IMG/VR virus record: IMGVR_UViG_3300028558_000003 | Coordinates: 1-61,563 of that record | Length of the DNA: 61,563 nucleotides | Strand: one strand, 5' to 3' | DNA from: a virus | Shown here: positions 1 through 61,563 of the stretch, in pieces | How the letters are laid out: the number at the start of each line of letters is the position of its first letter | How positions within the stretch are numbered: the stretch's first letter is position 1 | Made by a program: the position numbers and the translations under genes | The notes under the pieces: model-generated | The model's input: only the letters and a program-made list of their open reading frames with translations | The model's database searches: none | Told to the model about the DNA's origin: nothing

Positions 1-127
1 CGCGTCAAGGTCATGCTGCCGAACCTGAACTACGGGACGTTCTCGCTGTTCCTGTACAACTCGGCGAACGGCAAATCCGTCCAGACCGGCTGGCTGGGGA
101 GCAGCTCTACGTCGAACGCCGGTCAGA
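1..127. repeat. Terminal direct repeat, left copy
   Basis: These 127 bases are identical to 61437-61563. The reading frame of the tail-fibre gene continues across the join, so this is the same DNA shown twice. A repeat of exactly 127 bp is what a k-mer assembler leaves on a circular or circularly permuted contig; it need not be the physical terminal repeat of the virion DNA. Confidence 0.95.
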
Positions 128-1179
128 CCGTCGTGAATTACGGCAGCAGCTTTTCGTGGTCATCCAACCTGTGGCTGAACGAGAACTTCAACGGTTCGTC
201 GTTCTATGAGTGGCTGCGCATCGACGTTACCTCGACCACGCTGACGTTCTATATGTCGCAGGATGGCGATACGTGGATCGAGCAGGCGACGGCCTCGATC
301 TCGTCCTTTATTGGCGCGATCACCCACGTCGGTTTCGGCGGCGCTGTCAGCGCAAACCCGGTCGGCGGCGGGAGCTGCTTCGCTGCGCACGTCCTCTATT
401 ACTCGGACCCAGACATCACCCCCTCGGTGTCCTATCCGGGCGGCAACGCGTCAGCCATCTCCAGCCTGACCGATGTCAGCGTGACCGAGGGTTCCGGCAT
501 CGACAAGCTGCCGCTGACGTGGGATCAGGCGTCTGGCAAGTGGATCGCGATGGCTCCGCTGAGCCCATTCTATCAGTCGGGCAGCATCGTCACGCCGACC
601 ACCGCGTCGTTCGCGAACACCTACAAAACTTCTGGGTTCAACGCCGTCGCGAATGGCGCGCGCGGCGTCGCGATGCTGAACCCCACCGGGTCGGCTGACG
701 CGACGTGCCTTGCGGTCAATGCGATCCCATCCACGCCATACACGGTCATCGCGCTCGGCCAGTTCGTTGGTCCAGCCCAGAACTATTCTGGCTGGGGCAT
801 CTGCGCCGTGGACAGCAGCAACTCCAAGAACGTCGCGTTCCTGTATGATATGAGCGGCAATGGCAGCAACGGCACTCGCTGGGACTACCAGAAGCAGTCG
901 GCAGTCGGCACGTATAATGGTGACACCAACATCTGGAACGCATGCGGACAGAGATCGGTCAACGACCCGGTGTGGATTAAGGTGCAGGACGACGGCACAA
1001 ACTTCATCGCGTACTTCAGCTATGACGGTGAGTTCTGGACCAAGCTGAAGACGGTATCGCGCACCGATTATCTGACGCCAACGCAGATCGGCATCGGGTG
1101 CTATGGCATCCAGACACAGAACATCGGACAATACGGGATGTACCTGCTCAGCTATCAGGTCTTGAGCGGCCTCGTTTAA
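1..1179 (+). CDS. Tail fibre protein, C-terminal part (continues from 59712)
   Basis: This is the 3' part (392 codons) of a gene that begins with GTG at 59712 and crosses the contig join; the joined product is about 967 residues. The segment holds two beta-rich domains of similar plan, at about residues 1-135 and 240-390 of this part, each with a ...DG..W / ...DGEFW.. pattern and ending in HVLYYSDPD or YLLSYQVLS. They resemble concanavalin/LamG-like carbohydrate-binding folds of phage fibres. Between them lies a linker module (LTDVSVTEGSGI..., then KWIAMAP) also present three or more times upstream. An ATG at 13 is internal and not the real start. A role in receptor binding is inferred from architecture and position. 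Confidence 0.85.
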   Translation, partial: RVKVMLPNLNYGTFSLFLYNSANGKSVQTGWLGSSSTSNAGQTVVNYGSSFSWSSNLWLNENFNGSSFYEWLRIDVTSTTLTFYMSQDGDTWIEQATASISSFIGAITHVGFGGAVSANPVGGGSCFAAHVLYYSDPDITPSVSYPGGNASAISSLTDVSVTEGSGIDKLPLTWDQASGKWIAMAPLSPFYQSGSIVTPTTASFANTYKTSGFNAVANGARGVAMLNPTGSADATCLAVNAIPSTPYTVIALGQFVGPAQNYSGWGICAVDSSNSKNVAFLYDMSGNGSNGTRWDYQKQSAVGTYNGDTNIWNACGQRSVNDPVWIKVQDDGTNFIAYFSYDGEFWTKLKTVSRTDYLTPTQIGIGCYGIQTQNIGQYGMYLLSYQVLSGLV

Positions 1180-1189
1180 GGAGAGCTAG

Positions 1190-2764
1190 GTGTTCGGTTT
1201 CGGCGCACTCGGCCAGTACGCTCTAGGTCAGGTCGGCAACGGTCAGGTCTACACCCTGACGGCTGCCTCTGGCTCGATCACGATCTCCGGGTCGAACGCC
1301 ACACTTACGCACACGTCGAACAAGGTGCTCAACGCCGCGTCCGGCGCGATCTCGATCTCCGGCAGCGCCGCGACCCTGAAGGTCAACCACAAGCTGTCGG
1401 CGGCGTCCGGCGCTCTGACGATCACCGGGAACAATGCCACACTCACGTACACGGCGCACAAGACGCTGAACGCCGCGTCCGGCGCGCTGACGATCTCCGG
1501 CGCGACCGCCAACCTGCACCTGCCCAAGCGCGTCCTGAACGCCGCGTCCGGCGCGCTGGTCATCACCGGCAACGCCGCCTATCTGGACGAGATCCACCGG
1601 CTGTTCACCGCGCCCGGCGCGCTGACCGTCGCTGGCAGACCGGCGTCGTCCGTGCGCAGGTACGTGCTCAACGCCGCGTCCGGCGCGCTGTCGATCTCCG
1701 GCGCGACCGCCAACCTGCACCTGCCCAAGCGCGTCCTGAACGCGGCTCCCGGCGCGTTCTCGATCACCGGGTACAGCGCCAGCGACTTCCGCAAATACGT
1801 GCTGACCGCCGCGCCCGGCGCGTTCACGATCAACGGCAACCCGGCGACGTTCTTCATCTCGAATTACGGCATCGCCCCGCTGTCCGGCGCGCTGGTGATC
1901 GCAGGCTCACCAGCGACGCTCCACAGGCCCATGACGGTGCTGGGTGCGGCTGCAGGGGCGTTTGCGATTGTTGGCAGCCCAGCGGGCTCTGTGCGGACGC
2001 GTTTGATGGTCGCGGCTCCCGGCGCGCTCACGCTGACCGGGAACGCTGCCGGGTCGCTGCGCAAGTATGTGCTGAACGCCGCGTCCGGCGCGCTGACCAT
2101 CAGCGGCTCGACCTCCTCGATGTCCTCGCACGTCCCTCCGGTGATGTATGCGGCGACCGGCGCGCTGACTATCTCCGGGCAGCCAGCGGGTGGTTTGCGC
2201 ACCTACGTTCTCAACGCCGCGACCGGCGCGCTCTCGATCACCGGCAGCGCCGCCGACTTGCGCCGTGGCAAGATCCTGCAGCCCGTGGTCGGCGCAATCG
2301 TCGTCACCGGGAACGCTGCCGGGTCGGTGCGCAGGTACGTCCTGAACGCCGCGACCGGCCACCTGACCATCCAGTTCGTGCCGCTGCCGCAGCAGCACCT
2401 GCTCAAGCAGCTCAACGCCACGTCCGGCGCGCTGTCGATCACAGGTTACTCGGTGCCCGGTGGGTCCAAGGCCACCACGCTGTCGCCAGATGTCGGCTCT
2501 CTGGTGATCACGGGCTACCCGGCGAACCTGATCCGGCAGAAGTCCCTGCGCGTGCTGCACGCCCAGTCCGGGGCGATCCACATCACCGGCAGCTCGGCGG
2601 GAGACTTCGGCATCCCCGGCATCGCCAGCTTCGACTGGAGCCTGTCTGGCACGGTCAGTGCAGGCTTCAGCACGCCCGGCTACATCACCCCGCAGTTCGT
2701 CCCTGAAATGCTGCTTGGCGGCGAAATGTCCGAGAGCGCATCCACATTCACATGGGAGCTTTGA
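1190..2764 (+). CDS. Repeat-built fibre-like virion protein
   Basis: 524 residues from a GTG start, preceded by GGAG six bases upstream and 10 bp after the tail-fibre stop. About twenty imperfect units of 21-23 residues fill residues 18-470, with consensus LNAASGALTISGxxA followed by a short variable stretch. The last 50 residues are different and end with a Met/Glu-rich tail. Similar Gly/Ala/Ser-Thr-Ile units form beta-solenoid or stacked-sheet fibres in other phage appendages, but I cannot name a family. Several units are nearly identical in DNA: about 51 bases near 1492 recur near 1692. It is probably a structural or host-contact protein; function unproven. Confidence 0.75.
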   Translation: MFGFGALGQYALGQVGNGQVYTLTAASGSITISGSNATLTHTSNKVLNAASGAISISGSAATLKVNHKLSAASGALTITGNNATLTYTAHKTLNAASGALTISGATANLHLPKRVLNAASGALVITGNAAYLDEIHRLFTAPGALTVAGRPASSVRRYVLNAASGALSISGATANLHLPKRVLNAAPGAFSITGYSASDFRKYVLTAAPGAFTINGNPATFFISNYGIAPLSGALVIAGSPATLHRPMTVLGAAAGAFAIVGSPAGSVRTRLMVAAPGALTLTGNAAGSLRKYVLNAASGALTISGSTSSMSSHVPPVMYAATGALTISGQPAGGLRTYVLNAATGALSITGSAADLRRGKILQPVVGAIVVTGNAAGSVRRYVLNAATGHLTIQFVPLPQQHLLKQLNATSGALSITGYSVPGGSKATTLSPDVGSLVITGYPANLIRQKSLRVLHAQSGAIHITGSSAGDFGIPGIASFDWSLSGTVSAGFSTPGYITPQFVPEMLLGGEMSESASTFTWEL

Positions 2765-2770
2765 GACCCG

Positions 2771-3073
2771 ATGGCCAAGTTCGTTCGCAAAAACAAGATC
2801 GTCTGCCGTGGCACCTTCGTCGCTGAAGACGGTTCCGGCACGCAGCCGTCCTCCGCAGAGGCCGTTTTGACATACACCAACTTGTCAGGGGGCGTTTCCA
2901 CAGATACGGTTGCGCTTGCCAACACCGCTGGTGTCTGGTCAGGCGTCTGGGACAGTAGCAATGCTGGACCCGGAGATGTCGAGTGGACGATCTATGGTTA
3001 TGGGGCGCTGGTGGCCGCACTGGATGGGCGCTTCACGATCAAGGCCAATGCGTCGAACCTGACGATTGCGTAA
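2771..3073 (+). CDS. Small beta-rich protein, unknown function
   Basis: 100 residues, ATG start, with a GGGAG tract about 12 bases upstream. The sequence is rich in V, T, G and aromatic residues (GVWSGVWDSS, VEWTIYGYG) with no signal peptide or membrane segment, suggesting a compact beta-sandwich. It sits between the repeat-built fibre protein and the endolysin and is probably co-transcribed with both. A minor virion protein or fibre-associated chaperone is possible; no family is recognised. Confidence 0.65.
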   Translation: MAKFVRKNKIVCRGTFVAEDGSGTQPSSAEAVLTYTNLSGGVSTDTVALANTAGVWSGVWDSSNAGPGDVEWTIYGYGALVAALDGRFTIKANASNLTIA

Positions 3074-3083
3074 TGGAGGGGTT

Positions 3084-3890
3084 ATGATCGACTATCGGAA
3101 AGTTTTGCTCGCTGTTTGCCCGCATGGAAACCCGACGATCCTCGACGGTTTCGCGTCCGCGTTGCCGAAGGCGTGCCTTGAAGCCGAACTGAGCACCAAT
3201 CGCAGGATGGGCCTGTTCATCGGCCAGTGCGCGCACGAGAGCGCTGGCTTTTCCACGCTGGTCGAATACGCCAGCGGCAGGGCTTACGAGGGCCGCAGGG
3301 ATCTGGGCAACACCCAGCCGGGCGACGGGCCGCGCTTCAAGGGCCGTGGCGTCATCGAGCTGACCGGGCGCGTCAACTATGACGAGGCGGGCAAGGAGCT
3401 GGGCGTCGATCTCATTGTCGATCCGTCGAAGGCCGCGCAGTGGCCGTGGGCCGCTACGACCGCCGCATGGTTCTGGCACACCCGGCACATCAACGAGGCG
3501 GCGGACATCGCCGACGAGGCCACCGCGATCTATCACGTTACCGAGCGCGTCAACGGCGGGCTCAACGGGCTCGCCAGCCGCACGAGCTACACCAAGGTCG
3601 CCTTGGCGGCTCTGGCCGACCTCAAGGGCACGCTGGCCGTCGTCGCGGACAGGGAGAGCAAGAAGGCCACCAACAAGGCCAAGCAGGCCGGAGCGGCCAC
3701 TGCTGGCGCTGCAGGAGCTGCGGCGTCCACGGTGCACCCGGCGACCGTCCACGCTGTCGGCGCGGGAGGGATCGTCCTGATCGCTCTGCTGGCCGCTGCG
3801 GTCGGCGGGCTCGCGGTCTATCTGGCAGCGCAGATCCGCAAGCACCAAGACGCGGCTGACGCGCTGGTCTCGGCGTCGAGAACCGCGTGA
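3084..3890 (+). CDS. Endolysin, glycoside hydrolase family 19 type, with C-terminal membrane segment
   Basis: 268 residues. The ATG at 3084 is chosen because GGAGG lies just upstream; the frame opens slightly earlier at a TTG. Residues 1-195 are a GH19 chitinase/lysozyme-like domain that would cleave peptidoglycan glycan strands: GQCAHESAGF with candidate catalytic Glu52 and Glu61, then FKGRGVIELTGRVNY (about 86-100), a hallmark of the family. After an Ala-rich linker there is one strong hydrophobic helix (about 235-257), so the enzyme may be membrane-anchored, as in signal-arrest or pinholin-type lysis. It is the first gene of the lysis cassette and overlaps the next gene by one base (TGATG). 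Confidence 0.88.
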   Translation: MIDYRKVLLAVCPHGNPTILDGFASALPKACLEAELSTNRRMGLFIGQCAHESAGFSTLVEYASGRAYEGRRDLGNTQPGDGPRFKGRGVIELTGRVNYDEAGKELGVDLIVDPSKAAQWPWAATTAAWFWHTRHINEAADIADEATAIYHVTERVNGGLNGLASRTSYTKVALAALADLKGTLAVVADRESKKATNKAKQAGAATAGAAGAAASTVHPATVHAVGAGGIVLIALLAAAVGGLAVYLAAQIRKHQDAADALVSASRTA

Positions 3891-3955
3891 TGGACTTTAT
3901 CTTCGTGGGCGTCGTCGTCCTGTTCATAATAACTGTCGCCCTCAAGTCCAGCTAG
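3890..3955 (+). CDS. 21-residue single-pass membrane peptide
   Basis: The ATG at 3890 overlaps the endolysin stop (TGATG). The product MDFIFVGVVVLFIITVALKSS is almost entirely one hydrophobic helix with a short positively charged tail. It lies between the endolysin and a 3TM holin, so a role in lysis (a small holin or pinholin partner) is reasonable but inferred. Translational coupling to the endolysin is the main evidence that it is real. Confidence 0.5.
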   Translation: MDFIFVGVVVLFIITVALKSS

Positions 3956-3962
3956 GTGCACC

Positions 3963-4601
3963 ATGGATCTCTCGTCTCTTGGACCTCTTGCTAACGCGGT
4001 AGAAGCCGCTGGCGCACCCATCCTCGCTGCGGCCTTGCGCGCCGCAGCGCCCATCGCCGGGGCCGCGATCCCGATCCCGTTCGCCGGACCCATAGTCACC
4101 CTGCTGCTGAACTCGCTTGCGGACGCCGTTGGCGGGTCCGCGAGTGACCCGGCCTCGATCACGGACGCCATCAACGCCGCGCCGACGCCTGCGACCGAAG
4201 CCAAGATCCAAGCGGTCGAGGCGTCGCACAAGACTGACCTGTCGAGCCTGCTCGACTTCGCCAAGCTGCAGGACGACGAGAACAGCGCCGAGCTGCTGGT
4301 GACCGCGTCCACGTGGCGCGAAGCGCTGATGCGGTTCTTCTTCGCCGGGTGGCGTCCGGCTGCCGGGTGGGTGTTCATCGCGTCGTGGGTCGGCGTGCTG
4401 TTCGCGACGTGGCGCGGCGACACGCTCAACCCGACGTTCGCCAAGTATTTCTCGGACAGCAGCACGATCTTCATGACCCTGATCGCGGCGCGCGCCACCG
4501 ACAAAGTGTTCGGCGTCGCCACCGACAGTCTGGTCGCGGTCGGCAAGAGTGTGCAGAGCCCGGTCGTGAAAGCGGCGAAAAAGTGGATCGGCGTGAAGTG
4601 A
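3963..4601 (+). CDS. Holin of the 3TM (GTA-like) type
   Basis: 212 residues. An Ala-rich N-terminal hydrophobic region (about 18-60) is followed by a charged linker and two further hydrophobic segments (about 120-145, containing RPAAGWVFIASWVGVLF, and 155-185). The WRPAAGWV block before a helix is typical of the holin_3TM family found in gene transfer agents and alphaproteobacterial phages. It would form the inner-membrane lesion that triggers endolysin access. It sits directly downstream of the endolysin and the 21-residue membrane peptide and upstream of a spanin candidate. Confidence 0.75.
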   Translation: MDLSSLGPLANAVEAAGAPILAAALRAAAPIAGAAIPIPFAGPIVTLLLNSLADAVGGSASDPASITDAINAAPTPATEAKIQAVEASHKTDLSSLLDFAKLQDDENSAELLVTASTWREALMRFFFAGWRPAAGWVFIASWVGVLFATWRGDTLNPTFAKYFSDSSTIFMTLIAARATDKVFGVATDSLVAVGKSVQSPVVKAAKKWIGVK

Positions 4602-4670
4602 GAGGGTCGCCATTGACCAGAAACCGTGGCAGACAGGATTGAGTGTTTTTAGTGGCCATGGAATGGTGCA

Positions 4671-5156
4671 ATGACCCTTGGAGAACAGTTGCTTCCCTTC
4701 GCCCCATGGGCGTTCCTGTCAGGCATCCCGACGTGGGTCGTCGCGGCTGCCCCAGTCCTCACGGCTGTCCTGACGTGGCACGTCTCGGTCCTGAAGCACA
4801 AGTCCGACAAGCGGCAGGCGGATCGCGAGTTCCAGCTCAAGTATCAGACCCAGAAGCGCGAGTGGGAAGACAAGGAAAAGGACCGCCAGAACGCCGAGCG
4901 GTCCAACATGCACTCCGAGAACGCCGCCCAGACCGAGGCGTGGACCAAGCGGTTCACGTCGCTCATGGACGGCTACGACGCCCGCGTGGATGACCTCATG
5001 TCCGAGGTGGTGCAGCTGCGCCAGAAGGTAGAGCAGCTGAGCCGCATCATTGACTGGCAGCGCAATGCGTGCACAGGTTGTCCGAAGCTGGCCCAGTTCC
5101 TGACTGACCATCCGACGACCCCGTCCCTCCTGAGTGCGCCCGATGCCCCCGGTTGA
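4671..5156 (+). CDS. Membrane-anchored coiled-coil protein, spanin candidate
   Basis: 161 residues: one hydrophobic segment (about 10-38), then a highly charged K/R/E/Q coiled coil (about 40-135) and a short Pro-rich tail with a CTGC pair. This N-in, helix-out layout is that of Rz-type i-spanins, which link inner and outer membranes at lysis, and the position after endolysin and holin fits. No separate lipoprotein (o-spanin) is visible nearby or embedded in another frame. The ribosome binding site is weak (TGGAATGGTG). A different membrane-bound structural role cannot be excluded. Confidence 0.55.
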   Translation: MTLGEQLLPFAPWAFLSGIPTWVVAAAPVLTAVLTWHVSVLKHKSDKRQADREFQLKYQTQKREWEDKEKDRQNAERSNMHSENAAQTEAWTKRFTSLMDGYDARVDDLMSEVVQLRQKVEQLSRIIDWQRNACTGCPKLAQFLTDHPTTPSLLSAPDAPG

Positions 5157-6279
5157 CCCGTTGCTAAATTCAGATCCTAACCCGGATCTCACCTTCGCCA
5201 AGTTCACAGGGCTGCGGAACACCGTCAGCCCTGAACGCTTGTCTGCGGAGGAGCTGGCCCGCGCCATCAACGTGGACATCGACGACGAGGGGCAGATCCG
5301 CCGCCGCCGTGGTTACCGCAAGGTGCTCGCTGGCGACTTCCACAGCGGCTTCACCGCCGAGAACGGCACGGTCTATTGCGTCATGAACAATAATCTGGTG
5401 AGCGTGTCACCGGGTTACTCGACGCAGGTGCTGAAGGTCGGGCTCAATAGTGACCCTGCGTCCGGGCTCGACCCGCTGTGCTGGGGTCAGGTCGGAGAGA
5501 CGCTGTATTATTCCTCGCGCACCGACAGCGGCAAGATCGTCAACGGAGTAGTCCTCCCGTGGGGCAAGCAGGACGACGCCGGGCTGTGGCTGTCCCCGGT
5601 GGTCAACCCGACGCCGACGCTCGCCCAGATCCGTGGCAAGCTGCTCAAAGCGCCGCCGATGGCGACGTGCATGACCTATTACAACGGTCGCCTCTACCTC
5701 GCATCCGGCTCGACGCTCTGGTACACCGAGCTGTTCCTGTACGACTATGTGGACGCGACCAAGACCTTCTACCAGTTCGAGGGCAACATCACCCTGCTGG
5801 GGACGGTCAGCGACGGCATCTACGTCGGCACCGATCAGGGCCTGTGGTTCCTGCAAGGCACGAGTAACCCACTGAAGCGGATCGCGGTCATGGACAGCGC
5901 TGTGATCCCCGGCTCCATGGTGGACATCCCTGCAGAACTGGCCAACCCGCCGCAGATCCCGGCGAACTCGGACACCCCCCTGAAGATCTCCATCGCGTTC
6001 CTGACAACCAGCGGCTTCTGTGTTGCGCAGGACGGCGGTCAAGCTTATAACCTGACTGAGGACAAGTTTATCTTTCCTGACGCCGTGCGCGCGGCTGCCT
6101 TGTGGCGTCGGCAAGACGGCGTGAACCAGTACGTGGCGGTCGCCGACAGCGAGGGAGCCCCTACCGACAGTGCGCGGATCGGGGACTACGTTGACGCCGA
6201 GATCGTTCGTGGCGGAACATGGCGTGAAGTAGCTGAGCGCGCTGTGATCGGGGACCAGTTGACAGCAACCATCGTATAA
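5143..6279 (+). CDS. Tail-knob or head-tail stabilisation protein candidate
   Basis: 378 residues from the ATG at 5143; a GTG at 5134 in the same frame is the alternative start. It overlaps the preceding gene by 14 bp. The N-terminus (FTGLRNTVSPERLSAEELARAINVDIDDEGQIRRRRGY) is typical of a family of podoviral tail proteins in which this segment is followed by a beta-propeller-like body of YLASGSTLWYT and GIYVGTDQGLWFLQGT strands. It is probably a virion tail component. Exact family not assigned. Confidence 0.65.
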   Translation: MPPVDPLLNSDPNPDLTFAKFTGLRNTVSPERLSAEELARAINVDIDDEGQIRRRRGYRKVLAGDFHSGFTAENGTVYCVMNNNLVSVSPGYSTQVLKVGLNSDPASGLDPLCWGQVGETLYYSSRTDSGKIVNGVVLPWGKQDDAGLWLSPVVNPTPTLAQIRGKLLKAPPMATCMTYYNGRLYLASGSTLWYTELFLYDYVDATKTFYQFEGNITLLGTVSDGIYVGTDQGLWFLQGTSNPLKRIAVMDSAVIPGSMVDIPAELANPPQIPANSDTPLKISIAFLTTSGFCVAQDGGQAYNLTEDKFIFPDAVRAAALWRRQDGVNQYVAVADSEGAPTDSARIGDYVDAEIVRGGTWREVAERAVIGDQLTATIV

Positions 6280-6293
6280 ACGGAGCAGGACAG

Positions 6294-6830
6294 ATGAACG
6301 ATTATGTGGAGAACGGTCGCGGCCTGCTGGTCCCGAACGACAAGATTATCGCCGTTGGCCGCTATTTCGGCCAGATCCTTCGCGACGGCAAGGTGATCGA
6401 CGAGTTCGAGGACGACAATCTGATCGTCAACGAGGGCCTCAACTCGATGATCGGCGTCGGCCTTCACGCCGACAGCCAGATCACCAGCTGGTACATGGGC
6501 GTGTTCGAGGGTAACTATACCCCGGTCGCCGGAGACGCGGCTGCGACCATCGCCGCCAACGCCACCGAGAGCAGCGCCTACACCTCGTCCACCCGCCCGG
6601 CGTTCACCCCGGCTGCCGTGTCCGGCCAGTCGATCACGAACTCGGCCAACCGAGCGAGCTTCACCTTCAACGCGACCAAGAACATCTACGGAGCGTTCCT
6701 GATCTCGTCGGCGACCATCGGCGGCACGACCGGCGTGCTGTTCTCGGCTGCCCGCTTCTCCGCTGTGAAGCCCGTCAACAATACCGACCAGCTGCTGCTG
6801 ACCTACACCTTCAGCCTCGCGTCGGCCTAA
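6294..6830 (+). CDS. Virion-associated protein, unknown
   Basis: 178 residues, ATG with GGAGCAGG upstream. The first half (GKVIDEFEDDNLIVNEGLNSMIGVGL) followed by WYMGVFEGNYTPVAGDAA matches a pattern common in small phage tail or fibre-accessory proteins, where short hydrophobic strands alternate with acidic turns. No membrane segment or catalytic motif is seen. It lies within the tail-protein block and probably contributes to the particle. Confidence 0.6.
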   Translation: MNDYVENGRGLLVPNDKIIAVGRYFGQILRDGKVIDEFEDDNLIVNEGLNSMIGVGLHADSQITSWYMGVFEGNYTPVAGDAAATIAANATESSAYTSSTRPAFTPAAVSGQSITNSANRASFTFNATKNIYGAFLISSATIGGTTGVLFSAARFSAVKPVNNTDQLLLTYTFSLASA

Positions 6831-6872
6831 GCTCTGCGTTGGGGGACCGGCACCTTCTTTCGACGTTGAGAC

Positions 6873-6904
6873 GACCCGCAGCGGGCCTCCATCCGCTGCG
6901 GGTC
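6873..6904 (+). terminator. Strong intercistronic hairpin
   Basis: Perfect 12-bp stem GACCCGCAGCGG / CCGCTGCGGGTC with an 8-base loop, lying in the 91-bp gap between two tail genes. There is no U-tract after it (ACCACTAGG), so it is more likely an RNA stabiliser or a weak attenuator than a full terminator. Confidence 0.5.
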
Positions 6905-6921
6905 ACCACTAGGGGCTGGCG

Positions 6922-8034
6922 ATGACCAATTACACCATGACGACGGTGACCGGAGCGCTCACGATTGGCGGGAACGCAAGCGGCACGCACGGCCTGTACC
7001 TGCCCAGCATCTCCGCAGGGGCCACGATCACCGGGGCGGTCAGCGCCGCGCGCTCCGCAGAGATCTACGACAACGCCATCATCACCGAGCTGGACGCCGC
7101 GACGCTGATCTACGGGCTGACCGTGGCGGAACGCGCGTTCGTCTCGCAGACGCTCAGCTCCGCGTGGGGCGTCGTCCTGACCCAGAACATGACCGTCCAC
7201 GACGCCCTGACGGTCGTCCTCGGCGTGGTCGTGCTGGAGCGCCTCAAGATCTCCAGCGTCTTGGCTGCGCAGGCCACCTACGGCGTCTCGATGGCCGAGC
7301 TGGCGACCATCAACGACGGCCTGTGGCGGATGCTGTCCGGCCTGATCTCCGATCACGCCACTGTGACCTCCGCTCTCGGCGTGGCCTACTATGCTAGCGC
7401 TAGCATCGACGAGGCCGCGATCATCACGGCGGCTCTGGGTAACCAGCTGATCATGCACGTCACCGTGCCGGAAGGCGCTGTGCTTACGGACGCCGAGCTG
7501 CTGCAGGGCATCTATCAGGGCGTGATCGTCGAAGGCGCGGTCGTCACGGCTGCCTATGTCTCGCCGGACGGCACGTTCACGACGTGGGCGATCAACACGC
7601 GCACCAACGCCGTGTCGGAATACCAGAACTGGGTGTTCAACAGCTTCGCCAAGATGGGCCACAAGTATCTGGGCATGGCGCGCGACGGGCTCTACGAGCT
7701 GGACGGCGTGGATGACGAAGGGGCCAGCATCCCGGCTTACGTCAAGTCCGGCCTGTTCCAGCCCGGTGGCTCGCGCTACTCGTCGTTCAAGGCTGCCTAC
7801 CTCGGCATGCGGATCGACAGCACCGTGCAGGACGTGTTCCTGAAGATCATCCTCGGCAACGACACTGAGTACGTCTACAAGGTCGCCGTGCAGGACATGC
7901 ACACCACCCGCGTCAATTTCGGCAAGGGGCTCCGCTCGCGCTATTACGCTTGGGAGCTGATGACGACCGGCGAGGACTTCGACCTTGAGAGCGTGACCTT
8001 CATCCCGTTGGTGGCCAGTCGTCGGGTGGGCTGA
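6922..8034 (+). CDS. Tail protein with N-terminal repeats
   Basis: 370 residues. Residues 1-20 echo the GALTISG units of the fibre protein at 1190. Residues 45-185 contain five or six 23-24 residue imperfect units with an ...ITAALG / ...ISSVLG... core; residues 200-370 form a non-repetitive domain (NTRTNAVSEYQNWVFNSF, KYLGMARDGLYELDG, then FGKGLRSRYYAWELM). That C-terminal arrangement occurs in tail proteins of several podoviruses and phage-like elements. It overlaps the next gene by one base (TGATG), so the two are translationally coupled. Confidence 0.65.
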   Translation: MTNYTMTTVTGALTIGGNASGTHGLYLPSISAGATITGAVSAARSAEIYDNAIITELDAATLIYGLTVAERAFVSQTLSSAWGVVLTQNMTVHDALTVVLGVVVLERLKISSVLAAQATYGVSMAELATINDGLWRMLSGLISDHATVTSALGVAYYASASIDEAAIITAALGNQLIMHVTVPEGAVLTDAELLQGIYQGVIVEGAVVTAAYVSPDGTFTTWAINTRTNAVSEYQNWVFNSFAKMGHKYLGMARDGLYELDGVDDEGASIPAYVKSGLFQPGGSRYSSFKAAYLGMRIDSTVQDVFLKIILGNDTEYVYKVAVQDMHTTRVNFGKGLRSRYYAWELMTTGEDFDLESVTFIPLVASRRVG

Positions 8035-10454
8035 TGTTCAAGCCGTCGATCCAGAGCCCCACCATCGCTGGAGAAGAGAGCTTCCCGAACGTCGTCAACG
8101 CGCCGTGCAGCGTCTCCTACGACGTGCAGGCGTCTCCGAACTTCTGGATGGCCACGCCGACGCAGGACATCCAGAAGCTTGTCTCGATCATCGTGGGTAA
8201 CTATCAGTCCATGCTGTTCCACTTCGTCGCCACGGCGCGGCAGGAGCGCGAGACCGGAAACATGAGCGGGCAGCGCAAGAGCGTATCCGAGCCCGGCATC
8301 CACGCAGAGCTGACCTACAACATGGGTCTGGAGATGCTCCGCGTCACGATCTACCCGGAGAGCGCGTCCAGCGACGTGAAGCAGCCGAAGCTCCCAGACG
8401 CCGTGATCGAGATCACCGTGCCCTATACCGGGCTGCCGGTGCCGGGTCTTGGCGCGTCGCCGTCTGGCGCAATCGTCTTCCCGAACTACCCGTTCGACTT
8501 CCTGAACAGCCCCAGCGCGCCGGGTCCGACCTCGCACAAGGACGGCAAGGGGATCTACCGCAGCAGCGCGCCGATCCTCCCGCCTGACCTGTCGCTCGAC
8601 GGCGGAATGTCGCTCCCCGGAGGGCCTGTCTGGATGACCTACGGCGCTGGCAAAGCGCCGACCAATTACGACTATTCCATTCGCGATTACACGCCGGACA
8701 CGAGCTGGCAGAGCGGCGTCACCGAGGACGGCTGGTGCAAGGGCGTCGGCGGCTCGGCTGTGCTGACCACACCGCTTGACGGCAAGCAATACTGGGAAGT
8801 CGAGATCGTCACGCTTCCGCAGCCGCGCAAGCCCCCAAATCACCAGATGACCGACATCTTCGCTGGCGGCGGTCAGGTCGGGCCGGGCGGCTGGAGCGGT
8901 GGGACGCCGGTCCCCACGACGCCTCAGTCTGTTTCTGGCGGCTTGGGCGGCGCTGGAGGGTTTTACCAGACGACGGCTGATCCGGGCATCTCAGGCACGA
9001 CCTACGACGTGTCATGGAGCGACAATCTCACCGCGTGGGGAACGCCGACGATTGGCGTGGTTCCGGCCTATTACCTGCCAGACGATCTGCAGCACAACGC
9101 CGTCACCGCCAAGCCGGAGCTGTATCAGGACTACAGCCGAGTGGTGGGGATCGACCCTCCTGTGCTCGATCCGGCTGGACCCAAGGGGATGCTCGCGCGC
9201 TCGATCTACGGCATCCAGAAGCCGTGCAAAGATGTCGCCACGCAGCAGTGCATCTATACATACACGTTTGGACAGTACACCACGTCCAATCCAGCCGTTG
9301 GCGTCATCACGTGTGACGACGAATATCTCAACCCGTGCCCGTTGCGCCCAGCCCCACCCGGCCCGATCCCGCTGTCCATGAACCAGTGGAGCGCGGTCGG
9401 AAACGCTGGCAAGCTGTCGGTCCTGATCGGCGTGGACGACGGAACGAACTATCTCGCTGGCACGCCGATCACCGGCACAGCAGCCACGCTTACAGGGGCG
9501 GCTGACACCACGTCCAACCCTGTGGACTTCCCTGTCTACACAAGGGTCGGCGGCGGTCTCCTGTATGGGGCGTCTGACGGTGAAACCATCGTGCCGGTCT
9601 GGGGGACTTGGGCCGGTGAGGCGCTGCACGCGGCTCTGCCTGAAGCGTACACCATCTGGAAGGCGAGCAGCACTGTCGGGTCGGTTGGGCCTCTCGGCGT
9701 GGCTGATTACGTCAATTACATCCTGCACTATACGCCACCTGCGTTGACGACCAGCATCTCGACCATCAACAACACCGAGGGTGACTTCGTTCGCTACAGC
9801 TCCTTCCACACGTTCGGCGGCGGCGGCTATCAGTCGTCTTACTTCCCGAACGTCTACAAGAATTACGCCGACGCGGTGATGAACGCGTTCGCTGACGGCC
9901 CGCACTTCGGCGTCTGGCTCGGGCGGCTCGACCAGTGGCCGACGTTCAGCGACGCAGGCTCCGATGGGACCGAGGGATCTGGAACGCTGCTCGCGATTGG
10001 CGACGGCTGCAGTGACGGGCATGACGTGCCTGTGGACGGGTCGCTTCCGATGGCTCCGGGGCAGCTGAGCACCATCGGGCAGTATTCCGGCGTCGATCTC
10101 GGCGGGCTCAAGGTCGGCGACATCGTCATGCTGGCGACCGACACCAAGACCGGCTGCGTCTGGTTCGGCAAGAACGGCAAGTGGTGTGGCCCCGGAGACG
10201 GCGGCGGGCTGAGCGGGCCGCTAGGTCCAGCAGACGGGCCTGCCAAGGGCACCAAGTGGGCGTCGATCATGGATGGCGGGTCGAAGTCCGCGCTGCCGGT
10301 CACCACGCCGCCCGGACCCTATAGCTACACCACGGGTCAGCCACGCTACTTCCCTGCGGTGGGCTTCCGCATCGGCGATTTCGCCTGCAAGGTGCGTGTC
10401 GGATCGACGGTGAAATACGTCCCTCCGAGTGGCTTCAAAGCTTATGGCGCGTAG
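8034..10454 (+). CDS. Large tail protein with a split SPRY-like domain
   Basis: 806 residues. The N-terminal 150 residues have no recognised fold. A SPRY/B30.2-like domain seems to be split: GKQYWEVEIV at about residue 248 resembles its first strand, while VGDIVMLATDTKTGCVWFGKNGKW near 690 and YFPAVGFRIGDFACKVRVG near 770 resemble its last strands. SPRY domains at phage tail tips are thought to bind ligands. The intervening 430 residues are Gly/Pro/Thr-rich with little repetition. It is coupled to the gene before it. Assignment rests on motif spacing only. Confidence 0.6.
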   Translation: MFKPSIQSPTIAGEESFPNVVNAPCSVSYDVQASPNFWMATPTQDIQKLVSIIVGNYQSMLFHFVATARQERETGNMSGQRKSVSEPGIHAELTYNMGLEMLRVTIYPESASSDVKQPKLPDAVIEITVPYTGLPVPGLGASPSGAIVFPNYPFDFLNSPSAPGPTSHKDGKGIYRSSAPILPPDLSLDGGMSLPGGPVWMTYGAGKAPTNYDYSIRDYTPDTSWQSGVTEDGWCKGVGGSAVLTTPLDGKQYWEVEIVTLPQPRKPPNHQMTDIFAGGGQVGPGGWSGGTPVPTTPQSVSGGLGGAGGFYQTTADPGISGTTYDVSWSDNLTAWGTPTIGVVPAYYLPDDLQHNAVTAKPELYQDYSRVVGIDPPVLDPAGPKGMLARSIYGIQKPCKDVATQQCIYTYTFGQYTTSNPAVGVITCDDEYLNPCPLRPAPPGPIPLSMNQWSAVGNAGKLSVLIGVDDGTNYLAGTPITGTAATLTGAADTTSNPVDFPVYTRVGGGLLYGASDGETIVPVWGTWAGEALHAALPEAYTIWKASSTVGSVGPLGVADYVNYILHYTPPALTTSISTINNTEGDFVRYSSFHTFGGGGYQSSYFPNVYKNYADAVMNAFADGPHFGVWLGRLDQWPTFSDAGSDGTEGSGTLLAIGDGCSDGHDVPVDGSLPMAPGQLSTIGQYSGVDLGGLKVGDIVMLATDTKTGCVWFGKNGKWCGPGDGGGLSGPLGPADGPAKGTKWASIMDGGSKSALPVTTPPGPYSYTTGQPRYFPAVGFRIGDFACKVRVGSTVKYVPPSGFKAYGA

Positions 10455-10484
10455 TGTATGGTGCGTCGAACCACGAGGTAACCT

Positions 10485-12374
10485 ATGAGCGAGCCGCAGC
10501 CGTTTACCGTACCGCAGTCTCCGTTCACGGCTGTGCCTCCGTCCGTCTTCGGATCGGTTGGCGACATCACCGCCACGGCGAACACGATGATGTCCATCGC
10601 CGAGAACTTCATGACCAGCCTCGGTCGTGTCGGCTGGTTCACCGCGCCGACGATCAACCCGAACTTCCCGGCTGTGCCTGCGCCGCCGCTGCCGATCACC
10701 GCGCCGATGCCGACGCTGCAGACCGTGCCGTGGACGCCGCCGAACCAGCCTGCGCCGTTCTCGCAGCTCGCGCCTGACATCTCCCAGTTCCTGCCGGGAC
10801 CGTTCACGGGCGTCGCTCCGGGTCTGGTGTTCGGCACCATGCCCATCGCCGATTACGGCGTGTCGCCGAGCGCGCCGTCCATCGACCTCAACTTCACCAT
10901 GCCGACGCTGAGCATCAACCTGCCGCCAGCGCCGAACCTGCTGTCGATCAACACGATCCAGTTCGCCGGGGTTACCCTGCCGACGATGAGCCAAGACGTG
11001 CCGGACCTGACCGCAGTCGCTCCGAACATCATCCCCTACGTGGAAGGTGCTGTATACGCGTCAACGCTGCTGGCCTCGCTGGAGAACGACCTGCAGACGG
11101 CTATCGCGGACGGCAGCTACACCGTGCTCAACAAGGGCGTCCAGCAGGCTCTGTGGGACGCGGCGCGCGAGCGCGAGTACCGGGCGCAGGCCGACGCTCT
11201 GGCCGAGCTGGAGCGCATGGAGGATCTGGGCTACGCGTTCCCGCCCGGCGTCTACATCGACGGTCGCCTGAAGATCCAGACCGAGACCAATAACACCATG
11301 GCTGGTCTCAGCCGCGACATCATGACCAAGCAGGCCGAGCTGCAGCTGGAGAACCTGATCAAGAGCCGCGAGCAGGCCGTGACGCTCGAAAGCAAGAACA
11401 TCGACTACGCCAACGAGATCGCCCAGCGCTCGTTCGAGAGCGCCAAGTTCGTCGCCGAGAGCGCGATCCAGATCTACAACGCCAACGTGGAAGCCTACAA
11501 GGCGACGCTCGACGGCTACCGCACGCGTGCACAGGTGTTCGACACGCTCATGAAGGGCGCGCAGACGCAGGTCGAGATCTACAAGGCGCAGCTCGACGGC
11601 GAGAAGCTCAAGGTCGATATGGACACCGCGATGGTGCAGCAGTACGAGGCCCAGATCCGCGCGCAGGGCCTGTTCGTGGACATCTACAAGGCCGAGCTGG
11701 GGGCCATCGAGACGCAGGCCAACCTGCAGAAGGTCATCGTCGAGGCGTATGGCGAAGAGATCAAAGCCTATGTCGGCAAGGTCAACGCCTTCAGCGCCGA
11801 GGTCGAAGCCTACAAGGCCCAGATCGAAAGCCAGACCGCCGTGGAGAGCGCGTACAAGACCTCGGTGGACGCCTATGCCGCCACGGTCAACGCCGGGGCG
11901 CAGCGCGCCAACGCCACCATCGAAGGCTACAAGGCGACGATCTCCGGCTACACCGCTAATCTGGAAGCCTACAAGGCCGACATCTCCGCGATGGCTGAGC
12001 AGGTCCGCGCCGCGTCCGAGTACAATACGGCGACGGCGGAAGTCTACCGTTCCGAGATGACCGCGCTGGCCTCCTATAACGAGGTGCTCACGAAGCAGTG
12101 GCAGGCCCAGATCGAGATCGCCGAGAAGGTCGCCGAGGTCGGCATCCAAGCGGCGAAGGCGAACGGCGACCTCTACATTCAGACGAAGAACATCGCGGTG
12201 GAAGCCGCCAAGGGTGGGGCGCAGGTCGCAGCCCAGCTTGGTGCCGCCGCGCTCAACGCCGTCCACTTCTCGAACAGCTCCAGCTGGTCCTCCGCGATGT
12301 CCGCGAGCCTTGCCGGTTCGGTCTCGAACTCCTACAGTGGCGTGGACAGCTACAGCCAATCCGTTAGCGCTTGA
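10485..12374 (+). CDS. Long coiled-coil virion protein
   Basis: 629 residues, ATG with GAGG seven bases upstream. Residues 1-190 are Pro/Ala/Thr-rich and low in helix. Residues 195-590 are one long alpha-helical region with repeated YKA..(D/S)GY, EAYKAQI and NVEAYKAT words, predicting an extended coiled coil. The last 40 residues are Ser-rich. Such a layout fits a tail spike shaft, a fibre-attachment protein or an internal ejected protein. The neighbours are virion proteins. No enzymatic motif is visible. Confidence 0.65.
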   Translation: MSEPQPFTVPQSPFTAVPPSVFGSVGDITATANTMMSIAENFMTSLGRVGWFTAPTINPNFPAVPAPPLPITAPMPTLQTVPWTPPNQPAPFSQLAPDISQFLPGPFTGVAPGLVFGTMPIADYGVSPSAPSIDLNFTMPTLSINLPPAPNLLSINTIQFAGVTLPTMSQDVPDLTAVAPNIIPYVEGAVYASTLLASLENDLQTAIADGSYTVLNKGVQQALWDAAREREYRAQADALAELERMEDLGYAFPPGVYIDGRLKIQTETNNTMAGLSRDIMTKQAELQLENLIKSREQAVTLESKNIDYANEIAQRSFESAKFVAESAIQIYNANVEAYKATLDGYRTRAQVFDTLMKGAQTQVEIYKAQLDGEKLKVDMDTAMVQQYEAQIRAQGLFVDIYKAELGAIETQANLQKVIVEAYGEEIKAYVGKVNAFSAEVEAYKAQIESQTAVESAYKTSVDAYAATVNAGAQRANATIEGYKATISGYTANLEAYKADISAMAEQVRAASEYNTATAEVYRSEMTALASYNEVLTKQWQAQIEIAEKVAEVGIQAAKANGDLYIQTKNIAVEAAKGGAQVAAQLGAAALNAVHFSNSSSWSSAMSASLAGSVSNSYSGVDSYSQSVSA

Positions 12375-12385
12375 CGAGGTAACCC

Positions 12386-13360
12386 ATGGTCGATTTCAAC
12401 GAATTGGTCTCGCGCAAGTACGCGATCCAGCAGCAGGAAGCGGACGCCCGCACCACGCAGGCGAACGCCGAGGCTGGCCTCACCAAGGCCCGCACGCTCA
12501 ACCAGCCTGCAGAGGGCGGCTTGATCCGGGCGCAAGCCGGGCTGCAGGGCGCGCAGGCTGCCGCCGTGCCGATCACCACGCAGGCGCAGGCCGGTTACTA
12601 TGGCGCGATGGGCGAGCACGCTGCGGCTATGGCCGGGCTCGTCGGCCAGCAGACCATCGGCGAGCAGCAGCTCAACGACCCAGCCATGGCGCAGGCGCAC
12701 AAGCTCGCGGCGCTGGGCCAGTACGACTGGTTCCACAGCCAGCAGCGCCAGCCGGGATCGTCCGGCCTGCCGAGCATGCCACCCTCGCCGCTGGACGGCG
12801 TGCTGGTGGCTCCGGGGCAGCCCCAGAGCGCTGCGCCCGCGCCTGCAGGGGCTGCCGCACCCGTGGGTCATACCGGGTTGACGCCGCTCACCGGAGCGCC
12901 CGCGCCGAACAGCATCGAGCAGCCGACCTCGTTCGGGGTCTATGATCCGTCCAAGCAGCCGCGCGCCGGTTTCGCTGGCGGCACCTCGAACGCGGGCGAC
13001 AGCTACGACGAGTACCTCGCCGGGCTGAAGGCGCAAGATCCGAACTCGACCCAGAACGTCGTCGCCGGGATGCGCGCCAAGCTCGGCGGTCCCGATGGCC
13101 AGCGCCCGCAGCCCAAGACCCCGGTCGGCGGCTACGCTGGCGGCACGTCGAAGGTTCCCGGCAAGGGTCCGAGCAACGTGGACAGCGTTCCGACCAATCT
13201 GGCTCCCAACGAGGCGGTGCTCAACGCGGGCGGCGCGGACGTGCTCGGTCGCCCGGTGATCGACCTGCTCAACGCCATCGGCGCGCTGAAGATGACACAG
13301 GCTGGCGCACCGCCCCAGCAGGGTGGCATGCCGGTCCCTCCGGCTACCCCAGCCGCCTAA
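12386..13360 (+). CDS. Virion-associated protein with VPGKG...VDSVP motif
   Basis: 324 residues, the last gene of the rightward arm, with the same GAGGTAACC ribosome binding site as the gene before it. An Ala/Gln-rich helical N-terminus (1-130) is followed by a Pro/Gly linker and a C-terminal segment, GYAGGTSKVPGKGPSNVDSV then LAPNEAVLNAGGADVLGRP. The VPGKG-x-VD-x-VP...L-x-P-x-EAVLN signature recurs in structural proteins of many unrelated phages. A shorter AGFAGGTS copy of the first part lies near residue 195. Function unknown; particle-associated by context. Confidence 0.6.
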   Translation: MVDFNELVSRKYAIQQQEADARTTQANAEAGLTKARTLNQPAEGGLIRAQAGLQGAQAAAVPITTQAQAGYYGAMGEHAAAMAGLVGQQTIGEQQLNDPAMAQAHKLAALGQYDWFHSQQRQPGSSGLPSMPPSPLDGVLVAPGQPQSAAPAPAGAAAPVGHTGLTPLTGAPAPNSIEQPTSFGVYDPSKQPRAGFAGGTSNAGDSYDEYLAGLKAQDPNSTQNVVAGMRAKLGGPDGQRPQPKTPVGGYAGGTSKVPGKGPSNVDSVPTNLAPNEAVLNAGGADVLGRPVIDLLNAIGALKMTQAGAPPQQGGMPVPPATPAA

Positions 13361-13368
13361 AACGAAAA

Positions 13369-13398
13369 AAGGCCCCACAGAGCGATCTGTGGGGCCTT
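13369..13398. terminator. Convergent terminator between the two arms
   Basis: Perfect 12-bp stem AAGGCCCCACAG / CTGTGGGGCCTT, loop AGCGAT. Read leftward it is followed by TTTTTTCGTTTT, a good U-tract; read rightward only TTC follows. It lies between the last rightward stop (13360) and the last leftward stop (13452), so it can separate the two opposed transcription units. Confidence 0.85.
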
Positions 13399-13451
13399 CA
13401 AGTTATGTGACCAGTCGTGTCGCGATCCGTCCACCAGCTTAGGCTAGACGG

Positions 13452-16400
13452 TCACTTCACCAGCTTCAAGTGGCTATCGGCGGCGCGCGGAACTTTCTTG
13501 TTGGCGTCGTCGTCCTTGCCGACCAGCGCCTCGTGGCTCATGTCGATCATATACGTGTAGGCGCGTGCGCCTTCATATTCGGTCCCTGCGGCGAGCGTCT
13601 TGCGCGCGTTCTTTTCGAGGATCAGCTTCATGTCGATAAGCTGCTGCACGAACTGCTTGTAGGGAACCTTCTTGCGCTGAGCCTGCAGCTTCACACGGTC
13701 GAGAGTGACCCACATGAGCTGGTTGCTCTTCTCGACGCGGCCCGAGATCCCGTGCTGGGGAACGCGGTCGTTGTAGAGATTGCCGTTGCGCCCGGAGACC
13801 CAGACGCATTCCGGCATCACGTCTTCGATCAGCCCGGTGAGGAACGACAGCGGGGTGACGTACTCTTCCTCGACTACTCCGCGCATGGCCGGGACCAGCG
13901 ACTTGATCGCCCAGTCGCGGATGACCTTCCAGTCGAAGTCGAGCAGGCCGAGCCTGTTGCAGATGATGCAGGCGACGAGATGGCACGCCAGATCCGAGGA
14001 CCAGAAGCGCTCGCCCGGCGTGAGCCCGGCAGCCTTGTCGATCTTGATCACCATCTGGTGGATCAGCTCCTCGACCTCCTTGTAGTTGTCGAGCACGTAG
14101 CGGATGAACGCCTCGCCGATCCAGCCATAGTTGGTCTTGATCTCGCGCAGGAAGGTGTCGGCCATGCCCTTCACCTTGAACTGCGGAACCGCGATCTCGA
14201 CCACGCGCATCGAGCTGGCAGAGCCAGACGACTGGTCGGCGGCGAGCAGGGTGTGCAGGCTCTTGTTCGTGGTGACCAGCATGATCGTGGACTTGCTGGT
14301 GGACTTGTCCACGCCCTTGACCCGGATCTTCTGGGTCTGGGTCAGGCCGGTTCGACCGCCCGGCTGGGAGATGCTGTAGGCGAGCCCCGTGGCGGTCTCC
14401 TCCGGCATGTTCGAGATCTCGTCCACGCCGACCGGGAGGTTGCGCAAGGTGTGCACGTACTCGTCGCGCGCCTTGGGGGTGATGCCCTGCTTGTCCACGC
14501 CGTTCAGCATCGCCAGCTCTGGGTTACCCCAGAACGACATGGCGGCGAGAAGCGAGGTGGACTTGCCTGCGCCCTGATCGCCCCGCAAGGCGACGATCAG
14601 TCCGTGGAGCCCGGTCATGTGGAGCAGCGGCGAGGCGAGCCCGCCCAGCACAAAGAACTGGTGCGGGATCATGTGCGGTCGGTTGAAGAACCGCATCAGC
14701 TCGACCTGCTTCTTGAGCGTCCCTGCCCGGCCCAGACCGTAGCTCTGGACCACCGGCAGCGCGTTGCCGCCGAAAGAGACCTCGCGGGCCTTGCCGCCTT
14801 GCATGAGAACCTTGTCGCCGATGGCGAACTCGGTATAGCCGGAATGCCAGCCAAGGTGCGTGTATTGCTGTTCGGCGTCAGCTTCGCGCTGAAGCGAACG
14901 AACGTAGGCGCTCATGTACTTCTGCACGTGTTTGATCCTTTCCGGGTCCACGTAGATGCTTTGACCGCTCAGCTCCCGCTGCAGCTCGCGGGCGTCGCCG
15001 ATCACCCAGCTCGGCAGCACGAATTGCTTCCTGCCGCCACGGGGCAACTTGGCTTCCCAGAGATGCTGGTCCGAGCTGCAGTCGCCGTCAACCTGCTGCA
15101 CCAGTGGGTACAGGTCATAGTCGAGGATCGGCACCGGGGTCTTGCGGCCTTCGGCGTTGGTCAGCTCGACCACGATCTTGCCGTCAACCGTGCGGATGTA
15201 TCCATGAGGGACATCGAGCACAGCGCGCGGGGCGACAGCGACCTCCTTGACCAGCTGGACCTTCGGGGGCTCCTCCTTGCGTGGAGGTGCCGCCTTGGGC
15301 CACAGAGCGGCGCTGGCAGGCCCCTTGACCTTCCCGGCCACCGGACAGCCTTCGCAGTGATCGCTCCCGTAGACGCCCTGCATGACCTCGCAGGATGTGG
15401 GTCCGATCTGCTGCAGCTCCTGATCCGACAGCTTGGCGTCCACCTCGTCGGCGTCGTAGCCCGGATAGTCGCGGGACGACCACTCGTGGCAGACAGCAAC
15501 GCCGTCGTCCACGCAGCGCAGCACAGCAAGTGACTTGTGCCACACAGCGTATGGATGATCTCCGCCGTGCTCGTAGATCGAGCGCATCAGCGCGCAGCCC
15601 TCAAGCAGGTTGTCGAGCGACGGCACCTTGCCGGAATAGTCGCCGCCGAGGTTGCCGTCGCCTGACGCCATCGGCGACTTGGGCTTGGCGACTTCGGACA
15701 GCTGTAGATCCTTGCAGGCGGTCTTCAGCAGCTTGACGAACGCCACGGTGTCGGTGCGCCTGCCCTCGACCAGAACCTCCACCGGGCGCTGCTTGCCGTC
15801 CTTGTGGTTGAACGTGCCGGGGATGCGCAGGACGCTGGAGATGTCCGAGATGCGGTGCGGGTCGGCGTGGAAGTCCTTGGCCTTGACGAGACGATGCAGC
15901 AGGTTGGCGTAGCCCTCCCACTCATCAGCTGGCAGCGCGTCCGTGAGTAACCAGTAGACGTGCAGCCCGCCGCCGCTGGACACCACCATGGGGCGCGGCA
16001 GCCCCAGCTCCCTGCAGAACGCCTTCAGGGCGACGGCGGCTGCGTCCTGCGTGGCGAATTTCTTGACCTTGGGCGTGGACTTCCCGACATCGAGGTCGAG
16101 GAAGAAGCAACGGCTCTCAGCCATGTTGGCATGCGTGCGGATTTCAGTAGCGCCCATCTCTCCAGTTTTGCGGTTCTTCTTGCGAGCGTTCCAGACACTG
16201 GGTGCCTTCAGCGTCAGCACGCTGAAGAACACGTCGCGGTCGCCCTTCATCCGGTCGGCGTACCGCACCATCTGCTGGAGGTCAGTGAAGACCTTGTGAC
16301 CATAGATCGTGGCGGTACTGCCTTCCGGCGTGAACGGAGATGCGACACAATAATTGCCAGTCGGCGGATAGACTGCCTGTAGAAATTCCAAAGCGTTCAT
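13452..16400 (-). CDS. Primase-helicase (AEP primase domain plus P-loop helicase)
   Basis: 982 residues. The ATG at 16400 is preferred over 16409 because GGAAG sits at proper distance. Residues 1-205 look like an archaeo-eukaryotic-type primase: FFLDLDVG with the D-x-D metal ligands (102, 104), SSGGGLHVYW (141-150) and RIPGTFNHK (192-200). Residues 265-365 carry several cysteines (ending CEGCP), as in primase C-terminal or zinc modules. A P-loop ATPase follows, Walker A GDQGAGKST near residue 603 and GVDEIS near 657. One chain could lay primers and unwind DNA at the fork, partnering the polymerase encoded at 25224. It is the distal gene of the leftward arm. Confidence 0.85.
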   Translation of the reverse strand: MNALEFLQAVYPPTGNYCVASPFTPEGSTATIYGHKVFTDLQQMVRYADRMKGDRDVFFSVLTLKAPSVWNARKKNRKTGEMGATEIRTHANMAESRCFFLDLDVGKSTPKVKKFATQDAAAVALKAFCRELGLPRPMVVSSGGGLHVYWLLTDALPADEWEGYANLLHRLVKAKDFHADPHRISDISSVLRIPGTFNHKDGKQRPVEVLVEGRRTDTVAFVKLLKTACKDLQLSEVAKPKSPMASGDGNLGGDYSGKVPSLDNLLEGCALMRSIYEHGGDHPYAVWHKSLAVLRCVDDGVAVCHEWSSRDYPGYDADEVDAKLSDQELQQIGPTSCEVMQGVYGSDHCEGCPVAGKVKGPASAALWPKAAPPRKEEPPKVQLVKEVAVAPRAVLDVPHGYIRTVDGKIVVELTNAEGRKTPVPILDYDLYPLVQQVDGDCSSDQHLWEAKLPRGGRKQFVLPSWVIGDARELQRELSGQSIYVDPERIKHVQKYMSAYVRSLQREADAEQQYTHLGWHSGYTEFAIGDKVLMQGGKAREVSFGGNALPVVQSYGLGRAGTLKKQVELMRFFNRPHMIPHQFFVLGGLASPLLHMTGLHGLIVALRGDQGAGKSTSLLAAMSFWGNPELAMLNGVDKQGITPKARDEYVHTLRNLPVGVDEISNMPEETATGLAYSISQPGGRTGLTQTQKIRVKGVDKSTSKSTIMLVTTNKSLHTLLAADQSSGSASSMRVVEIAVPQFKVKGMADTFLREIKTNYGWIGEAFIRYVLDNYKEVEELIHQMVIKIDKAAGLTPGERFWSSDLACHLVACIICNRLGLLDFDWKVIRDWAIKSLVPAMRGVVEEEYVTPLSFLTGLIEDVMPECVWVSGRNGNLYNDRVPQHGISGRVEKSNQLMWVTLDRVKLQAQRKKVPYKQFVQQLIDMKLILEKNARKTLAAGTEYEGARAYTYMIDMSHEALVGKDDDANKKVPRAADSHLKLVK

Positions 16401-16426
16401 CGGACGCATCTTCCGTCATTTCGAGG

Positions 16427-16978
16427 TCAGCGATCCGCGAGCTGCTTGGCGAGGTCGTCGAGGTCAGGCTTCAGCTCCACGTCGAAGCCGGGGCCAGACT
16501 GTCCCGCCTTGGGCGCGAACGGCGATACCGCGTCGGTGACCTCGACCGTTTCAGCGACCGTCGCTTCGACCGTGCGCGCGGGCGCTTCGGCGTGCGTGCG
16601 GCTTTCGGTGAGGATCTCGATCATGCGCGAGACATCGCCGGGGGTGCCGCGATCATCGTTCAACGTGCCGTGCACTTCGGCGTCGAGGATGATGGCGCAG
16701 CACGCCATGACGTGGGCCAGCGGGTGGCATCCGCTCTTGTCCACGTTGGAGCCGTCCCACCACTCAAGCAGGTGGCGGAAGGCGGCGTTGTAATAGACCG
16801 ACGAGCTGACGGTCTTGTCGCGATAGTTGAAGAGGCCGTACTTGCGTTCGCCCTCCTCCATCGCCAGTCCGAGGTGGATCAGCGAGGACGGCGGGATCGC
16901 CGAGAGCGGCGGCTTCTTGACGCCGTAGATGGTTTTCGGGTTGTCGTCCGGGTATGCGGGTTTCGGGGCTTCAGACAT
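16427..16978 (-). CDS. DUF5664-type (dATP/dGTP diphosphohydrolase-like) protein
   Basis: 183 residues from the ATG at 16978, which has AAGGA eight bases upstream (ATG 16984 is too close to it). The block KPPLSAIPPSSLIHLGLAME, EGERKYGLFNYRDK, YYNAAFRHLLEWWDG and SGCHPLAHVMACCAIILDA is characteristic of the DUF5664 family, which databases link to dATP/dGTP diphosphohydrolases. It probably adjusts nucleotide pools during replication; catalysis is inferred from family naming, not shown here. The C-terminal third is Ala/Thr/Glu-rich. It is followed 26 bp later by the primase-helicase. Confidence 0.7.
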   Translation of the reverse strand: MSEAPKPAYPDDNPKTIYGVKKPPLSAIPPSSLIHLGLAMEEGERKYGLFNYRDKTVSSSVYYNAAFRHLLEWWDGSNVDKSGCHPLAHVMACCAIILDAEVHGTLNDDRGTPGDVSRMIEILTESRTHAEAPARTVEATVAETVEVTDAVSPFAPKAGQSGPGFDVELKPDLDDLAKQLADR

Positions 16979-17001
16979 CGGCATGGTCCTTCAAATGGAA
17001 G

Positions 17002-17028
17002 GTGCCCCGGCTAACTTAACCGGGGCAC
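17002..17028 (-). terminator. Intercistronic hairpin
   Basis: Nine-bp stem GTGCCCCGG / CCGGGGCAC with a nine-base loop, just downstream of the stop at 17062 and upstream of the DUF5664 gene's ribosome binding site. No U-tract, so processing or mRNA stabilisation is as likely as termination. It is one of a series of hairpins in leftward gaps. Confidence 0.55.
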
Positions 17029-17061
17029 TCAGACTATAGGTATATTCACTCAGGACAAGGA

Positions 17062-18291
17062 TTATTCTTCGTCGTCCCAGTCGGAAAGTACGGAGCTGAG
17101 CGGTGCTTTGCCGGACTTCGGCGCGGCGGGCTCATCTTCGTCCTCGACCACAGCGGCCTTGGCTTTCGCCTTGGGTGCAGCCGCTTTGGCCTTGGCCTTG
17201 GGAGCAGGCTCGTCGTCATCCACCACAGCATCCCCGTCTTCGTCAAGCTCTGCGGCCTTGCGGGCCTTCTGCTTGGCGGCGACTTCGGCCTGCTTGGCTT
17301 TCGGCGTCGTGCTCAGCTCGATGTCGTCCTCGGTGAACGGCTTCGACTTGACGGGCTCGCCGTCTTCATCGTCGTCGAACTCCTTGACCGGAGCCTTGGC
17401 TTTCGCCTTGGGCTTCGGGGTTTCGTCCTCGTCGTCCTCGACCGGGGCTTTCGCCTTGGCCTTCGGAGCGGCAGCCTTGGGAGCCTCGGCCTTGGGAGCC
17501 GCTTCGGTCGGGTGACCGTCGCCGCCCTCGGGGCTCCACGAGCCCGCCAGCAGCGCCTTGACCTCATCGGTCTTGGACGCCTCGGACGCCGTCTTGAAGG
17601 CGTCCTCGTCGAGCCAGTCGCCGCGATGGAAGATGACCTTGGGCCAGTCGGCGTTCGGGTCGAAGCGCAGCTTGGTGACGAGGAAGTAGGTGCCCGGCAC
17701 GCCGTTGGAGCGCAGGAAGTCCTTGTAGTTCGAGAATGCGTACCAGCCCTTCTCCACGAGGTCCGGCGACTGGCCGTCATAGTCCGACGTGATCGCCAGC
17801 TTGAGGCGCAGCGGGGTGAAGCCGGGCTTGTTGGCCGGGACGACCGCGACCATGCGATGCTCGGAGCAGGCGACGACCGCCTTGCCCTGATCGTTGGTCT
17901 TGGAGCCCTTCACCGACAGCGGGCAGTCGGCGCACTTGGACGCCTGCGGCTCGCTGATCGACTTGTGCGGGGTGACCCCGTCGTCGGACCAGCACAGCGG
18001 CTTGCCGGGCTTGTCCTTGTCGTAGGCACCTTCGTAATAGGTGCGGCCACGGCGCTTGGCGTAATCGAGGATGATCACGTTGATCGTGGTCGCCGGTTCG
18101 AGGTCGCCGTCCTCATTGCGCTTCTGCATGAGCTTTTCGTCGCCGTCGATCACCATGGTCCACTTCTTGCCGCCGTAGGTCAGCGACGGGACCGAGGCGC
18201 GGCTTTCGATGTTGCCCTCGCCGGTCTCGACCGCCTTCTGCAGATGGGCGGGAAGGGCATTTTCGTTGAACGGTGCAAGTCCTTTAGCCAT
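17062..18291 (-). CDS. Replication-associated protein with cysteine cluster and acidic Lys/Ala tail (possible ssDNA-binding)
   Basis: 409 residues from the ATG at 18291, with GGAG nine bases upstream. Residues 20-245 form a folded domain with ILDYAKRRGRTYYEGAYD, then PLCWSDDG...CADCPLS...VACSEHR (about 105-150), four or more Cys/His that could bind zinc, and GVPGTYFLVTKLRFDPNADWPKVIF. Residues 255-409 are low complexity, repeats of KAKAKAPVEDDEDE and PKAKAKAA, ending in DWDDEE. A globular domain with an acidic C-terminal tail is the plan of phage ssDNA-binding proteins such as T7 gp2.5, and the position beside helicase and primase fits. I do not recognise the family with certainty. Confidence 0.6.
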   Translation of the reverse strand: MAKGLAPFNENALPAHLQKAVETGEGNIESRASVPSLTYGGKKWTMVIDGDEKLMQKRNEDGDLEPATTINVIILDYAKRRGRTYYEGAYDKDKPGKPLCWSDDGVTPHKSISEPQASKCADCPLSVKGSKTNDQGKAVVACSEHRMVAVVPANKPGFTPLRLKLAITSDYDGQSPDLVEKGWYAFSNYKDFLRSNGVPGTYFLVTKLRFDPNADWPKVIFHRGDWLDEDAFKTASEASKTDEVKALLAGSWSPEGGDGHPTEAAPKAEAPKAAAPKAKAKAPVEDDEDETPKPKAKAKAPVKEFDDDEDGEPVKSKPFTEDDIELSTTPKAKQAEVAAKQKARKAAELDEDGDAVVDDDEPAPKAKAKAAAPKAKAKAAVVEDEDEPAAPKSGKAPLSSVLSDWDDEE

Positions 18292-18317
18292 TTCACTCTC
18301 CAATAGTAACCAGTGGA

Positions 18318-18710
18318 TTAGTTCTTGCGAACGTTAATGACGCGTTCGCGGTGAATGCTGACGCCGGGCGGCAGTGCTTTGTCGTGGGCCTCCATATATT
18401 CCTTGATGAACGTGGTGCTGATGCGCTTGTGGAGCGCGTCGAACGCGTTCTCCTTGCGCACAAAGGCGAAGAACGCACCCCAGTCGGAACCGCTCGGGGT
18501 GACTTTCTCTTCCCAGTAGAAGTAGCCGTTGTCGGTCTTGGCCGTCTTCTGCTTGGTGTCGTTGAGGAAGACCAGCATCGCGCTCTCGACAACCTCCTGC
18601 TGTTCTTTCAGGGCGTTGTCGGCAGCCTCGAACTCGGTCTTGAGCTTCTTGCGCGCGGCGGAAATCTTCTGGTGCACGCGAACCAATTTGTCGGCGTTGT
18701 GTTCAGTCAT
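18318..18710 (-). CDS. Coiled-coil protein of the replication operon, unknown
   Basis: 130 residues. Residues 1-55 are a charged coiled coil (KISAARKKLKTEFEAADNALKEQQEV); residues 58-130 form a compact domain with GYFYWEEKVTPSGSDWGAFFAFVRKENAFD and end in RVINVRKN. No enzyme motif. It sits 16 bp downstream of the helicase gene and 26 bp before the cysteine-cluster protein. A role as a partner of replication or recombination proteins is only suggested by context. Confidence 0.65.
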   Translation of the reverse strand: MTEHNADKLVRVHQKISAARKKLKTEFEAADNALKEQQEVVESAMLVFLNDTKQKTAKTDNGYFYWEEKVTPSGSDWGAFFAFVRKENAFDALHKRISTTFIKEYMEAHDKALPPGVSIHRERVINVRKN

Positions 18711-18726
18711 CGGGGCACTCTCTTGG

Positions 18727-20298
18727 CTAGGATTGAAGTAGCGCTTCGTACAGGTCCATCAGCTTTTGTTGCGTGTTCACGGCGGCATCCGTGTCACGGT
18801 AAAGATCCCATTCCGCAGGGTGAGCACCGATGCGGATGATGGTCATCTTTCGCGTTTGGCCTGCGCGATTGAAACGCTCGATCACCTGTTGGAATTGTGA
18901 GTTACCATAGATGGGAGCGTAGAAGATGGTGGTGTCAGCCTCGGTCAGGTTTAGGCCGTGGGACATCACCTTGGGGTGGCACATGAGGACGTGGGGGTCG
19001 GCGGTCTGCTTGAAGCTTGTAATGATGTTGTGGCGCTTGTTCGGCGACACATCACCATTGATCATGCCTACCGTATAATGCTTGCCGACCTTCTTGGCAA
19101 GGCTCTGGATTATACCCTTGAAAGGCACAATGACAATAGCCTTGGCATTCGCTCCACGGATCGCTTCCAGCAACGTGTCCACACGAGGTTGGTGCGGAAG
19201 TTCTATGTACTGATCCGTGGTCGGGTCTTTGATCACGCCGCACAGGATCTGTCGCATCTTGGAGATCTTGTCGGCGGCGTTGACGGCGAGGATCGACTTG
19301 CTCAGCCCCTCGTGGTTGCGCGCGTCGAGGAACAGCTCCTCCTTCATCGCGTCCACGGCCTTGCGCTGCTCCTTGGTCAGCTCGGCCTGACGAGCCAGCG
19401 TCACCACGGGCGGCAGCTCGATGCAGTCGGACTTCTTGAAGCGGATCGCGGGCTGCATCGCCTCGAACACGATGTCCTTGGCCTCCTTGCGCGCGACCCA
19501 CTTGAAGGGCGTCAGCTGCATCATCGTCTCGCGTTTGAACGTGCCGAAATATTTCGGCGCGTTCGACGGGCTGACCATCTTGATCTGAGCCCATGCGTCT
19601 GTCGGCGCGTTCGGCGTCGGCGTCCCGGTCTGCCACCACAGCCGGTGGTGCGGCTGGATGATGTCGGCGAGCGCCTTGTACTTTTCGGTGGTGCCGTTGC
19701 GGAACTCGTCGCCCTCGTCAACGATGATGAGGTCGATGTCCTTGCGCGTCATCAGGATGTTGCGGATATTACTGATCTTCACGCCATCGTGATTGAGCAC
19801 GAAGAAGTCGCTCGGCGTCTTGAGCGCCTTGACCCGCTGCTCCTGCGAGCCGTGGAGCAGCGCGGCCTGCCTGTGCATGAGCGTGTCGAAGATGTCCTGC
19901 ATCCAGACTGTGCGCAGCGTGGACAGCGGCGCACAGATGAGGGCCTTGTGGACCAGCCCCAGCTGCATGAGATAGTCGGCAGCCCAGAGCGCGCTGTTGG
20001 TCTTCATCGTGCCCTGCTCGGACAGGTTGAAGCCTCGGCGGTGGAAGGTCCAGAACTCGGCCATATCCACTTGGTGGGCGTAGGGGGTGAACTTGCCCGG
20101 CCAGCGGTATTGGTAACGGATCGGCGACGGCACGCGGATGCCGATGTTCCGCAGCATGAGCGTCACGTCCAGAGTATGCTGCGCGGCGAAATTGTAGTCC
20201 GGGTGGTCGATAGTCTTGGACTTGGGTAGAAGGGCTCTCAGGGCGAACGGATCGCGCACCCTGAGAACAACGCTCTTCGTCTCTTCGTGAATGTGCAT
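18727..20298 (-). CDS. SNF2-like superfamily 2 helicase/ATPase
   Basis: 523 residues; ATG at 20298 overlaps the upstream stop (TGATG). A Q-motif-like YAHQVDMAEF precedes Walker A GTMKT (96-100), then ALICAPLSTL (Ia), LIIVDEGDEFRN (II, DEGD in place of DEAH), WQTGTPTPNAP (III), VLMCHPKVMSHGLNLTEADTT (V) and QVIERFNRAGQ (VI, near 475). This is the complete motif set of SNF2-family translocases, with a minimal length for the two RecA lobes. It would use ATP to move on duplex DNA, for recombination-dependent replication or removal of bound proteins. The phage therefore carries two distinct motor proteins, this and the primase-helicase. Confidence 0.88.
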   Translation of the reverse strand: MHIHEETKSVVLRVRDPFALRALLPKSKTIDHPDYNFAAQHTLDVTLMLRNIGIRVPSPIRYQYRWPGKFTPYAHQVDMAEFWTFHRRGFNLSEQGTMKTNSALWAADYLMQLGLVHKALICAPLSTLRTVWMQDIFDTLMHRQAALLHGSQEQRVKALKTPSDFFVLNHDGVKISNIRNILMTRKDIDLIIVDEGDEFRNGTTEKYKALADIIQPHHRLWWQTGTPTPNAPTDAWAQIKMVSPSNAPKYFGTFKRETMMQLTPFKWVARKEAKDIVFEAMQPAIRFKKSDCIELPPVVTLARQAELTKEQRKAVDAMKEELFLDARNHEGLSKSILAVNAADKISKMRQILCGVIKDPTTDQYIELPHQPRVDTLLEAIRGANAKAIVIVPFKGIIQSLAKKVGKHYTVGMINGDVSPNKRHNIITSFKQTADPHVLMCHPKVMSHGLNLTEADTTIFYAPIYGNSQFQQVIERFNRAGQTRKMTIIRIGAHPAEWDLYRDTDAAVNTQQKLMDLYEALLQS

Positions 20299-20552
20299 CA
20301 AGCAGCCACACGTTTAGGGAAGTGATAACGCAGACAGAAGTGCTCAACAGAAGTCTCGACATGGGGCGGCAGTTTGCCCTCCCACGTGACGTTCGGATGA
20401 GAGGTTCCGTTGTTCGCGGTGAGGCGAACGAAACCGGAACCTAGCCCAGCATAGACCAAGCCGTTACGGTGGTAAAGCTTGGATTGGCGGTAGACGCCAC
20501 GGTTGCGCAGGACGATCTGCGCATCGTCGATTACGTGAAACAGACCGTCCAT
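20298..20552 (-). CDS. Small protein, unknown
   Basis: 84 residues with GAGG upstream; its stop overlaps the start of the SNF2-like gene by one base. The sequence (LFHVIDDAQIVLRNRGVY, YHRNGLVYAGLGSGFVRL) suggests a small beta-rich fold. No motif recognised. Translational coupling suggests it works with the helicase or is simply co-expressed. Confidence 0.65.
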   Translation of the reverse strand: MDGLFHVIDDAQIVLRNRGVYRQSKLYHRNGLVYAGLGSGFVRLTANNGTSHPNVTWEGKLPPHVETSVEHFCLRYHFPKRVAA

Positions 20553-20561
20553 GGGTGACCC

Positions 20562-20990
20562 TCACTTCGCTACGATTGGAGCCGTCAGGATGGCCAGCGC
20601 GTCGAGCAGCGCCGCGCCTTCCACGTCCGACATTTTCTCGCCCTCGCCCGCCTTCATGGAGGTGAGGACGCTCTCGTGTGACTTGTCGAGCAGGTCGAGG
20701 AACGTCTCGAACACGCCGATGGTCTTCTCGTCCACGACCACGCCGAACGCCGTGCAGGCGGCGACGCTTTCGAGGAAGGCGCGCTGGTGCGGGCTCGGCT
20801 TGTTGCCGCCGAACTTGGCTTCGATGGCCATGAACACGCCGTTGCACAACGCGTGGATGTCGCTGATCCCGATCTTGCCGAAGCCATTGGCGGGCGGCAT
20901 CCAGACGAACCAGTTGCGGTCGATCAGGAGCTTCTTGATTTGCGCCTTCACGTCCTTCTCGGACTTGTAGATTTTCGGCTTACTCGCCAT
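20562..20990 (-). CDS. VRR-NUC domain nuclease
   Basis: 142 residues from ATG 20990, overlapping the upstream stop (TGATG). Residues 10-100 match a VRR-NUC fold: KQIKKLLIDRNWFVWMPP, GISDIHALCNGVFMAIEAKFGGNKPSPHQRAFLESV, giving the D...E-x-K...Q catalytic set of PD-(D/E)XK enzymes. The remaining 40 residues are helical. Stand-alone VRR-NUC proteins in phages are structure-specific nucleases thought to act on branched DNA. It lies in a cluster with three other nucleases. Confidence 0.85.
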   Translation of the reverse strand: MASKPKIYKSEKDVKAQIKKLLIDRNWFVWMPPANGFGKIGISDIHALCNGVFMAIEAKFGGNKPSPHQRAFLESVAACTAFGVVVDEKTIGVFETFLDLLDKSHESVLTSMKAGEGEKMSDVEGAALLDALAILTAPIVAK

Positions 20991-21232
20991 CACTGATCTC
21001 CAAAGACGTAACGAACGACATCGGCGGCGGTGACTTTCCCGACGCCATGGAATTTCAGCACCCGCTGACGCAGAAGCTGCGGTGTCGGCAGGTGCTCTTT
21101 GAGCTTGGTCACGACGTAGTCCTTCGACTTGCCACGAAGACTTTCCTCGAACAGCGCGTCAATCGTGTCCACGGCGCGCACGGACGCTAGGTCCGTGGCC
21201 CAGTCGTTGGGTCCGGCCCTCCACCAGCCCAT
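20990..21232 (-). CDS. Small protein with helix-hairpin-helix-like C-terminus
   Basis: 80 residues starting MGWWRAG at 21232; start and upstream stop overlap (TGATG), as do its stop and the VRR-NUC start. The C-terminus LKFHGVGKVTAADVVRYVFGD resembles a helix-hairpin-helix DNA-contact motif (h-GVGK-h). A DNA-binding partner of the adjacent nuclease is possible, but this is inference from one short motif. Confidence 0.6.
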   Translation of the reverse strand: MGWWRAGPNDWATDLASVRAVDTIDALFEESLRGKSKDYVVTKLKEHLPTPQLLRQRVLKFHGVGKVTAADVVRYVFGDQ

Positions 21233-21594
21233 CAGCGCACCCGGTTCGTGTTTAGAGCCGACTGGATCTCGCTGCCCCAGATCGTCACGCCGGGGGCGTT
21301 CCCGCGCCACGCGCCGATGCGCTTGTCGAAGACCAGCTGGAGGTGGTTGAGCCGCTCCAGCGCGCGCTCTGCGCTCTGCTGCGCGTTTCTGAGGGTCTCT
21401 TGGCAGTCGAGCAGGCAGCTGGCCGCTTCGTTGATCTCGATGAACAGCGACGGGGTGTCGCCTTCCCAGCCGTCGCTCGGTGGCTGCGGCTCCACAGTCG
21501 GGTTGACCGGGCTGCCGAAGGTATAGTTCTTCGGCTCGGAATATTTCCTCGGCGAGGGGCGCGGGTCGGTGTTCTCGGTCTGGTAGTTGTCCAT
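21232..21594 (-). CDS. Unknown protein of the nuclease cluster
   Basis: 120 residues from ATG 21594, which overlaps the upstream stop (TAATG). The frame opens further upstream but that part lies inside the RecB-like gene. The N-terminal 55 residues are polar and Pro-rich; residues 58-120 are a helix-rich segment (LFIEINEAASCLLDCQETLRNAQQSAERALERLNHLQL). No motif recognised. Confidence 0.65.
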   Translation of the reverse strand: MDNYQTENTDPRPSPRKYSEPKNYTFGSPVNPTVEPQPPSDGWEGDTPSLFIEINEAASCLLDCQETLRNAQQSAERALERLNHLQLVFDKRIGAWRGNAPGVTIWGSEIQSALNTNRVR

Positions 21595-22274
21595 TATCTC
21601 TTCTCTCTCTTGGGTCGCCAGTGATCGCATTTCGTGTCGGGGCACCAGCCGTTGCACAGGCCAGACGGACGCGGCTGCCAGATGTCCGTGTGGTAGGCTT
21701 CCTTGTACTGCTGCAGGTCTCCGGCGAGCGTGCCCCACAGCTTGTCAGTGTCGCGGCGATAGAAGGTGTCGCCGGTCGTCGTCATGTTGACGGTCCAGTA
21801 ATATTTGGCGTCAATCTCCTCGACGTTGGGGTATGCCGCGAAGGTCCACAACGAGCAGATGATGAGCTGCCGCATCTTCTTGTGCGGCTTCCCGGTCTTG
21901 TAATCGACGATGACCGCCTTGGGGGCGTCCACCACGGTCAGATCGAGGATCGCCCGGAAGAACGCCTCGCGCTCGTACCACGAGCAGGGGCGCAGCTTCT
22001 TGTCCATGGTCACCTTGCGTTCGGTGAACAGGGTGCCGGGCAGCGCCGCCATCTCGTCCATGAACGGGTTGTGCGCCGACAGCTCCTTGGGCAGCGGGGT
22101 GTTGACGCCCAGCCGGTCCTCGAACTGCTTGTGGACGAAGATCCCCCACTTCTGCTCAGCGGACTTGTCGTTCTCGTCCTCGGCAAATTCGCCGGACACG
22201 TACTTGCCATAGAACTGCCGGGGGCAGTTGGCGAAGGTGTCGATCTTCGTGGGTGACCATGCCTTCGGCTTCAT
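21594..22274 (-). CDS. PD-(D/E)XK nuclease, RecB/Cas4-like
   Basis: 226 residues; start overlaps the upstream stop (ATGA). The N-terminus SPTKIDTFANCPRQFYGKYV is the classic first block of RecB-family nucleases. The catalytic core is AILDLTVV...KAVIVDYKTGK...QLIICSLWTFAAYP (about 120-160), giving D, D-x-K and the Q of motif QhXXY. The C-terminal 30 residues contain LCNGWCPDTKCDHW, cysteines that with the N-terminal Cys could hold an iron-sulphur cluster as in Cas4/AddB. It is expected to be an exonuclease in recombination or DNA processing. No CRISPR array is present, so a Cas4 adaptation role is not supported. Confidence 0.82.
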   Translation of the reverse strand: MKPKAWSPTKIDTFANCPRQFYGKYVSGEFAEDENDKSAEQKWGIFVHKQFEDRLGVNTPLPKELSAHNPFMDEMAALPGTLFTERKVTMDKKLRPCSWYEREAFFRAILDLTVVDAPKAVIVDYKTGKPHKKMRQLIICSLWTFAAYPNVEEIDAKYYWTVNMTTTGDTFYRRDTDKLWGTLAGDLQQYKEAYHTDIWQPRPSGLCNGWCPDTKCDHWRPKREKR

Positions 22275-22480
22275 TCAATCATCTCCAGTTTCTTGGCGGT
22301 GCGGATCTTGAAGAACGTGCGCCGGGTGGCGGTGTCAACAAGCTCCACGACGTAGAACAGCAGCCCCTTGGTGGATTTGAACTGCTTGAGGATGACGCCG
22401 CCGAAGGCAGCCTCAACCCCGTCCTTGCACCGCACCGGCATGGCCATGTCCAGCGCCCACTCTGCCTCGCGGTCATCCAC
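22271..22480 (-). CDS. Small protein, unknown
   Basis: 69 residues from GTG 22480, which overlaps the preceding reading frame; an ATG at 22447 in frame is the alternative start. It ends with ATGA overlap onto the RecB-like gene. The sequence (MPVRCKDG, GVILKQFKSTKGLLFYVVELVDTATRRTFFKIRTAKKL) looks like a small basic beta-barrel. Function unknown. Confidence 0.55.
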   Translation of the reverse strand: MDDREAEWALDMAMPVRCKDGVEAAFGGVILKQFKSTKGLLFYVVELVDTATRRTFFKIRTAKKLEMIE

Positions 22481-22673
22481 TGGGCTTCTCCAGAAACTTG
22501 AGGCGAGGCAGCGTGACCGGACGAGGGACCGCTCTTGGGTCGTCCGGTCGGTTGGCGTCTTCGCAGTCCGGGGCGACGCCGGGGAGCCTTTCGGGTCTCC
22601 GGCATTCACGCGACGTTACCCTGCTGTCGCAGCGGAAGATGCGTGGGTCCAGCACGCCCGTGCTCTTAGTCAC
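22473..22673 (-). CDS. Small Arg/Pro-rich protein, unknown
   Basis: 66 residues from a GTG at 22673, overlapping the ParB-like stop by 8 bp and the next gene by 8 bp. Composition is basic and Pro-rich with three Cys. No other frame fits between the neighbours, which is the main reason to accept it; the coding signal is weak. Confidence 0.45.
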   Translation of the reverse strand: MTKSTGVLDPRIFRCDSRVTSRECRRPERLPGVAPDCEDANRPDDPRAVPRPVTLPRLKFLEKPSG

Positions 22674-23454
22674 CGAACGGCTCCAGCGCTTTGTCGAGCT
22701 TGCCGATGAACGTGGCGTCGGCCTTGGCGTCGAGCTTGGTGCGGCAGATGCGCAGCAGGTCCACCAGCACCACGATCTTCGGCTTCGCAGCGTGGATCAC
22801 GGAGTGCTTCTTGGTGGCCTTCTTCGCGCCCTGCGACGTGGCCTTGGCGACCGCGTCCTTCAGGATCTTGACGCCCTTGCCGTCCTTCTTGTGGTCGCGG
22901 ATGGTTTCGGCGGCGAAGGTCGCGGAGACCTGACCCTTCTTGACCATCTTGATGACCTCGGCGGGAGCCGCCTTGAAGTCGAGCAGCTGGCTGACGTAGC
23001 CAGCGGACTTGCCGAAGCGCCGGGCGATCTCGGCCAGTGACATGCCGAAGCTGTTGAGGCGTTCGACGTTGTGCGCCTCCTCCAGCATGGTCAGGCGCTT
23101 TCCTGAGTTACTGGTGGTCTGGCGCAGGATGCGGTCCACCTCGCCGACGCCGCGCTCTTCGGGGATGCACGGGACGGTCAGGATCTCCAGACCCTCGTCG
23201 AGCAGCTCCTTGACGGCGGTCAGGCGGCAGTGGCCGTCCGACACGAACACGCTGTCGCCCTCTTGGAAGATGGTCAGCGGGTGGGCCTTGAGAAAGCCGT
23301 TCTCGCGGATCGACGCCTTGAGGAAGTCGATGTGCTCGCGGTTCTCGACATCGTCGAGCTGGCGAACGTTGAGCCCCGACTTGATCAGGATCTTGACGGG
23401 GTCGATGTTGAGGATCGTGGATCGGCTTGCAGCCAATGATTTCAGGTCAGCCAT
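22666..23454 (-). CDS. ParB/Spo0J-like DNA-binding protein
   Basis: 262 residues from ATG 23454, with GGAG upstream in a CCGGAGTAGTTCAC leader. Residues 25-110 form a ParB/sulfiredoxin-like domain: IDPVKILIKSGLNVRQ, IRENGFLKAHPLTIF and VFVSDGHCRLTAV, where ParB proteins carry the nucleotide-binding GxxR. Residues 120-170 contain a helix-turn-helix (LAEIARRFGKSAGYVSQLLD). The C-terminal region is Lys-rich. There is no ParA partner, so plasmid-type segregation is unlikely; phage ParB-like proteins more often act as transcription regulators or nucleases. Confidence 0.8.
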   Translation of the reverse strand: MADLKSLAASRSTILNIDPVKILIKSGLNVRQLDDVENREHIDFLKASIRENGFLKAHPLTIFQEGDSVFVSDGHCRLTAVKELLDEGLEILTVPCIPEERGVGEVDRILRQTTSNSGKRLTMLEEAHNVERLNSFGMSLAEIARRFGKSAGYVSQLLDFKAAPAEVIKMVKKGQVSATFAAETIRDHKKDGKGVKILKDAVAKATSQGAKKATKKHSVIHAAKPKIVVLVDLLRICRTKLDAKADATFIGKLDKALEPFGD

Positions 23455-23485
23455 GTGAACTACTCCGGCATGAGTGTTGAGGGAT

Positions 23486-24022
23486 TTACGGCAGTTTCGT
23501 CTTCGTCGCAGCAAGGACGCCGCGAAGATGAGCTACTTGGAAGACAGCGTCGTCCAACGCGTTGTGGTGCGTTCCGATGCGCTTGGTCTTGACGCCCGGC
23601 GCTTCCGCTTTCTTGGTGCGGTAGCAGCGGTCGTTGAAGGGGTTCCACGGACACGGCAGTCCGGCGCGGGCGTAAGCCTGACGCAGGATCACATTGTCGA
23701 ACGGAGCCCCGTTACCCCAGATCGGCATGTCCTCGCCGAGCCACATGGCGAAGCCCTCAAGGGCCTCGGCAACGTGAACGCGGCGCATCGAGAGCCACGC
23801 CTTGCGGCCACCCTCGCGCTCCGGCTGCATCCACCACAGGACAGTGTCCGGGTCGATGACGCCGCCGAGCGCAAACGCGGTGACAGGTTCGATGGCTTGG
23901 TGAAAGCGATCCACGACCTTCAGGTGGTCGGTCGTGAACTTGGCTGCGCCGATGGAGAGGATCAGCGCGTTGGGACCGACCCCGAGCGTTTCGAGGTCGA
24001 TCATGCAGTTGAGCTTTGACAT
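23486..24022 (-). CDS. DEDD-family 3'-5' exonuclease (Rv2179c-like)
   Basis: 178 residues. The N-terminus MSKLNCMIDLETLGVGPNA carries the first D-x-E pair; PIWGNGAPFDNVILR gives the second acidic motif near 105, and RIGTHHNALDDAVFQV (about 148-163) supplies the H-x4-D third motif. This is the pattern of the DnaQ-like exoribonuclease/exonuclease group related to Rv2179c. It could trim RNA or DNA ends. A TTTGCGACA palindrome lies 22 bp before the start, upstream of a poorly conserved ribosome binding site. Confidence 0.83.
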   Translation of the reverse strand: MSKLNCMIDLETLGVGPNALILSIGAAKFTTDHLKVVDRFHQAIEPVTAFALGGVIDPDTVLWWMQPEREGGRKAWLSMRRVHVAEALEGFAMWLGEDMPIWGNGAPFDNVILRQAYARAGLPCPWNPFNDRCYRTKKAEAPGVKTKRIGTHHNALDDAVFQVAHLRGVLAATKTKLP

Positions 24023-24043
24023 CAGGTTGGCACCTTGGTTTGG

Positions 24044-24065
24044 ATTTGCGACAAATGTCGCAAAT
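24044..24065 (-). repeat. TTTGCGACA palindrome 1
   Basis: Perfect inverted repeat, 10-bp arms ATTTGCGACA / TGTCGCAAAT, 2-base centre AA. It lies between the stop of the 24065 gene, which it touches, and the start of the exonuclease gene. It can act as a DNA operator or as an RNA hairpin. Confidence 0.9.
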
Positions 24066-24259
24066 TATACGTTGCGGTTGGCGGTCACGATCTGCACCTT
24101 GGCGATGTCCTCCAGCGCCGTGGCGATGTCGTGGATTGCTGTGATCGTGGACAGCAGCAGCGCCAGAGCTGGCTCTTTCGCGGCGTCTTCATCCTCGTTG
24201 GAGACCGCGTCTCTGAGCTTCTGAGCGTGGTCGCTGATCATGTCGGTAGGCAAACGCAT
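24065..24259 (-). CDS. Small acidic helical protein, unknown
   Basis: 64 residues, GGGAG upstream. The sequence (DHAQKLRDAVSNEDEDAAKEPALALLLSTITAIHDIATALEDIAKV) is one long amphipathic helical region. No motif. Its stop codon abuts the palindrome at 24044-24065. Confidence 0.6.
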   Translation of the reverse strand: MRLPTDMISDHAQKLRDAVSNEDEDAAKEPALALLLSTITAIHDIATALEDIAKVQIVTANRNV

Positions 24260-24271
24260 TCTGATCTCCCG

Positions 24272-24550
24272 TTACTTCATTCCTGCGCCCTTGGTCCGGG
24301 GGAACGAACGATTGGCCGAGGGTGACCGCACCCGCAGGTTGCTCATGTCGTTGCCGCCGCCCTTGGCGATGGGCTTCTTGTGGTCAATGTCCTTGCCGTC
24401 GTTCGGCTTGACCATGCCCACCTTGATCGCCTTGCGGCGAGCACGGGCGCGCTTGGCGTCGCCGCTGTCGGAACCGCCTCGTTCACCACGGGCTTTGGCG
24501 GTTTTGTTTTCCTGCTTGTAGTCGCGAACGTAATTTTCCGATGAGGGCAT
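24272..24550 (-). CDS. Small HNH-type nuclease domain protein
   Basis: 92 residues from ATG 24550, with a strong GGAGGTTGAG ribosome binding site. A basic N-terminal half (KARGERGGSDSGDAKRARARRKAIK) precedes KDIDHKKPIAKGGGNDMSNLRVRSPSANRSF, which matches the core of HNH endonucleases (DxDH...GG...N-L...N). The second metal-binding Cys pair is absent. Small HNH proteins of this kind occur in podoviral replication operons; nicking or double-strand cleavage is expected. Confidence 0.75.
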   Translation of the reverse strand: MPSSENYVRDYKQENKTAKARGERGGSDSGDAKRARARRKAIKVGMVKPNDGKDIDHKKPIAKGGGNDMSNLRVRSPSANRSFPRTKGAGMK

Positions 24551-24600
24551 CTCAACCTCCTGCAATGCGATGGTTACCATGGCAGAGCAGGCGAAATTGT

Positions 24601-24798
24601 CTAGTCCTCGTCGTCCTCGGTCTCCTCCTTTTTCACGAGCGTATAGCCCATGTCCTTGAAGCGCTGCTTGGTGTACAGCTCCTCGAACTTGCCGTCCTTG
24701 CATTCGAGCGTCAGGTAGGCTTTCCCGTCCGCCTCGCGGTTGCCGACGACCTTGAACATCTTCCCGGTCTTCGTGTGTTTGAAGTACATGGTTGGCAC
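24601..24798 (-). CDS. Small protein with acidic tail, unknown
   Basis: 65 residues from GTG 24798; AGGAGG lies seven bases upstream, better than for the ATG at 24789. The product is MYFKHTKTGKMFKVVGNREADGKAYLTLECKDGKFEELYTKQRFKD in plan: a beta-hairpin-rich SH3-like core with a C-terminal KKEETEDDED tail. No family recognised. Confidence 0.65.
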   Translation of the reverse strand: MPTMYFKHTKTGKMFKVVGNREADGKAYLTLECKDGKFEELYTKQRFKDMGYTLVKKEETEDDED

Positions 24799-24807
24799 CG
24801 TAACCTC

Positions 24808-25227
24808 CTATGTTGGTGTCTTGAACGCGGCCTCAACAGGCCATCCTTTGCTGAGCCGCCACAGCACCGCTTGGTGGCTCACCTTAAATCTTCGACACCA
24901 CTCAGACAGGTGCTGTCGCTCGCCGTCGATCTCGAACCATCTGGTGTTGCTTCGATTAATCGACTGTTGCTGTCGTGTCGCCCATACGCAGTTGTCTGGC
25001 GTGTAGTCGAGGTCGTTATCTTTGCGCTCAAGAGTTAGTGCTGGCTGGCGCTCACCCATGTCCGCGAGGAAATTCTCAAATAGTGACCAGCTGGCGCAGA
25101 CTTTAATTCCGCGCCCGCCATATCGCGAGAAGTACGGATCGTTCTGGTTGGTGCACCGCGACAGCATGTTCTGCCATGATCTGAACGTAGGTGACCTTTT
25201 GCCACCAGACGTGTGCCTGTGTGTCAA
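24808..25227 (-). CDS. Homing-endonuclease-like protein (YGGRGI family)
   Basis: 139 residues from a TTG start that overlaps the polymerase stop (TTGA), with GAGG eight bases upstream in the polymerase 3' end. The signature is WQNMLSRCTNQNDPYFSRYGGRGIKVCASW, then FENFLADMGERP-like and LERKDNDLDYTPDNCVWATRQQQ, found in phage HNH/AP2-type endonucleases; the C-terminal SEWCRRFKVSHQAVLWRLSKGW is a helix-turn-helix of the NUMOD type. A shorter relative is at 38139. Likely a selfish or accessory nuclease. Confidence 0.72.
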   Translation of the reverse strand: MTHRHTSGGKRSPTFRSWQNMLSRCTNQNDPYFSRYGGRGIKVCASWSLFENFLADMGERQPALTLERKDNDLDYTPDNCVWATRQQQSINRSNTRWFEIDGERQHLSEWCRRFKVSHQAVLWRLSKGWPVEAAFKTPT

Positions 25228-27179
25228 AACTTTACCTCTTTCAAGTCACCCCAACTAAACCCCATCTTCGCATCCCACGGCATGGGTATTGGGGGCACGA
25301 AACCCCATGCCTTCTTGTAGGGCAAGTTATCAAGCAGGCGTTTTGTGTCAATAGCCGCCTGCTGCATCTTTTGCACCGGGACGAACGAGTACAACCCGTC
25401 GTGCAAGTCCCAGATGAAGTACCCGCCAACGCTGACGAGATAGTCCTTGATGACAGCCATCGCCAGATACTTCTGGTCGCCGCCCGTCCCTTGGATCTTG
25501 TAGTTGATCGCGGTCGAGCCCATGGACCACGCCATGCGTCCGCCCCAGTCACCCACGACCTGCACGCGGCGACCGGCGAAGGTCTCCACGTAGCCGAGCT
25601 GCTTGGTCTCGTTGATCTGCCTGTCCCAGTATTTTGGCACGCCGGGATAGGTGCGCTTGTAGATGAAGTTCGTGGTCTTCGCCTCGTTGATCTCCATCGG
25701 GATGTTGTGCTGCACGCGAGCGCGCACCATCAAGGTCTTGTCGCCGATGCGGTACTGGCACGACAGGTTGCCGAACTTGCCGCCCTTGCGCAGCCGCTGC
25801 ATTTCCGGGTCTGTCTCCTTGAGCCTGACCAGCTCGCGGTAATCGACGTGGCCCAGCCGCGCGCCCATGTAGCTGTGTGGGTCTTCTCCCGGCTCGCACA
25901 GCGACAGCATGGTCTCGTCTCCCGATGCGATGGCCATCCAGCGATACTCTTGGCCGGACGCGTCGAACTCCAGTAACCCGTAGCCGGGCGGCACGATCAC
26001 CTGCGCCCTGAAGAGCTTGTCGTTCTTCATCTGGTGCAGCGCGAAGCCTATAGGTAGATTTACTCCCTTGACCGTGCCTTCGCGCTTGCCTGCTCCCTTG
26101 GCTTTCTGGCCCGAGCTGTAGGTCAGTCGGCTCGTGTACGTGCCAAAGATACGCGCCTGTGGGTGTGTGCGCTCATCCTCGTTGTAGGCGATGGACTTGA
26201 CCAGCGCCTCGGCGAACTTGGTGCGGTTGTTGAGCGCCTCGCGATAGTCGCGCAGCTGCTTGGCCCGTGGGTCGATGAAGGCCAGTTCGTGGAGCACCTC
26301 CTTGTCGGTCGAGCGCGTGGTGTTGCCGGTGATCTTGGACTTGTTCTCCTTGAGCACCGGCAGGCCCCAGTCCTCGTACATGAGCTTGGCGAGCTGTACC
26401 GGCGAGCGCACCACCTTCTCGGTCACGCCGAACTCGGCGAGCGCCTCGGCTTGACGCTTGGCGTCGTTGGCGAGCTTGCAGCTCAGCTCGTGAGCCACCA
26501 GCGTGTCTATCGGCAGGCCGCGCAGGTTGGCCAGCGCGACCATGGGGATGCTCTCGGCCTCGATCAGCGCGGCCTTGAGCTGTCGCGGCCCCAGCTGCTT
26601 GAACCAGTGGCGCGCGCCGATCCGGGTGAAGCGGTTGTCCTTCTCGTTGTACGCGTGCAGCTTGGCGCGCGCCTCCGGGCTGCTGTCGTGGAAGTCGATC
26701 TCCTCTTCGTAACCTGCATGCGCTGGCAGGTACTCGGTGACGAAATCCTTCAAGCCGTAGGGGCGCTTCTTGTGCGCCGCCATCTCGTACTCAGGCTCCA
26801 TGTCGAAGTGCTTCCACAGCAGCAGGCCGTCGAGGAACTTGGCCTGCATGACCAGCTTCTCGAAACCGTAGGCGATGCACACCGCCGCGTCGAAGGCGAC
26901 GTGCCAGCCCACCAGCGTGCGCCCCTCGTCGAGCGCCATGGTGAGCATGTCCTTCATGAAGCGGCGGCACAGGATGCGCCCCTCGTCCACGGGCAGATTG
27001 TCGTCATGCGTGACGCCGCCCGTGTAAATCGCCTTGCCGTCAACCCACTCCATCGAGACGAAGCTGGTCACCCATGCGTCGCCCGACAGGATGCGCCACG
27101 GCTGCAGCGCATATTCCGGCTTCGCGCCGGAGGTCTCCACATCGAACATGGTGACCTTGCTGTCGTCCCAGACCCTCAT
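25224..27179 (-). CDS. Family A DNA polymerase with 3'-5' exonuclease domain
   Basis: 651 residues. ATG 27179 is chosen: it overlaps the upstream stop (ATGA) and gives MRVWDDSKVTMFDVETSG, with the exonuclease I motif D-x-E at residues 13-15. Exo II/III acidic residues follow in LVGWHVAFDAAV and the ENDxxY-like ... YNEKDNRFT. Polymerase motif A is LLEFDASGQEYRW (near 406), motif B RKGGKFGNLSCQYRIG, motif C WDLHDGLYSF (near 593), HDG rather than the usual HDE. Length is close to T7 gp5 without its long thioredoxin insert. This is the replicative enzyme, paired with the primase-helicase. No RNA polymerase gene accompanies it. Confidence 0.92.
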   Translation of the reverse strand: MRVWDDSKVTMFDVETSGAKPEYALQPWRILSGDAWVTSFVSMEWVDGKAIYTGGVTHDDNLPVDEGRILCRRFMKDMLTMALDEGRTLVGWHVAFDAAVCIAYGFEKLVMQAKFLDGLLLWKHFDMEPEYEMAAHKKRPYGLKDFVTEYLPAHAGYEEEIDFHDSSPEARAKLHAYNEKDNRFTRIGARHWFKQLGPRQLKAALIEAESIPMVALANLRGLPIDTLVAHELSCKLANDAKRQAEALAEFGVTEKVVRSPVQLAKLMYEDWGLPVLKENKSKITGNTTRSTDKEVLHELAFIDPRAKQLRDYREALNNRTKFAEALVKSIAYNEDERTHPQARIFGTYTSRLTYSSGQKAKGAGKREGTVKGVNLPIGFALHQMKNDKLFRAQVIVPPGYGLLEFDASGQEYRWMAIASGDETMLSLCEPGEDPHSYMGARLGHVDYRELVRLKETDPEMQRLRKGGKFGNLSCQYRIGDKTLMVRARVQHNIPMEINEAKTTNFIYKRTYPGVPKYWDRQINETKQLGYVETFAGRRVQVVGDWGGRMAWSMGSTAINYKIQGTGGDQKYLAMAVIKDYLVSVGGYFIWDLHDGLYSFVPVQKMQQAAIDTKRLLDNLPYKKAWGFVPPIPMPWDAKMGFSWGDLKEVKF

Positions 27180-27367
27180 TGCTGACCTACTGTCCAGATG
27201 ATCGTGAAGACGCATCCGACGATCACAGCCGACGACCCGAAGAACACGACGAAGATCACCATCTCGAACCAACGTGGGAAGACGTGATCCTCTGACGCTT
27301 TCGCAGCCGACGCCGTCAGGAGCATAAGCAAGATCGCTGTCGCACTGATCCTAAATAACAAGCCCAT
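27176..27367 (-). CDS. Small membrane protein with signal-like N-terminus
   Basis: 63 residues from ATG 27367, the start best placed behind GGAGG; ATGs at 27370 and 27379 are alternatives. Residues 1-24 look like a signal peptide or helix ending ASAAKA, and residues 35-58 (MVIFVVFFGSSAVIVGCVFTIIW) are a second hydrophobic helix. It overlaps both neighbours. An envelope role, such as superinfection exclusion, is possible but not shown. Confidence 0.6.
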   Translation of the reverse strand: MGLLFRISATAILLMLLTASAAKASEDHVFPRWFEMVIFVVFFGSSAVIVGCVFTIIWTVGQQ

Positions 27368-27369
27368 CA

Positions 27370-27615
27370 TCACCTCCATAGTGCTGGGTCATTGCCCCAG
27401 AGTTTCCTGAGTAACCCGCCGTCGAGCACGTCCTTCTGTCGGTCGGACAGCTCGCTATACTTCATCGAGCGCAGCCCGCTGGAACAGAACGTCAGTTCCC
27501 ACTGCGTCAGCTTGTCGTCGAGCCGCGTGCCGACCGACATGAAGTCGATCAGCTCGTCTCGCGAACACTCTCTGGCGCGCGGGCAACGCTTGTTCCAGCG
27601 GTCTGGTTCAATCAT
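27370..27615 (-). CDS. Small protein, unknown
   Basis: 81 residues. Start overlaps the upstream gene by 8 bp and the stop overlaps the start region of the membrane protein. The text KCPRARECSRDELIDFMSVG and LSDRQKDVLDGGLLRKLWGND suggests a helical protein; the motif LSDRQ..VL..i is seen in small phage proteins with a primase-like or zinc-free helical fold. No assignment. Confidence 0.6.
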   Translation of the reverse strand: MIEPDRWNKRCPRARECSRDELIDFMSVGTRLDDKLTQWELTFCSSGLRSMKYSELSDRQKDVLDGGLLRKLWGNDPALWR

Positions 27616-28006
27616 AGCCGCGATCTTCTGGCGGGACGCAAGGCTTGTCCACGTAAGGGAGTATCTCGTCGTCGATCACGTCAGTCTTCTTGGGCTTGAC
27701 GCACGTCTCCTTGCTGAAATTCCCACGCGCGAACAGCGTCTCGAACTCGTCCGCAGGCTCCCGGCTCGGCTTGGCGCGAGCGGCGATCTCGGCGTCGATC
27801 CGCTCCTTGGCGCTGAGCTTCTCGCGCTCGATGATCCACATGATGTCCTCACCGTAGCCCTGCGCCGGTTGCGGGATCAGTCCGAGGATGGTGCAGATCG
27901 CGCCATAGGCTTCGGCCTTGGGGCGCAGCTCTGCGACTTGATAGCGCAGCGCTTTGATCTCTTCGCCAGTGCGGGTGAGCATCTGGATGTATTCACGGTC
28001 GTCCAT
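27608..28006 (-). CDS. Coiled-coil protein, unknown
   Basis: 132 residues, GGAG upstream at good distance. Residues 1-45 are a coiled coil (MLTRTGEEIKALRYQVAELRPKAEAY); residues 58-95 are charged helix; the C-terminus is Pro/Asp-rich. It overlaps the next gene by 8 bp. No motif recognised. Confidence 0.62.
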   Translation of the reverse strand: MDDREYIQMLTRTGEEIKALRYQVAELRPKAEAYGAICTILGLIPQPAQGYGEDIMWIIEREKLSAKERIDAEIAARAKPSREPADEFETLFARGNFSKETCVKPKKTDVIDDEILPYVDKPCVPPEDRGYD

Positions 28007-28015
28007 GTCGTTCTC

Positions 28016-28348
28016 CTATCCTTCAGCGCGAGCCCACGACAGCTCCTTGCACTCGTCCCAGATCCAGTCGTCGATGGGGTCGCCGTGCGGGGCGCATCCC
28101 TTGACTGCGTGATGCCAGAGGCAGGCTCCCGCCTCTGACGCTTTAGTAACCCTGATGTGGTGTCCAGATGACAGCAGCTCGATCTTGCTGCCGAGCTGCC
28201 ACTGGATATGCGGGTCGAGCTTGTCCCAACGCTTGACGATGCCGATGGCGAGCTGGTCGTACTGGCCGTCGTCGAGCACCGGGGAGGCACGCCTGTAGTA
28301 CAGGTATGCCGCCATGATCAGCTTGCGTGCGCCGAGCGACGGGGTCAC
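28016..28348 (-). CDS. Small protein with a LigA-like DGQYDQL segment
   Basis: 110 residues from GTG 28348, overlapping the upstream stop (GTGA). Residues 12-45 (AAYLYYRRASPVLDDGQYDQLAIGIVKRWDKLDP) resemble the N-terminal Ia region of NAD-dependent DNA ligases, YY-x(n)-hxDxxYDxL. The rest (GHHIRVTKASEAGACLWHHAVKGC) is not ligase-like and the catalytic KxDG is absent, so ligase activity is not expected. It may be a derived NAD- or nucleotide-binding protein; low certainty. Confidence 0.55.
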   Translation of the reverse strand: MTPSLGARKLIMAAYLYYRRASPVLDDGQYDQLAIGIVKRWDKLDPHIQWQLGSKIELLSSGHHIRVTKASEAGACLWHHAVKGCAPHGDPIDDWIWDECKELSWARAEG

Positions 28349-28935
28349 CCGGCAGCCTTCTTGTTGCGCGCCGGGATTTGGGCTTCCAGCGCGGTGAGCT
28401 GTCCCTCGAACCGTGCGTAGAGCTTGGCGTGCTCCTCGGCGAACTCCATGCGCAGCAGCTCGATGTCGTCGCGCAGCTTGGCGTAACGCGGGTCTTCGGC
28501 CAGCTCGCCGTAGGCCGCGACGCGGATGTTCTTGACGATCTCCAGCGACACGTCGAGCGTCTTGGCGACCACCTCGTCCGAGCAGCCGTTGCGGTACATG
28601 CGCTTCTGGTCGTCGAAGTGCTCATCCAGCAACGCGTAAATCTTTCTGGCGATCTTCGGGTCGGGACCGATCTGGACAGGCTTATTCACAGGCGTCTCCT
28701 TCGTATGGCATGCAGGGCAGACAGGGGTGGTGCGGGCGCGCAGGCTCCAGCCACGATGCTCGAACTTGCGGATGGTGAACGATGGCTGCAGGACCGGCGT
28801 GCCAGAGACGCGCTCGGTCGCGCCACAGGCGCAGGTGGCGCACCAGCCGGTGCGACCGTACTGGCGGTGGTAGGTGACGCCGTAGGGCTCCAGCTCGGCG
28901 GCGACGCGCCCAGCGATGGGGGACGCGGCGCTCAT
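28345..28935 (-). CDS. Zinc-ribbon plus helical protein, unknown
   Basis: 196 residues from ATG 28935 with GAGGATAGCC upstream; start overlaps the upstream stop (ATGA). The N-terminal 80 residues contain CATCAC and CPACH, a likely zinc ribbon. Residues 90-190 are helical: KIARKIYALLDEHFDDQKRMY, GCSDEVVAKTLDVSLEIVKNIRVAAYG (a helix-turn-helix-like segment) and a coiled coil. A DNA- or RNA-binding regulator is plausible. Confidence 0.62.
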   Translation of the reverse strand: MSAASPIAGRVAAELEPYGVTYHRQYGRTGWCATCACGATERVSGTPVLQPSFTIRKFEHRGWSLRARTTPVCPACHTKETPVNKPVQIGPDPKIARKIYALLDEHFDDQKRMYRNGCSDEVVAKTLDVSLEIVKNIRVAAYGELAEDPRYAKLRDDIELLRMEFAEEHAKLYARFEGQLTALEAQIPARNKKAAG

Positions 28936-29306
28936 CGGCTATCCTCATTGGGGGATGAGAGGGCGGCGGGGGCCGAAGATGTGGAAAGGGCGCGTTCAAG
29001 TTCATCGGCGCAGGATCGCAGATAGATCGGCGGCTGCGGGTCAAAGCCGCCTCGATGTCCTGTGACATACTCATGATCCGCAGCCTGCTTGCGCCATTTC
29101 TCCACGAGCGCGCGAAGTTCGCCCCCACCCTCGCGGGGCTGGACAGCGAGAGCGGCGGAGCGCGCGTCGATCTGCATCGCTTCGATGCACGCGCCGAGGC
29201 GCTGACAAAAGTCGATCAGCACTTGCTCGTTGTGCGTCAGTAAATTTGTGCGGGGGTTAGGAAGCTCGGCCACTTCCTTGAGGAGGTCATCGGGGCTGTC
29301 GGTCAT
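28932..29306 (-). CDS. Unknown protein
   Basis: 124 residues with AGGTG upstream. Helical N-terminus (LLKEVAELPNPRTNLLTHNEQVLIDFCQRLGACIEAMQ), then RALVEKWRKQAADHEYVTG and a Ser/Ala-rich tail. The RALVEKWRK...A...E pattern is common in phage hypothetical proteins read from DUF-type families. ATGA overlap with the zinc-ribbon gene. Confidence 0.6.
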   Translation of the reverse strand: MTDSPDDLLKEVAELPNPRTNLLTHNEQVLIDFCQRLGACIEAMQIDARSAALAVQPREGGGELRALVEKWRKQAADHEYVTGHRGGFDPQPPIYLRSCADELERALSTSSAPAALSSPNEDSR

Positions 29307-29316
29307 TGGGCACCTA

Positions 29317-29511
29317 TCAGGTTGGAAGGATCAGTCCTCCCCGGCTCTGCGACGACGAGAGAACATCCTGCAGCCGCTTGAGGCGCGCGATGATGCCGTC
29401 GATCTCTTCCGGGGTTACTCTGGGGTGGACGTGCAGCTGCACGCCATCCCAAGCGAGACGCAGAGGCTGCATCGCGGCGTCCGCGACGGGGTCGGGCTGG
29501 CCGTGCTTCAT
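29317..29511 (-). CDS. Small protein, unknown
   Basis: 64 residues from ATG 29511, overlapping the upstream stop (ATGA). The C-terminal half RVTPEEIDGIIARLKRLQDVL is a single amphipathic helix; the rest is short beta. No motif recognised. Confidence 0.58.
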   Translation of the reverse strand: MKHGQPDPVADAAMQPLRLAWDGVQLHVHPRVTPEEIDGIIARLKRLQDVLSSSQSRGGLILPT

Positions 29512-29795
29512 GCCTCGCGCCACACACCAATGCCTTGCACTGCGTTTTCCGCCGAGGCGTCGCAGAGCTTCCATGCGCCCTTGGTGTCGAGGCGGGCGTG
29601 GGTCAGGCGGGTGATGAACTTGCGGCCCAGTCGATGACCGACCGTGCTGGCGTGAGACGACAGGGTGTTCTTGGTCTTGTTCGGCACGAAGAAGAACTCG
29701 CCGACATCCATGTCGTGGTACGGGTATCGTCGCTTGATGTTGCTGAGATCGCGCACTGGCGCGGGCACAGGTATGTTTCGCTGAAGCTTGAACAT
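29508..29795 (-). CDS. Small basic protein, unknown
   Basis: 95 residues, AGGTG upstream. The segment IPVPAPVRDLSNIKRRYPYHDMDVGEFFFVPNK...LSSHASTVGHRLGRKFITR resembles a recurring phage protein family that has a YPF-x-x-M-x-x-G-x-S-F-x-V core and an Ala/Arg-rich helix. Role unknown. It is the first gene after a candidate promoter (29825-29853). Confidence 0.6.
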   Translation of the reverse strand: MFKLQRNIPVPAPVRDLSNIKRRYPYHDMDVGEFFFVPNKTKNTLSSHASTVGHRLGRKFITRLTHARLDTKGAWKLCDASAENAVQGIGVWREA

Positions 29796-29824
29796 GCGGC
29801 ACCTTTCGGTTGAGAGCCGCAGTC

Positions 29825-29853
29825 AAGATAGACTACTCCAGTGCTGTCGTAAA
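29825..29853 (-). promoter_or_regulatory. Candidate sigma70-like promoter, leftward
   Basis: Read leftward: TTTACG, 17-base spacer, TATCTT, 30 bases before the start at 29795. The spacer contains GGAGTAGT, a word found in several other leftward gaps. Match to consensus is moderate. Confidence 0.4.
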
Positions 29854-29863
29854 GTTGTAGCGC

Positions 29864-30064
29864 TCAGGTTACAGCCCTGAGCTGCACGAGCTTATCGTCA
29901 GTGAGCTGCCGCGACTTGCCGACAACGCCCATGGCTGTCCGCATTGCATTTTCAAAACCAGCGTGCACGGCGTCTGATTGGATCGAGGCGACGACCTGCT
30001 GAAGCTTCTGTGGATCGGAGCCGCACTGTTGCAGCTCTATCACCCATTCCGCGTGTGTCCGCAT
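29864..30064 (-). CDS. Small helical protein, unknown
   Basis: 66 residues; AGGAG lies 10 bases upstream of ATG 30064. Helical throughout (MRTHAEWVIELQQCGSDPQKLQQVVASIQSDAVHAGFENAMRT). No motif. It stands between two hairpin-bearing gaps. Confidence 0.58.
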   Translation of the reverse strand: MRTHAEWVIELQQCGSDPQKLQQVVASIQSDAVHAGFENAMRTAMGVVGKSRQLTDDKLVQLRAVT

Positions 30065-30099
30065 ATTGGAAATGCTCCTGCTTGGCTTGGCCGGAGGAT

Positions 30100-30126
30100 A
30101 GGCTGCGGGCTTCGCACCCGCAACCT
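30100..30126 (-). terminator. Intercistronic hairpin with wobble pairing only in the leftward RNA
   Basis: In the leftward transcript AGGTTGCGGG pairs with CCCGCAGCCT across a short loop; one pair is U-G in that RNA but C-A on the other strand. No U-tract follows. It occupies the same place between stop and ribosome binding site as the TTTGCGACA palindromes. Confidence 0.6.
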
Positions 30127-30133
30127 ATTTGTG

Positions 30134-30400
30134 TCACGCCCAGTTCGATAGGGTCGCGATCTTCTTGCCTTGGTGGATCACATCCACATCATCCAGCCAA
30201 TCGGCAGGGATGAGGTCTAGGATCTCCTTGAGGGCGCAGGCGGGGCTCGGCACCTCGACGAAGCCCAAGGACACCCAGCGGGCTCGCTGGCAGCCTGTAT
30301 CGAAGCCGATGCTCTCAAGGTACTTGGTCAGGCGGGTCTCCATCCTGCGCATGCGCAGGTGGATGTCGTCTACCTTGGTCTCGACGGTGTGGGCGGTCAT
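30134..30400 (-). CDS. Small protein, unknown
   Basis: 88 residues. Coiled-coil N-terminus (VETKVDDIHLRMRRMETRLTKYLESIGF) followed by a short mixed domain with LKEILDLIPADWLDDVDVIHQGK. No motif recognised. Upstream ribosome binding site is AAAGG. Confidence 0.6.
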   Translation of the reverse strand: MTAHTVETKVDDIHLRMRRMETRLTKYLESIGFDTGCQRARWVSLGFVEVPSPACALKEILDLIPADWLDDVDVIHQGKKIATLSNWA

Positions 30401-30427
30401 TTCTTTGCCTTTCTAAGTTCAGTAGAG

Positions 30428-30454
30428 GGGTTTGCGACACCGTGTCGCAAACCC
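30428..30454 (-). repeat. TTTGCGACA palindrome 2
   Basis: Perfect 13-bp arms (GGGTTTGCGACAC and its complement) around one base. The flanks change from A/T to GGG/CCC on both sides at once compared with other copies, so the pairing is kept while the sequence varies. Lies between the 30464 stop and the next start. Confidence 0.9.
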
Positions 30455-30463
30455 GTTGAGCTG

Positions 30464-31327
30464 TCATGCCGCCGCTCCAAACGCGTTCATGAAGCCGGAC
30501 ATCTCGTCCATGATGCGCGCCGCTTCGGCAGCCGCCTCGCTGCGAACAGCCGGGTCTTTGCGCAGATCCTTGGGATCGTAGCCGACCAGCGTCTTGCGCA
30601 GGTCTTCATAGATCGCAGTGAGCTGCTCGTCTCCCGTGATGTTCAGCCCCGGCAGCAGGTCCACCAGCTCTTCGAGATTGGTGATCGTGCTGTCGCGGAA
30701 GATGCCATCGCTGGCCATCTTGTCGGCGAAGTGACCCACGGTCTGGGCCAGCCGCTCCCACACCGAACGCATGGCCGTGGCCAGTCGAGCCGTGGTCGCC
30801 GTCTCGATGTCGCCACGGATCTGGGCGACGCTCTCCTTGTCCAGCGCGACGCGGAAGTCAGAGGCTTCCGAGACGGCGTCGATGTCGAGCGCGACATAGA
30901 ACTTGTGCTTCAGCTCGCTCGGCGTCGGGTAGTCGTCCGAGTTGAACAGCGAGCCCATGCGGAACTCGGCGCGCATCTTGGCCTGCGGGTAGGTGGTCCC
31001 GAGGAACTCATCGACCGCCGCGTGGAACTCGCCGACGAGCCGCTGGTGCTCTTCGATGAACGGGGCGTAGAGCTTGCGCGTCAGCAGCCGGTCGCCGTTG
31101 TCCTTCCACGGCAGGGTCTTGCCATAGAGGTGCTGCCTGATCTGGCCAGCCGCGAAGACGATGGTCTTCAGGCTCTCCTTGGGGATCAGGTGCTTGTTGA
31201 CGCGGGCGGCGTCAGCATCGGCCCCGGCGTCGTCGGTCACCTGCTTCGACGCGTTCTTGTCGAGGCGGTAGCCCTGCCAGATGCCGAGGGACAGGTTCAC
31301 GATCATGCAGTTCTTGGTGATAGACAT
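30464..31327 (-). CDS. DUF3150-like protein
   Basis: 287 residues, GGAGAG upstream. The start MSITKNCMIVNLSLGIWQGYRLDK, followed by a long helical body with KHLIPKESLKTIVFAAGQIRQHLYGKTLPW and AMRSVWERLAQTVGHFADK, and length near 290, agree with DUF3150 proteins. In several phages these lie beside a MoxR-type ATPase and a zincin/VWA protein; here those genes follow upstream at 32187 and 33381. A shared complex is inferred from this recurrent neighbourhood; no catalytic motif is visible. Confidence 0.65.
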   Translation of the reverse strand: MSITKNCMIVNLSLGIWQGYRLDKNASKQVTDDAGADADAARVNKHLIPKESLKTIVFAAGQIRQHLYGKTLPWKDNGDRLLTRKLYAPFIEEHQRLVGEFHAAVDEFLGTTYPQAKMRAEFRMGSLFNSDDYPTPSELKHKFYVALDIDAVSEASDFRVALDKESVAQIRGDIETATTARLATAMRSVWERLAQTVGHFADKMASDGIFRDSTITNLEELVDLLPGLNITGDEQLTAIYEDLRKTLVGYDPKDLRKDPAVRSEAAAEAARIMDEMSGFMNAFGAAA

Positions 31328-31344
31328 GGAACTCTCCTGCTTGA

Positions 31345-31366
31345 ATTTGCGACAGATGTCGCAAAT
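31345..31366 (-). repeat. TTTGCGACA palindrome 3
   Basis: Perfect 10-bp arms, centre GA. Lies 17 bases before the DUF3150-like start, immediately before its ribosome binding site CAGGAGAG, and 7 bases from the stop of the 31374 gene. Confidence 0.9.
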
Positions 31367-31373
31367 GGGTTGG

Positions 31374-31682
31374 TTAGTGGTCGTTGGTTATAGCCCACAT
31401 GATCGCAGCTTCAATGCTGTTGAAGCGTGTGACATAGGGCGGCTTCATCATGAGTTTCGTTCCGCCTCTCAGCTTGCGCGCAGAGCCTAGCAAGTCGATG
31501 ACCGCGATGGCTTCGGTCTTGGGTAACCATGCGACAAGCCAATTGTGGTGCACCGGGACGTAGCGCATGGCTTCCTTGAGGGTGAACTTCCTGTTGAGCG
31601 CGTGCCTCTCGACGTGCCCTGTGCGAGGATCTACAGACGCGTGGATCACCACGCGCTGCTCGACCCACTCGATGCGCTTCAT
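31374..31682 (-). CDS. Unknown protein
   Basis: 102 residues from ATG 31682, ATGA overlap with the upstream stop. Mixed alpha/beta (RIEWVEQRVVIHASVDPRTGHVERHALNRKF, NWLVAWLPKTEAIAVIDLLGS). No motif recognised. Between the DUF3150-like and the zincin/VWA gene. Confidence 0.6.
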   Translation of the reverse strand: MKRIEWVEQRVVIHASVDPRTGHVERHALNRKFTLKEAMRYVPVHHNWLVAWLPKTEAIAVIDLLGSARKLRGGTKLMMKPPYVTRFNSIEAAIMWAITNDH

Positions 31683-31996
31683 GCTGGCCTCTTCCTGCTG
31701 CTCTGCACCTTGCGGCGCAGCTTGTCCTCCCACCCTGCACGAGCGTGCAGAGTGTGTGGTCCGAGAGCCTCGTGGCAGAGCATGTCCACCACGCGGCTGT
31801 GGCCGATGCGCAGCCTGACCTCGGCGTCACGTATGAGCCCGTCAAGCTGCATGTAGACTTCGTCAGGGCTGAACTCGCCCTTGGTCACCACAAGCGACAT
31901 CTTCAGGACCGCCAGCTCAAGCTCCTTGACCGAGGACATAAGCTTGAGCATCGGGTAGACGCGACGCTTGGCGATCTCTTTTTCTTCCGGGGTCAT
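31679..31996 (-). CDS. Helical protein, unknown
   Basis: 105 residues, starting MTPEEKEIAKRRVYPMLKLM at 31996 with ATGA overlaps at both ends. Helical with a basic C-terminus (GWEDKLRRKVQSSRKRPA). No motif recognised. Confidence 0.6.
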   Translation of the reverse strand: MTPEEKEIAKRRVYPMLKLMSSVKELELAVLKMSLVVTKGEFSPDEVYMQLDGLIRDAEVRLRIGHSRVVDMLCHEALGPHTLHARAGWEDKLRRKVQSSRKRPA

Positions 31997-32178
31997 AGCT
32001 CTGTCACCCCCTCGACTGTGGCGTCGGCGCGGCTGCAGTCGTTGTGCCACTGCTCGCGCGGGTCTTGCGACAGCTCGTACAGCTCCTTGGCTAGACGAGC
32101 TGCCTTCTCCGCGCTCGTCGCTTGAACGTCAATGGAGAACAGCCGGTGCTCCATCAGCTCAACGGTATAGGTCTTCAT
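31993..32178 (-). CDS. Small protein, unknown
   Basis: 61 residues, GAGGTGACAC ribosome binding site. The pattern MKTYTVELMEHRLFSIDVQATSAEKAARLAKELY is that of a small ferredoxin-like beta-alpha-beta protein seen widely in phages. Function unknown. Confidence 0.6.
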   Translation of the reverse strand: MKTYTVELMEHRLFSIDVQATSAEKAARLAKELYELSQDPREQWHNDCSRADATVEGVTEL

Positions 32179-32186
32179 GTGTCACC

Positions 32187-33332
32187 TCACGTGGTTATGT
32201 GGATGGTCTCGCCGATGGGCGCGACCCTGTTGGTGGTGCTGAGCACGAGCAGCGGGTAGGGCGTGTCGTCCGGCCACGGTGTGAAGCAGTCGGTGACCAG
32301 CACCACGCAGAGCGGATCGTACTGCTCCACGAACGCCAGCGGCTTGCGCATGTCGGTCCCGCCGCCGCCCTCGGGCGTCAGCTCGATCAGGTCGCCGGGC
32401 TCGAACACCTGCTGCAGCGAGCAGTCGGCGTCGTCAGCCCAGATCATGCGGACGCGCTCGGGCTTGAGGTTGTCCACGATGTAGTTCAGCTCGGCGCTGA
32501 TCCGGCTGTAATAGTCCCTGTCGCCGTGCACAGAACCGGAGGTGTCGCCGATCAGCACCAGCTCGCCGAGCTTCTGGCTGTAGCGTGCGGGCAGGTAGAA
32601 GTCGGCGAAGCGGTTGTTGCGCCGCGACCAGCTCTCGTCCTCGCGAACGAACTGGATCATGTAGCGGGCCAGCGCCTGCTCCCACGCCACCTGCGGTTCG
32701 AGGATCGAGGCGACCAGTCCCTTGAGGTGACCCGGCATCTTGCCCGCCAGCTCGGCCTGCATCGCCGCCGACGCCACACGGCCATGGATGGCGCGGGTGA
32801 TCTCGGCCTTGGTCGCCTCATCCATCTTATGGGTGGGCAACAGATCGCCGGGGAGCGGCCCTGACGGCCCTTGACCGGGCTGCCCGCTACCCTGACCCGG
32901 CTGCGGCTGTCCCTGCCCCTGTTGGGGCTTCGGCTTGGCCTGCTGCTCACGCCGCAGGATGTCGTAGATCTGCTCAGCCGACATGCCCTTGAAGCGTGCG
33001 TCGCACAGGGCGTTGGTCCAGATCGTGACGCCGCTCTCCTTGAGCAGCAGGTTGACCTCGTGATCGCAGGCGATGTTCCACAGCTCGTGGTCGCGGTCGC
33101 CCTGCCGGAAGCCGTGGGTCAGCACGATGTGCAGCAGCTCATGCAGCAGCACGAAGATGATGACCGCGATCTCCAGCGTGTCGAAGAAGTCCGGGTTCCA
33201 GAAGATGGACTTCATGTCGGTCGCGGCGCGCTCAACCTCTCGCGTCTCGACCATTGGCGTGTTGAAGATCAGCGCCGCGAAGAACACTTGGCGGATCGCG
33301 ATCTGACCTTGGGCCTTCTCGATGTGTCTCAT
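32187..33332 (-). CDS. Zincin/VWA-domain protein (DUF2201-like)
   Basis: 381 residues. The N-terminal part has HELLHIVLTH (residues 64-73), an HExxHxxxxH zinc site, followed by WNIACDHEVNLLL, in the order of DUF2201 putative metallopeptidases. A Gln/Pro/Gly linker (about 130-160) leads to a C-terminal von Willebrand A-like domain: LVLIGDTSGSV (D-x-S-x-S MIDAS), and GGGGTDMRKPL for the later metal-site Thr. Together with the MoxR-type ATPase upstream it forms the MoxR/VWA pair known as chaperone-like remodelling systems in bacteria. Substrate unknown. Its leader has a hairpin (33350-33372) and CCAAGGA. Confidence 0.8.
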   Translation of the reverse strand: MRHIEKAQGQIAIRQVFFAALIFNTPMVETREVERAATDMKSIFWNPDFFDTLEIAVIIFVLLHELLHIVLTHGFRQGDRDHELWNIACDHEVNLLLKESGVTIWTNALCDARFKGMSAEQIYDILRREQQAKPKPQQGQGQPQPGQGSGQPGQGPSGPLPGDLLPTHKMDEATKAEITRAIHGRVASAAMQAELAGKMPGHLKGLVASILEPQVAWEQALARYMIQFVREDESWSRRNNRFADFYLPARYSQKLGELVLIGDTSGSVHGDRDYYSRISAELNYIVDNLKPERVRMIWADDADCSLQQVFEPGDLIELTPEGGGGTDMRKPLAFVEQYDPLCVVLVTDCFTPWPDDTPYPLLVLSTTNRVAPIGETIHITT

Positions 33333-33349
33333 GTTGGAAGTCCTTGGTT

Positions 33350-33372
33350 ATGCCCACGTGACGCGTGGGCAT
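33350..33372 (-). repeat. Intercistronic hairpin (ATGCCCACG type)
   Basis: 9-bp arms ATGCCCACG / CGTGGGCAT, 5-base loop, in the gap between the MoxR-type and zincin/VWA genes. It is unrelated in sequence to the TTTGCGACA palindromes but sits at the same position; a degenerate ATTTGCGA half-site touches its edge. Confidence 0.75.
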
Positions 33373-33380
33373 TTGCGATG

Positions 33381-34469
33381 TCAGGCTGCGGAGCTGAACG
33401 CCTCGGTGTAGATCTTGGCGTAGTCCATGTACTCGGGCAGCTGGTACAGCGCGGTGTCGCGGCGCAGCGCCAGCGTCCACGCCATCATCGTCATGGCCGG
33501 GCGCAGCCGCTTCAGGTAGGTGTGTATCCACCCGGCGTTCTTGGCGTTCATGTCGCCGCTGAGCTTGACGGCGACGCAATAGGCCAGCGACAGGCCGTGG
33601 TCCTTGGCGAGGTCGGGCAGCTCGACGTTGACCGGGTCCGCCTTGATCTTGGGGACGTAGTCCTTGAGGGTCTCCCAGATCTTGACGAAGCCGATGATCT
33701 CTGCGGTCACGCCCTTGCCGACCGAACCGGCCATGACGGCTTCGCGCATCCACTCCGGCTCCTTGGTCATCCACGCACGCCACGCCTTGGCGGCGGTGCG
33801 CGGCGTCGAGAACACCGTGTCCTTGGAGGTCGGGCTGTAGGTGTGCAGCAGGTCCGGCTTGAAGCCGTAGAACGCGAAGGCCACGGGCGGCAGATCGCCC
33901 TTGGTCTGGTGATGCGCGATGAAGTCCTTGGCGCTCACGACAGCCCTGACCTGCACGAAGCGGTTGAGCAGCGGGATGGGCATCCGGTTGACGACGCCCT
34001 TGTCAGTCGCAAGGTTACCCATGGCGATGATGACGACGTTGTCCATCAGCTTGTTCGAGCCGATGCCACGGTCGTTGACGAGCTGGTAGGCAGCGGCCAG
34101 CGTCGGCAGCGAGCCAGCGTTGATCTCGTCGAGCACGAGCCAGATGGTGCCCTTGATGTGAGCGAACTTCGGGTTGCCCACGAATGGCAGCTCGCCGGGA
34201 GCGAACCACTCGGCCTGACGGACGATGATCTTGTTCTTCGGCGTGCCGGTCTCGAACGTCTCCAGACCGGGCAGGCCGCGCAGGTCAACGCTGTCGCGCT
34301 GGCTCAGCCGGATGTCGATCATGAAGTCGTTGGGGTTGGCCGTGGCCACCTGCGTCACGCCCTCGGACTTGCCGATGCCGAAAGTGCCTTCGATGTAGAG
34401 CGGCTCTTTCAGCTGGAGGGCGACATAGGGGATGAACTTCCACAGCTGTGAAATGGTAAGCTCGTGCAT
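33381..34469 (-). CDS. MoxR-type AAA+ ATPase
   Basis: 362 residues from ATG 34469, with CCAAGGA eight bases upstream. Walker A GTFGIGKS at 28-35; IWLVLDEINAG (Walker B, near 125); NVVIIAMGNLATD (sensor 1); and LLNRFVQVRAV, an arginine-finger-like R. The order and DEIN-x-G box are those of MoxR/RavA-like AAA+ proteins, usually hexameric motors that work with VWA partners; such a partner is encoded next. It is preceded by a long leader with several TTTGCGACA sites and a promoter. Confidence 0.85.
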   Translation of the reverse strand: MHELTISQLWKFIPYVALQLKEPLYIEGTFGIGKSEGVTQVATANPNDFMIDIRLSQRDSVDLRGLPGLETFETGTPKNKIIVRQAEWFAPGELPFVGNPKFAHIKGTIWLVLDEINAGSLPTLAAAYQLVNDRGIGSNKLMDNVVIIAMGNLATDKGVVNRMPIPLLNRFVQVRAVVSAKDFIAHHQTKGDLPPVAFAFYGFKPDLLHTYSPTSKDTVFSTPRTAAKAWRAWMTKEPEWMREAVMAGSVGKGVTAEIIGFVKIWETLKDYVPKIKADPVNVELPDLAKDHGLSLAYCVAVKLSGDMNAKNAGWIHTYLKRLRPAMTMMAWTLALRRDTALYQLPEYMDYAKIYTEAFSSAA

Positions 34470-34488
34470 GGCATGTGTCCTTGGAAGT

Positions 34489-34563
34489 ATTTGCGACGCT
34501 AGCAAGGCCAGTACACTGGCCGACTAGATTTGCGACACATGTCGCAAATCAATGTCGCAAATT
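34489..34563 (-). repeat. TTTGCGACA palindrome cluster 4
   Basis: One perfect 22-bp palindrome (34528-34549, centre CA), a half-site ATTTGCGAC at 34489-34497, and a second half-site in the other orientation at 34551-34563. Between them is a separate perfect palindrome of 7-bp arms, GGCCAGT / ACTGGCC, at 34506-34521. This is the densest copy of the element and lies between the promoter and the MoxR-type gene. Confidence 0.85.
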
Positions 34564-34594
34564 GGTTGGGATCGGGGCGCTGTTGTTCAGCATG

Positions 34595-34626
34595 TATATA
34601 GTACAACGTCTGTATTCTTATGTCAA
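34595..34626 (-). promoter_or_regulatory. Sigma70-like promoter, leftward
   Basis: Perfect TTGACA at 34626-34621, 17-base spacer, then TACTAT (or TATATA one to three bases on). It points at the MoxR-type gene, with an mRNA leader of about 115 bases holding the TTTGCGACA cluster. The -35 is preceded by CTGGAGTAG. Confidence 0.65.
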
Positions 34627-34643
34627 CTACTCCAGTGTTGCTG

Positions 34644-35075
34644 TCAGTTCACCTCAAGTCTATTTGGAGGAGACCAGCTCTCGCAGTGCTGCGGCGGGTC
34701 GGCGTTCGGGAATAGCGCGTCGAACAGCTCCGCGTTGAGCATGAACCTGCCGCCCGGAAGCGACAGGGCCTCAATCGTCTCGGCGTCGATGCCGCAGTCG
34801 GCCAGCGACTTTGCTGTCGCGACAGCCCACGCGCCGGTCGGGGCGAAGCCTGAGCCCACGTCCATCTCCGGCCCGGTGTCGTCGGTCATCGGCGTGACCT
34901 CGACGCAGAGGATGCCTTGATCCCAGACGGCTTGGCATTTCTTGCACGCCGTATAGTCTCGGATCATGAACTTGAGCGACGGATCTGTCCCGTCTCCCGC
35001 CGTCTGCGCATAGGTGTTGCCGTTGGCGTTCTTGCACCAGAAGCAACGGCACGGGATCATGCGATAGTTACTCAT
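34644..35075 (-). CDS. Zinc-ribbon protein, unknown
   Basis: 143 residues. CRCFWCKNAN (residues 9-18) and CKKCQAVWDQ (about 44-53) give four Cys in a zinc-ribbon spacing. The C-terminal half is helical (AKSLADCGIDAETIEAL). Its last codons run into the promoter region of the next unit. Start overlaps the upstream stop by 8 bp. Confidence 0.63.
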   Translation of the reverse strand: MSNYRMIPCRCFWCKNANGNTYAQTAGDGTDPSLKFMIRDYTACKKCQAVWDQGILCVEVTPMTDDTGPEMDVGSGFAPTGAWAVATAKSLADCGIDAETIEALSLPGGRFMLNAELFDALFPNADPPQHCESWSPPNRLEVN

Positions 35076-35298
35076 GGGTCAACCTCAGATCCTTGACGGC
35101 GCGCAACAGGATATTGAAGCGCCGGTCGAAGCCGCCCTCGCCGTCGCGCCACACCCACCGCTCGACCTCTTCGCAATAGTCAGAAAGCTGGATCGCCTCC
35201 TGCAAGTCGCTCGGGTCCGGGTCGTTTCCATTCAGCGTGGAGTTGCACCACGCGGCGCGCACGATCTCGCGCGCTTCGGCCTCTTCTTGCTCACGCAT
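35068..35298 (-). CDS. Small acidic protein, unknown
   Basis: 76 residues from ATG 35298, overlapping the upstream gene. The sequence EQEEAEAREIVRAAWCNSTLNGNDPDPSDLQEAIQLSDYCEEVERWVW is mostly helical. No motif recognised. Confidence 0.58.
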   Translation of the reverse strand: MREQEEAEAREIVRAAWCNSTLNGNDPDPSDLQEAIQLSDYCEEVERWVWRDGEGGFDRRFNILLRAVKDLRLTHE

Positions 35299-35476
35299 GA
35301 TCCTCGACCTCCGCTTCGTCGGCTGAGTTGAACTCGCCGCCGCACGCGTCGCAGCGCTTGTCGTCGTAGGTCGAGTGCAGCACCCACTCTTGGGTCTCCA
35401 CATCCCACGCTGCATAGGCGTCAGCGAGCACCTTGTCGCTGCCGCAGTACGGGCATGTCAGGTTGATCTTGGCCAT
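35291..35476 (-). CDS. Small two-CxxC zinc-ribbon protein
   Basis: 61 residues. CPYCG at 8-12 and CDACG at 42-46 form a complete zinc ribbon of about 35 residues, with DKVLADAYAAWDVETQEWVL between. Such mini zinc ribbons in phages often bind host RNA polymerase or nucleic acid; that is family-level inference. It overlaps the next gene by 8 bp. Confidence 0.65.
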   Translation of the reverse strand: MAKINLTCPYCGSDKVLADAYAAWDVETQEWVLHSTYDDKRCDACGGEFNSADEAEVEDHA

Positions 35477-35478
35477 GC

Positions 35479-35691
35479 TCAGTCCTCCTCTTCGACGACG
35501 ACCTGATGCGACTGGGTCATCGCGTTGCCGCTGAAATAGTCCACGACGAACTCGTCGCCGCAGCAGTCGGCCATCGCCGCCGCCACGCTGGAGAAGCAGC
35601 GGGCGTTGAGACGGTCCTTGGTGTAGGCGCGCTTCGCGCCCGGCCAGTTCACATACGCTTGTGCACTGGTGTTGTAGATGACGTACTTCAT
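35479..35691 (-). CDS. Small protein, unknown
   Basis: 70 residues, beta-alpha plan (MKYVIYNTSAQAYVNW, then AMADCCGDEFVVDYFSG) with acidic VVVEEED tail. No motif. ATGA overlap with the next upstream gene. Confidence 0.58.
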   Translation of the reverse strand: MKYVIYNTSAQAYVNWPGAKRAYTKDRLNARCFSSVAAAMADCCGDEFVVDYFSGNAMTQSHQVVVEEED

Positions 35692-35954
35692 GACCGTCCC
35701 TTTGGTTCGCCCGCGACGGGCTGTTGACTGATGCCGAAACGAAAGATGAGCGCTTCCTCAAGTTCGAAGTAGCGGCACATCTCGACGTTGCGCCGCTCGT
35801 AATTGCCCACGCCCTTGAGCTGGCGGAAGGCCGTGACGCGCTTCTGCGCGCTGACGATCCAGCTCATGCCGCGCTGTTCGCACGACGCCCGGATGTAGGC
35901 CCGAGCGCCGGTCGCGTAGAGCTGGACGATGGTTGATTTGAACCGGGTGTCCAT
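35688..35954 (-). CDS. Small basic protein, unknown
   Basis: 88 residues. Basic helical N-terminus (FKSTIVQLYATGARAYIRASCEQRG) and LKGVGNYERRNVEMCRYFELEEALIF. Four-base ATGA overlap with the gene at 35479. No family recognised. Confidence 0.58.
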   Translation of the reverse strand: MDTRFKSTIVQLYATGARAYIRASCEQRGMSWIVSAQKRVTAFRQLKGVGNYERRNVEMCRYFELEEALIFRFGISQQPVAGEPKGRS

Positions 35955-35955
35955 G

Positions 35956-36621
35956 TCAGCTCTCCATGGCGTAGAGGTCGGGGCGCGCGTCCATCATGGC
36001 GGTCGCGGCGGCGTCGTCAAGCGGGCCGATGATGTCGTCGGCCAGCTCGTGCGCAACTTCCTCGATGTAGGCGCAGGCGTCGCTCTGGATGCCCCAGAGG
36101 CTGGCGCGCTCTCCGTCCACATCGTCGCCGTACTCGTCGGTCTCGATCAGCGTCACGACAACGCCGACCCATGACCACTCGTCGTCGCACCATCTCTTCA
36201 GATATTTGAAGTCGGCGTTGACGACCACGGCCAGCTTGATCTGCTCGATCTCAGCCGGGTCGAACACGTAAGCGTCCTCCGGCTCCATCTCTTCGTTCTC
36301 GACCAGCTCGCGGTCGAACGCTTCCAGCTCTTGCAGTACGGCGATGGCGTCGCGCATGGCGTCGTCGGTCATGTCTGCGCAGCCCCATCCGTCTTTTTTG
36401 GCCAGCGCCATGGTCTCACGGAAGTCGTAATACTGCGTCGAGTGTCGGTCGCGGGACAGCACCAGCTCCCCGGTGCGCCTGCCTTCACCTTCCCGATGCC
36501 GCCACTCGCTGACGATGCCGTGGCCGTCGTGCTCTTCCCATGGCGGACCCATGTCGTCGTGCTCGGTAATGAAGCGGAACCTGCGCCCGCCGTGCTGGAA
36601 TGTTTCACCATCGTAAAGCAT
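35956..36621 (-). CDS. Acidic protein, unknown
   Basis: 221 residues from ATG 36621, chosen because CCAAGGAGACTTCCA stands directly before it; the open frame runs further up only through the non-coding palindrome. Very rich in D and E, with a short beta start (LYDGETFQHGGRRFRFITEHDDMGPPW) and a helical second half. The strong negative charge resembles DNA-mimic anti-restriction proteins, but nothing more specific supports that. Confidence 0.62.
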   Translation of the reverse strand: MLYDGETFQHGGRRFRFITEHDDMGPPWEEHDGHGIVSEWRHREGEGRRTGELVLSRDRHSTQYYDFRETMALAKKDGWGCADMTDDAMRDAIAVLQELEAFDRELVENEEMEPEDAYVFDPAEIEQIKLAVVVNADFKYLKRWCDDEWSWVGVVVTLIETDEYGDDVDGERASLWGIQSDACAYIEEVAHELADDIIGPLDDAAATAMMDARPDLYAMES

Positions 36622-36642
36622 TGGAAGTCTCCTTGGATGTGG

Positions 36643-36702
36643 ATTTGCGACAGGATGCGGCTGACGCTCGCACCAGTCGCTTTTGCGACATTTGTCGCAA
36701 AT
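36643..36702 (-). repeat. TTTGCGACA palindrome 5 and half-site
   Basis: A full palindrome at 36681-36702 (arms TTTTGCGACA / TGTCGCAAAT, centre TT) overlaps the stop of the gene at 36702. A half-site ATTTGCGACA lies 29 bases further at 36643-36652, adjoining the CCACATCCAAGGAGA leader of the next gene. Confidence 0.88.
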
Positions 36703-36857
36703 CAGATGGCGATGAACAACGCTTGGGCAAACGGGAACTCGAACGGGTTGGTCTTCTGATGCTCGTCCCACTCGGCGGCGGGCACCACGTCGATGATCGC
36801 GAAGCCGTCAGCGCCATCCGTGGTGATGTCTTGGATCACCGTGTAGATCACGTACAT
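36702..36857 (-). CDS. 51-residue protein, unknown
   Basis: ATG 36857 follows GGAGTAGTAAA. The product MYVIYTVIQDITTDGADGFA...PFAQALFIAI is a small beta-alpha protein. It is too short for most ORF cut-offs but has a good ribosome binding site, neighbours in register on both sides and GC-rich wobble positions. Function unknown. Confidence 0.6.
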   Translation of the reverse strand: MYVIYTVIQDITTDGADGFAIIDVVPAAEWDEHQKTNPFEFPFAQALFIAI

Positions 36858-36872
36858 TTTACTACTCCGTTG

Positions 36873-37091
36873 TTATAGCTTGCCGCTGCTGATGAGGTAT
36901 TGAAGCATGTACGCGCAGTAACGCGAGCTGTTCTCTTGGTGTGTAAGCTTGTTGATACGCGGCATCTCTGCCGCGATGATCTGTTCGTCGAGCGCAGCCG
37001 CCTGCTTGTGCGCCGGGGTCGCGTCCATGATCTGCTTGGCCTTGCGCACAAGCGCAGGCGGGAAGAGATCGTTGCGGTCATAGCTGGCCAT
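36873..37091 (-). CDS. Small helical protein, unknown
   Basis: 72 residues from ATG 37091. Helical (ALVRKAKQIMDATPAHKQAAALDEQIIAAEMPRIN) with a C-terminal hydrophobic patch (YMLQYLISSGKL). No motif. Confidence 0.58.
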   Translation of the reverse strand: MASYDRNDLFPPALVRKAKQIMDATPAHKQAAALDEQIIAAEMPRINKLTHQENSSRYCAYMLQYLISSGKL

Positions 37092-37092
37092 G

Positions 37093-37662
37093 TCAGCCCT
37101 CCACGCAGAAGGGCATGAGCGCAGCGGCAAGCTCGGGTGAGCTGTCAACGGCGATCCGCATGATCGCGGCGCGAGTGAGCTGCGGCGCTGACGCCGGGAA
37201 CGGCGTGCGCATGGTCGGCCAGTCGAGACCGAACGCGCGGCAATAGTCTTGCGCGCTGGTCAGGTTCGTCAGCGCGTCGTTCAGATGCGCCGTCTTGTAC
37301 AGTCGAGCGCGCTTCGCCGTGGCGATGCAGTCGAGCACGGACTGGATCATGTGTCCGACGTTGGCTGTGTGCTCCATAGCGCCGCTTCCGTGGATGTCGA
37401 TGTGCGGCACGGTGAACTGCGGATGCGGCTTGTCGTAGCCCCACGCAGAGCGAGCGTAGCTCTGGTGCCTGCCGGTCGAGGACGAGTATTTGCGCGTGGT
37501 GAACAGCGCCACCTTGCGCTCGGCCAGCGTGTAGATGCGGGCGATCTTGAAGTGGTGGCCATAGCTGAAGATGCTGTCGCCGATCCAGAACATATGATGG
37601 CCGTCGTGGTGTTTGTCGATCTGATCGGCCCAAGCCTTCGCGACCTGCTGATGCGTTTCCAT
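37093..37662 (-). CDS. Conserved-looking phage protein, unknown
   Basis: 189 residues from ATG 37662, leader AACCAAGGAGACTTCCAC. The N-terminal half, with VAKAWADQ, FWIGDSIFSYGHHFKIARI and LFTTRKYSSSTGRHQS, is a block I have seen in uncharacterised proteins of many phages; the C-terminal half is helical. No catalytic set can be named. The His-rich SYGHHF might bind metal. Confidence 0.62.
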   Translation of the reverse strand: METHQQVAKAWADQIDKHHDGHHMFWIGDSIFSYGHHFKIARIYTLAERKVALFTTRKYSSSTGRHQSYARSAWGYDKPHPQFTVPHIDIHGSGAMEHTANVGHMIQSVLDCIATAKRARLYKTAHLNDALTNLTSAQDYCRAFGLDWPTMRTPFPASAPQLTRAAIMRIAVDSSPELAAALMPFCVEG

Positions 37663-37678
37663 GTGGAAGTCTCCTTGG

Positions 37679-37695
37679 TTGTGGGTTAGCCACAA
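37679..37695 (-). repeat. Intercistronic hairpin (TTGTGG type)
   Basis: 6-bp arms TTGTGG / CCACAA with a 5-base loop that includes the stop codon of the 37686 gene. It precedes the CCAAGGAGA leader of the 37662 start, taking the place of a TTTGCGACA palindrome. Confidence 0.6.
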
Positions 37696-37880
37696 ACAAT
37701 ACCGTGGCTGTCGGCTATGTCGAACGCGAGCACGGCGTAGTGCAGCCATGCCCTATAATCTCGGCTGTCGGTCAGGTAGACCGGGTCGTTCAGCATGAAG
37801 CGAGCGTAGCTCAGCGCGTAATGGTTGTGCGCGGCGTTCATGCGGGTGTCGCGCTTCACGTCGCGGATGGTGATGCGCAT
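37686..37880 (-). CDS. Small protein, unknown
   Basis: 64 residues. Basic start (MRITIRDVKRDTRM) then NHYALSYARFMLNDPVYLTDSRDYRAWLHYAVLAFDIAD, a helical hairpin rich in aromatic residues. No motif recognised. Confidence 0.58.
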   Translation of the reverse strand: MRITIRDVKRDTRMNAAHNHYALSYARFMLNDPVYLTDSRDYRAWLHYAVLAFDIADSHGIVCG

Positions 37881-37881
37881 G

Positions 37882-38070
37882 TCAGCGGCCCTCGACGAAG
37901 CGGCGGGCGGCGCGGTCGGACGGGCTGACCACGAAGCGGTTCATGCGGTCGATGATCGACGCGCAGTTGCGAGCGTGGTCGGCCTCGGCCTTGCGGCAGA
38001 TGTCCCACGCCATGGCGATGGCGGTCGAGAAGCCGACCGTGCTGATGGTGACGAGGATGATGGCAAGCAT
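37882..38070 (-). CDS. Small single-pass membrane protein
   Basis: 62 residues from ATG 38070, leader CCACATCCAAGGAGACATCCA. Residues 1-22 (MLAIILVTISTVGFSTAIAMAW) are a membrane helix, the rest basic and cytoplasmic (RNCASIIDRMNRFVVSPSDRAARRF). Function unknown. Confidence 0.6.
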   Translation of the reverse strand: MLAIILVTISTVGFSTAIAMAWDICRKAEADHARNCASIIDRMNRFVVSPSDRAARRFVEGR

Positions 38071-38091
38071 TGGATGTCTCCTTGGATGTGG

Positions 38092-38114
38092 ATTTGCGAC
38101 AGGATGTCGCAAAT
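38092..38114 (-). repeat. TTTGCGACA palindrome 6
   Basis: Perfect 10-bp arms with a 3-base centre (GGA), followed leftward by AATCCACATCCAAGGAGA and the start at 38070. Confidence 0.9.
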
Positions 38115-38138
38115 GGGTTGATGGTGCGCGCGTTTTAA

Positions 38139-38462
38139 CTACTCCGTTGTTGTCGAGGCGAGGGTCGGTGTCGCGCCCCAGAGGTCGCGGTCGGTCAGCT
38201 TGTAGCCGCGCATCGGCTCATGCGCCGGACGCCAGAAGCACGCGCCCTTGCGGTAGGTGTCGTGGTCGTACAGCAGGCGCAGCTCGCAGCCGTCCGGGCA
38301 TGGTCCCATGTCATGCAGGAAGTTGGCGAAGACGCGCCAGCGTGGCGTGATGAAGCGGCGCGGCTTATGCCAGCGGTTCGGGTTGGTGCAGCGAGACACG
38401 ATGTTGTGCCACGCTGCATAGGTCGGCGTTCCCGTGTAGCCGTGAGTGGTGTGGTTACCCAT
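38139..38462 (-). CDS. Homing-endonuclease-like protein, short form
   Basis: 107 residues. TYAAWHNIVSRCTNPNRWHKPRRFITPRW...FANFLHDMG-x-CP-x-G parallels the protein at 24808 (WQNMLSRCTNQN...FENFLADMG). The YGGRGI core and the C-terminal helix-turn-helix are missing, so this may be a reduced, inactive or differently targeted relative. Stop TAG lies in the word CGGAGTAG. Confidence 0.6.
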   Translation of the reverse strand: MGNHTTHGYTGTPTYAAWHNIVSRCTNPNRWHKPRRFITPRWRVFANFLHDMGPCPDGCELRLLYDHDTYRKGACFWRPAHEPMRGYKLTDRDLWGATPTLASTTTE

Positions 38463-38464
38463 AA

Positions 38465-38671
38465 TCAGAGCGCCCTGATCGCGGCGTTCTCGGTCAGGAT
38501 CGAGCGAGTGATCGTGGCGAAGCTGCGGTCGGCCACGGCGCGCTGCTGGTCAGCCCATCCTCGCCGCCAGTTCATGTGCGCAGCGAAGCGGTGAAGCCGA
38601 TGGTACGGGTTGCACTCCAGCGGGAGGTTGTCCTCGAACTCGGCGCGGCCTTGGATGTAGTGGACGTTCAT
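38465..38671 (-). CDS. Ribosome modulation factor-like protein
   Basis: 68 residues, GGAGCTGACC ribosome binding site. The central text ECNPYHRLHRFAAHMNWRRGWADQQRA follows the Rmf plan: C-x-PY, a short helix, then W-x-x-GW and basic residues. Rmf proteins dimerise and silence bacterial ribosomes. Whether the phage copy acts on ribosomes is unknown; related short proteins of the Rmf/CrpP group occur on phages and plasmids. Confidence 0.6.
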   Translation of the reverse strand: MNVHYIQGRAEFEDNLPLECNPYHRLHRFAAHMNWRRGWADQQRAVADRSFATITRSILTENAAIRAL

Positions 38672-38673
38672 GG

Positions 38674-39108
38674 TCAGCTCCTGTTGTCGAAGTTGAAGAA
38701 GGCTACGGTGCACGATCCATTCGGAGTGAAGCGGAAGCTGTCGCCGTAATTCTCGGTCACGCCCTTGACGCCGGTCAGGCCGAGCGCGGCCTTGCACATG
38801 CGAACGATGGTCAGGTCGCTCGCGCTGTCGGGTATGGTCACGGTGACGCGCCTGACCCAACTGTAGTTCGCCTCGCCACCGAAGGTGTCGGTGTACTCGC
38901 AGAGCCACTGGCTCGGCGGCTGATAGTCCTTGACGATCTCGCCGTCGCACGTGAGCACGACAGGCTCGCCAACAGCTCGGTTGCACTCGCCCTTGGACAG
39001 GGCGACGTAGGCCCTGAAGTCAGCGTGGGCGGCGTGCTTGCTCGGGCCTCGGTACGTGGTGCCGAGGTTGCCGACGACGACTTCGTAGTGGTGGGTGATC
39101 TTGGACAT
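38674..39108 (-). CDS. Unknown protein
   Basis: 144 residues. Beta-rich (HYEVVVGNLGTTYRGPSKHAAHADFRAYVALSKG, RVTVTIPDSASDLTIVRMCKAALGLTGV). No motif recognised. Leader contains CACGGAGCATCC after a TTTGCGACA palindrome. Confidence 0.58.
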   Translation of the reverse strand: MSKITHHYEVVVGNLGTTYRGPSKHAAHADFRAYVALSKGECNRAVGEPVVLTCDGEIVKDYQPPSQWLCEYTDTFGGEANYSWVRRVTVTIPDSASDLTIVRMCKAALGLTGVKGVTENYGDSFRFTPNGSCTVAFFNFDNRS

Positions 39109-39123
39109 GGGATGCTCCGTGGG

Positions 39124-39143
39124 TTTGCGACATCTGTCGCAAA
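39124..39143 (-). repeat. TTTGCGACA palindrome 7
   Basis: Perfect 9-bp arms, centre TC, 15 bases before the start at 39108. Confidence 0.9.
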
Positions 39144-39155
39144 TGGGTTGGTCGG

Positions 39156-39671
39156 TCAGCGGCAGAGATGTTCGCGCCGGACATAGTTGCGAAGCTTGGC
39201 GTTGGCGCGCAGTCGAACATCGACAGGCTCAAGCTTCTTGTCGAAGTAGGGATCGTCCGGGCCGATCTGGACAGTGGTCCGAACGTAATCGGCCTCGATG
39301 CCATGATAGGCTTTGAACGCATCGACCAGCAACGACCGATGCGTCTTGGTTCCGCGCTTGTGGACTGCGCCCATGCAGTCGGTGATGCTCCCGTCGTCAG
39401 CCATGGTGTAGCCGCAGGTCGAGAGCGCGTTGCGGCGTCTGGTCAGTTTTGGCGGCAGATAGATCGAGAGCGCGTTGCGGCGTCTGGTCAGTTCTGGCGG
39501 CAGATAGATCGAGCCTTCCTCGATCCAGAACTGATTGTCTGCGCCGCCAACGTCAGACAGTGGGATGACATCGACAGCGAGGACATAGTTGTCGGCGTCG
39601 TCCTCACGCCAGAAATATCCACCATGTCGCAGGTTGATGTCTCCGTTATAATTCCAGCGATGCTTGGTCAT
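39156..39671 (-). CDS. Unknown protein with a 15-residue tandem duplication
   Basis: 171 residues from ATG 39671, leader TACCGAGGAGATTTCCAC. The unit IYLPPELTRRRNALS occurs twice in tandem (second copy has K for E). The rest is mixed (WNYNGDINLRHGGYFWREDD..., VRTTVQIGPDDPYFDKK). It is the first gene after promoter 39764-39793 and a palindrome, so probably made early and in quantity. No family recognised. Confidence 0.62.
   Translation of the reverse strand: MTKHRWNYNGDINLRHGGYFWREDDADNYVLAVDVIPLSDVGGADNQFWIEEGSIYLPPELTRRRNALSIYLPPKLTRRRNALSTCGYTMADDGSITDCMGAVHKRGTKTHRSLLVDAFKAYHGIEADYVRTTVQIGPDDPYFDKKLEPVDVRLRANAKLRNYVRREHLCR
39421..39510. repeat. 45-bp tandem duplication inside a gene
   Basis: Units 39421-39465 and 39466-39510 differ at one base. 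They preserve the frame and encode the duplicated 15 residues. The near identity suggests a recent slippage or recombination event. Confidence 0.93.
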
Positions 39672-39693
39672 GTGGAAATCTCCTCGGTATTTG

Positions 39694-39715
39694 ATTTGCG
39701 ACAGATGTCGCAAAT
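39694..39715 (-). repeat. TTTGCGACA palindrome 8
   Basis: Perfect 10-bp arms, centre GA, in the leader between promoter 39764-39793 and the start at 39671. Confidence 0.9.
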
Positions 39716-39763
39716 TCGGTTGGCGTTTATGGATGATTGCGTCGGGAGTGTTCGATTGAGCTT

Positions 39764-39793
39764 CTATTATGGCACGTTTGAATGTTATGTCAA
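39764..39793 (-). promoter_or_regulatory. Sigma70-like promoter, leftward
   Basis: TTGACA at 39793-39788; TAATAG after 18 bases or CATAAT after 16. It reads toward the 39671 start and the whole small-gene array. The -35 lies within the recurring word AATGTTGTGTTGACA. Confidence 0.65.
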
Positions 39794-40617
39794 CACAACA
39801 TTAAACGCTGTATGCCTAGAGAACCATGGATGTCGCAGTCGTCGCGAGAGCCACGGTTGTGTTGGGATCTGGAATTGGTGTCTATTTTTTTGGTTACGAA
39901 AAACGGAACAGACCGTGAAGGTGTCTATAAAATATGGGATTTTGGTTATAAAGTTGCGCAAGTTCGAGCTGTTCGGTCAACACAAGATCGGGCAGGCGTC
40001 CCTAGAAGAACATGGGTTTGCGAAAGTAAGGTTGTGTCGGGATTTGTCAAAGTGTCTATAAAGGTTGTGGTTTTGAAACGATAGTCCCGTATATGGAATT
40101 GGATGCGATTGGTGAAACGTGATTTACACAACCATTAATGTGTTTACACGCGCCAGCCCCCAAATTCACAAAAACCAAAATCCTCATCCGGGAGTATCGT
40201 CAAAAACCATAGACAATACAACCATTATAACCAAACCTCCTCTGCAGCCTTAGAGAAACCTCGATATTCGTAAAGCTGAATATGTCTATAAAATGCAATT
40301 CCGTGGTTATAAAATGCGCCGATTTGGCTCCAAATGGCTATAAAACGTCTAAACGTGGATTTATGCAGGGTCAACACAACATTGGAGCATGAACGCCTAC
40401 AGCTCACTGGGGTTGCAGCCGATTTACTTTCAAAGGTTGTGTTGGAACGCTGTTTTTGAGCTGTTTTTCGCGCTTGGCGCGCTCGGCTACCTGACACAAC
40501 ATTGGAGCTGCTGGCGCGTGCGTTTGGCGCGTTCGGTCACGTGCGGTCGGTTACTACTCCGTCGTTTGCATCCATGCGCGCAGGCGCGAATGTGCACACC
40601 TATAAACGCGTCGGGAT

Positions 40618-40662
40618 ATTTGCGACGCAATGTCGCAAATCCAATCGCTCAAATTTGAGCGA
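40618..40662. repeat. TTTGCGACA palindrome 9 and an adjacent 18-bp palindrome
   Basis: ATTTGCGAC / GTCGCAAAT around a 5-base centre (40618-40640), then four bases later a perfect self-complementary 18-mer TCGCTCAAATTTGAGCGA (40645-40662). No gene start follows within reach, so at least this copy is not a translation leader. Confidence 0.88.
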
Positions 40663-40712
40663 TGATTTATAGATCATTCTATTAAAACTTTAATAGATGT
40701 TAGAGACACAAA

Positions 40713-40744
40713 AAAGCCCCGCATCGTTGCCGATGCGGGGCTTT
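40713..40744 (-). terminator. Rho-independent terminator
   Basis: 14-bp perfect stem AAAGCCCCGCATCG / CGATGCGGGGCTTT with loop TTGC; leftward it is followed by TTTTTTGTGTC. It lies 15 bases after the stop of the Ala-rich gene at 40760 and insulates that gene from the repeat block. Confidence 0.9.
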
Positions 40745-40759
40745 GTATTAACGGGCTGA

Positions 40760-41641
40760 TTATTTGCCGCGCGACTTGCGAGCGCGTGGCGCGACCTTGG
40801 CATGAGAGGCAATCGCCTTTGACGTGACAAGCGGCATGGTCGCTTCCACGCTGGCGTCGCGCGTCACTTCCGGCGCAATCAAGAGCAGCTCAGGCGCGCG
40901 CGCTTCGCAGGGCGTGGCCACGTCTTCCGGCGCGTTCATGGCGTCACACGCGGCTTTGACGGCTGCGCAGAACGCAAGCTCGCGAGCGCTCGCGACCTTG
41001 GCGAACTCTTTCCCGGCGCGGGAAATGAGCATCGCCGCATCGTTCAAGGCAAGGCGCAGCTCGGATGACGACGCGGGGCGCGCAAACATGACGCCAGCGA
41101 CGTTGCTCGCATAGGTCGGCGCAGACGCCTTGTCAGACGCGCCCGCCATGCGCGGGGCGCGTCCCGCCGCCTCAGCCGCAATCTTAGCAGCGGCAACGGC
41201 GGCGGCCTCAGCGGCGGCGGCCTGCGCCTTCTTCTGAGCAGGCGTCAATTCGCGCGCACCGCCGCGACCGGAAAGGCTTGACCAACCGAAAGGCTTAATC
41301 GTGCGCTCGTAACGCTTGTCGATTGCCTTCAGCGCCTTCACTTCAGCCGGGGCGCGCTTTGCGCCGCGCGCCTGAAGCGCAACCGCACGCTCGCGCGTGC
41401 AGGCGAGCGCGCCGACCAATGCGCCGGCATAATAAGCAGCGCGCACTTTGGCCAAGTCGGCAACACTCTTAACGGCGTTGTGCTGCTTCAGCGACACGAG
41501 CGCGGCATGCAAGAGCGCCTCGCCGCGCACATTGTCACGCGCGCCGGTTTCGACATTGGCGAAGCACGTGGCAAGAGCTTCAGACGAAAGCTTGGCGGGA
41601 AGCTTGGCGGAATTGACGGCGGTCTTTTTGGAGGTGGCCAT
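40760..41641 (-). CDS. Ala/Lys-rich protein, unknown
   Basis: 293 residues from ATG 41641, AAGGACTAAGACC upstream. Residues 1-115 are helical (LPAKLSSEALATCFANVETGARDN, KVRAAYYAGALVGALACT), 130-175 an Ala-rich coiled coil, and the end is basic (SHAKVAPRARKSRGK). Stand-alone unit with its own promoter and terminator and with GCGC-rich codon choice unlike its neighbours. A DNA-binding or histone-like role is possible from composition alone. Confidence 0.62.
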   Translation of the reverse strand: MATSKKTAVNSAKLPAKLSSEALATCFANVETGARDNVRGEALLHAALVSLKQHNAVKSVADLAKVRAAYYAGALVGALACTRERAVALQARGAKRAPAEVKALKAIDKRYERTIKPFGWSSLSGRGGARELTPAQKKAQAAAAEAAAVAAAKIAAEAAGRAPRMAGASDKASAPTYASNVAGVMFARPASSSELRLALNDAAMLISRAGKEFAKVASARELAFCAAVKAACDAMNAPEDVATPCEARAPELLLIAPEVTRDASVEATMPLVTSKAIASHAKVAPRARKSRGK

Positions 41642-41696
41642 GGTCTTAGTCCTTGTGAGTTGTGGAAGCGGCTGGCAGGTGCGCCAACCTGTAATG

Positions 41697-41724
41697 AGTA
41701 TAGACGAAAACACGCCTATGGCAA
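41697..41724 (-). promoter_or_regulatory. Sigma70-like promoter, leftward
   Basis: TTGCCA (41724-41719), 16-base spacer, TATACT (41702-41697), 55 bases before the start at 41641. A TTTGCGACA palindrome abuts the -35 box. Confidence 0.6.
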
Positions 41725-41746
41725 TTTGCGACATCGCGTCGCAAAT
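41724..41746 (-). repeat. TTTGCGACA palindrome 10, abutting a -35 box
   Basis: ATTTGCGAC / GTCGCAAAT with a 5-base centre. It ends on the first base of the TTGCCA hexamer, the placement of an operator or activator site rather than a leader hairpin, because it lies upstream of the transcription start. Confidence 0.85.
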
Positions 41747-41921
41747 CGAGCCGACGCCATGACCAGTAATTCTTTTTCAGGGATCAAAGGGGGGAGGGGT
41801 TTTTTCTAGGCGCAGGGGCAGGGGGTGCTTCATCATACCCCATATAAAATCCGAGAATATTTCCAAAATCAAATATATACGATGTTAATACAACATCTAT
41901 ACTCACCAAAAAATTTTCAAG
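41747..41921. other. A/T-rich non-coding stretch
   Basis: No gene seen. It holds a G-run (AAAGGGGGGAGGGGTTTTTT) and the inverted repeat GATGTT / AACATC around 41881-41897, related to the ATGTTGTGTTGACAT word of the repeat block. Confidence 0.5.
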
Positions 41922-41953
41922 AAAAAACCCGGCATGCAATCAAGCATACCGGG
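41922..41953 (-). terminator. Rho-independent terminator
   Basis: Leftward RNA: CCCGGTATGC, 6-base loop, GCATGCCGGG, then TTTTTTC. One pair is U-G in this direction but C-A in the other, so it is built for leftward transcripts. Follows the 41976 gene. Confidence 0.85.
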
Positions 41954-41975
41954 CGCATTCCTAACCGTGGGTTAC

Positions 41976-42293
41976 TCAGGCGGCGGGGGTCGCCGGGGCG
42001 GAAGCAGCAGCCGACGCCGGGGGGTTGATCGTGTTCGACGCGGCATTCAGATCGCCGACCAGCGTCTCGATGGAAGCAGCCGCAGCGAGGATCGCCGGGT
42101 CTTCCGAAGCCGAGGACGCGGCGACCGCAGTCTGCAGCGCAGCGACTTCAGTCTGCAGCGCCGTGGTGATGCCGGACACGGCCTTGGTGAGGTCGGCTAC
42201 GGCGGTGTTGAGGGTGTCAATGGACGACATGATCGCTCCTAGTTTGCGCCCGAGCCAGTCGAGCTTGTTGTGGATTTCATCAAAGACAGACAT
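41976..42293 (-). CDS. Small coiled-coil protein with two possible starts
   Basis: 105 residues from ATG 42293 (AGGAG five bases upstream). A second in-frame ATG at 42230, residue 22, has its own AGGAGCGATC ribosome binding site. The protein begins SVFDEIHNKLDWLGRKLGAIM, then a helix with heptads (LNTAVADLTKAVSGITTALQTEVAALQTAVAAS) and ends in an Ala/Pro-rich tail. Function unknown; the long/short pair recalls dual-start regulators such as holin/antiholin but no membrane segment is present. Confidence 0.62.
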   Translation of the reverse strand: MSVFDEIHNKLDWLGRKLGAIMSSIDTLNTAVADLTKAVSGITTALQTEVAALQTAVAASSASEDPAILAAAASIETLVGDLNAASNTINPPASAAASAPATPAA

Positions 42294-42297
42294 GGTA

Positions 42298-42313
42298 CAC
42301 TCCTGTTGGAGTG
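42298..42313 (-). promoter_or_regulatory. Hairpin over the ribosome binding site
   Basis: In the leftward RNA CACTCC pairs with GGAGTG across AACA; the right arm is the Shine-Dalgarno sequence of the start at 42293. Folding would mask the first start while leaving the internal one at 42230 free. Confidence 0.55.
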
Positions 42314-42573
42314 GGCACACTTGAGCATGTAATTGCGACCTTTGCAAGACGCTTGACATGAGGCTTCACCTTTGGCATACCACTTGGATGCTACGGCACT
42401 GCACGCGACCAAAGGTATCATCCCCTGGTGGCTCGCGACTAGGTCAGCATTGGGTGGAGATAGGCCGGACGCTCCACCCGCTCTATTCAGTTTGGTGCAG
42501 CGCGGCGCGAACATTGAACATCGCCGCTGGTCAGGAAGCGCGCGGCGCTGCACCATCCCCCGCAGGAGCCAGC
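42314..42573. other. Divergent intergenic region
   Basis: It separates the leftward arm from the rightward one. No gene is convincing. It contains one TTGACA in rightward sense (42354) with a poor -10, and an ATTGCGAC half-site at 42332. Confidence 0.45.
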
Positions 42574-42759
42574 ATGCTTCACGAGATCGTGACCATCTTC
42601 ATCGTAGGCTCGGCGATCCTGACTGCCGCAGTGATCACTGCAGGCGTCGGCTACGCCAACGGCATGTCGGACGCTCCGGCGCAGCGCTTTCAAGGTCTGG
42701 GGCTCATCGCTGGCGCACGGCTCGTCGCGGCTGTCATCGTCGCGACGAGGATCTTCTGA
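42574..42759 (+). CDS. Small two-helix membrane protein
   Basis: 61 residues, AGGAG seven bases upstream. Hydrophobic helix at 5-25 (IVTIFIVGSAILTAAVITAGVGY) and a second at 42-58 (LIAGARLVAAVIVA). TGATG overlap with the next gene. Role unknown; possibly envelope-related. Confidence 0.62.
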   Translation: MLHEIVTIFIVGSAILTAAVITAGVGYANGMSDAPAQRFQGLGLIAGARLVAAVIVATRIF

Positions 42760-42959
42760 TGCTGAAGGTGATCCTGCTGGTCTGCAACATCATCACCCCG
42801 CCCTCCCAGTGCAACGAGACGACTGCCTACAGCGTCATCCCGGAGGGCGTCGTGGCGACGAACCAGCAGTGCTTCGCCACCGGCCAGCAGAGCATCGCCA
42901 AGACGCCGCTGGTTGACGAGCGCGTCTACACCAAAGTGATGTGCCAGCGCGCCGGATAA
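42759..42959 (+). CDS. Small Cys-containing, possibly exported protein
   Basis: 66 residues; the start overlaps the upstream stop. A short hydrophobic N-terminus (MLKVILLVCNIIT) and four Cys (positions 9, 18, 38, 63) suggest an exported protein with disulphides. No family recognised. Confidence 0.6.
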   Translation: MLKVILLVCNIITPPSQCNETTAYSVIPEGVVATNQQCFATGQQSIAKTPLVDERVYTKVMCQRAG

Positions 42960-42968
42960 CACTTCCTG

Positions 42969-42998
42969 TTGACACTCCTGCACAGACTTCGCTATATG
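42969..42998 (+). promoter_or_regulatory. Sigma70-like promoter for the structural arm
   Basis: TTGACA at 42969-42974, 18-base spacer, TATATG at 42993-42998 (or CTATAT after 17). It faces the terminase genes, with a leader of about 180 bases holding a hairpin. Confidence 0.65.
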
Positions 42999-43045
42999 TG
43001 GTGTCGATCAGGCGAGTGCAAACATCGGGGCGCAAGTCGATCTTA

Positions 43046-43077
43046 GAGGGGATGTGCTCGGCATGGCGCATCCCCTC
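43046..43077 (+). terminator. Leader hairpin ahead of the terminase genes
   Basis: 9-bp stem GAGGGGATG / CATCCCCTC with a 14-base loop, no U-tract. The word CCTCATCTCATT appears at 43075 and again at 43119. An attenuator or mRNA-stabilising leader is possible. Confidence 0.5.
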
Positions 43078-43184
43078 ATCTCATTTCTGAGGGGCGAGCG
43101 GCGAGCAGCCGTGGAGCGCCTCATCTCATTCCAAGACGTTTAAGGGACTTCTCAGAGCACAAGCTTTGATGTAACGTCCTGCGC

Positions 43185-43616
43185 ATGAACGCCCTCACCA
43201 AGTTCCAGCACGACTTAGAAGATCCCGCGAAGCTGGGTTACCCACCCACGCTGCCGCTGGAAGTCGCGCTTGCGGAACACCCGGTCAAGGAGCTGTGCGC
43301 CAATTACGGGATCAGCCGACAAGAGTGGCGCGACCTGTGCGACGACACCCACTTCAGGAACGCCGTGCAGGGCTATCTCGACGAGCTGCAGAAGGAAGGC
43401 ATGAGCTTCAAGCTCAAGGCCCGCCTGCAGGCCGAGGCCATGCTGCACCAGTCATGGAAGATGGTCCACGACCGCACGGGCGTCGTGCCGCCATCCGTCA
43501 AGGCCGACCTGATCAAGTTCACCGTTCGCTGCGCTGGCCTGTCCGACGAGAAGAAGGACGCGCCCGGCGCAGGCGGCGTCGGCACCGCGCTGCAGATCAA
43601 CATCCACCTCGAATAA
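43185..43616 (+). CDS. Terminase small subunit
   Basis: 143 residues. An N-terminal helix-turn-helix (HPVKELCANYGISRQEWRDLCDDTHFRNAV) is followed by a helical oligomerisation region and an Ala/Gly linker, ending ALQINIHLE. This is the plan of phage small terminases, which recognise the packaging site and load the large subunit. No Shine-Dalgarno is visible, which is unusual here. Large terminase follows 0.45 kb downstream. Confidence 0.78.
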   Translation: MNALTKFQHDLEDPAKLGYPPTLPLEVALAEHPVKELCANYGISRQEWRDLCDDTHFRNAVQGYLDELQKEGMSFKLKARLQAEAMLHQSWKMVHDRTGVVPPSVKADLIKFTVRCAGLSDEKKDAPGAGGVGTALQINIHLE

Positions 43617-43625
43617 GTCGAGGTG

Positions 43626-43649
43626 ATGCTCCCAGCTCGCTGGGGGCAT
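43626..43649 (+). terminator. Intercistronic hairpin
   Basis: 10-bp stem ATGCTCCCAG / CTGGGGGCAT with loop CTCG and one U-G pair, between the small terminase stop and the GGAG of the next gene. No U-tract. Confidence 0.6.
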
Positions 43650-43666
43650 AACACTTGGAGTAACCC

Positions 43667-43894
43667 ATGACCTCGACGGTAAAAGTCAAAGCCCACAACG
43701 ACCCGGTGCTGGTTCGCTGCATGGACCTCCAGAAGGACGGCAGCTCCATCGTCGCGTCGCAGCACATCATCGTGCCGGAAGACGGCCACGTCGAGTTTCA
43801 CTGCTGGAAGGACCGCCGCGTCGAGTGCATCGACGTTCCGCCCGGCACCACGCTGGAGAGCCTGAGCAAGCTGTCCATCGTCTACGAGGACTAA
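43667..43894 (+). CDS. Small beta-rich protein, unknown
   Basis: 75 residues, GGAG upstream. Beta-sandwich-like (VKVKAHNDPVLVRCMDLQKDGSSIVASQHIIVPEDGHVEFHCW). Located between terminase genes; a packaging or head accessory is possible. No family recognised. Confidence 0.62.
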   Translation: MTSTVKVKAHNDPVLVRCMDLQKDGSSIVASQHIIVPEDGHVEFHCWKDRRVECIDVPPGTTLESLSKLSIVYED

Positions 43895-43897
43895 AGC

Positions 43898-44068
43898 GTG
43901 CCCCCTCGCGTTGACTTAAGCCCGAGGCAGATCAAGAGCCTCGTCGCGATGCGCGATCACGGGTCCAAGTTCGAGGATGTCGCTGGACGGTTCGGGATCA
44001 GCCTGTCCGCCGCCCAGCGCCTCTACAAGGAGCACGCTCCGAAGCCCAAGAGCAAGGCTCACAAATGA
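43898..44068 (+). CDS. Small helix-turn-helix protein
   Basis: 56 residues from GTG 43898, overlapping the terminase start (ATGA). LSPRQIKSLVAMRDHGSKFEDVAGRFGISLSAAQRLYKEH is a resolvase/sigma4-like helix-turn-helix. Could contact DNA in packaging or regulate the structural arm. It is short, but has good coding register and coupling. Confidence 0.6.
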   Translation: MPPRVDLSPRQIKSLVAMRDHGSKFEDVAGRFGISLSAAQRLYKEHAPKPKSKAHK

Positions 44069-45510
44069 ACGTGATCGACTACCGGCCACCGCCGATCCTC
44101 AAGAGGTTCATCAAGGACTTCAAATACGACGAGCTGTTCTACAGCTGGATCGTCGGCCCGGTCGGCTCCGGCAAGACCACGGGCATCTTCTTCAAGCTCA
44201 TCTACATGGCGAAGATGCAAGACCCGTCGCGGGACGGCATCCGCAGGACCAAGGCGGTCATCGTCCGTAACACCATGCCGCAGCTCAAGGACACCACCTT
44301 GGCGTCGTGGGGCTACTGGTTCAAGGACGGCGAGGCGGGCGACTGGAACGCCACCGACAAGAAGTTCATCCTGCGCTACGACGACGTGGAGTGCGAGGTC
44401 TTGTTCAGGCCGCTCGACACCCCGGACGACGTGGCGCGCGTGCTGTCGCTGGAAGTGAACTTTGCGATCATCGACGAGTTCGTGCAGATCCCCAAGGAGA
44501 TCATCGACGCGCTGTCAGCCCGCCTTGGCCGCTACAAGCTGCCGGACGGGACCAAGCCGAACGTCTACGGCATGTGGGGCTCCAGTAACCCGGACACCGA
44601 AGACAACTGGTGGTTCGACTATCTGCACAACCCGGAGATCGTCGAGCGCATGGGCGACGGCGACTTCCAGACCGAGCTGAACGCCCACTATTTCGTGCAG
44701 CCCAGCGGCATGTCCGACGAGGCCGAGAACCTCGACAACCTGCCGGGCGGTCGGCGCTATTACGAGAACCAGATCAAGGGCAAGACCATCGCGTGGGTCA
44801 AGCAGTTCGTGGACGCGGAATGGGGCTTCAGCGCGTCGGGCAAGCCGGTCGTTCCGAGCTTCATCCCCGACATGCACGTCGCCAAGCACAGCCTGCTCTA
44901 CAACCCGATGCTGCCGCTCATCGCTGGACTTGATCCGGGTCTCGGCGGCTCGGCGATCATCTTTGGTCAGCAGGACAGCCACGGCAGGCTGAACGTGCTC
45001 GGAGAGTGCGTGCAGTCCGGCATGGGCGCGATGCGGCTGGCCACGGATGTGATCCGCCCCTACCTCGCGCGACGCTTCCCCAACGCGCGCCTGACGCTCG
45101 CCCCTGACCCTGCGGCCAACAACCGCTCGCAGTCCGACGAGCGCTCCGTGGTGGACATCCTGAAGGCGTTCTGGCCGTGCGCGACCGAGAGTAACAACAG
45201 GCTCCCGCTGCGTCTCGACGCCATCGAGTATTTCACGACGCGGCTGGTGGACGCCGGGCCGGGCATCCTGATCGACCCCAAGCACTGCCCGATCTTGGTC
45301 AGGGCGCTCAAGGGCGGCTGGCGCTGGGAGATCAACACCAAGAAGAACATCCTCAAGGGCAACGAGCCCGAGGACAACCCGTACACCCATCCCGGCGACG
45401 CGTTCGGGTATCTCTGTCGCTACTTCCATCGTGGTGCACAACGTGAGATAAGGTACGGCGCGCAGGCGTTCAAACCGCCGCAGTTCAAACAGACCTATCA
45501 CTACAGGTGA
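44065..45510 (+). CDS. Terminase large subunit
   Basis: 481 residues. ATPase: GPVGSGKTT (31-39, Walker A) and FAIIDEFVQ (near 135, Walker B with catalytic Glu). Nuclease: AGLDPGLGGSAIIFGQ (near 289) supplies the first RNase H-fold Asp, with further acidic residues in RLTLAPDPAANNRSQ and the HPGDAFGYLCRYF end. It packages DNA into the prohead and cuts it. It follows the small subunit and precedes the portal, the usual order. End type (cos, pac or repeats) cannot be read from the sequence. Confidence 0.92.
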   Translation: MNVIDYRPPPILKRFIKDFKYDELFYSWIVGPVGSGKTTGIFFKLIYMAKMQDPSRDGIRRTKAVIVRNTMPQLKDTTLASWGYWFKDGEAGDWNATDKKFILRYDDVECEVLFRPLDTPDDVARVLSLEVNFAIIDEFVQIPKEIIDALSARLGRYKLPDGTKPNVYGMWGSSNPDTEDNWWFDYLHNPEIVERMGDGDFQTELNAHYFVQPSGMSDEAENLDNLPGGRRYYENQIKGKTIAWVKQFVDAEWGFSASGKPVVPSFIPDMHVAKHSLLYNPMLPLIAGLDPGLGGSAIIFGQQDSHGRLNVLGECVQSGMGAMRLATDVIRPYLARRFPNARLTLAPDPAANNRSQSDERSVVDILKAFWPCATESNNRLPLRLDAIEYFTTRLVDAGPGILIDPKHCPILVRALKGGWRWEINTKKNILKGNEPEDNPYTHPGDAFGYLCRYFHRGAQREIRYGAQAFKPPQFKQTYHYR

Positions 45511-45515
45511 CCAGC

Positions 45516-47795
45516 ATGGCTCTCAGCGGAAATGTCGCCACGATCAATCCGAAGGACGTGCAGGTGCCGTCGAGCGCGGACGCTCCGGCCCCGGTGAAGG
45601 TCATCAAAGCGGATGATCTGCGCACGGTCGGCGACAAGCTGTCCACGCTGTTCATCCAGTTCAAGAACGACCGGCGCATCGCCGAGCTGCGCTGGCTGCG
45701 CAACCAGCGCCAGTATCTCGGGATCTACGACCCGGACATCGACAAGGACATGAGCCCGTCGCGGTCCAAGGCGTACCCCAGAGTAACCCGGATAAAGTGC
45801 GTCTCCGTGGTCTCCCGCCTGATGAACCTGATGTTCCAAGGCGAGGATCGCAACTGGGTGATCAAGGCCAGCCCGAGCCCGGACCTGTCGCAGGCCGACG
45901 CCGAGAAGGCCATCGCCGACGCCATGGGAGAGGCGAAGGAGGACGGCGAGCAGCCAGAGATCGACGACGACTTCGTGGACGCCGCGATCCAGAAGATGGC
46001 CGACAAGCGCGCCCAGCAGCTCATGACCCTGATCGACGACCAGCTGCAGGAGATAGGCGGCGACCAGACGCAGGACTTCGTGTCGCTCAACCGCTCGGTC
46101 GTGCGCTCCGGCGTTCAGTACGGCCTCGGCGTGCTGCGCGGCCCGTTCGCCCGCGAGTGCAAGAAGGTCATCGTCAAGGTCGATCCGATCACCAAGACGC
46201 CGAAGGTCACCACCAAGACCTATTACAAGCCGCTCATGGAGTTCACGACCGTCTGGGACTATTATCCCGACATGGCCGCGAAGCGCCTGCGTGACGGCGA
46301 CGGACACTTCATCCGCAAGGTCATGTCGCGCAGCCAAGTCTACGCGCTGGCCCGCCGCCCGGACTTCCTCGCTGACCAGATCAAGACCTACCTGACCGAC
46401 CACCCGGTCGGAAACTACAAGGAGGTCGAGTTCGAGATGGAGCTTCGCACCATGGGTGTGAAGGTCAACGTCAACGAAATGAAGATGGACAGCAACAAAT
46501 ACGAGGTGATTTGCTGGCACGGGCCGCTGTCCGGCAGCTATCTCTCGATGTGTGGCGTCAACGTGTCCGAAGACAAGATGGCCGACGAGATCGACGCCGA
46601 GGTGTGGATGATCGCGGGCAACATCATCAAGGCCACGATCAACCCGTGGGTCAACATCGACGCCGAAGTCCAGACCATCCACCCGTTCCTGTTCGACGAG
46701 GACGACACCAGCCCAGTCGGGCAGGGCCTGCCGACGATCATGCGCGACAGCCAGATGGCGATCAGCGCCTCGACCCGCATGATGCTCGACAACGCCTCGG
46801 TGGTGTGCGGGCCGCAGCTGGAGCTGAACACCGACCTGCTCCGGCTCGATCAGGACCTCACATCCACGACCGCATACAAGATCTGGTATCGCACCGGCAC
46901 CGGGCAGGAAGCCCAGTTCCCGGCTGTCCGAGACATCAAGATCGAGAGCCATCTGGCAGAGCTGCAGTCTGTGGTGACCATGTTCATGGGCTTCGCGGAC
47001 AATGAGACCTTCGTGGGTCCGTCCACGGGCGGCGACATGGACAACACGCCAAGCGAGCCGATGCGAACCGCCGCTGGCGCGTCGATGCTGCGCGGGCAGG
47101 AAGCGCTTCCCTTCAAGGACATCGTCCGCAACTTCGACCGCTTCACCGAGAGCGTGATCCAGAGCCTGATCATCTTCAACCGCAAGTTCAACCCGGACGA
47201 GCCCGGCGTGGCCGACTACAACGTGATCGCGCGCGGCGCGACCTCGCTGGTCGCCAAGGAAGTTCGCGGCATGCAGGTTGACCAGTTGGCCCAGACGCTG
47301 CAGCCCGAAGAGCGCGATCATGTTGACATGCGCAAGCTGGTCACGGCGCGCATGGGCACGCGTGATCTTCTCGACATGCTCTTGCCAGAAGACGTTGTCG
47401 AGCGTAATCAGGCACAGAAGGCTCAGCAGGCGCAGACACAGCAAGAGCTGGCCGACGAGCTTCAGAAGGCCAACGCGAGGAAGCTGCTCGCCGACGCCTT
47501 CAAGAACATTGCGCAGGGTAACAAGAACTCTGCGATGGCGGATGCGGCGAGCGTCAAGTCGGCGCTCGACCTGCTCGAACAGGGGATTACAGATGTCGGC
47601 GCGCACCAGTCTGGAATACAAAGTGGAGCGGCTGGCCCAGCTGATGGAGGGGTTGGCGGCGGCGCAGGGCTCGCCGGGGCACAGCCTGCTGCTGGAGCTG
47701 CTGGAGCTGGAGCTGGAGCGGTCCAAGGACTTGATGGTCAAGTGCAAGCCGGAGGACTTCCCCCGGCTGCAGGGGGAGGCGGTGGCCTACAGTAA
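45516..47795 (+). CDS. Portal protein
   Basis: 759 residues from ATG 45516, with AGGTGA upstream; GTG 45507 overlapping the terminase stop is the alternative. Typical podoviral portal features: LSTLFIQFKNDRRIAELRWLRNQRQYLG at the N-terminus, the wing/stem region with TTAYKIWYRTGTGQEAQFPAV and SEPMRTAAGASMLRGQ, and a helical clip and barrel near 600-690 (RNQAQKAQQAQTQQELADELQKANA). The last 68 residues are Gly/Ala-rich because another gene overlaps them in a different frame. It forms the dodecameric DNA channel of the head. Confidence 0.9.
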   Translation: MALSGNVATINPKDVQVPSSADAPAPVKVIKADDLRTVGDKLSTLFIQFKNDRRIAELRWLRNQRQYLGIYDPDIDKDMSPSRSKAYPRVTRIKCVSVVSRLMNLMFQGEDRNWVIKASPSPDLSQADAEKAIADAMGEAKEDGEQPEIDDDFVDAAIQKMADKRAQQLMTLIDDQLQEIGGDQTQDFVSLNRSVVRSGVQYGLGVLRGPFARECKKVIVKVDPITKTPKVTTKTYYKPLMEFTTVWDYYPDMAAKRLRDGDGHFIRKVMSRSQVYALARRPDFLADQIKTYLTDHPVGNYKEVEFEMELRTMGVKVNVNEMKMDSNKYEVICWHGPLSGSYLSMCGVNVSEDKMADEIDAEVWMIAGNIIKATINPWVNIDAEVQTIHPFLFDEDDTSPVGQGLPTIMRDSQMAISASTRMMLDNASVVCGPQLELNTDLLRLDQDLTSTTAYKIWYRTGTGQEAQFPAVRDIKIESHLAELQSVVTMFMGFADNETFVGPSTGGDMDNTPSEPMRTAAGASMLRGQEALPFKDIVRNFDRFTESVIQSLIIFNRKFNPDEPGVADYNVIARGATSLVAKEVRGMQVDQLAQTLQPEERDHVDMRKLVTARMGTRDLLDMLLPEDVVERNQAQKAQQAQTQQELADELQKANARKLLADAFKNIAQGNKNSAMADAASVKSALDLLEQGITDVGAHQSGIQSGAAGPADGGVGGGAGLAGAQPAAGAAGAGAGAVQGLDGQVQAGGLPPAAGGGGGLQ

Positions 47796-47880
47796 CCTGA
47801 TCCGCACGCTGACCCAGCGACCGATCCCCGGAGCCCTGCAGCGCAGGGCCGGACCCAAGCCAGACTATGAGTTACTCTAA
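47593..47880 (+). CDS. Small overprinted protein at the portal 3' end
   Basis: 95 residues from ATG 47593 (AGGGG upstream), overlapping the portal by 203 bp in another frame. Helical (LEYKVERLAQLMEGLAAAQ, SLLLELLELELERSKDLMVKCKPEDFPRLQGEAVAYSNLIRTLTQ), ending PKPDYELL. Small coiled-coil proteins at this position are known in related gene orders; scaffold or head assembly is a guess. Confidence 0.7.
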   Translation: MSARTSLEYKVERLAQLMEGLAAAQGSPGHSLLLELLELELERSKDLMVKCKPEDFPRLQGEAVAYSNLIRTLTQRPIPGALQRRAGPKPDYELL

Positions 47881-47894
47881 ACCGAAGGTGCAAA

Positions 47895-48833
47895 ATGACG
47901 ACGCAGACCCTGCAGGCCACCGAGACTGAAGCCGCCGCCCAGACCACCGAAGAGGACGTGTTCTCCAAGGCGTTCGATGACCTCGCGGCGCTCGCCGCCA
48001 AGGGGGAAGAGCCGCCCAAGGCAGCTCCTGTCGAGACCCCGGCCCCCGCTGCCGAGGCTCCCAAGCCGGTCGAAGGCGCTCCGGTCGAGCAGACCGAGTT
48101 CGTGGACCCGGCTGCCGCCGCTGCGGTCGAAGGCGCTCCCGCCGCTGAGGCTCCCAAGCCTGTCGAGCCCGCTCTGACCGACGAAGAGCTGGTCAAGCGT
48201 CTGGGTAACCTGATCGGTCGCGCTCCGGTCGAGACGCCTGCGGCCCCTGCGCCCGCTCCGGCTGCGCCGCAGGACACTCCGATTGTCCCGCCGCAGTTCA
48301 CGCAGGACGAGATCTCGGCGATCACCCAGTACGAGGCTGACTTTCCCGATGTTTCGCGCGCCGAGCAGCTGAAGCGTCGCGCCGAAAACAACGTGCTCGT
48401 CCAGCATGTCTTCAAGGAGTTCAGCAAGGCGCTTCAGACCCGCGACGAAGCGATCCAGATGCTGCTGGAGCGCACCCAGCTCGCTGACCTGAAAGAGGCT
48501 GTGCCCACTTACAGCGCAACTTTGCGCGATAACGTCGTGAAGTGGGTCGAACAGCAGCCTGCCTACTTGAAACACGCATACAACAGTGTTATCCAGAGTG
48601 GAACGGCGGAAGAGGTCACCGATCTCATTCACCGATACGAGCAGGCCAACGGGAAGCCTGCAGCTGCTCCGGCAGCTGTGGTTACCCAGAAGCCCGCGAC
48701 CGAGCTGCCTGCGGCCACCAAACAAGCGGTGGCGGCGCTGGCCCCAGTCGGATCGAAGCGCTCGACGGTTGTTCAGGGGTTGCCTCAGACGTTTGAGGAC
48801 GCCTTCGACACCTTCGCCAAAATGCCTTCTTGA
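47895..48833 (+). CDS. Scaffold protein candidate
   Basis: 312 residues, AAGGTG upstream. N-terminal 140 residues are Ala/Pro/Glu low complexity (PVETPAPAAEAPKPVEGAPVE); 145-250 are charged helix (EISAITQYEADFPDVSRAEQLKRRAENNVLVQHVFKEF); the end is helical. Acidic, helical, between portal and capsid: the usual place and composition of a scaffold. No capsid protease was seen. Confidence 0.72.
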   Translation: MTTQTLQATETEAAAQTTEEDVFSKAFDDLAALAAKGEEPPKAAPVETPAPAAEAPKPVEGAPVEQTEFVDPAAAAAVEGAPAAEAPKPVEPALTDEELVKRLGNLIGRAPVETPAAPAPAPAAPQDTPIVPPQFTQDEISAITQYEADFPDVSRAEQLKRRAENNVLVQHVFKEFSKALQTRDEAIQMLLERTQLADLKEAVPTYSATLRDNVVKWVEQQPAYLKHAYNSVIQSGTAEEVTDLIHRYEQANGKPAAAPAAVVTQKPATELPAATKQAVAALAPVGSKRSTVVQGLPQTFEDAFDTFAKMPS

Positions 48834-48851
48834 GCCTAAACGGAGCCAGAA

Positions 48852-49925
48852 ATGAACATCACCAGCTATGGCGATATTTCGCCCGCAGTCGCCGCCTACG
48901 CCGTGGTCAAGATGCTGACCCGCGCTATCCCGTACCTGCACATCGAAAAGTTCGGCCAGACCTACCCGCTGCCGACCAATTCGACGCAGACCGCCAAGTT
49001 CCGCCGATACTTCCTGCAGGGCGCAGGTGGTTCTGCCGGTACGAACACCCCCGGCTCGGCCTTCTACATCCCGCTCGCGACCACGCCGCTGGTCGAAGGC
49101 GTGACCCCGAACGGCAGCATGCTGGCCAATCAGGACTACACGGTCCAGCTGCAGCAGTTCGGCGACTTCACCTCGCTGACCGATGTCATTCAGGACACCC
49201 ACACCGACCCGATCTTGGCCCAGATGACCGAGATCCTCGGTGAGCAGGCTGCCGCGACGCTGGAGACCATCCGCTTCAACGTCCTGAAGGCCGGTCTCAA
49301 CGTGTTCTACGCGCAGGCCGTCGCCTCCCGCTCCCTGATCGTTGCGCCCATCGCGCTGTCCGATCAGCGCAAGGTGACCACGGCTCTGAACCGTCAGAAC
49401 GCCAAGAAGATCACGCAGGTGGTCGGCTCGACGGCGAACTACGGTACGAAGTCGGTCGAAGCGTCGTACATGGCGATCTGCCACCCGGATCTCGAAAGCG
49501 ATCTCCGCAATGTCCCCGGCTTCAAGGTCGTGGCGGATTACGGTCCCCACACCTCGCCGTTCGAGGGCGAAATCGGCTCGCTGGAGCAGGTCCGCTATCT
49601 GACCTCGACCGTGTTCACCCCGTGGACCGACGCTGGCGCGGTGATCGCTTCGTTCACCGGCACGGCGCTGACCCCGGCGACGGCTGGCCGTTCGACGGGC
49701 GGCGTCAACCTCGACATCTACCCGATCCTGATCTTCGGTCGCGACGCCTTCGGCCTCGTCCCGCTCAAGGGCCACTCGGCGATGACCCCCATGGTCGTCA
49801 ACCCGAAGCCCGCCGCTGGCGATCCGCTCGGCCAGCGCGGCACGGTCGGCTGGAAGCTCTGGACCGGCACGGTCATCCTTCAGGACTTCTTCATGGGTCG
49901 TCTGGAAGTGGCCTGCACCGCCTGA
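48852..49925 (+). CDS. Major capsid protein, N4 gp56 type
   Basis: 357 residues. The pattern MLTRAIPYLHIEKFGQTYPLP...TAKFRRYF...LATTPLVEGVTPNG...YTVQLQQFGDFTSLTDVIQDTHTDPIL...LGEQAAATLETIRFNVL fits the N4-gp56 family of HK97-fold capsid proteins, including the length. It builds the icosahedral shell and is followed by a UUCG hairpin and a small decoration candidate. Confidence 0.9.
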   Translation: MNITSYGDISPAVAAYAVVKMLTRAIPYLHIEKFGQTYPLPTNSTQTAKFRRYFLQGAGGSAGTNTPGSAFYIPLATTPLVEGVTPNGSMLANQDYTVQLQQFGDFTSLTDVIQDTHTDPILAQMTEILGEQAAATLETIRFNVLKAGLNVFYAQAVASRSLIVAPIALSDQRKVTTALNRQNAKKITQVVGSTANYGTKSVEASYMAICHPDLESDLRNVPGFKVVADYGPHTSPFEGEIGSLEQVRYLTSTVFTPWTDAGAVIASFTGTALTPATAGRSTGGVNLDIYPILIFGRDAFGLVPLKGHSAMTPMVVNPKPAAGDPLGQRGTVGWKLWTGTVILQDFFMGRLEVACTA

Positions 49926-49928
49926 TGA

Positions 49929-49953
49929 GTGAGGGGGCTTCGGCCCCCATCAC
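49929..49953 (+). terminator. UUCG-tetraloop hairpin after the capsid gene
   Basis: GGGGGC TTCG GCCCCC (49933-49948) extended by GTGA / TCAC. No U-tract; very stable. It may protect the abundant capsid mRNA or reduce read-through. Confidence 0.6.
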
Positions 49954-49983
49954 TTCACCCAACAGCTTCTCAGGAGATTTGAC

Positions 49984-50376
49984 ATGACCGTCCGCGACCA
50001 GATTGACGTTAATATTCACGGCTCGTCCTTCCCCGGCACTTACGTCGGCTCGGGCACCCTCATCGGCAACGTGCGCAGCAGCGACGTGACGCGCACGCTG
50101 ACCGGCTACTTCACCTCGGACGGCAACGCCGTGGACATCCCGGTCGGCTTTGACCCGCATTGCGTCGAGTTCTTCGACGTGACCGATGTCACCGACTATT
50201 GCTGGCAGCGCGGCCTCCCGGCTGGCGACACCATCAAGACGGTGACCGCTGGCACCATGACCGTGGACACCGGCTCCGTGATCGTTGACACGGCCTTCGA
50301 TGGCCGCTCGACCGTCTCGCTGTCGGCTGCCGCCGCCTCGACCAGCAAGCTCTGGATCTTCAAGATCACCGGCTGA
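49984..50376 (+). CDS. Small beta-rich head protein, decoration candidate
   Basis: 130 residues, CAGGAGATTTGAC upstream. Beta-sandwich-like sequence (VGSGTLIGNVRSSDVTRTLTGYF, GFDPHCVEFFDVTDVTDYCWQRG, GTMTVDTGSVIVDTAF). Located directly after the capsid gene and before a terminator, as head decoration or fibre-like proteins often are. Family not recognised. Confidence 0.6.
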   Translation: MTVRDQIDVNIHGSSFPGTYVGSGTLIGNVRSSDVTRTLTGYFTSDGNAVDIPVGFDPHCVEFFDVTDVTDYCWQRGLPAGDTIKTVTAGTMTVDTGSVIVDTAFDGRSTVSLSAAAASTSKLWIFKITG

Positions 50377-50400
50377 TCCTCCCCGAGCCGTTGTAACTAT

Positions 50401-50428
50401 GGGGTGGAGAGATCCACCCCTATTTTTT
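50401..50428 (+). terminator. Rho-independent terminator inside the structural arm
   Basis: 8-bp stem GGGGTGGA / TCCACCCC, loop GAGA, followed by TATTTTTT. It lies after capsid and decoration genes and before the adaptor genes, so it would lower transcription of the downstream genes relative to capsid. Confidence 0.85.
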
Positions 50429-50439
50429 AGGAGGGTCTT

Positions 50440-50697
50440 ATGGGTGACTGTGCACGGATCGAACGCCTGACCAACGGCTACCTCATCCGTGTGGATGACC
50501 CGAAGATCAAGAAGGCGAACCAGAGCCGCTCGCCGGACGACAACAAGCCTTGGAAAGACCCCGAGCGCGAGTTCGTGTTCAAGAACATCGACGAAGTGCT
50601 CGCGTGGCTGAAAGCCAACCTCGACAAAGCCTTGCCGGAGGATGACTACGTTTCCGCGTTTAACGCAGCTGTAATGGAGGAAGATGACGATGAGTGA
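50440..50697 (+). CDS. Small protein, unknown
   Basis: 85 residues, TAGGAGGGTCTT ribosome binding site immediately after the terminator. Mixed charge, with KNIDEVLAWLKANLDKALPEDDYVSAFNAAVMEEDDDE at the C-terminus. Helical and acidic. Overlaps the next gene by 8 bp. Confidence 0.62.
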   Translation: MGDCARIERLTNGYLIRVDDPKIKKANQSRSPDDNKPWKDPEREFVFKNIDEVLAWLKANLDKALPEDDYVSAFNAAVMEEDDDE

Positions 50698-51073
50698 GCA
50701 TGACGAAGACACCTTTCTGGTCGAAGACGACAGCGTTGTCGCCAAGCCCAAGCGCCGCGCCGCGCCCAAGGCGGACCCGAAGGCCGTGCCGAAGCTGGCC
50801 CCTGCGGCGTCCACGGAGCAGATGACCCGGATCACCATCGAGAAGAACGACACCATCCCGCCCAGCGGCCTGTCGATTGGCCTCAATGGTCGCCAGTGGC
50901 TCGTCAAGCCCGGCAAGCCGGTCGATGTGCCGCCCGGCATTCTGGAGGTGCTCGACAACGCGATCTATTCCGCGCCGGTCGTGGACCCTGACACGCTCAA
51001 GGTCATTGATTACGAAGACCGTCTGCGCTATCCCTATCGTATCTTGAAGGACACCAGCAAACAGGCGGCGTGA
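50690..51073 (+). CDS. Head-associated protein, unknown
   Basis: 127 residues from ATG 50690, with GGAGG nine bases upstream (ATG 50684 is too close). Acidic N-terminus, Lys/Ala/Pro linker (PKRRAAPKADPKAVPKLAP), then a C-terminal domain with TRITIEKNDTIPPSGLSIGLNGRQWLVKPGKPVDVPPGILEVLDNAI that is a recurring element of small head proteins in podoviruses. Function unknown. Confidence 0.62.
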   Translation: MSEHDEDTFLVEDDSVVAKPKRRAAPKADPKAVPKLAPAASTEQMTRITIEKNDTIPPSGLSIGLNGRQWLVKPGKPVDVPPGILEVLDNAIYSAPVVDPDTLKVIDYEDRLRYPYRILKDTSKQAA

Positions 51074-51074
51074 C

Positions 51075-51833
51075 ATGAACCTCGGAGAGTTGCTGGAAGA
51101 GCTTCGGGAAAACATCCTGAACGACAGATCCAACCAAGTCTCCGGGCCTTCGGACTACCTGTGGTCCGACAGCACGCTGATCCGCTACATCAACGAGGCC
51201 CAGCGGCGATTTGCCCGTTTGGGCCTCGTTTTGCGTGACGCCACCACCCCGCAGTGCTGCACCGTCGCTCTGGCCTTGAACACGGTCAATTACGTGCTCG
51301 ATCCCTCGGTGGTGGCCGTGCTGTCCGCGAAATATCCGCTCGATCCCGGTGATCTGGCGCGCGCCGGGCACGCGGCGCTCGGCACCTACAACACCCCGGA
51401 CCCCTATTTCTTCAATCCGACCTACCTGTCCAACCTGCCGCCCGGCAAGGTGATGGCGTGGTCCACCGATGAGCAGGTCTCAGCCGACGACAACGGCTCG
51501 ATGTCTGTGGTTACTATGAGGGTCTATCCTGCCCCCATCGACCCGTTCGCGACCTCGCTGCAGCTGCGCGTCGCGCGCCTGCCGCTGGACAAGCTCTGCG
51601 ACATGGAGGACGTGCCGGAGATCCCCGAGGATCACCACATTGACATGCTCGACTGGGCCGCGTACCGAGCGCTGCGCGTGGTCGATCATGACAAGGGTGA
51701 CCCGGAGCGCGCCGCCGAGTTCAAGCAGTCGTTCGCGGACCACGTCGAAGAGGCCAAGAAGGCTGCCCAGCTGAAAATGTTCGTCCCCATGCAGTGGGGC
51801 TTCGGACGCAACGGATTTACGTGGGAGCGCTGA
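51075..51833 (+). CDS. Head-tail adaptor protein
   Basis: 252 residues. LGELLEELRENILNDRS...YLWSDSTLIRYINEAQRRFARLGLVLRD is the typical start of phage adaptor proteins (DUF6682-type), and the body (VYPAPIDPFATSLQLRVARLPL, EIPEDHHIDMLDWAAYRALRVVDHD) agrees. It would bind under the portal to link head and tail. Confidence 0.75.
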   Translation: MNLGELLEELRENILNDRSNQVSGPSDYLWSDSTLIRYINEAQRRFARLGLVLRDATTPQCCTVALALNTVNYVLDPSVVAVLSAKYPLDPGDLARAGHAALGTYNTPDPYFFNPTYLSNLPPGKVMAWSTDEQVSADDNGSMSVVTMRVYPAPIDPFATSLQLRVARLPLDKLCDMEDVPEIPEDHHIDMLDWAAYRALRVVDHDKGDPERAAEFKQSFADHVEEAKKAAQLKMFVPMQWGFGRNGFTWER

Positions 51834-51834
51834 G

Positions 51835-52677
51835 ATGGCCAAGATCATGACTGTCGGGGACGGGAGCGATTACGCCGCCAAGCTCCCTCCACTGGTTACC
51901 CAGAATGCGCCCCAGACGCCGGGCGCTCCCGCAGCGGCTCCGGTCGCTCCAGTGGCCCCGGCTCCGGTCGCTCCCGCAGCGGCTGCCCCTGCGCCTGCAG
52001 CACCTGCACAATCGTTCTGGAAGAGCGCTCCGCCTGTCGATCCGTACTGGGCCAATGCCCAGCGACTGGCTGCGCTCGGCTTTGGCAACATCGGTCAGGG
52101 CAACGTGGCGGCTGGCGTCGGCAACCTGCTCGGCTCGGCTGAACAGACCGGCGCTGGCGTGGTCATGAACGCTGCCCGCCCGCTCTACGACGCGGCGAAA
52201 GGCGCGAACACCGTCGTCCGTGGCCTGTTCGGAGGCGGCGATGCTGCGGCTGCTCCTGCAGCTCCTGTCGCTCCGGTGGCCCCGGCTGCTCCTGCAGCTC
52301 CTGCAGCTCCTGCGGCTGTGGCCGGTGCCGTTCCTGCCGCTGACGGCCTACACCCCGTGGCTGCCGCGCATCTGGCGCTGCCGCGTGAGCAGTTCGCTGC
52401 GGCGCTCGACGGCATGTCCCCGCGTCAGATACAGGCGCTGATGGGCGTCATGCCGAAGGCGACCCCGCTGACGCAGGAAGAGCAGATGAAGGGCGTGCTG
52501 TTTAATAACATGACGGATCAGCTCCGTGCAGAGCTGGCGCACGCCAAGACGCTCCCTGCAGACCAGCAAGGCGCTGCCGAGCTTGCGGCCCACGAGAAGT
52601 ACAGCAAGGGCTTGCTCTCCGCGTCCACCCAAGGCATGGGTGTGTTCAACCCCGCAGCTGGGCTCGTCCAACCGTAA
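51835..52677 (+). CDS. Ala/Pro-rich virion protein
   Basis: 280 residues, start two bases after the adaptor stop. Two Ala/Pro runs of APVAP type (about 30-60 and 135-165) flank a hydrophobic segment with NAQRLAALGFGNIGQGNVAAGVGNLLG and a helical C-terminus (LPREQFAAALDGMSPRQIQALMGVM). Likely an internal or ejected virion protein beside the giant one. Confidence 0.6.
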   Translation: MAKIMTVGDGSDYAAKLPPLVTQNAPQTPGAPAAAPVAPVAPAPVAPAAAAPAPAAPAQSFWKSAPPVDPYWANAQRLAALGFGNIGQGNVAAGVGNLLGSAEQTGAGVVMNAARPLYDAAKGANTVVRGLFGGGDAAAAPAAPVAPVAPAAPAAPAAPAAVAGAVPAADGLHPVAAAHLALPREQFAAALDGMSPRQIQALMGVMPKATPLTQEEQMKGVLFNNMTDQLRAELAHAKTLPADQQGAAELAAHEKYSKGLLSASTQGMGVFNPAAGLVQP

Positions 52678-52689
52678 TAAGGACCGCAA

Positions 52690-55600
52690 ATGGCCACGTA
52701 TGATCCGACTGACGCGCTGTCTGGCCTTCCCCCGCTCAGCGCTGCAGCTGGCGCGGCGGCGTATGCTCAGTCTGGAGCTGCGCCGCAAAAGTCATGGGCT
52801 CCTTGGGCGGCGCTGAAGGCAGGCACGCACGAGGCCCTCGGCGGCTTCGGTGGAGCGGCGCAGGCGCTCGGCACGGTGTGGGGCGTCCCCGGACTGGCCG
52901 ACGCCGGTCAGTCGTTCGCCCAGAGCCAGCAGCAGCACGCCACGGAAGCGGGCCGCTCGGATCTTGAAGGTAACCTGACGACGCCTGCGGGCATCGGCTA
53001 CAACGTCATCAAATCCCTGCCGTCTCTCGGCATGATGATCGGCTCTGCGGCCCTGACCGAAGGCGGCTCGCTCGCTGCCGGGCTTGAGCCCGCCGCCGCG
53101 CGCATCGCTGGCATGGTCGGAGCTGGCGCGTCCGCCTATCCGGGCGCTGTCGCTGGCAACGTCGCTGCAGCCACCAAGAACGGCCAGCAGCCGCTGACGC
53201 AGGAACAGGCCGCGACCTCCCTCGGCATGGGCGTGCCTGAAGCCGCCGTCATGTCCTATATGCCGTCCAGCCTGCTTGGCGTGCTCGAACACGGCGCGGC
53301 TGGCAAGATCGGCCAGCGCCTGCTGACCGGCGCTGGCGTCAACGCTGCGGTGGGTGGCGTGCAGTCCGGCCTGACCACGGCCATGACCGGCCTGATGGAC
53401 CCCGACAAGACGGTCGCCGAGCGCGCGCAGGACGTGGTCCAGTCCGCGCTGTCTGGCGGCATCATGGGCGGCGTCGTCGGTGGCGCGATCCATGCTGCGC
53501 GCCCGATGAAGCTCCCAACGGCCACCCCTGACGACACGCTCAAGAGCACCGTGGATCAGGCGCTTAACCAGCAGCAGCCCGGACAGCCTGCGGCTCCGAC
53601 CGGCTTGGCTGCTGTGCTGGCCGAGAAGGGTCAGACCAGCCTTGAAGGCAACGGCGTCAACGCGCCCATCGAGCCGACCCCGGAGCAGGCCCTGCGCGAG
53701 GCGCTTGGCGGATCTCCCATCGAAGGTGGCGAAGAGGGCGTCGCCCCGGCGTCGCCGCTGCCTATCGACCAGAACGCCGAACTCGCGCCGGGCGCACCGC
53801 CTGCGCCTCCGGTCCCCGAGCCGCTGCCGACCGTCGTCGGCCCGAAGGACGCCAGCGGCGCGGCCCAGATCGGCCTAGACCTCCCCGTGGATCGCGCTCC
53901 GAACGCCGAAGGCGAGGCCTCTCCGCTGCCGGGTGGACCGGCTCCTGACGACACGCAAGCGCGTCTGTGGACCGACAAGGAGATGGGCGCGCGGGTTCCC
54001 GCCGTCATCGACATGCGCAACAGCCTGCGCGAGCAGTTCACCAAGGGCCTGCGCGGCAAGCAGGACACGTCGTTCATCGACAATCTGGACGCGACGAACA
54101 CGCCGGAACTGGTCAAGGCCGTCAAGGATCAGGTCGCCGTCTACGACCGCGACAACGACGGCAAGCTGCCCGGCTGGTTCCAGAAGCTGTCCGACAGCCT
54201 TGGGGTGACCAAGGACGGCGCGAGCTTCGACCCGGTGCAGGAGCAGGCAGACCTGCAGGGTCAGGCTGCTGCGATCCGCGCCAAGGCCGACAAGGCGTAC
54301 AACGACCGCATGACCGGCAAGAGGCTTCAGCAGCTTGGCGCGGACACGCCTGCTGGCGCGAAGGAAGCTTCGCTGGCCAAGGACGCCCATGACGCGCAGA
54401 TCGCCAAGGCGGCGGATCTGGAGACGCAGGCTGCCGCGCTGCAGGACCACGTTGACGCCCACACGTCGGCTGACGCCCTGCCGGATCGCTACGCCCCGGA
54501 AGAGGTTCCTGACCCTGTCAAGAACCAAGGTCAGGACGTGGTGGACAAGTGGCAGCAGGCGAAGCTGTTCTCCAAGTCCGACGACCCGGTCGCCGCCAAG
54601 GCTGGCGATCTTGCCGCGAAGTTCATCGAGCAGGGCCGTTCCGCTATGGCCGACGCCCAGCTTGGCCGCGCCAACAAGGCGCAGCGCGCCAAGATCGAGG
54701 TCAAGAAGTCCGCGTCCCCGGCGCTGGACGAGCATCTGCGCGCCGCCGAGGACACCACCCAGCCGCAGGACGTGCAGGAGCAGCCCGAGGTTGACCGCGA
54801 GGCCGAGGCCCGCACCGCGAGTAACCCTGAGACGCCCGCCGAGACCGAAGCCGCTGTCACGCAGCCCGGCCCGCACCCTGTGGTCGAGCCCAAGGACATG
54901 TCGCCGGAAGCCCAGATGGTCGTTCGCGACAAGCTGACGCCCAAGGAGACTACTCCGGCTGCGCCAGTCGAGACCAAGTCCGACGCCATCAAGCGGATGC
55001 GCGCCCAGCGCGAGGACGCGACCAAGATCACCCCCGGCATGGAGCAGGCTGCGGCGCAGGAGCGCGCCGATTACGCCGCCCAGACGCAGGAGCAGCGCGC
55101 TCACCAGCGCGCCGTCGAGAACTTCGTGCGGCTGAAGCAGACCGAAGGCGCTCCGGTGTCCGACGCGGTCAAAAAAGCCGCGAACATGACGCCGGAAGTC
55201 GTCAAGACGCCGCCGATCACCAAGGCTGCGGACTTCGCTGCGTGGAAGGCCAAGCAGAGAGACGTGCTGAGCCGCATGGCTGAGCCGCTGACCCGCACGC
55301 AGGGCGACGTGGACATGGAGGGCATGATCTCGCACGGAGCCAGCTCCAAGGAGATCCTCGACCATCTGGCGCAGCATGGCGACACGCCGTTCGTCCAGCA
55401 GGTCGCGCGCATGCTGCGCCGCCTCGGACTGAAGTCCACGATCAGCTTTGAGGACCACCCGGACACGCTGCCTGCCGACCGCGCTGCGCTGGACAGCCAG
55501 AGCAGCCACGGCGAGCTGCAGGGCACCTATGACGAGAAGGTCGATCACGTTCGCATGATTTCTCGCAGCGACATGCAGGCCAACGTCCTGCACGAGCTGG

Positions 55601-58600
55601 TGCACGCGGCGACGCATCAGGCGATCAACGACGGCAACCCCGTGGCTGCCAAGCTGGAAGCCATGCGCTCGCAGCTGGAGCGCTCGATGAAGGTCAAGGG
55701 GCTGGAGCTGCCTTACGGTCTTACCAACCTGCATGAGTTCGTCGCTGAGGCGTTCTCGAACAAGGCGTTCCAGAAGCTGCTGGACGACCACGCGACGACC
55801 AAGAACATGACCCTCTGGGACAAGTTCAAGGACGCCATCACCAAGATGCTCGGCATGGGCAAGCGCACGATGCTCGACGACGTGCTTGAGCACGGCCAGA
55901 GCCTCATGGACGCCCCGCGCCCCGGCTCGATCAGCGACACCAACCAGCGTGCCCAGATCCACGCCAAGCGCGCTGACGCCGTGCTGGCCAAGGCGCAGAA
56001 CTATTTGCGCGACGAGGGCCTCGGCAAGATCAGCCTGAAATACAAGGCCCGTGGCCAGATGCTCGGCTGGAGCACGATGACCAATATCCGCGACGTTTAC
56101 GGGAAGGCCATGACCGGCCTGCACCAGCTCGTCGAGGGTCGCCACACGCGCGACGTGCTCAACGCCCGGATCAGCCAGAAGAGCCTCGCGGCGCGCGCGG
56201 CGGTGGACGTAGCGTCCGCTCAGCGCCCGCAGGTTCGTGAGCTGATCCAGAAGCTCATGACCTATCACCAGAACGCCATCGACCCGCGCCGCGACTGGGC
56301 CGGGCACGACTGGCTCCACGGCGACAAGAACGCCGACGAGCTGCACCGGCTGGTGGATCAGGCCAACAAGGAATATGGCACGCTGCGCCAGCTCAAGGGC
56401 GACGCGGCCTACGAAGGTCTGGTGGCCGCGAACAAGTCCGACGAACTCGCGAAGATGGCGAGCATGGTCTACGAGTATGGTCACTATGAGTTCGCCGGGC
56501 AGAACCTGCCAGAGTTCGCCCAGCACCCCATGGAGCGCTACCAGCTCGACCAGACCGGCGTGCACGACAGCCCGGTGAAGTCCGAGGCGTTCTGGCGCAA
56601 CGAGCTGCAGAGCCAGATCGACGCTACCAAGCGCGCTCGCGGCAACATCTCGGCGACGCAGGATCAGGAAGAGCACACCCCGTCGCAGACCCGCGCCAAG
56701 GCCCAGCTCGACAAGGCCAAGGCGGCGCTGGCCGATCTGGAAGCCCAGCGCAAGGCGCTGCCCCGTGGCGCGTCGCAGGAGCAGCGCGACCAGATCAAGG
56801 CGTCCAAGACCGCGCTGCAGAAGCAGATCGACACGCTCAGCGACACCTCGCGCACGCCCATCGAGAAGGGGCTGGACACGCTCGACGAGCTGGTCAACGA
56901 CATGGCTGGCCGGTTGAAGGATCTGGATCAGGCTCCCTACTTCCATCAGGGCCGCTACGGCAAATTCTTCGTCTCTGGCCACCTGCACATCAAGGATGGC
57001 AAGGTCGTGCCGGAGCACATCGAGGCGTTCCAGAAGGCGCTCGACAGCAAGGACTTCGGCCAGTACGCGCTCAACCATCTGGGCGACAAGTCCACGGTGT
57101 TCCTGAAGTGCGAGACGGCGGATCAGGCTGCCGAGCTGCAGCAGCTCATGATGAAGGGGCAGAAGGAAGGCTGGCTCGATGACAGCAAGCCGGTGCACGC
57201 GGGCGAGCCCAGCACCAGCGACGTGATGACGAACGTCGGGCCGGGTTACCTGAAGCGCATCATGGAGCGCACCGCCGCGAGCAAGGCGTTCGAGCCGACT
57301 GACGGCATGGACAAGGACACCTCCGACGCGCTGCGCAAGGCGCGTCAGACCATGATCTCGGAAATGAACGCCCAGTATCTGGACGCGCTTCCGGCGAACT
57401 CGATCACCAAGGTCTACCAGACCCGCAAGAACGTGCAGGGCTTCGACAAGGACATGCTCCGCAACTTCAGCCATCGTGCTCAAGTCGCGGCGAACAACCT
57501 GTCCAACCTCGCGGCGCAGCACAAGATCGACAAGGCCATGATCTCGCTCAACAGCGACGTGGAAGCGGCCAAGTCGTCAGGCGACATCAACAAGGCGCTG
57601 ATGGCCCAGCAGGTGCTGAAGGAAGTCGCGACCCGCGAGACCAACCGGGCGTGGCATCTCGACACCACCATGGTGGACCACATCCGCGCCGCCAACCACG
57701 CGTTCTATCTTGGCGCGTCGGTCTCCTACATGCTGGAGCAGCTGTCGCAGCTGCCGATGCTGCTGCTGCCGGAGCTTGGCAAGACCCACGGCTTCCTGAA
57801 CTCGGCCAAGGCCATAGCGCAGGTAACCCCGGAAGCCTTCAAGATCATGAAGGCGCTGGCCATGAGCCCGCAGCACCGCTGGGACGCCGTCCTGACGCCT
57901 GACCTGCTGCGCGGCGCGAACGTCAGCGAAGCCAAGATCAAGATGCTCATGGGCGTCGCCAATCGCGGCGGGCTCGACATGAACACCTTCACCCGCGAGA
58001 TGGGTCAGGCTGCGGCTGGAGGCGAGATCAGCGGCGTTACCAAGGCCCTGCAGCGCGCCAACTCGACGGCGGTCTACGCCGAGATGCTGTCGCGCGTGAT
58101 CTCGGTGCTGTCGGCTGACAAGCTGCACGTCGGAGAGGGCGATGCGCACAACGCATACGTGGATCACGTGCTCTCGCAGTCGATGATGGACTGGGGCTCG
58201 TGGAACACCTCGCGCCAGACCAGCAAGTTCGGTTTCGCTGGCAAGATCACCCCGCTGATGATGTCGTTCACGGGGTATCAGACGCGCCTGATCGAGAAGC
58301 TCTACCGTGAGGTCCACGACGCCGTGGGTGGCGACACCCCTGAAGACAAGGCCGCTTCGCGCAAGTTCCTCGCCGGGCATCTGGCTGCCGTCACCGCGAT
58401 CTCCGGCACGCTCGGCATGCCGATGGCGTCGGCGCTGGCTGGCGTGGCGTCGAACGCTGCGAACTTCTTCACCGGCAAGGACAACTTCGACGTTGAGACC
58501 TCCTACCGTGAGTTCCTCGCGGACATGCTCGGCAAGGATCTTGGGCAGGTCGTCGCCAAAGGGTTACCCACGGCTGCTGGCGTTGACCTGTCTGATCTGG

Positions 58601-59226
58601 GTGACCAGAACATCACCCCGTTCAGCAAGCTGCTGTCCGACCGGCGCAAGCTTGAAGAGAGCATGGGTGACTGGGCCAAGGGCGCGATGGGCTCGCCGTT
58701 CGGCGTCGGCGTCAACTGGCTTGAGGGGATGCGCGACATTGCCTACGGCCTGCCGATGCAGGGCATGGCCAAGATGGTTCCGCACGGCCTCAAGGGTCCG
58801 ATGGACGCGGCGCGCATGGCCGCTTACGGCTACGAGGACAACCACGGACGGCAGCTGCCGATCACCGCAGACGCGCAGGACATCCTGCTGCGCGCGGTCG
58901 GTCTCGACCCCGCCGACAAGGAGGAATACGACGACAAAGCGCGCAAGGCGACGGCGTTCAAGGAGATGCGTTCCGAGCGCGCCCAGTTCATCCGCGAGCG
59001 CCTTGAACTGGCTACCGCGCATGGCGATCAGGCTGGCCTGAACTCTGCTATTCAAGCAGCACAGTCTTATGGTATGGATCACGTGCAGCAGCAGATCCTC
59101 CCTCACCTCGGGTCGATTGTGCAGGCTGACAAGCTGAAGTCGGCGACAGCCGGAGCACTGGGCCTCCCGCTCGGTGTCAACCCGCAGAGCGACATTGAGA
59201 CCGCTACGCGGTTGGGACGGTTCTAA
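52690..59226 (+). CDS. Giant virion protein with zincin motif, ejection-type
   Basis: 2178 residues. Hydrophobic Gly/Ala segments near 95-180 could insert into membranes. HELVHAATH (968-976) with LHEFVAEAF about 45 residues later gives an HExxH zinc site plus a possible third ligand. Long helical regions follow (about 1130-1900), with a further hydrophobic stretch near 1895-1925. The C-terminal 250 residues (ITPFSKLLSDRRKLEESMGDWA, PLGVNPQSDIETATRLGRF) are a block common to large internal proteins of podoviruses and to polyvalent proteins. It probably enters the cell with the DNA and may cleave host or virion proteins. No RNA polymerase or lytic transglycosylase motif was found. Confidence 0.78.
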   Translation: MATYDPTDALSGLPPLSAAAGAAAYAQSGAAPQKSWAPWAALKAGTHEALGGFGGAAQALGTVWGVPGLADAGQSFAQSQQQHATEAGRSDLEGNLTTPAGIGYNVIKSLPSLGMMIGSAALTEGGSLAAGLEPAAARIAGMVGAGASAYPGAVAGNVAAATKNGQQPLTQEQAATSLGMGVPEAAVMSYMPSSLLGVLEHGAAGKIGQRLLTGAGVNAAVGGVQSGLTTAMTGLMDPDKTVAERAQDVVQSALSGGIMGGVVGGAIHAARPMKLPTATPDDTLKSTVDQALNQQQPGQPAAPTGLAAVLAEKGQTSLEGNGVNAPIEPTPEQALREALGGSPIEGGEEGVAPASPLPIDQNAELAPGAPPAPPVPEPLPTVVGPKDASGAAQIGLDLPVDRAPNAEGEASPLPGGPAPDDTQARLWTDKEMGARVPAVIDMRNSLREQFTKGLRGKQDTSFIDNLDATNTPELVKAVKDQVAVYDRDNDGKLPGWFQKLSDSLGVTKDGASFDPVQEQADLQGQAAAIRAKADKAYNDRMTGKRLQQLGADTPAGAKEASLAKDAHDAQIAKAADLETQAAALQDHVDAHTSADALPDRYAPEEVPDPVKNQGQDVVDKWQQAKLFSKSDDPVAAKAGDLAAKFIEQGRSAMADAQLGRANKAQRAKIEVKKSASPALDEHLRAAEDTTQPQDVQEQPEVDREAEARTASNPETPAETEAAVTQPGPHPVVEPKDMSPEAQMVVRDKLTPKETTPAAPVETKSDAIKRMRAQREDATKITPGMEQAAAQERADYAAQTQEQRAHQRAVENFVRLKQTEGAPVSDAVKKAANMTPEVVKTPPITKAADFAAWKAKQRDVLSRMAEPLTRTQGDVDMEGMISHGASSKEILDHLAQHGDTPFVQQVARMLRRLGLKSTISFEDHPDTLPADRAALDSQSSHGELQGTYDEKVDHVRMISRSDMQANVLHELVHAATHQAINDGNPVAAKLEAMRSQLERSMKVKGLELPYGLTNLHEFVAEAFSNKAFQKLLDDHATTKNMTLWDKFKDAITKMLGMGKRTMLDDVLEHGQSLMDAPRPGSISDTNQRAQIHAKRADAVLAKAQNYLRDEGLGKISLKYKARGQMLGWSTMTNIRDVYGKAMTGLHQLVEGRHTRDVLNARISQKSLAARAAVDVASAQRPQVRELIQKLMTYHQNAIDPRRDWAGHDWLHGDKNADELHRLVDQANKEYGTLRQLKGDAAYEGLVAANKSDELAKMASMVYEYGHYEFAGQNLPEFAQHPMERYQLDQTGVHDSPVKSEAFWRNELQSQIDATKRARGNISATQDQEEHTPSQTRAKAQLDKAKAALADLEAQRKALPRGASQEQRDQIKASKTALQKQIDTLSDTSRTPIEKGLDTLDELVNDMAGRLKDLDQAPYFHQGRYGKFFVSGHLHIKDGKVVPEHIEAFQKALDSKDFGQYALNHLGDKSTVFLKCETADQAAELQQLMMKGQKEGWLDDSKPVHAGEPSTSDVMTNVGPGYLKRIMERTAASKAFEPTDGMDKDTSDALRKARQTMISEMNAQYLDALPANSITKVYQTRKNVQGFDKDMLRNFSHRAQVAANNLSNLAAQHKIDKAMISLNSDVEAAKSSGDINKALMAQQVLKEVATRETNRAWHLDTTMVDHIRAANHAFYLGASVSYMLEQLSQLPMLLLPELGKTHGFLNSAKAIAQVTPEAFKIMKALAMSPQHRWDAVLTPDLLRGANVSEAKIKMLMGVANRGGLDMNTFTREMGQAAAGGEISGVTKALQRANSTAVYAEMLSRVISVLSADKLHVGEGDAHNAYVDHVLSQSMMDWGSWNTSRQTSKFGFAGKITPLMMSFTGYQTRLIEKLYREVHDAVGGDTPEDKAASRKFLAGHLAAVTAISGTLGMPMASALAGVASNAANFFTGKDNFDVETSYREFLADMLGKDLGQVVAKGLPTAAGVDLSDLGDQNITPFSKLLSDRRKLEESMGDWAKGAMGSPFGVGVNWLEGMRDIAYGLPMQGMAKMVPHGLKGPMDAARMAAYGYEDNHGRQLPITADAQDILLRAVGLDPADKEEYDDKARKATAFKEMRSERAQFIRERLELATAHGDQAGLNSAIQAAQSYGMDHVQQQILPHLGSIVQADKLKSATAGALGLPLGVNPQSDIETATRLGRF

Positions 59227-59243
59227 CAACTAGGAGCACGAGC

Positions 59244-59669
59244 ATGACTGTCGCCTTCAATAAGTTCAACTGCCTCACGCAGGATCTCTCGCAGAAGGTC
59301 CACAATCTCTCGTCTGACGCCATCAACGTCGGACTGACGAACACCGCTCCGGTCGCCACGAACACAGTGTGGTCGAACATCACCGAAATCTCGGCTGGCA
59401 ACGGCTATACCGCTGGCGGCAACGTCGCGGCGCAGACCTCGGACGTGCAGACCTCCGGCGTGCTCAAGCTCCTGCTGACCAACCCGGCGACGTGGACCGC
59501 CTCGGGTAGCGGCATCGGCCCGTTCCGGTATGCGGTCGTCTACAATAACACGGCGTCCACCAAGCCGCTGATCTGCTGGTACGATTACGGCTCCGCGATC
59601 ACCCTGAACGCTGGCGAGCAGTTCCAAGTGGCGCTTGACCAGACCAACGGGATCTTCACCATCACCTAA
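59244..59669 (+). CDS. Small virion protein, unknown
   Basis: 141 residues, TAGGAGCACGAGC upstream. Beta-rich: NVGLTNTAPVATNTVWSNITEISAGNGYTAGG, then PFRYAVVYNNTASTKPLICWYDYGSAITLNAGEQFQVAL. This is a common phage tail/fibre-associated fold in which the N-terminal segment precedes a jelly-roll-like sheet. It sits just before the fibre gene. Confidence 0.68.
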   Translation: MTVAFNKFNCLTQDLSQKVHNLSSDAINVGLTNTAPVATNTVWSNITEISAGNGYTAGGNVAAQTSDVQTSGVLKLLLTNPATWTASGSGIGPFRYAVVYNNTASTKPLICWYDYGSAITLNAGEQFQVALDQTNGIFTIT

Positions 59670-59711
59670 TTCGTGATGGACTGATCTTACGAGGGGACCA
59701 AGGAGACTGCC

Positions 59712-61563
59712 GTGACCAAGTTCTATGATCTCGTCCGCGTCAACACTGCAACGACCGGCACGGGCACGATCACACTGGGTTCGGCAGTCTCCGGCTTCAA
59801 GAGCTTTTCCGGGGCTGGCGTCGTGGACGGGGCGTCTGTCCGCTACGGCATTCTCGACGGAGCGAACTCCGAGGTCGGCATCGGCGTCTACTCGTCCTCG
59901 GGCGGCACGCTGACCCGGACGGTCACCGCCTCGACTAATAGTAACTCTGCGATCAGCCTGTCGGGCACCGCGCAGGTGTTCATCACGCTTGCCGCCGAGG
60001 ACTTCAATTTCGCCAGCCTGTCCGACGTGGACATGGCGACCACCGCGCCAGCGTCCGGCAACGTACCCACGTTCAACGGCACGAAATGGGTGCCTGCGGA
60101 GCCGGTCGCGCACGCCGCCCCCACGCAGGTGCAGATCGCCACGAACATCGGCAACCGCGTCATCAGCGCGACCAACTCGGCGACGCTCGCCAGCGCGCCC
60201 ACGGTCGGCAACACCCTTCTCGCCTTTGTGTCTGGCCTTGCGCCGGGAGCGCCCGTACAGTCCGGGTGGACCACGCTCGGCAGCTATGGCGCGTCGTTCC
60301 AGCAAATCTACGTCTACTCGCGCATCGTCGCGGCTGGCGACCCTTCCACTTGGTCGTTCGCCAATTCCGGCGACTACATGAACGTCGCGGTCATCGAATT
60401 GTCTGGCGTGCTGAGCTTGGCGGCTACGGTCGGCTACGCGTCGATCTCCGGCTGGACGCTATCCAGCCCGGCTGTGGCTGCAGCGACGCCCGCTCTCGCA
60501 TATAACATGATCGAGTTCGCCAATAACACGACGCTTAGCAGCGAGGCGAGCGGCTGGACTTCGCTCGGCTATTTCGGCGAGCTTACCCACAACCACAACG
60601 CCACGCTCATCAAGACTTCTTCGGCGTTCTCCACGGTCAGCCCGGCTGCCCCGGCGATCACCACGACATCTGATCCCAGCTCGTCGGCTGTCTACGCGAC
60701 GGTCGTGGTGTGCGGCAAGCTCACCACCAAACTCGGCGATCTCTACGACAGCAACGCTGCGGCGGCGGCTGACGGGCAGGTGCTGAAGTACAAGGCAGCC
60801 ACGAACGAGTGGGTTCCGGTTGACTTCTCGATGACCGCGATTGCTGGCAACCCCGGCACGAGCGGCTCTCTGACGAACAACTTCGCGCTCTGCTTCAGCC
60901 TGAGCACGTACAACTGGAACTGGGCTGAGCTGGCGACGGTCGCGATCACCGGGAATTTCAGCGACTTGGGAGGCACGCCGACCAACGCCAGCTACTCGCT
61001 GCATGGCCTGTCCGACGTGAACGTGACCGAAGGGTCCGGCATCAACGGCTACGTGCTGACGTGGAATAACGCCACCAACAAGTGGATCGCCAGCGCAGCC
61101 TCCGGTGGCGGGTCGTCCACGCTGGCCAGCATGACCGATGTCAACGTTACCGAAGGCTCCGGCATCAACGGCTACGCGCTGGCGTGGGATTACGCCACCA
61201 GCAAGTGGATCGCGAAAGCTGTTGCAGGCGTCTCTGGCGTCAACCTGCTCTCTGAGCGGATCGCCCCTCCGCTGGCGTCCGCGTTCTCTGCGCTGACCCA
61301 AGGCTCGACCGCCATGACGGCGGCGAACTCGTCGGACGGCACGCTGGTCTTGAGCTACGGTGCTTACGGCTCCAGCTCCGATTTCCGAGGGGTGGTGAAG
61401 GCCGCGCCGACCGCTTCGACGTACTCAATCATCGCCCGCGTCAAGGTCATGCTGCCGAACCTGAACTACGGGACGTTCTCGCTGTTCCTGTACAACTCGG
61501 CGAACGGCAAATCCGTCCAGACCGGCTGGCTGGGGAGCAGCTCTACGTCGAACGCCGGTCAGA
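59712..61563 (+). CDS. Tail fibre protein, N-terminal part (continues at base 1)
   Basis: GTG start at 59712, AAGGAG six bases upstream. This part gives 617 residues, the last 42 of which repeat the segment at the left end. Residues 1-95 (FYDLVRVNTATTGTGTITLGSAV, SVRYGILDGANSEVGIGVYSS, ...QVFITLAAEDF) are the usual fibre attachment domain. At least four modules of LxDVNVTEGSGINGYVLTWxxATxKWIA type follow near 105, 355, 435 and 475, separated by beta domains. Together with 1-1179 the product is about 967 residues. An adhesin is expected. Confidence 0.88.
   Translation, partial: MTKFYDLVRVNTATTGTGTITLGSAVSGFKSFSGAGVVDGASVRYGILDGANSEVGIGVYSSSGGTLTRTVTASTNSNSAISLSGTAQVFITLAAEDFNFASLSDVDMATTAPASGNVPTFNGTKWVPAEPVAHAAPTQVQIATNIGNRVISATNSATLASAPTVGNTLLAFVSGLAPGAPVQSGWTTLGSYGASFQQIYVYSRIVAAGDPSTWSFANSGDYMNVAVIELSGVLSLAATVGYASISGWTLSSPAVAAATPALAYNMIEFANNTTLSSEASGWTSLGYFGELTHNHNATLIKTSSAFSTVSPAAPAITTTSDPSSSAVYATVVVCGKLTTKLGDLYDSNAAAAADGQVLKYKAATNEWVPVDFSMTAIAGNPGTSGSLTNNFALCFSLSTYNWNWAELATVAITGNFSDLGGTPTNASYSLHGLSDVNVTEGSGINGYVLTWNNATNKWIASAASGGGSSTLASMTDVNVTEGSGINGYALAWDYATSKWIAKAVAGVSGVNLLSERIAPPLASAFSALTQGSTAMTAANSSDGTLVLSYGAYGSSSDFRGVVKAAPTASTYSIIARVKVMLPNLNYGTFSLFLYNSANGKSVQTGWLGSSSTSNAGQ
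61437..61563. repeat. Terminal direct repeat, right copy
   Basis: Identical to bases 1-127. See the left copy. Confidence 0.95.

Follow-up and report, generated by a model that had tools for sequence, protein, structure and literature searches.

Why would a phage carry a MoxR-type AAA+ ATPase, a zincin/VWA protein and a DUF3150-like protein in one block, and on what would such a set act? The locus that raises this question lies on the minus strand of a 61,563-base virus record, IMGVR_UViG_3300028558_000003, the whole of which is hereafter referred to as the window. The three proteins will be called M, V and D, respectively. They are transcribed in the order M, V, D, and three small open reading frames (ORFs), already mentioned in the earlier note on this DNA, separate V from D. 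The features of the locus are listed here in the order of transcription.

33381..34469, minus strand: M, MoxR-type AAA+ ATPase, 362 amino acids from the ATG (PHROG 1297, ATPase motifs)
32187..33332, minus strand: V, DUF2201 zincin/VWA protein, 381 amino acids (Pfam, key residues, AlphaFold)
31993..32178, minus strand: small ORF of 61 amino acids between V and D, 8 nt after V
31679..31996, minus strand: small ORF of 105 amino acids from the ATG, with a 4-nt overlap with the 61-residue ORF
31374..31682, minus strand: small ORF of 102 amino acids from the ATG, with a 4-nt overlap with the 105-residue ORF
30464..31327, minus strand: D, DUF3150-like helical protein of 287 amino acids, the third member of the trio (relatives, AlphaFold, BFVD)
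30134..30400, minus strand: 88-residue protein directly downstream of D, a doubtful member (nearest relatives only)

The ORF of M has an alternative start, TTG at 34505; the ATG at 34469 agrees with the end given in the earlier note. Relatives of the three small ORFs were looked for in the other trio loci and none was found, so these ORFs are probably passengers. The 88-residue protein has identities of 56%, 49% and 39% to D-adjacent proteins in loci L008, L009 and L017, and it is kept only in the closest relatives of the window.

As judged from its sequence, M is a MoxR-type AAA+ ATPase on the CGN/Midasin side. The Walker motifs noticed earlier in this gene are GTFGIGKS (Walker A) and LVLDE (Walker B), and they are accompanied by the sensor-1 Asn, the Arg finger and the sensor-2 Arg. 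In an alignment of 15 sequences, the invariant columns include G30, G32, K33, D113, N151, R169 and R223. M matches PHROG 1297, annotated as 'ATPase', with an E-value of 2.6e-57. When the family profile of M was compared with solved structures, Midasin was the nearest (6.5e-43), and CbbQ/NorQ chains were also reached, at 5e-7 to 7e-6, as were many further chains of the AAA+ class.

V can be described as composed of an N-terminal zincin (HExxHxxxxH), a Gly/Pro/Gln-rich linker and a C-terminal VWA domain with a MIDAS. It matches the Pfam family DUF2201_N, a 'putative metallopeptidase', with E=4.2e-41 and 141.8 bits (curated cut-off 23.2), and the VWA-like family DUF2201 with E=1.4e-14 and 54.7 bits (curated cut-off 26.4). 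Both motifs claimed earlier are present, the zinc motif as HELLHIVLTH and the D-x-S-x-S motif of a complete MIDAS as DTSGS. The predicted metal-binding residues of the VWA domain, on which the earlier reading had been made to depend, are conserved (D263, S265, S267, T326 and D348). The MIDAS DxSxS is intact in every one of 66 near-full-length V proteins from viruses, and HExxHxxxxH in 63 of them. Plasmid L012 has lost the zincin motif, and L018, L019 and L093 have it in altered form; on this sequence evidence, cleavage cannot be essential everywhere. Given these few relatives with a damaged motif, cleavage may be an addition to a more general function of holding and pulling. The AlphaFold model of V has a pLDDT of 83.6, and its residues 147-159, which are of low confidence, are read as a flexible linker that tethers the zincin. 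In this model, the VWA part resembles the MIDAS domain of MDN1 in complex with its UBL partner NLE1, and the zincin part resembles selecase. Relatives of V are found in 514 phage records, many of them labelled 'HNH endonuclease'. This label, which PHROG 1314 also carries, can be ruled out for V, as the Pfam matches and the motifs correspond to a zincin plus a VWA domain.

D has no significant match of its own in Pfam, NCBIfam or PHROG. The Pfam family DUF3150 (PF11348) matches two homologues of D with E-values of 6.7e-5 and 3.1e-4, at 15 bits, which is below the cut-off of 24.9. The AlphaFold model of D is helical (pLDDT 87.5, pTM 0.80) and aligns to BFVD entry A0A6J7WV52, a phage protein named 'DUF3150 domain-containing protein', with a TM-score of 0.81 and E=6.5e-21. 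The earlier description of this gene product as DUF3150-like was right, but the likeness is remote by sequence, and D is, on the basis of the predicted fold, a remote DUF3150 relative. A comparison of the model with the PDB gave no significant or convincing fold match, so the function of D cannot be read from its structure. Relatives of D were found in 80 viral loci, 44 plasmid records, mostly from Burkholderiales, and 3 cultured phage records.

The three genes occur together well beyond the window. The viral search, for which D alone was the bait, without M or V, returned 80 loci, many of which are close kin (dereplication by D leaves 42 lineages). Flanking DNA is sufficient in 49 of these loci, and M and V are present on the strand of D in all 49. 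Sixty-five loci are complete and the remaining 15 are cut by a contig end; the gene order in the complete loci is MVD in 41, MDV in 15 and DMV in 9, and the trio spans 3.1-7.3 kb, with a median of 3.7 kb. All four plasmids inspected carry the trio, each in the order M-D-V. Several plasmids are conjugative or mobilizable, and on two of them type IV secretion genes directly follow the trio. Furthermore, five of the six bacterial genome contigs examined have it. The gene order has been shuffled yet adjacency has been kept, which points to a functional unit. Three unrelated genes lying together by chance in the window's phage could be suspected from the three unrelated small genes that intervene there, but the joint presence of M, V and D in all of these viral loci, on plasmids and on bacterial contigs, in three orders, refutes this explanation, to which we attach practically no probability. 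The trio is real and functionally linked, and it is more widespread than the earlier note had said. Distance-matrix correlations over 15 loci are 0.97 within the trio (D, V and M) vs 0.94 for the polymerase, nearly as high, so they are not decisive as proof of coevolution.

M and V occur in hundreds of phages. Eight phages lacking D carry M or both M and V, which means that two parts can suffice; a 52-row profile of D detected a third subunit in none of the eight complete D-less records. In a tree of V (67 rows, midpoint rooting), the D-less phages fall among the D-bearing ones and do not form a separate outgroup, hinting, with an arbitrary root and long branches, that D is old and was later lost in the D-less phages.

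The position of the trio narrows its likely role. The minus strand of the window, at about 13-44 kb, encodes a primase/helicase, a SNF2-type helicase, a PD-(D/E)XK nuclease, a ParB-like protein and DNA polymerase, and the plus strand carries the terminase, head-tail and capsid genes. Among 24 D-bearing contigs, DNA polymerase A was found in 19 and is co-directional with the trio in all of them, and the terminase runs opposite to the trio in 5 of 6. These contigs do not count as independent tests, because phage genomes are organised in large strand blocks, and strand and neighbourhood serve here as proxies for timing. Frequent neighbours of the trio are DNA polymerase A, a Hjc-type resolvase, a PD-(D/E)XK nuclease and a SNF2 helicase. 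In cyanophage MinM2, the trio is on the replication strand with the structural genes opposite, and the M-V pair of KP8 and of Vibrio K479 is in the replication block with the structural genes on the other strand. A mobile-element-like block on a Dechloromonas chromosome contains the trio next to ORFs that, from their translations, putatively encode RecE-like, RecT, SSB and RadC-like proteins. A 2-aminoadenine genome, an idea prompted by a dATP/dGTP diphosphohydrolase domain, was rejected, since no adenylosuccinate-synthetase-like gene was found.

This arrangement argues against a role in virion assembly, which the earlier note had listed among the candidate targets. Such a role has been proposed in print for phage MoxR proteins with a metallopeptidase-vWA partner (PMC7824862), and the MoxR record of phage PA5oct bears an 'ESI-MS/MS' note that may mean presence in the virion. 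However, the trio is on the replication strand, apart from the structural genes and, in 5 of 6 contigs, opposite the terminase, and it is also carried by plasmids, which have no virion. We consider a function in virion assembly quite unlikely.

We propose instead, with a probability of about 0.55, that M, V and D constitute a single remodeller of the Midasin/CbbQO kind, which has a tethered protease and a third subunit and acts in takeover or replication and not on the virion. In Midasin/CbbQ/NorQ-type systems, the metal of the MIDAS grips the target by an acidic residue as the ring pulls. The chaperone-like MoxR/VWA complex suggested earlier is well supported by the family. By likeness to these systems, M would form an ATPase ring of the CGN/Midasin type and V would dock on this ring; through the metal in its MIDAS, V would grip a target protein by an acidic residue, as in Midasin and CbbO. 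Pulling by the ring would remodel the target, and the flexibly tethered zincin of V could cut the target or a partner. D, as a helical subunit, may bridge V to M or pick the target. The machine would be made together with the replication genes, and its substrates, during takeover and while DNA is replicated, would be complexes of nucleoprotein or of the host. Midasin (Rea1), CbbQO, NorQD and RavA-ViaA would share with the trio an AAA+ ring that has a MIDAS partner. They differ in that the trio consists of separate small proteins, has a zincin and a DUF3150-like subunit in addition, and is located in viruses and plasmids.

Phages with a MoxR-VWA pair have been described before. The N4 proteins gp24 (AAA+ ATPase) and gp25 (vWFA) are products of Schitoviridae core genes, with their function listed as unknown (PMC4193335). 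The N4-like pair resembles the present set in having a homologous ATPase beside a homologous zincin-VWA protein, in the replication/middle block, but the tested records of KP8, nACB1 and K479 have no DUF3150-like gene. The non-structural arm of Bacillus phage 0305phi8-36 contains a MoxR pair, on record since 2007 (PMC2147016), and group 2.2 jumbo phages have a MoxR protein together with a vWA co-chaperone that is fused with a metallopeptidase (the same PMC7824862). Both of these are two-component sets, whereas the present trio adds a third subunit and the replication context. The DUF3150-like third subunit and the sharing between phages and plasmids seem to be undescribed in the open-access literature. 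No paper on DUF3150 was found in open-access full text, the scope of the search, with subscription papers and supplements outside it, and the text of the CRISPRi-ART paper, a genome-wide knock-down study which screened T4, T5, SUSP1 and PTXU04, does not contain MoxR, Willebrand or AAA+.

The bacterial ternary systems against invaders likewise have three parts, namely MoxR, a vWA protein linked with a peptidase, and VMAP or iSTAND (PMC7159879, PMC12839542). Those systems are host defences, whereas the present trio is borne by phages and plasmids and its peptidase is a zincin. A further difference is that D found no match among known domain families: general libraries gave it neither a Pfam domain nor a significant PDB fold match to relate it to the VMAP or iSTAND component. 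By analogy, the trio might be the offensive counterpart of these immune systems, common to phages and conjugative plasmids, in which D would recognise complexes that serve host defence or are bound to the chromosome, for the MoxR ring to extract and the tethered zincin to destroy. We put this forward as a speculative and improbable extension.

Two further readings concern the target. In the first, which takes up the host or defence complexes among the candidates of the earlier note, the machine would disable those complexes by which the host attacks DNA that comes in; this would explain why phages and conjugative plasmids share it. The trio is indeed common to two kinds of invading DNA, its plasmid copies adjoin conjugation genes, and the M-V pair of KP8 shares a block with rIIA/rIIB, for which a counter-defence role against Rex is reported (PMC11879866). 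On the other hand, the pair is core in the Schitoviridae (PMC4193335), whereas many anti-defence genes are patchy, and M, V and D gave no match to any PADLOC defence family, a result by which the trio was also rejected as a known anti-phage defence system. Such a counter-defence or establishment role is possible but rather unlikely. Alternatively, the trio may act on proteins with which the element itself replicates or recombines, remodelling or recycling, for instance, complexes of polymerase, SSB or recombinase. Its constant closeness to DNA polymerase A, nucleases, the SNF2 helicase and ERF/RecT-like genes is in line with this; the argument is one of neighbourhood, however, and the neighbours on plasmids are different, namely type IV secretion genes, and we hold this reading to be doubtful.

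The remodeller proposed here would turn a vague annotation into a testable machine, for the many phages and plasmids whose replication block contains an ATPase, a zincin-VWA protein and a conserved third subunit. The 'HNH endonuclease' labels on the relatives of V are without support from the sequence. The trio supplies three named proteins, residues to mutate and a third subunit that can serve as bait, and cultured phages are available for study (MinM2, Pag-Yong1, N4 and KP8). As it recurs in phages and conjugative plasmids beside genes for copying DNA, and not beside those for building particles, the trio probably helps invading DNA to take over or to replicate.

Many GenBank and RefSeq phage records, OZ196439.1 and NC_023719.1 among them, carry the name 'HNH endonuclease' for proteins of the zincin-VWA family, and PHROG 1314 labels the family in the same way. 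The Pfam matches and the motifs give a metallopeptidase plus a VWA protein and, because of this, the label looks like an error that has been propagated. In the copy of the zincin/VWA protein V encoded on a Paraburkholderia plasmid (L012, 9914-11188), HExxH is absent and LKVMQ stands in place of the motif, while the MIDAS is kept despite this loss. This copy is probably a protease-dead version.

The minus-strand replication block of the window also encodes the following:

13452-16409 (-), primase/helicase-like protein of 985 aa, which contains a DUF927 domain and weakly matches a primase-polymerase
16427-16984 (-), N-terminal domain of a dATP/dGTP diphosphohydrolase (PF18909, E=2.5e-22)
22666-23514 (-), ParB-like protein (PHROG 1033, E=9.8e-49)

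The adenylosuccinate-synthetase-like PurZ was looked for and not found, and a 2-aminoadenine genome is therefore unsupported.

In the V tree, the nearest relatives are L009 and L017, which are IMG/VR contigs of ~62 kb each, and L102, a contig of 52 kb that is filed under an alphaproteobacterial MAG. These placements hint at a proteobacterial host.
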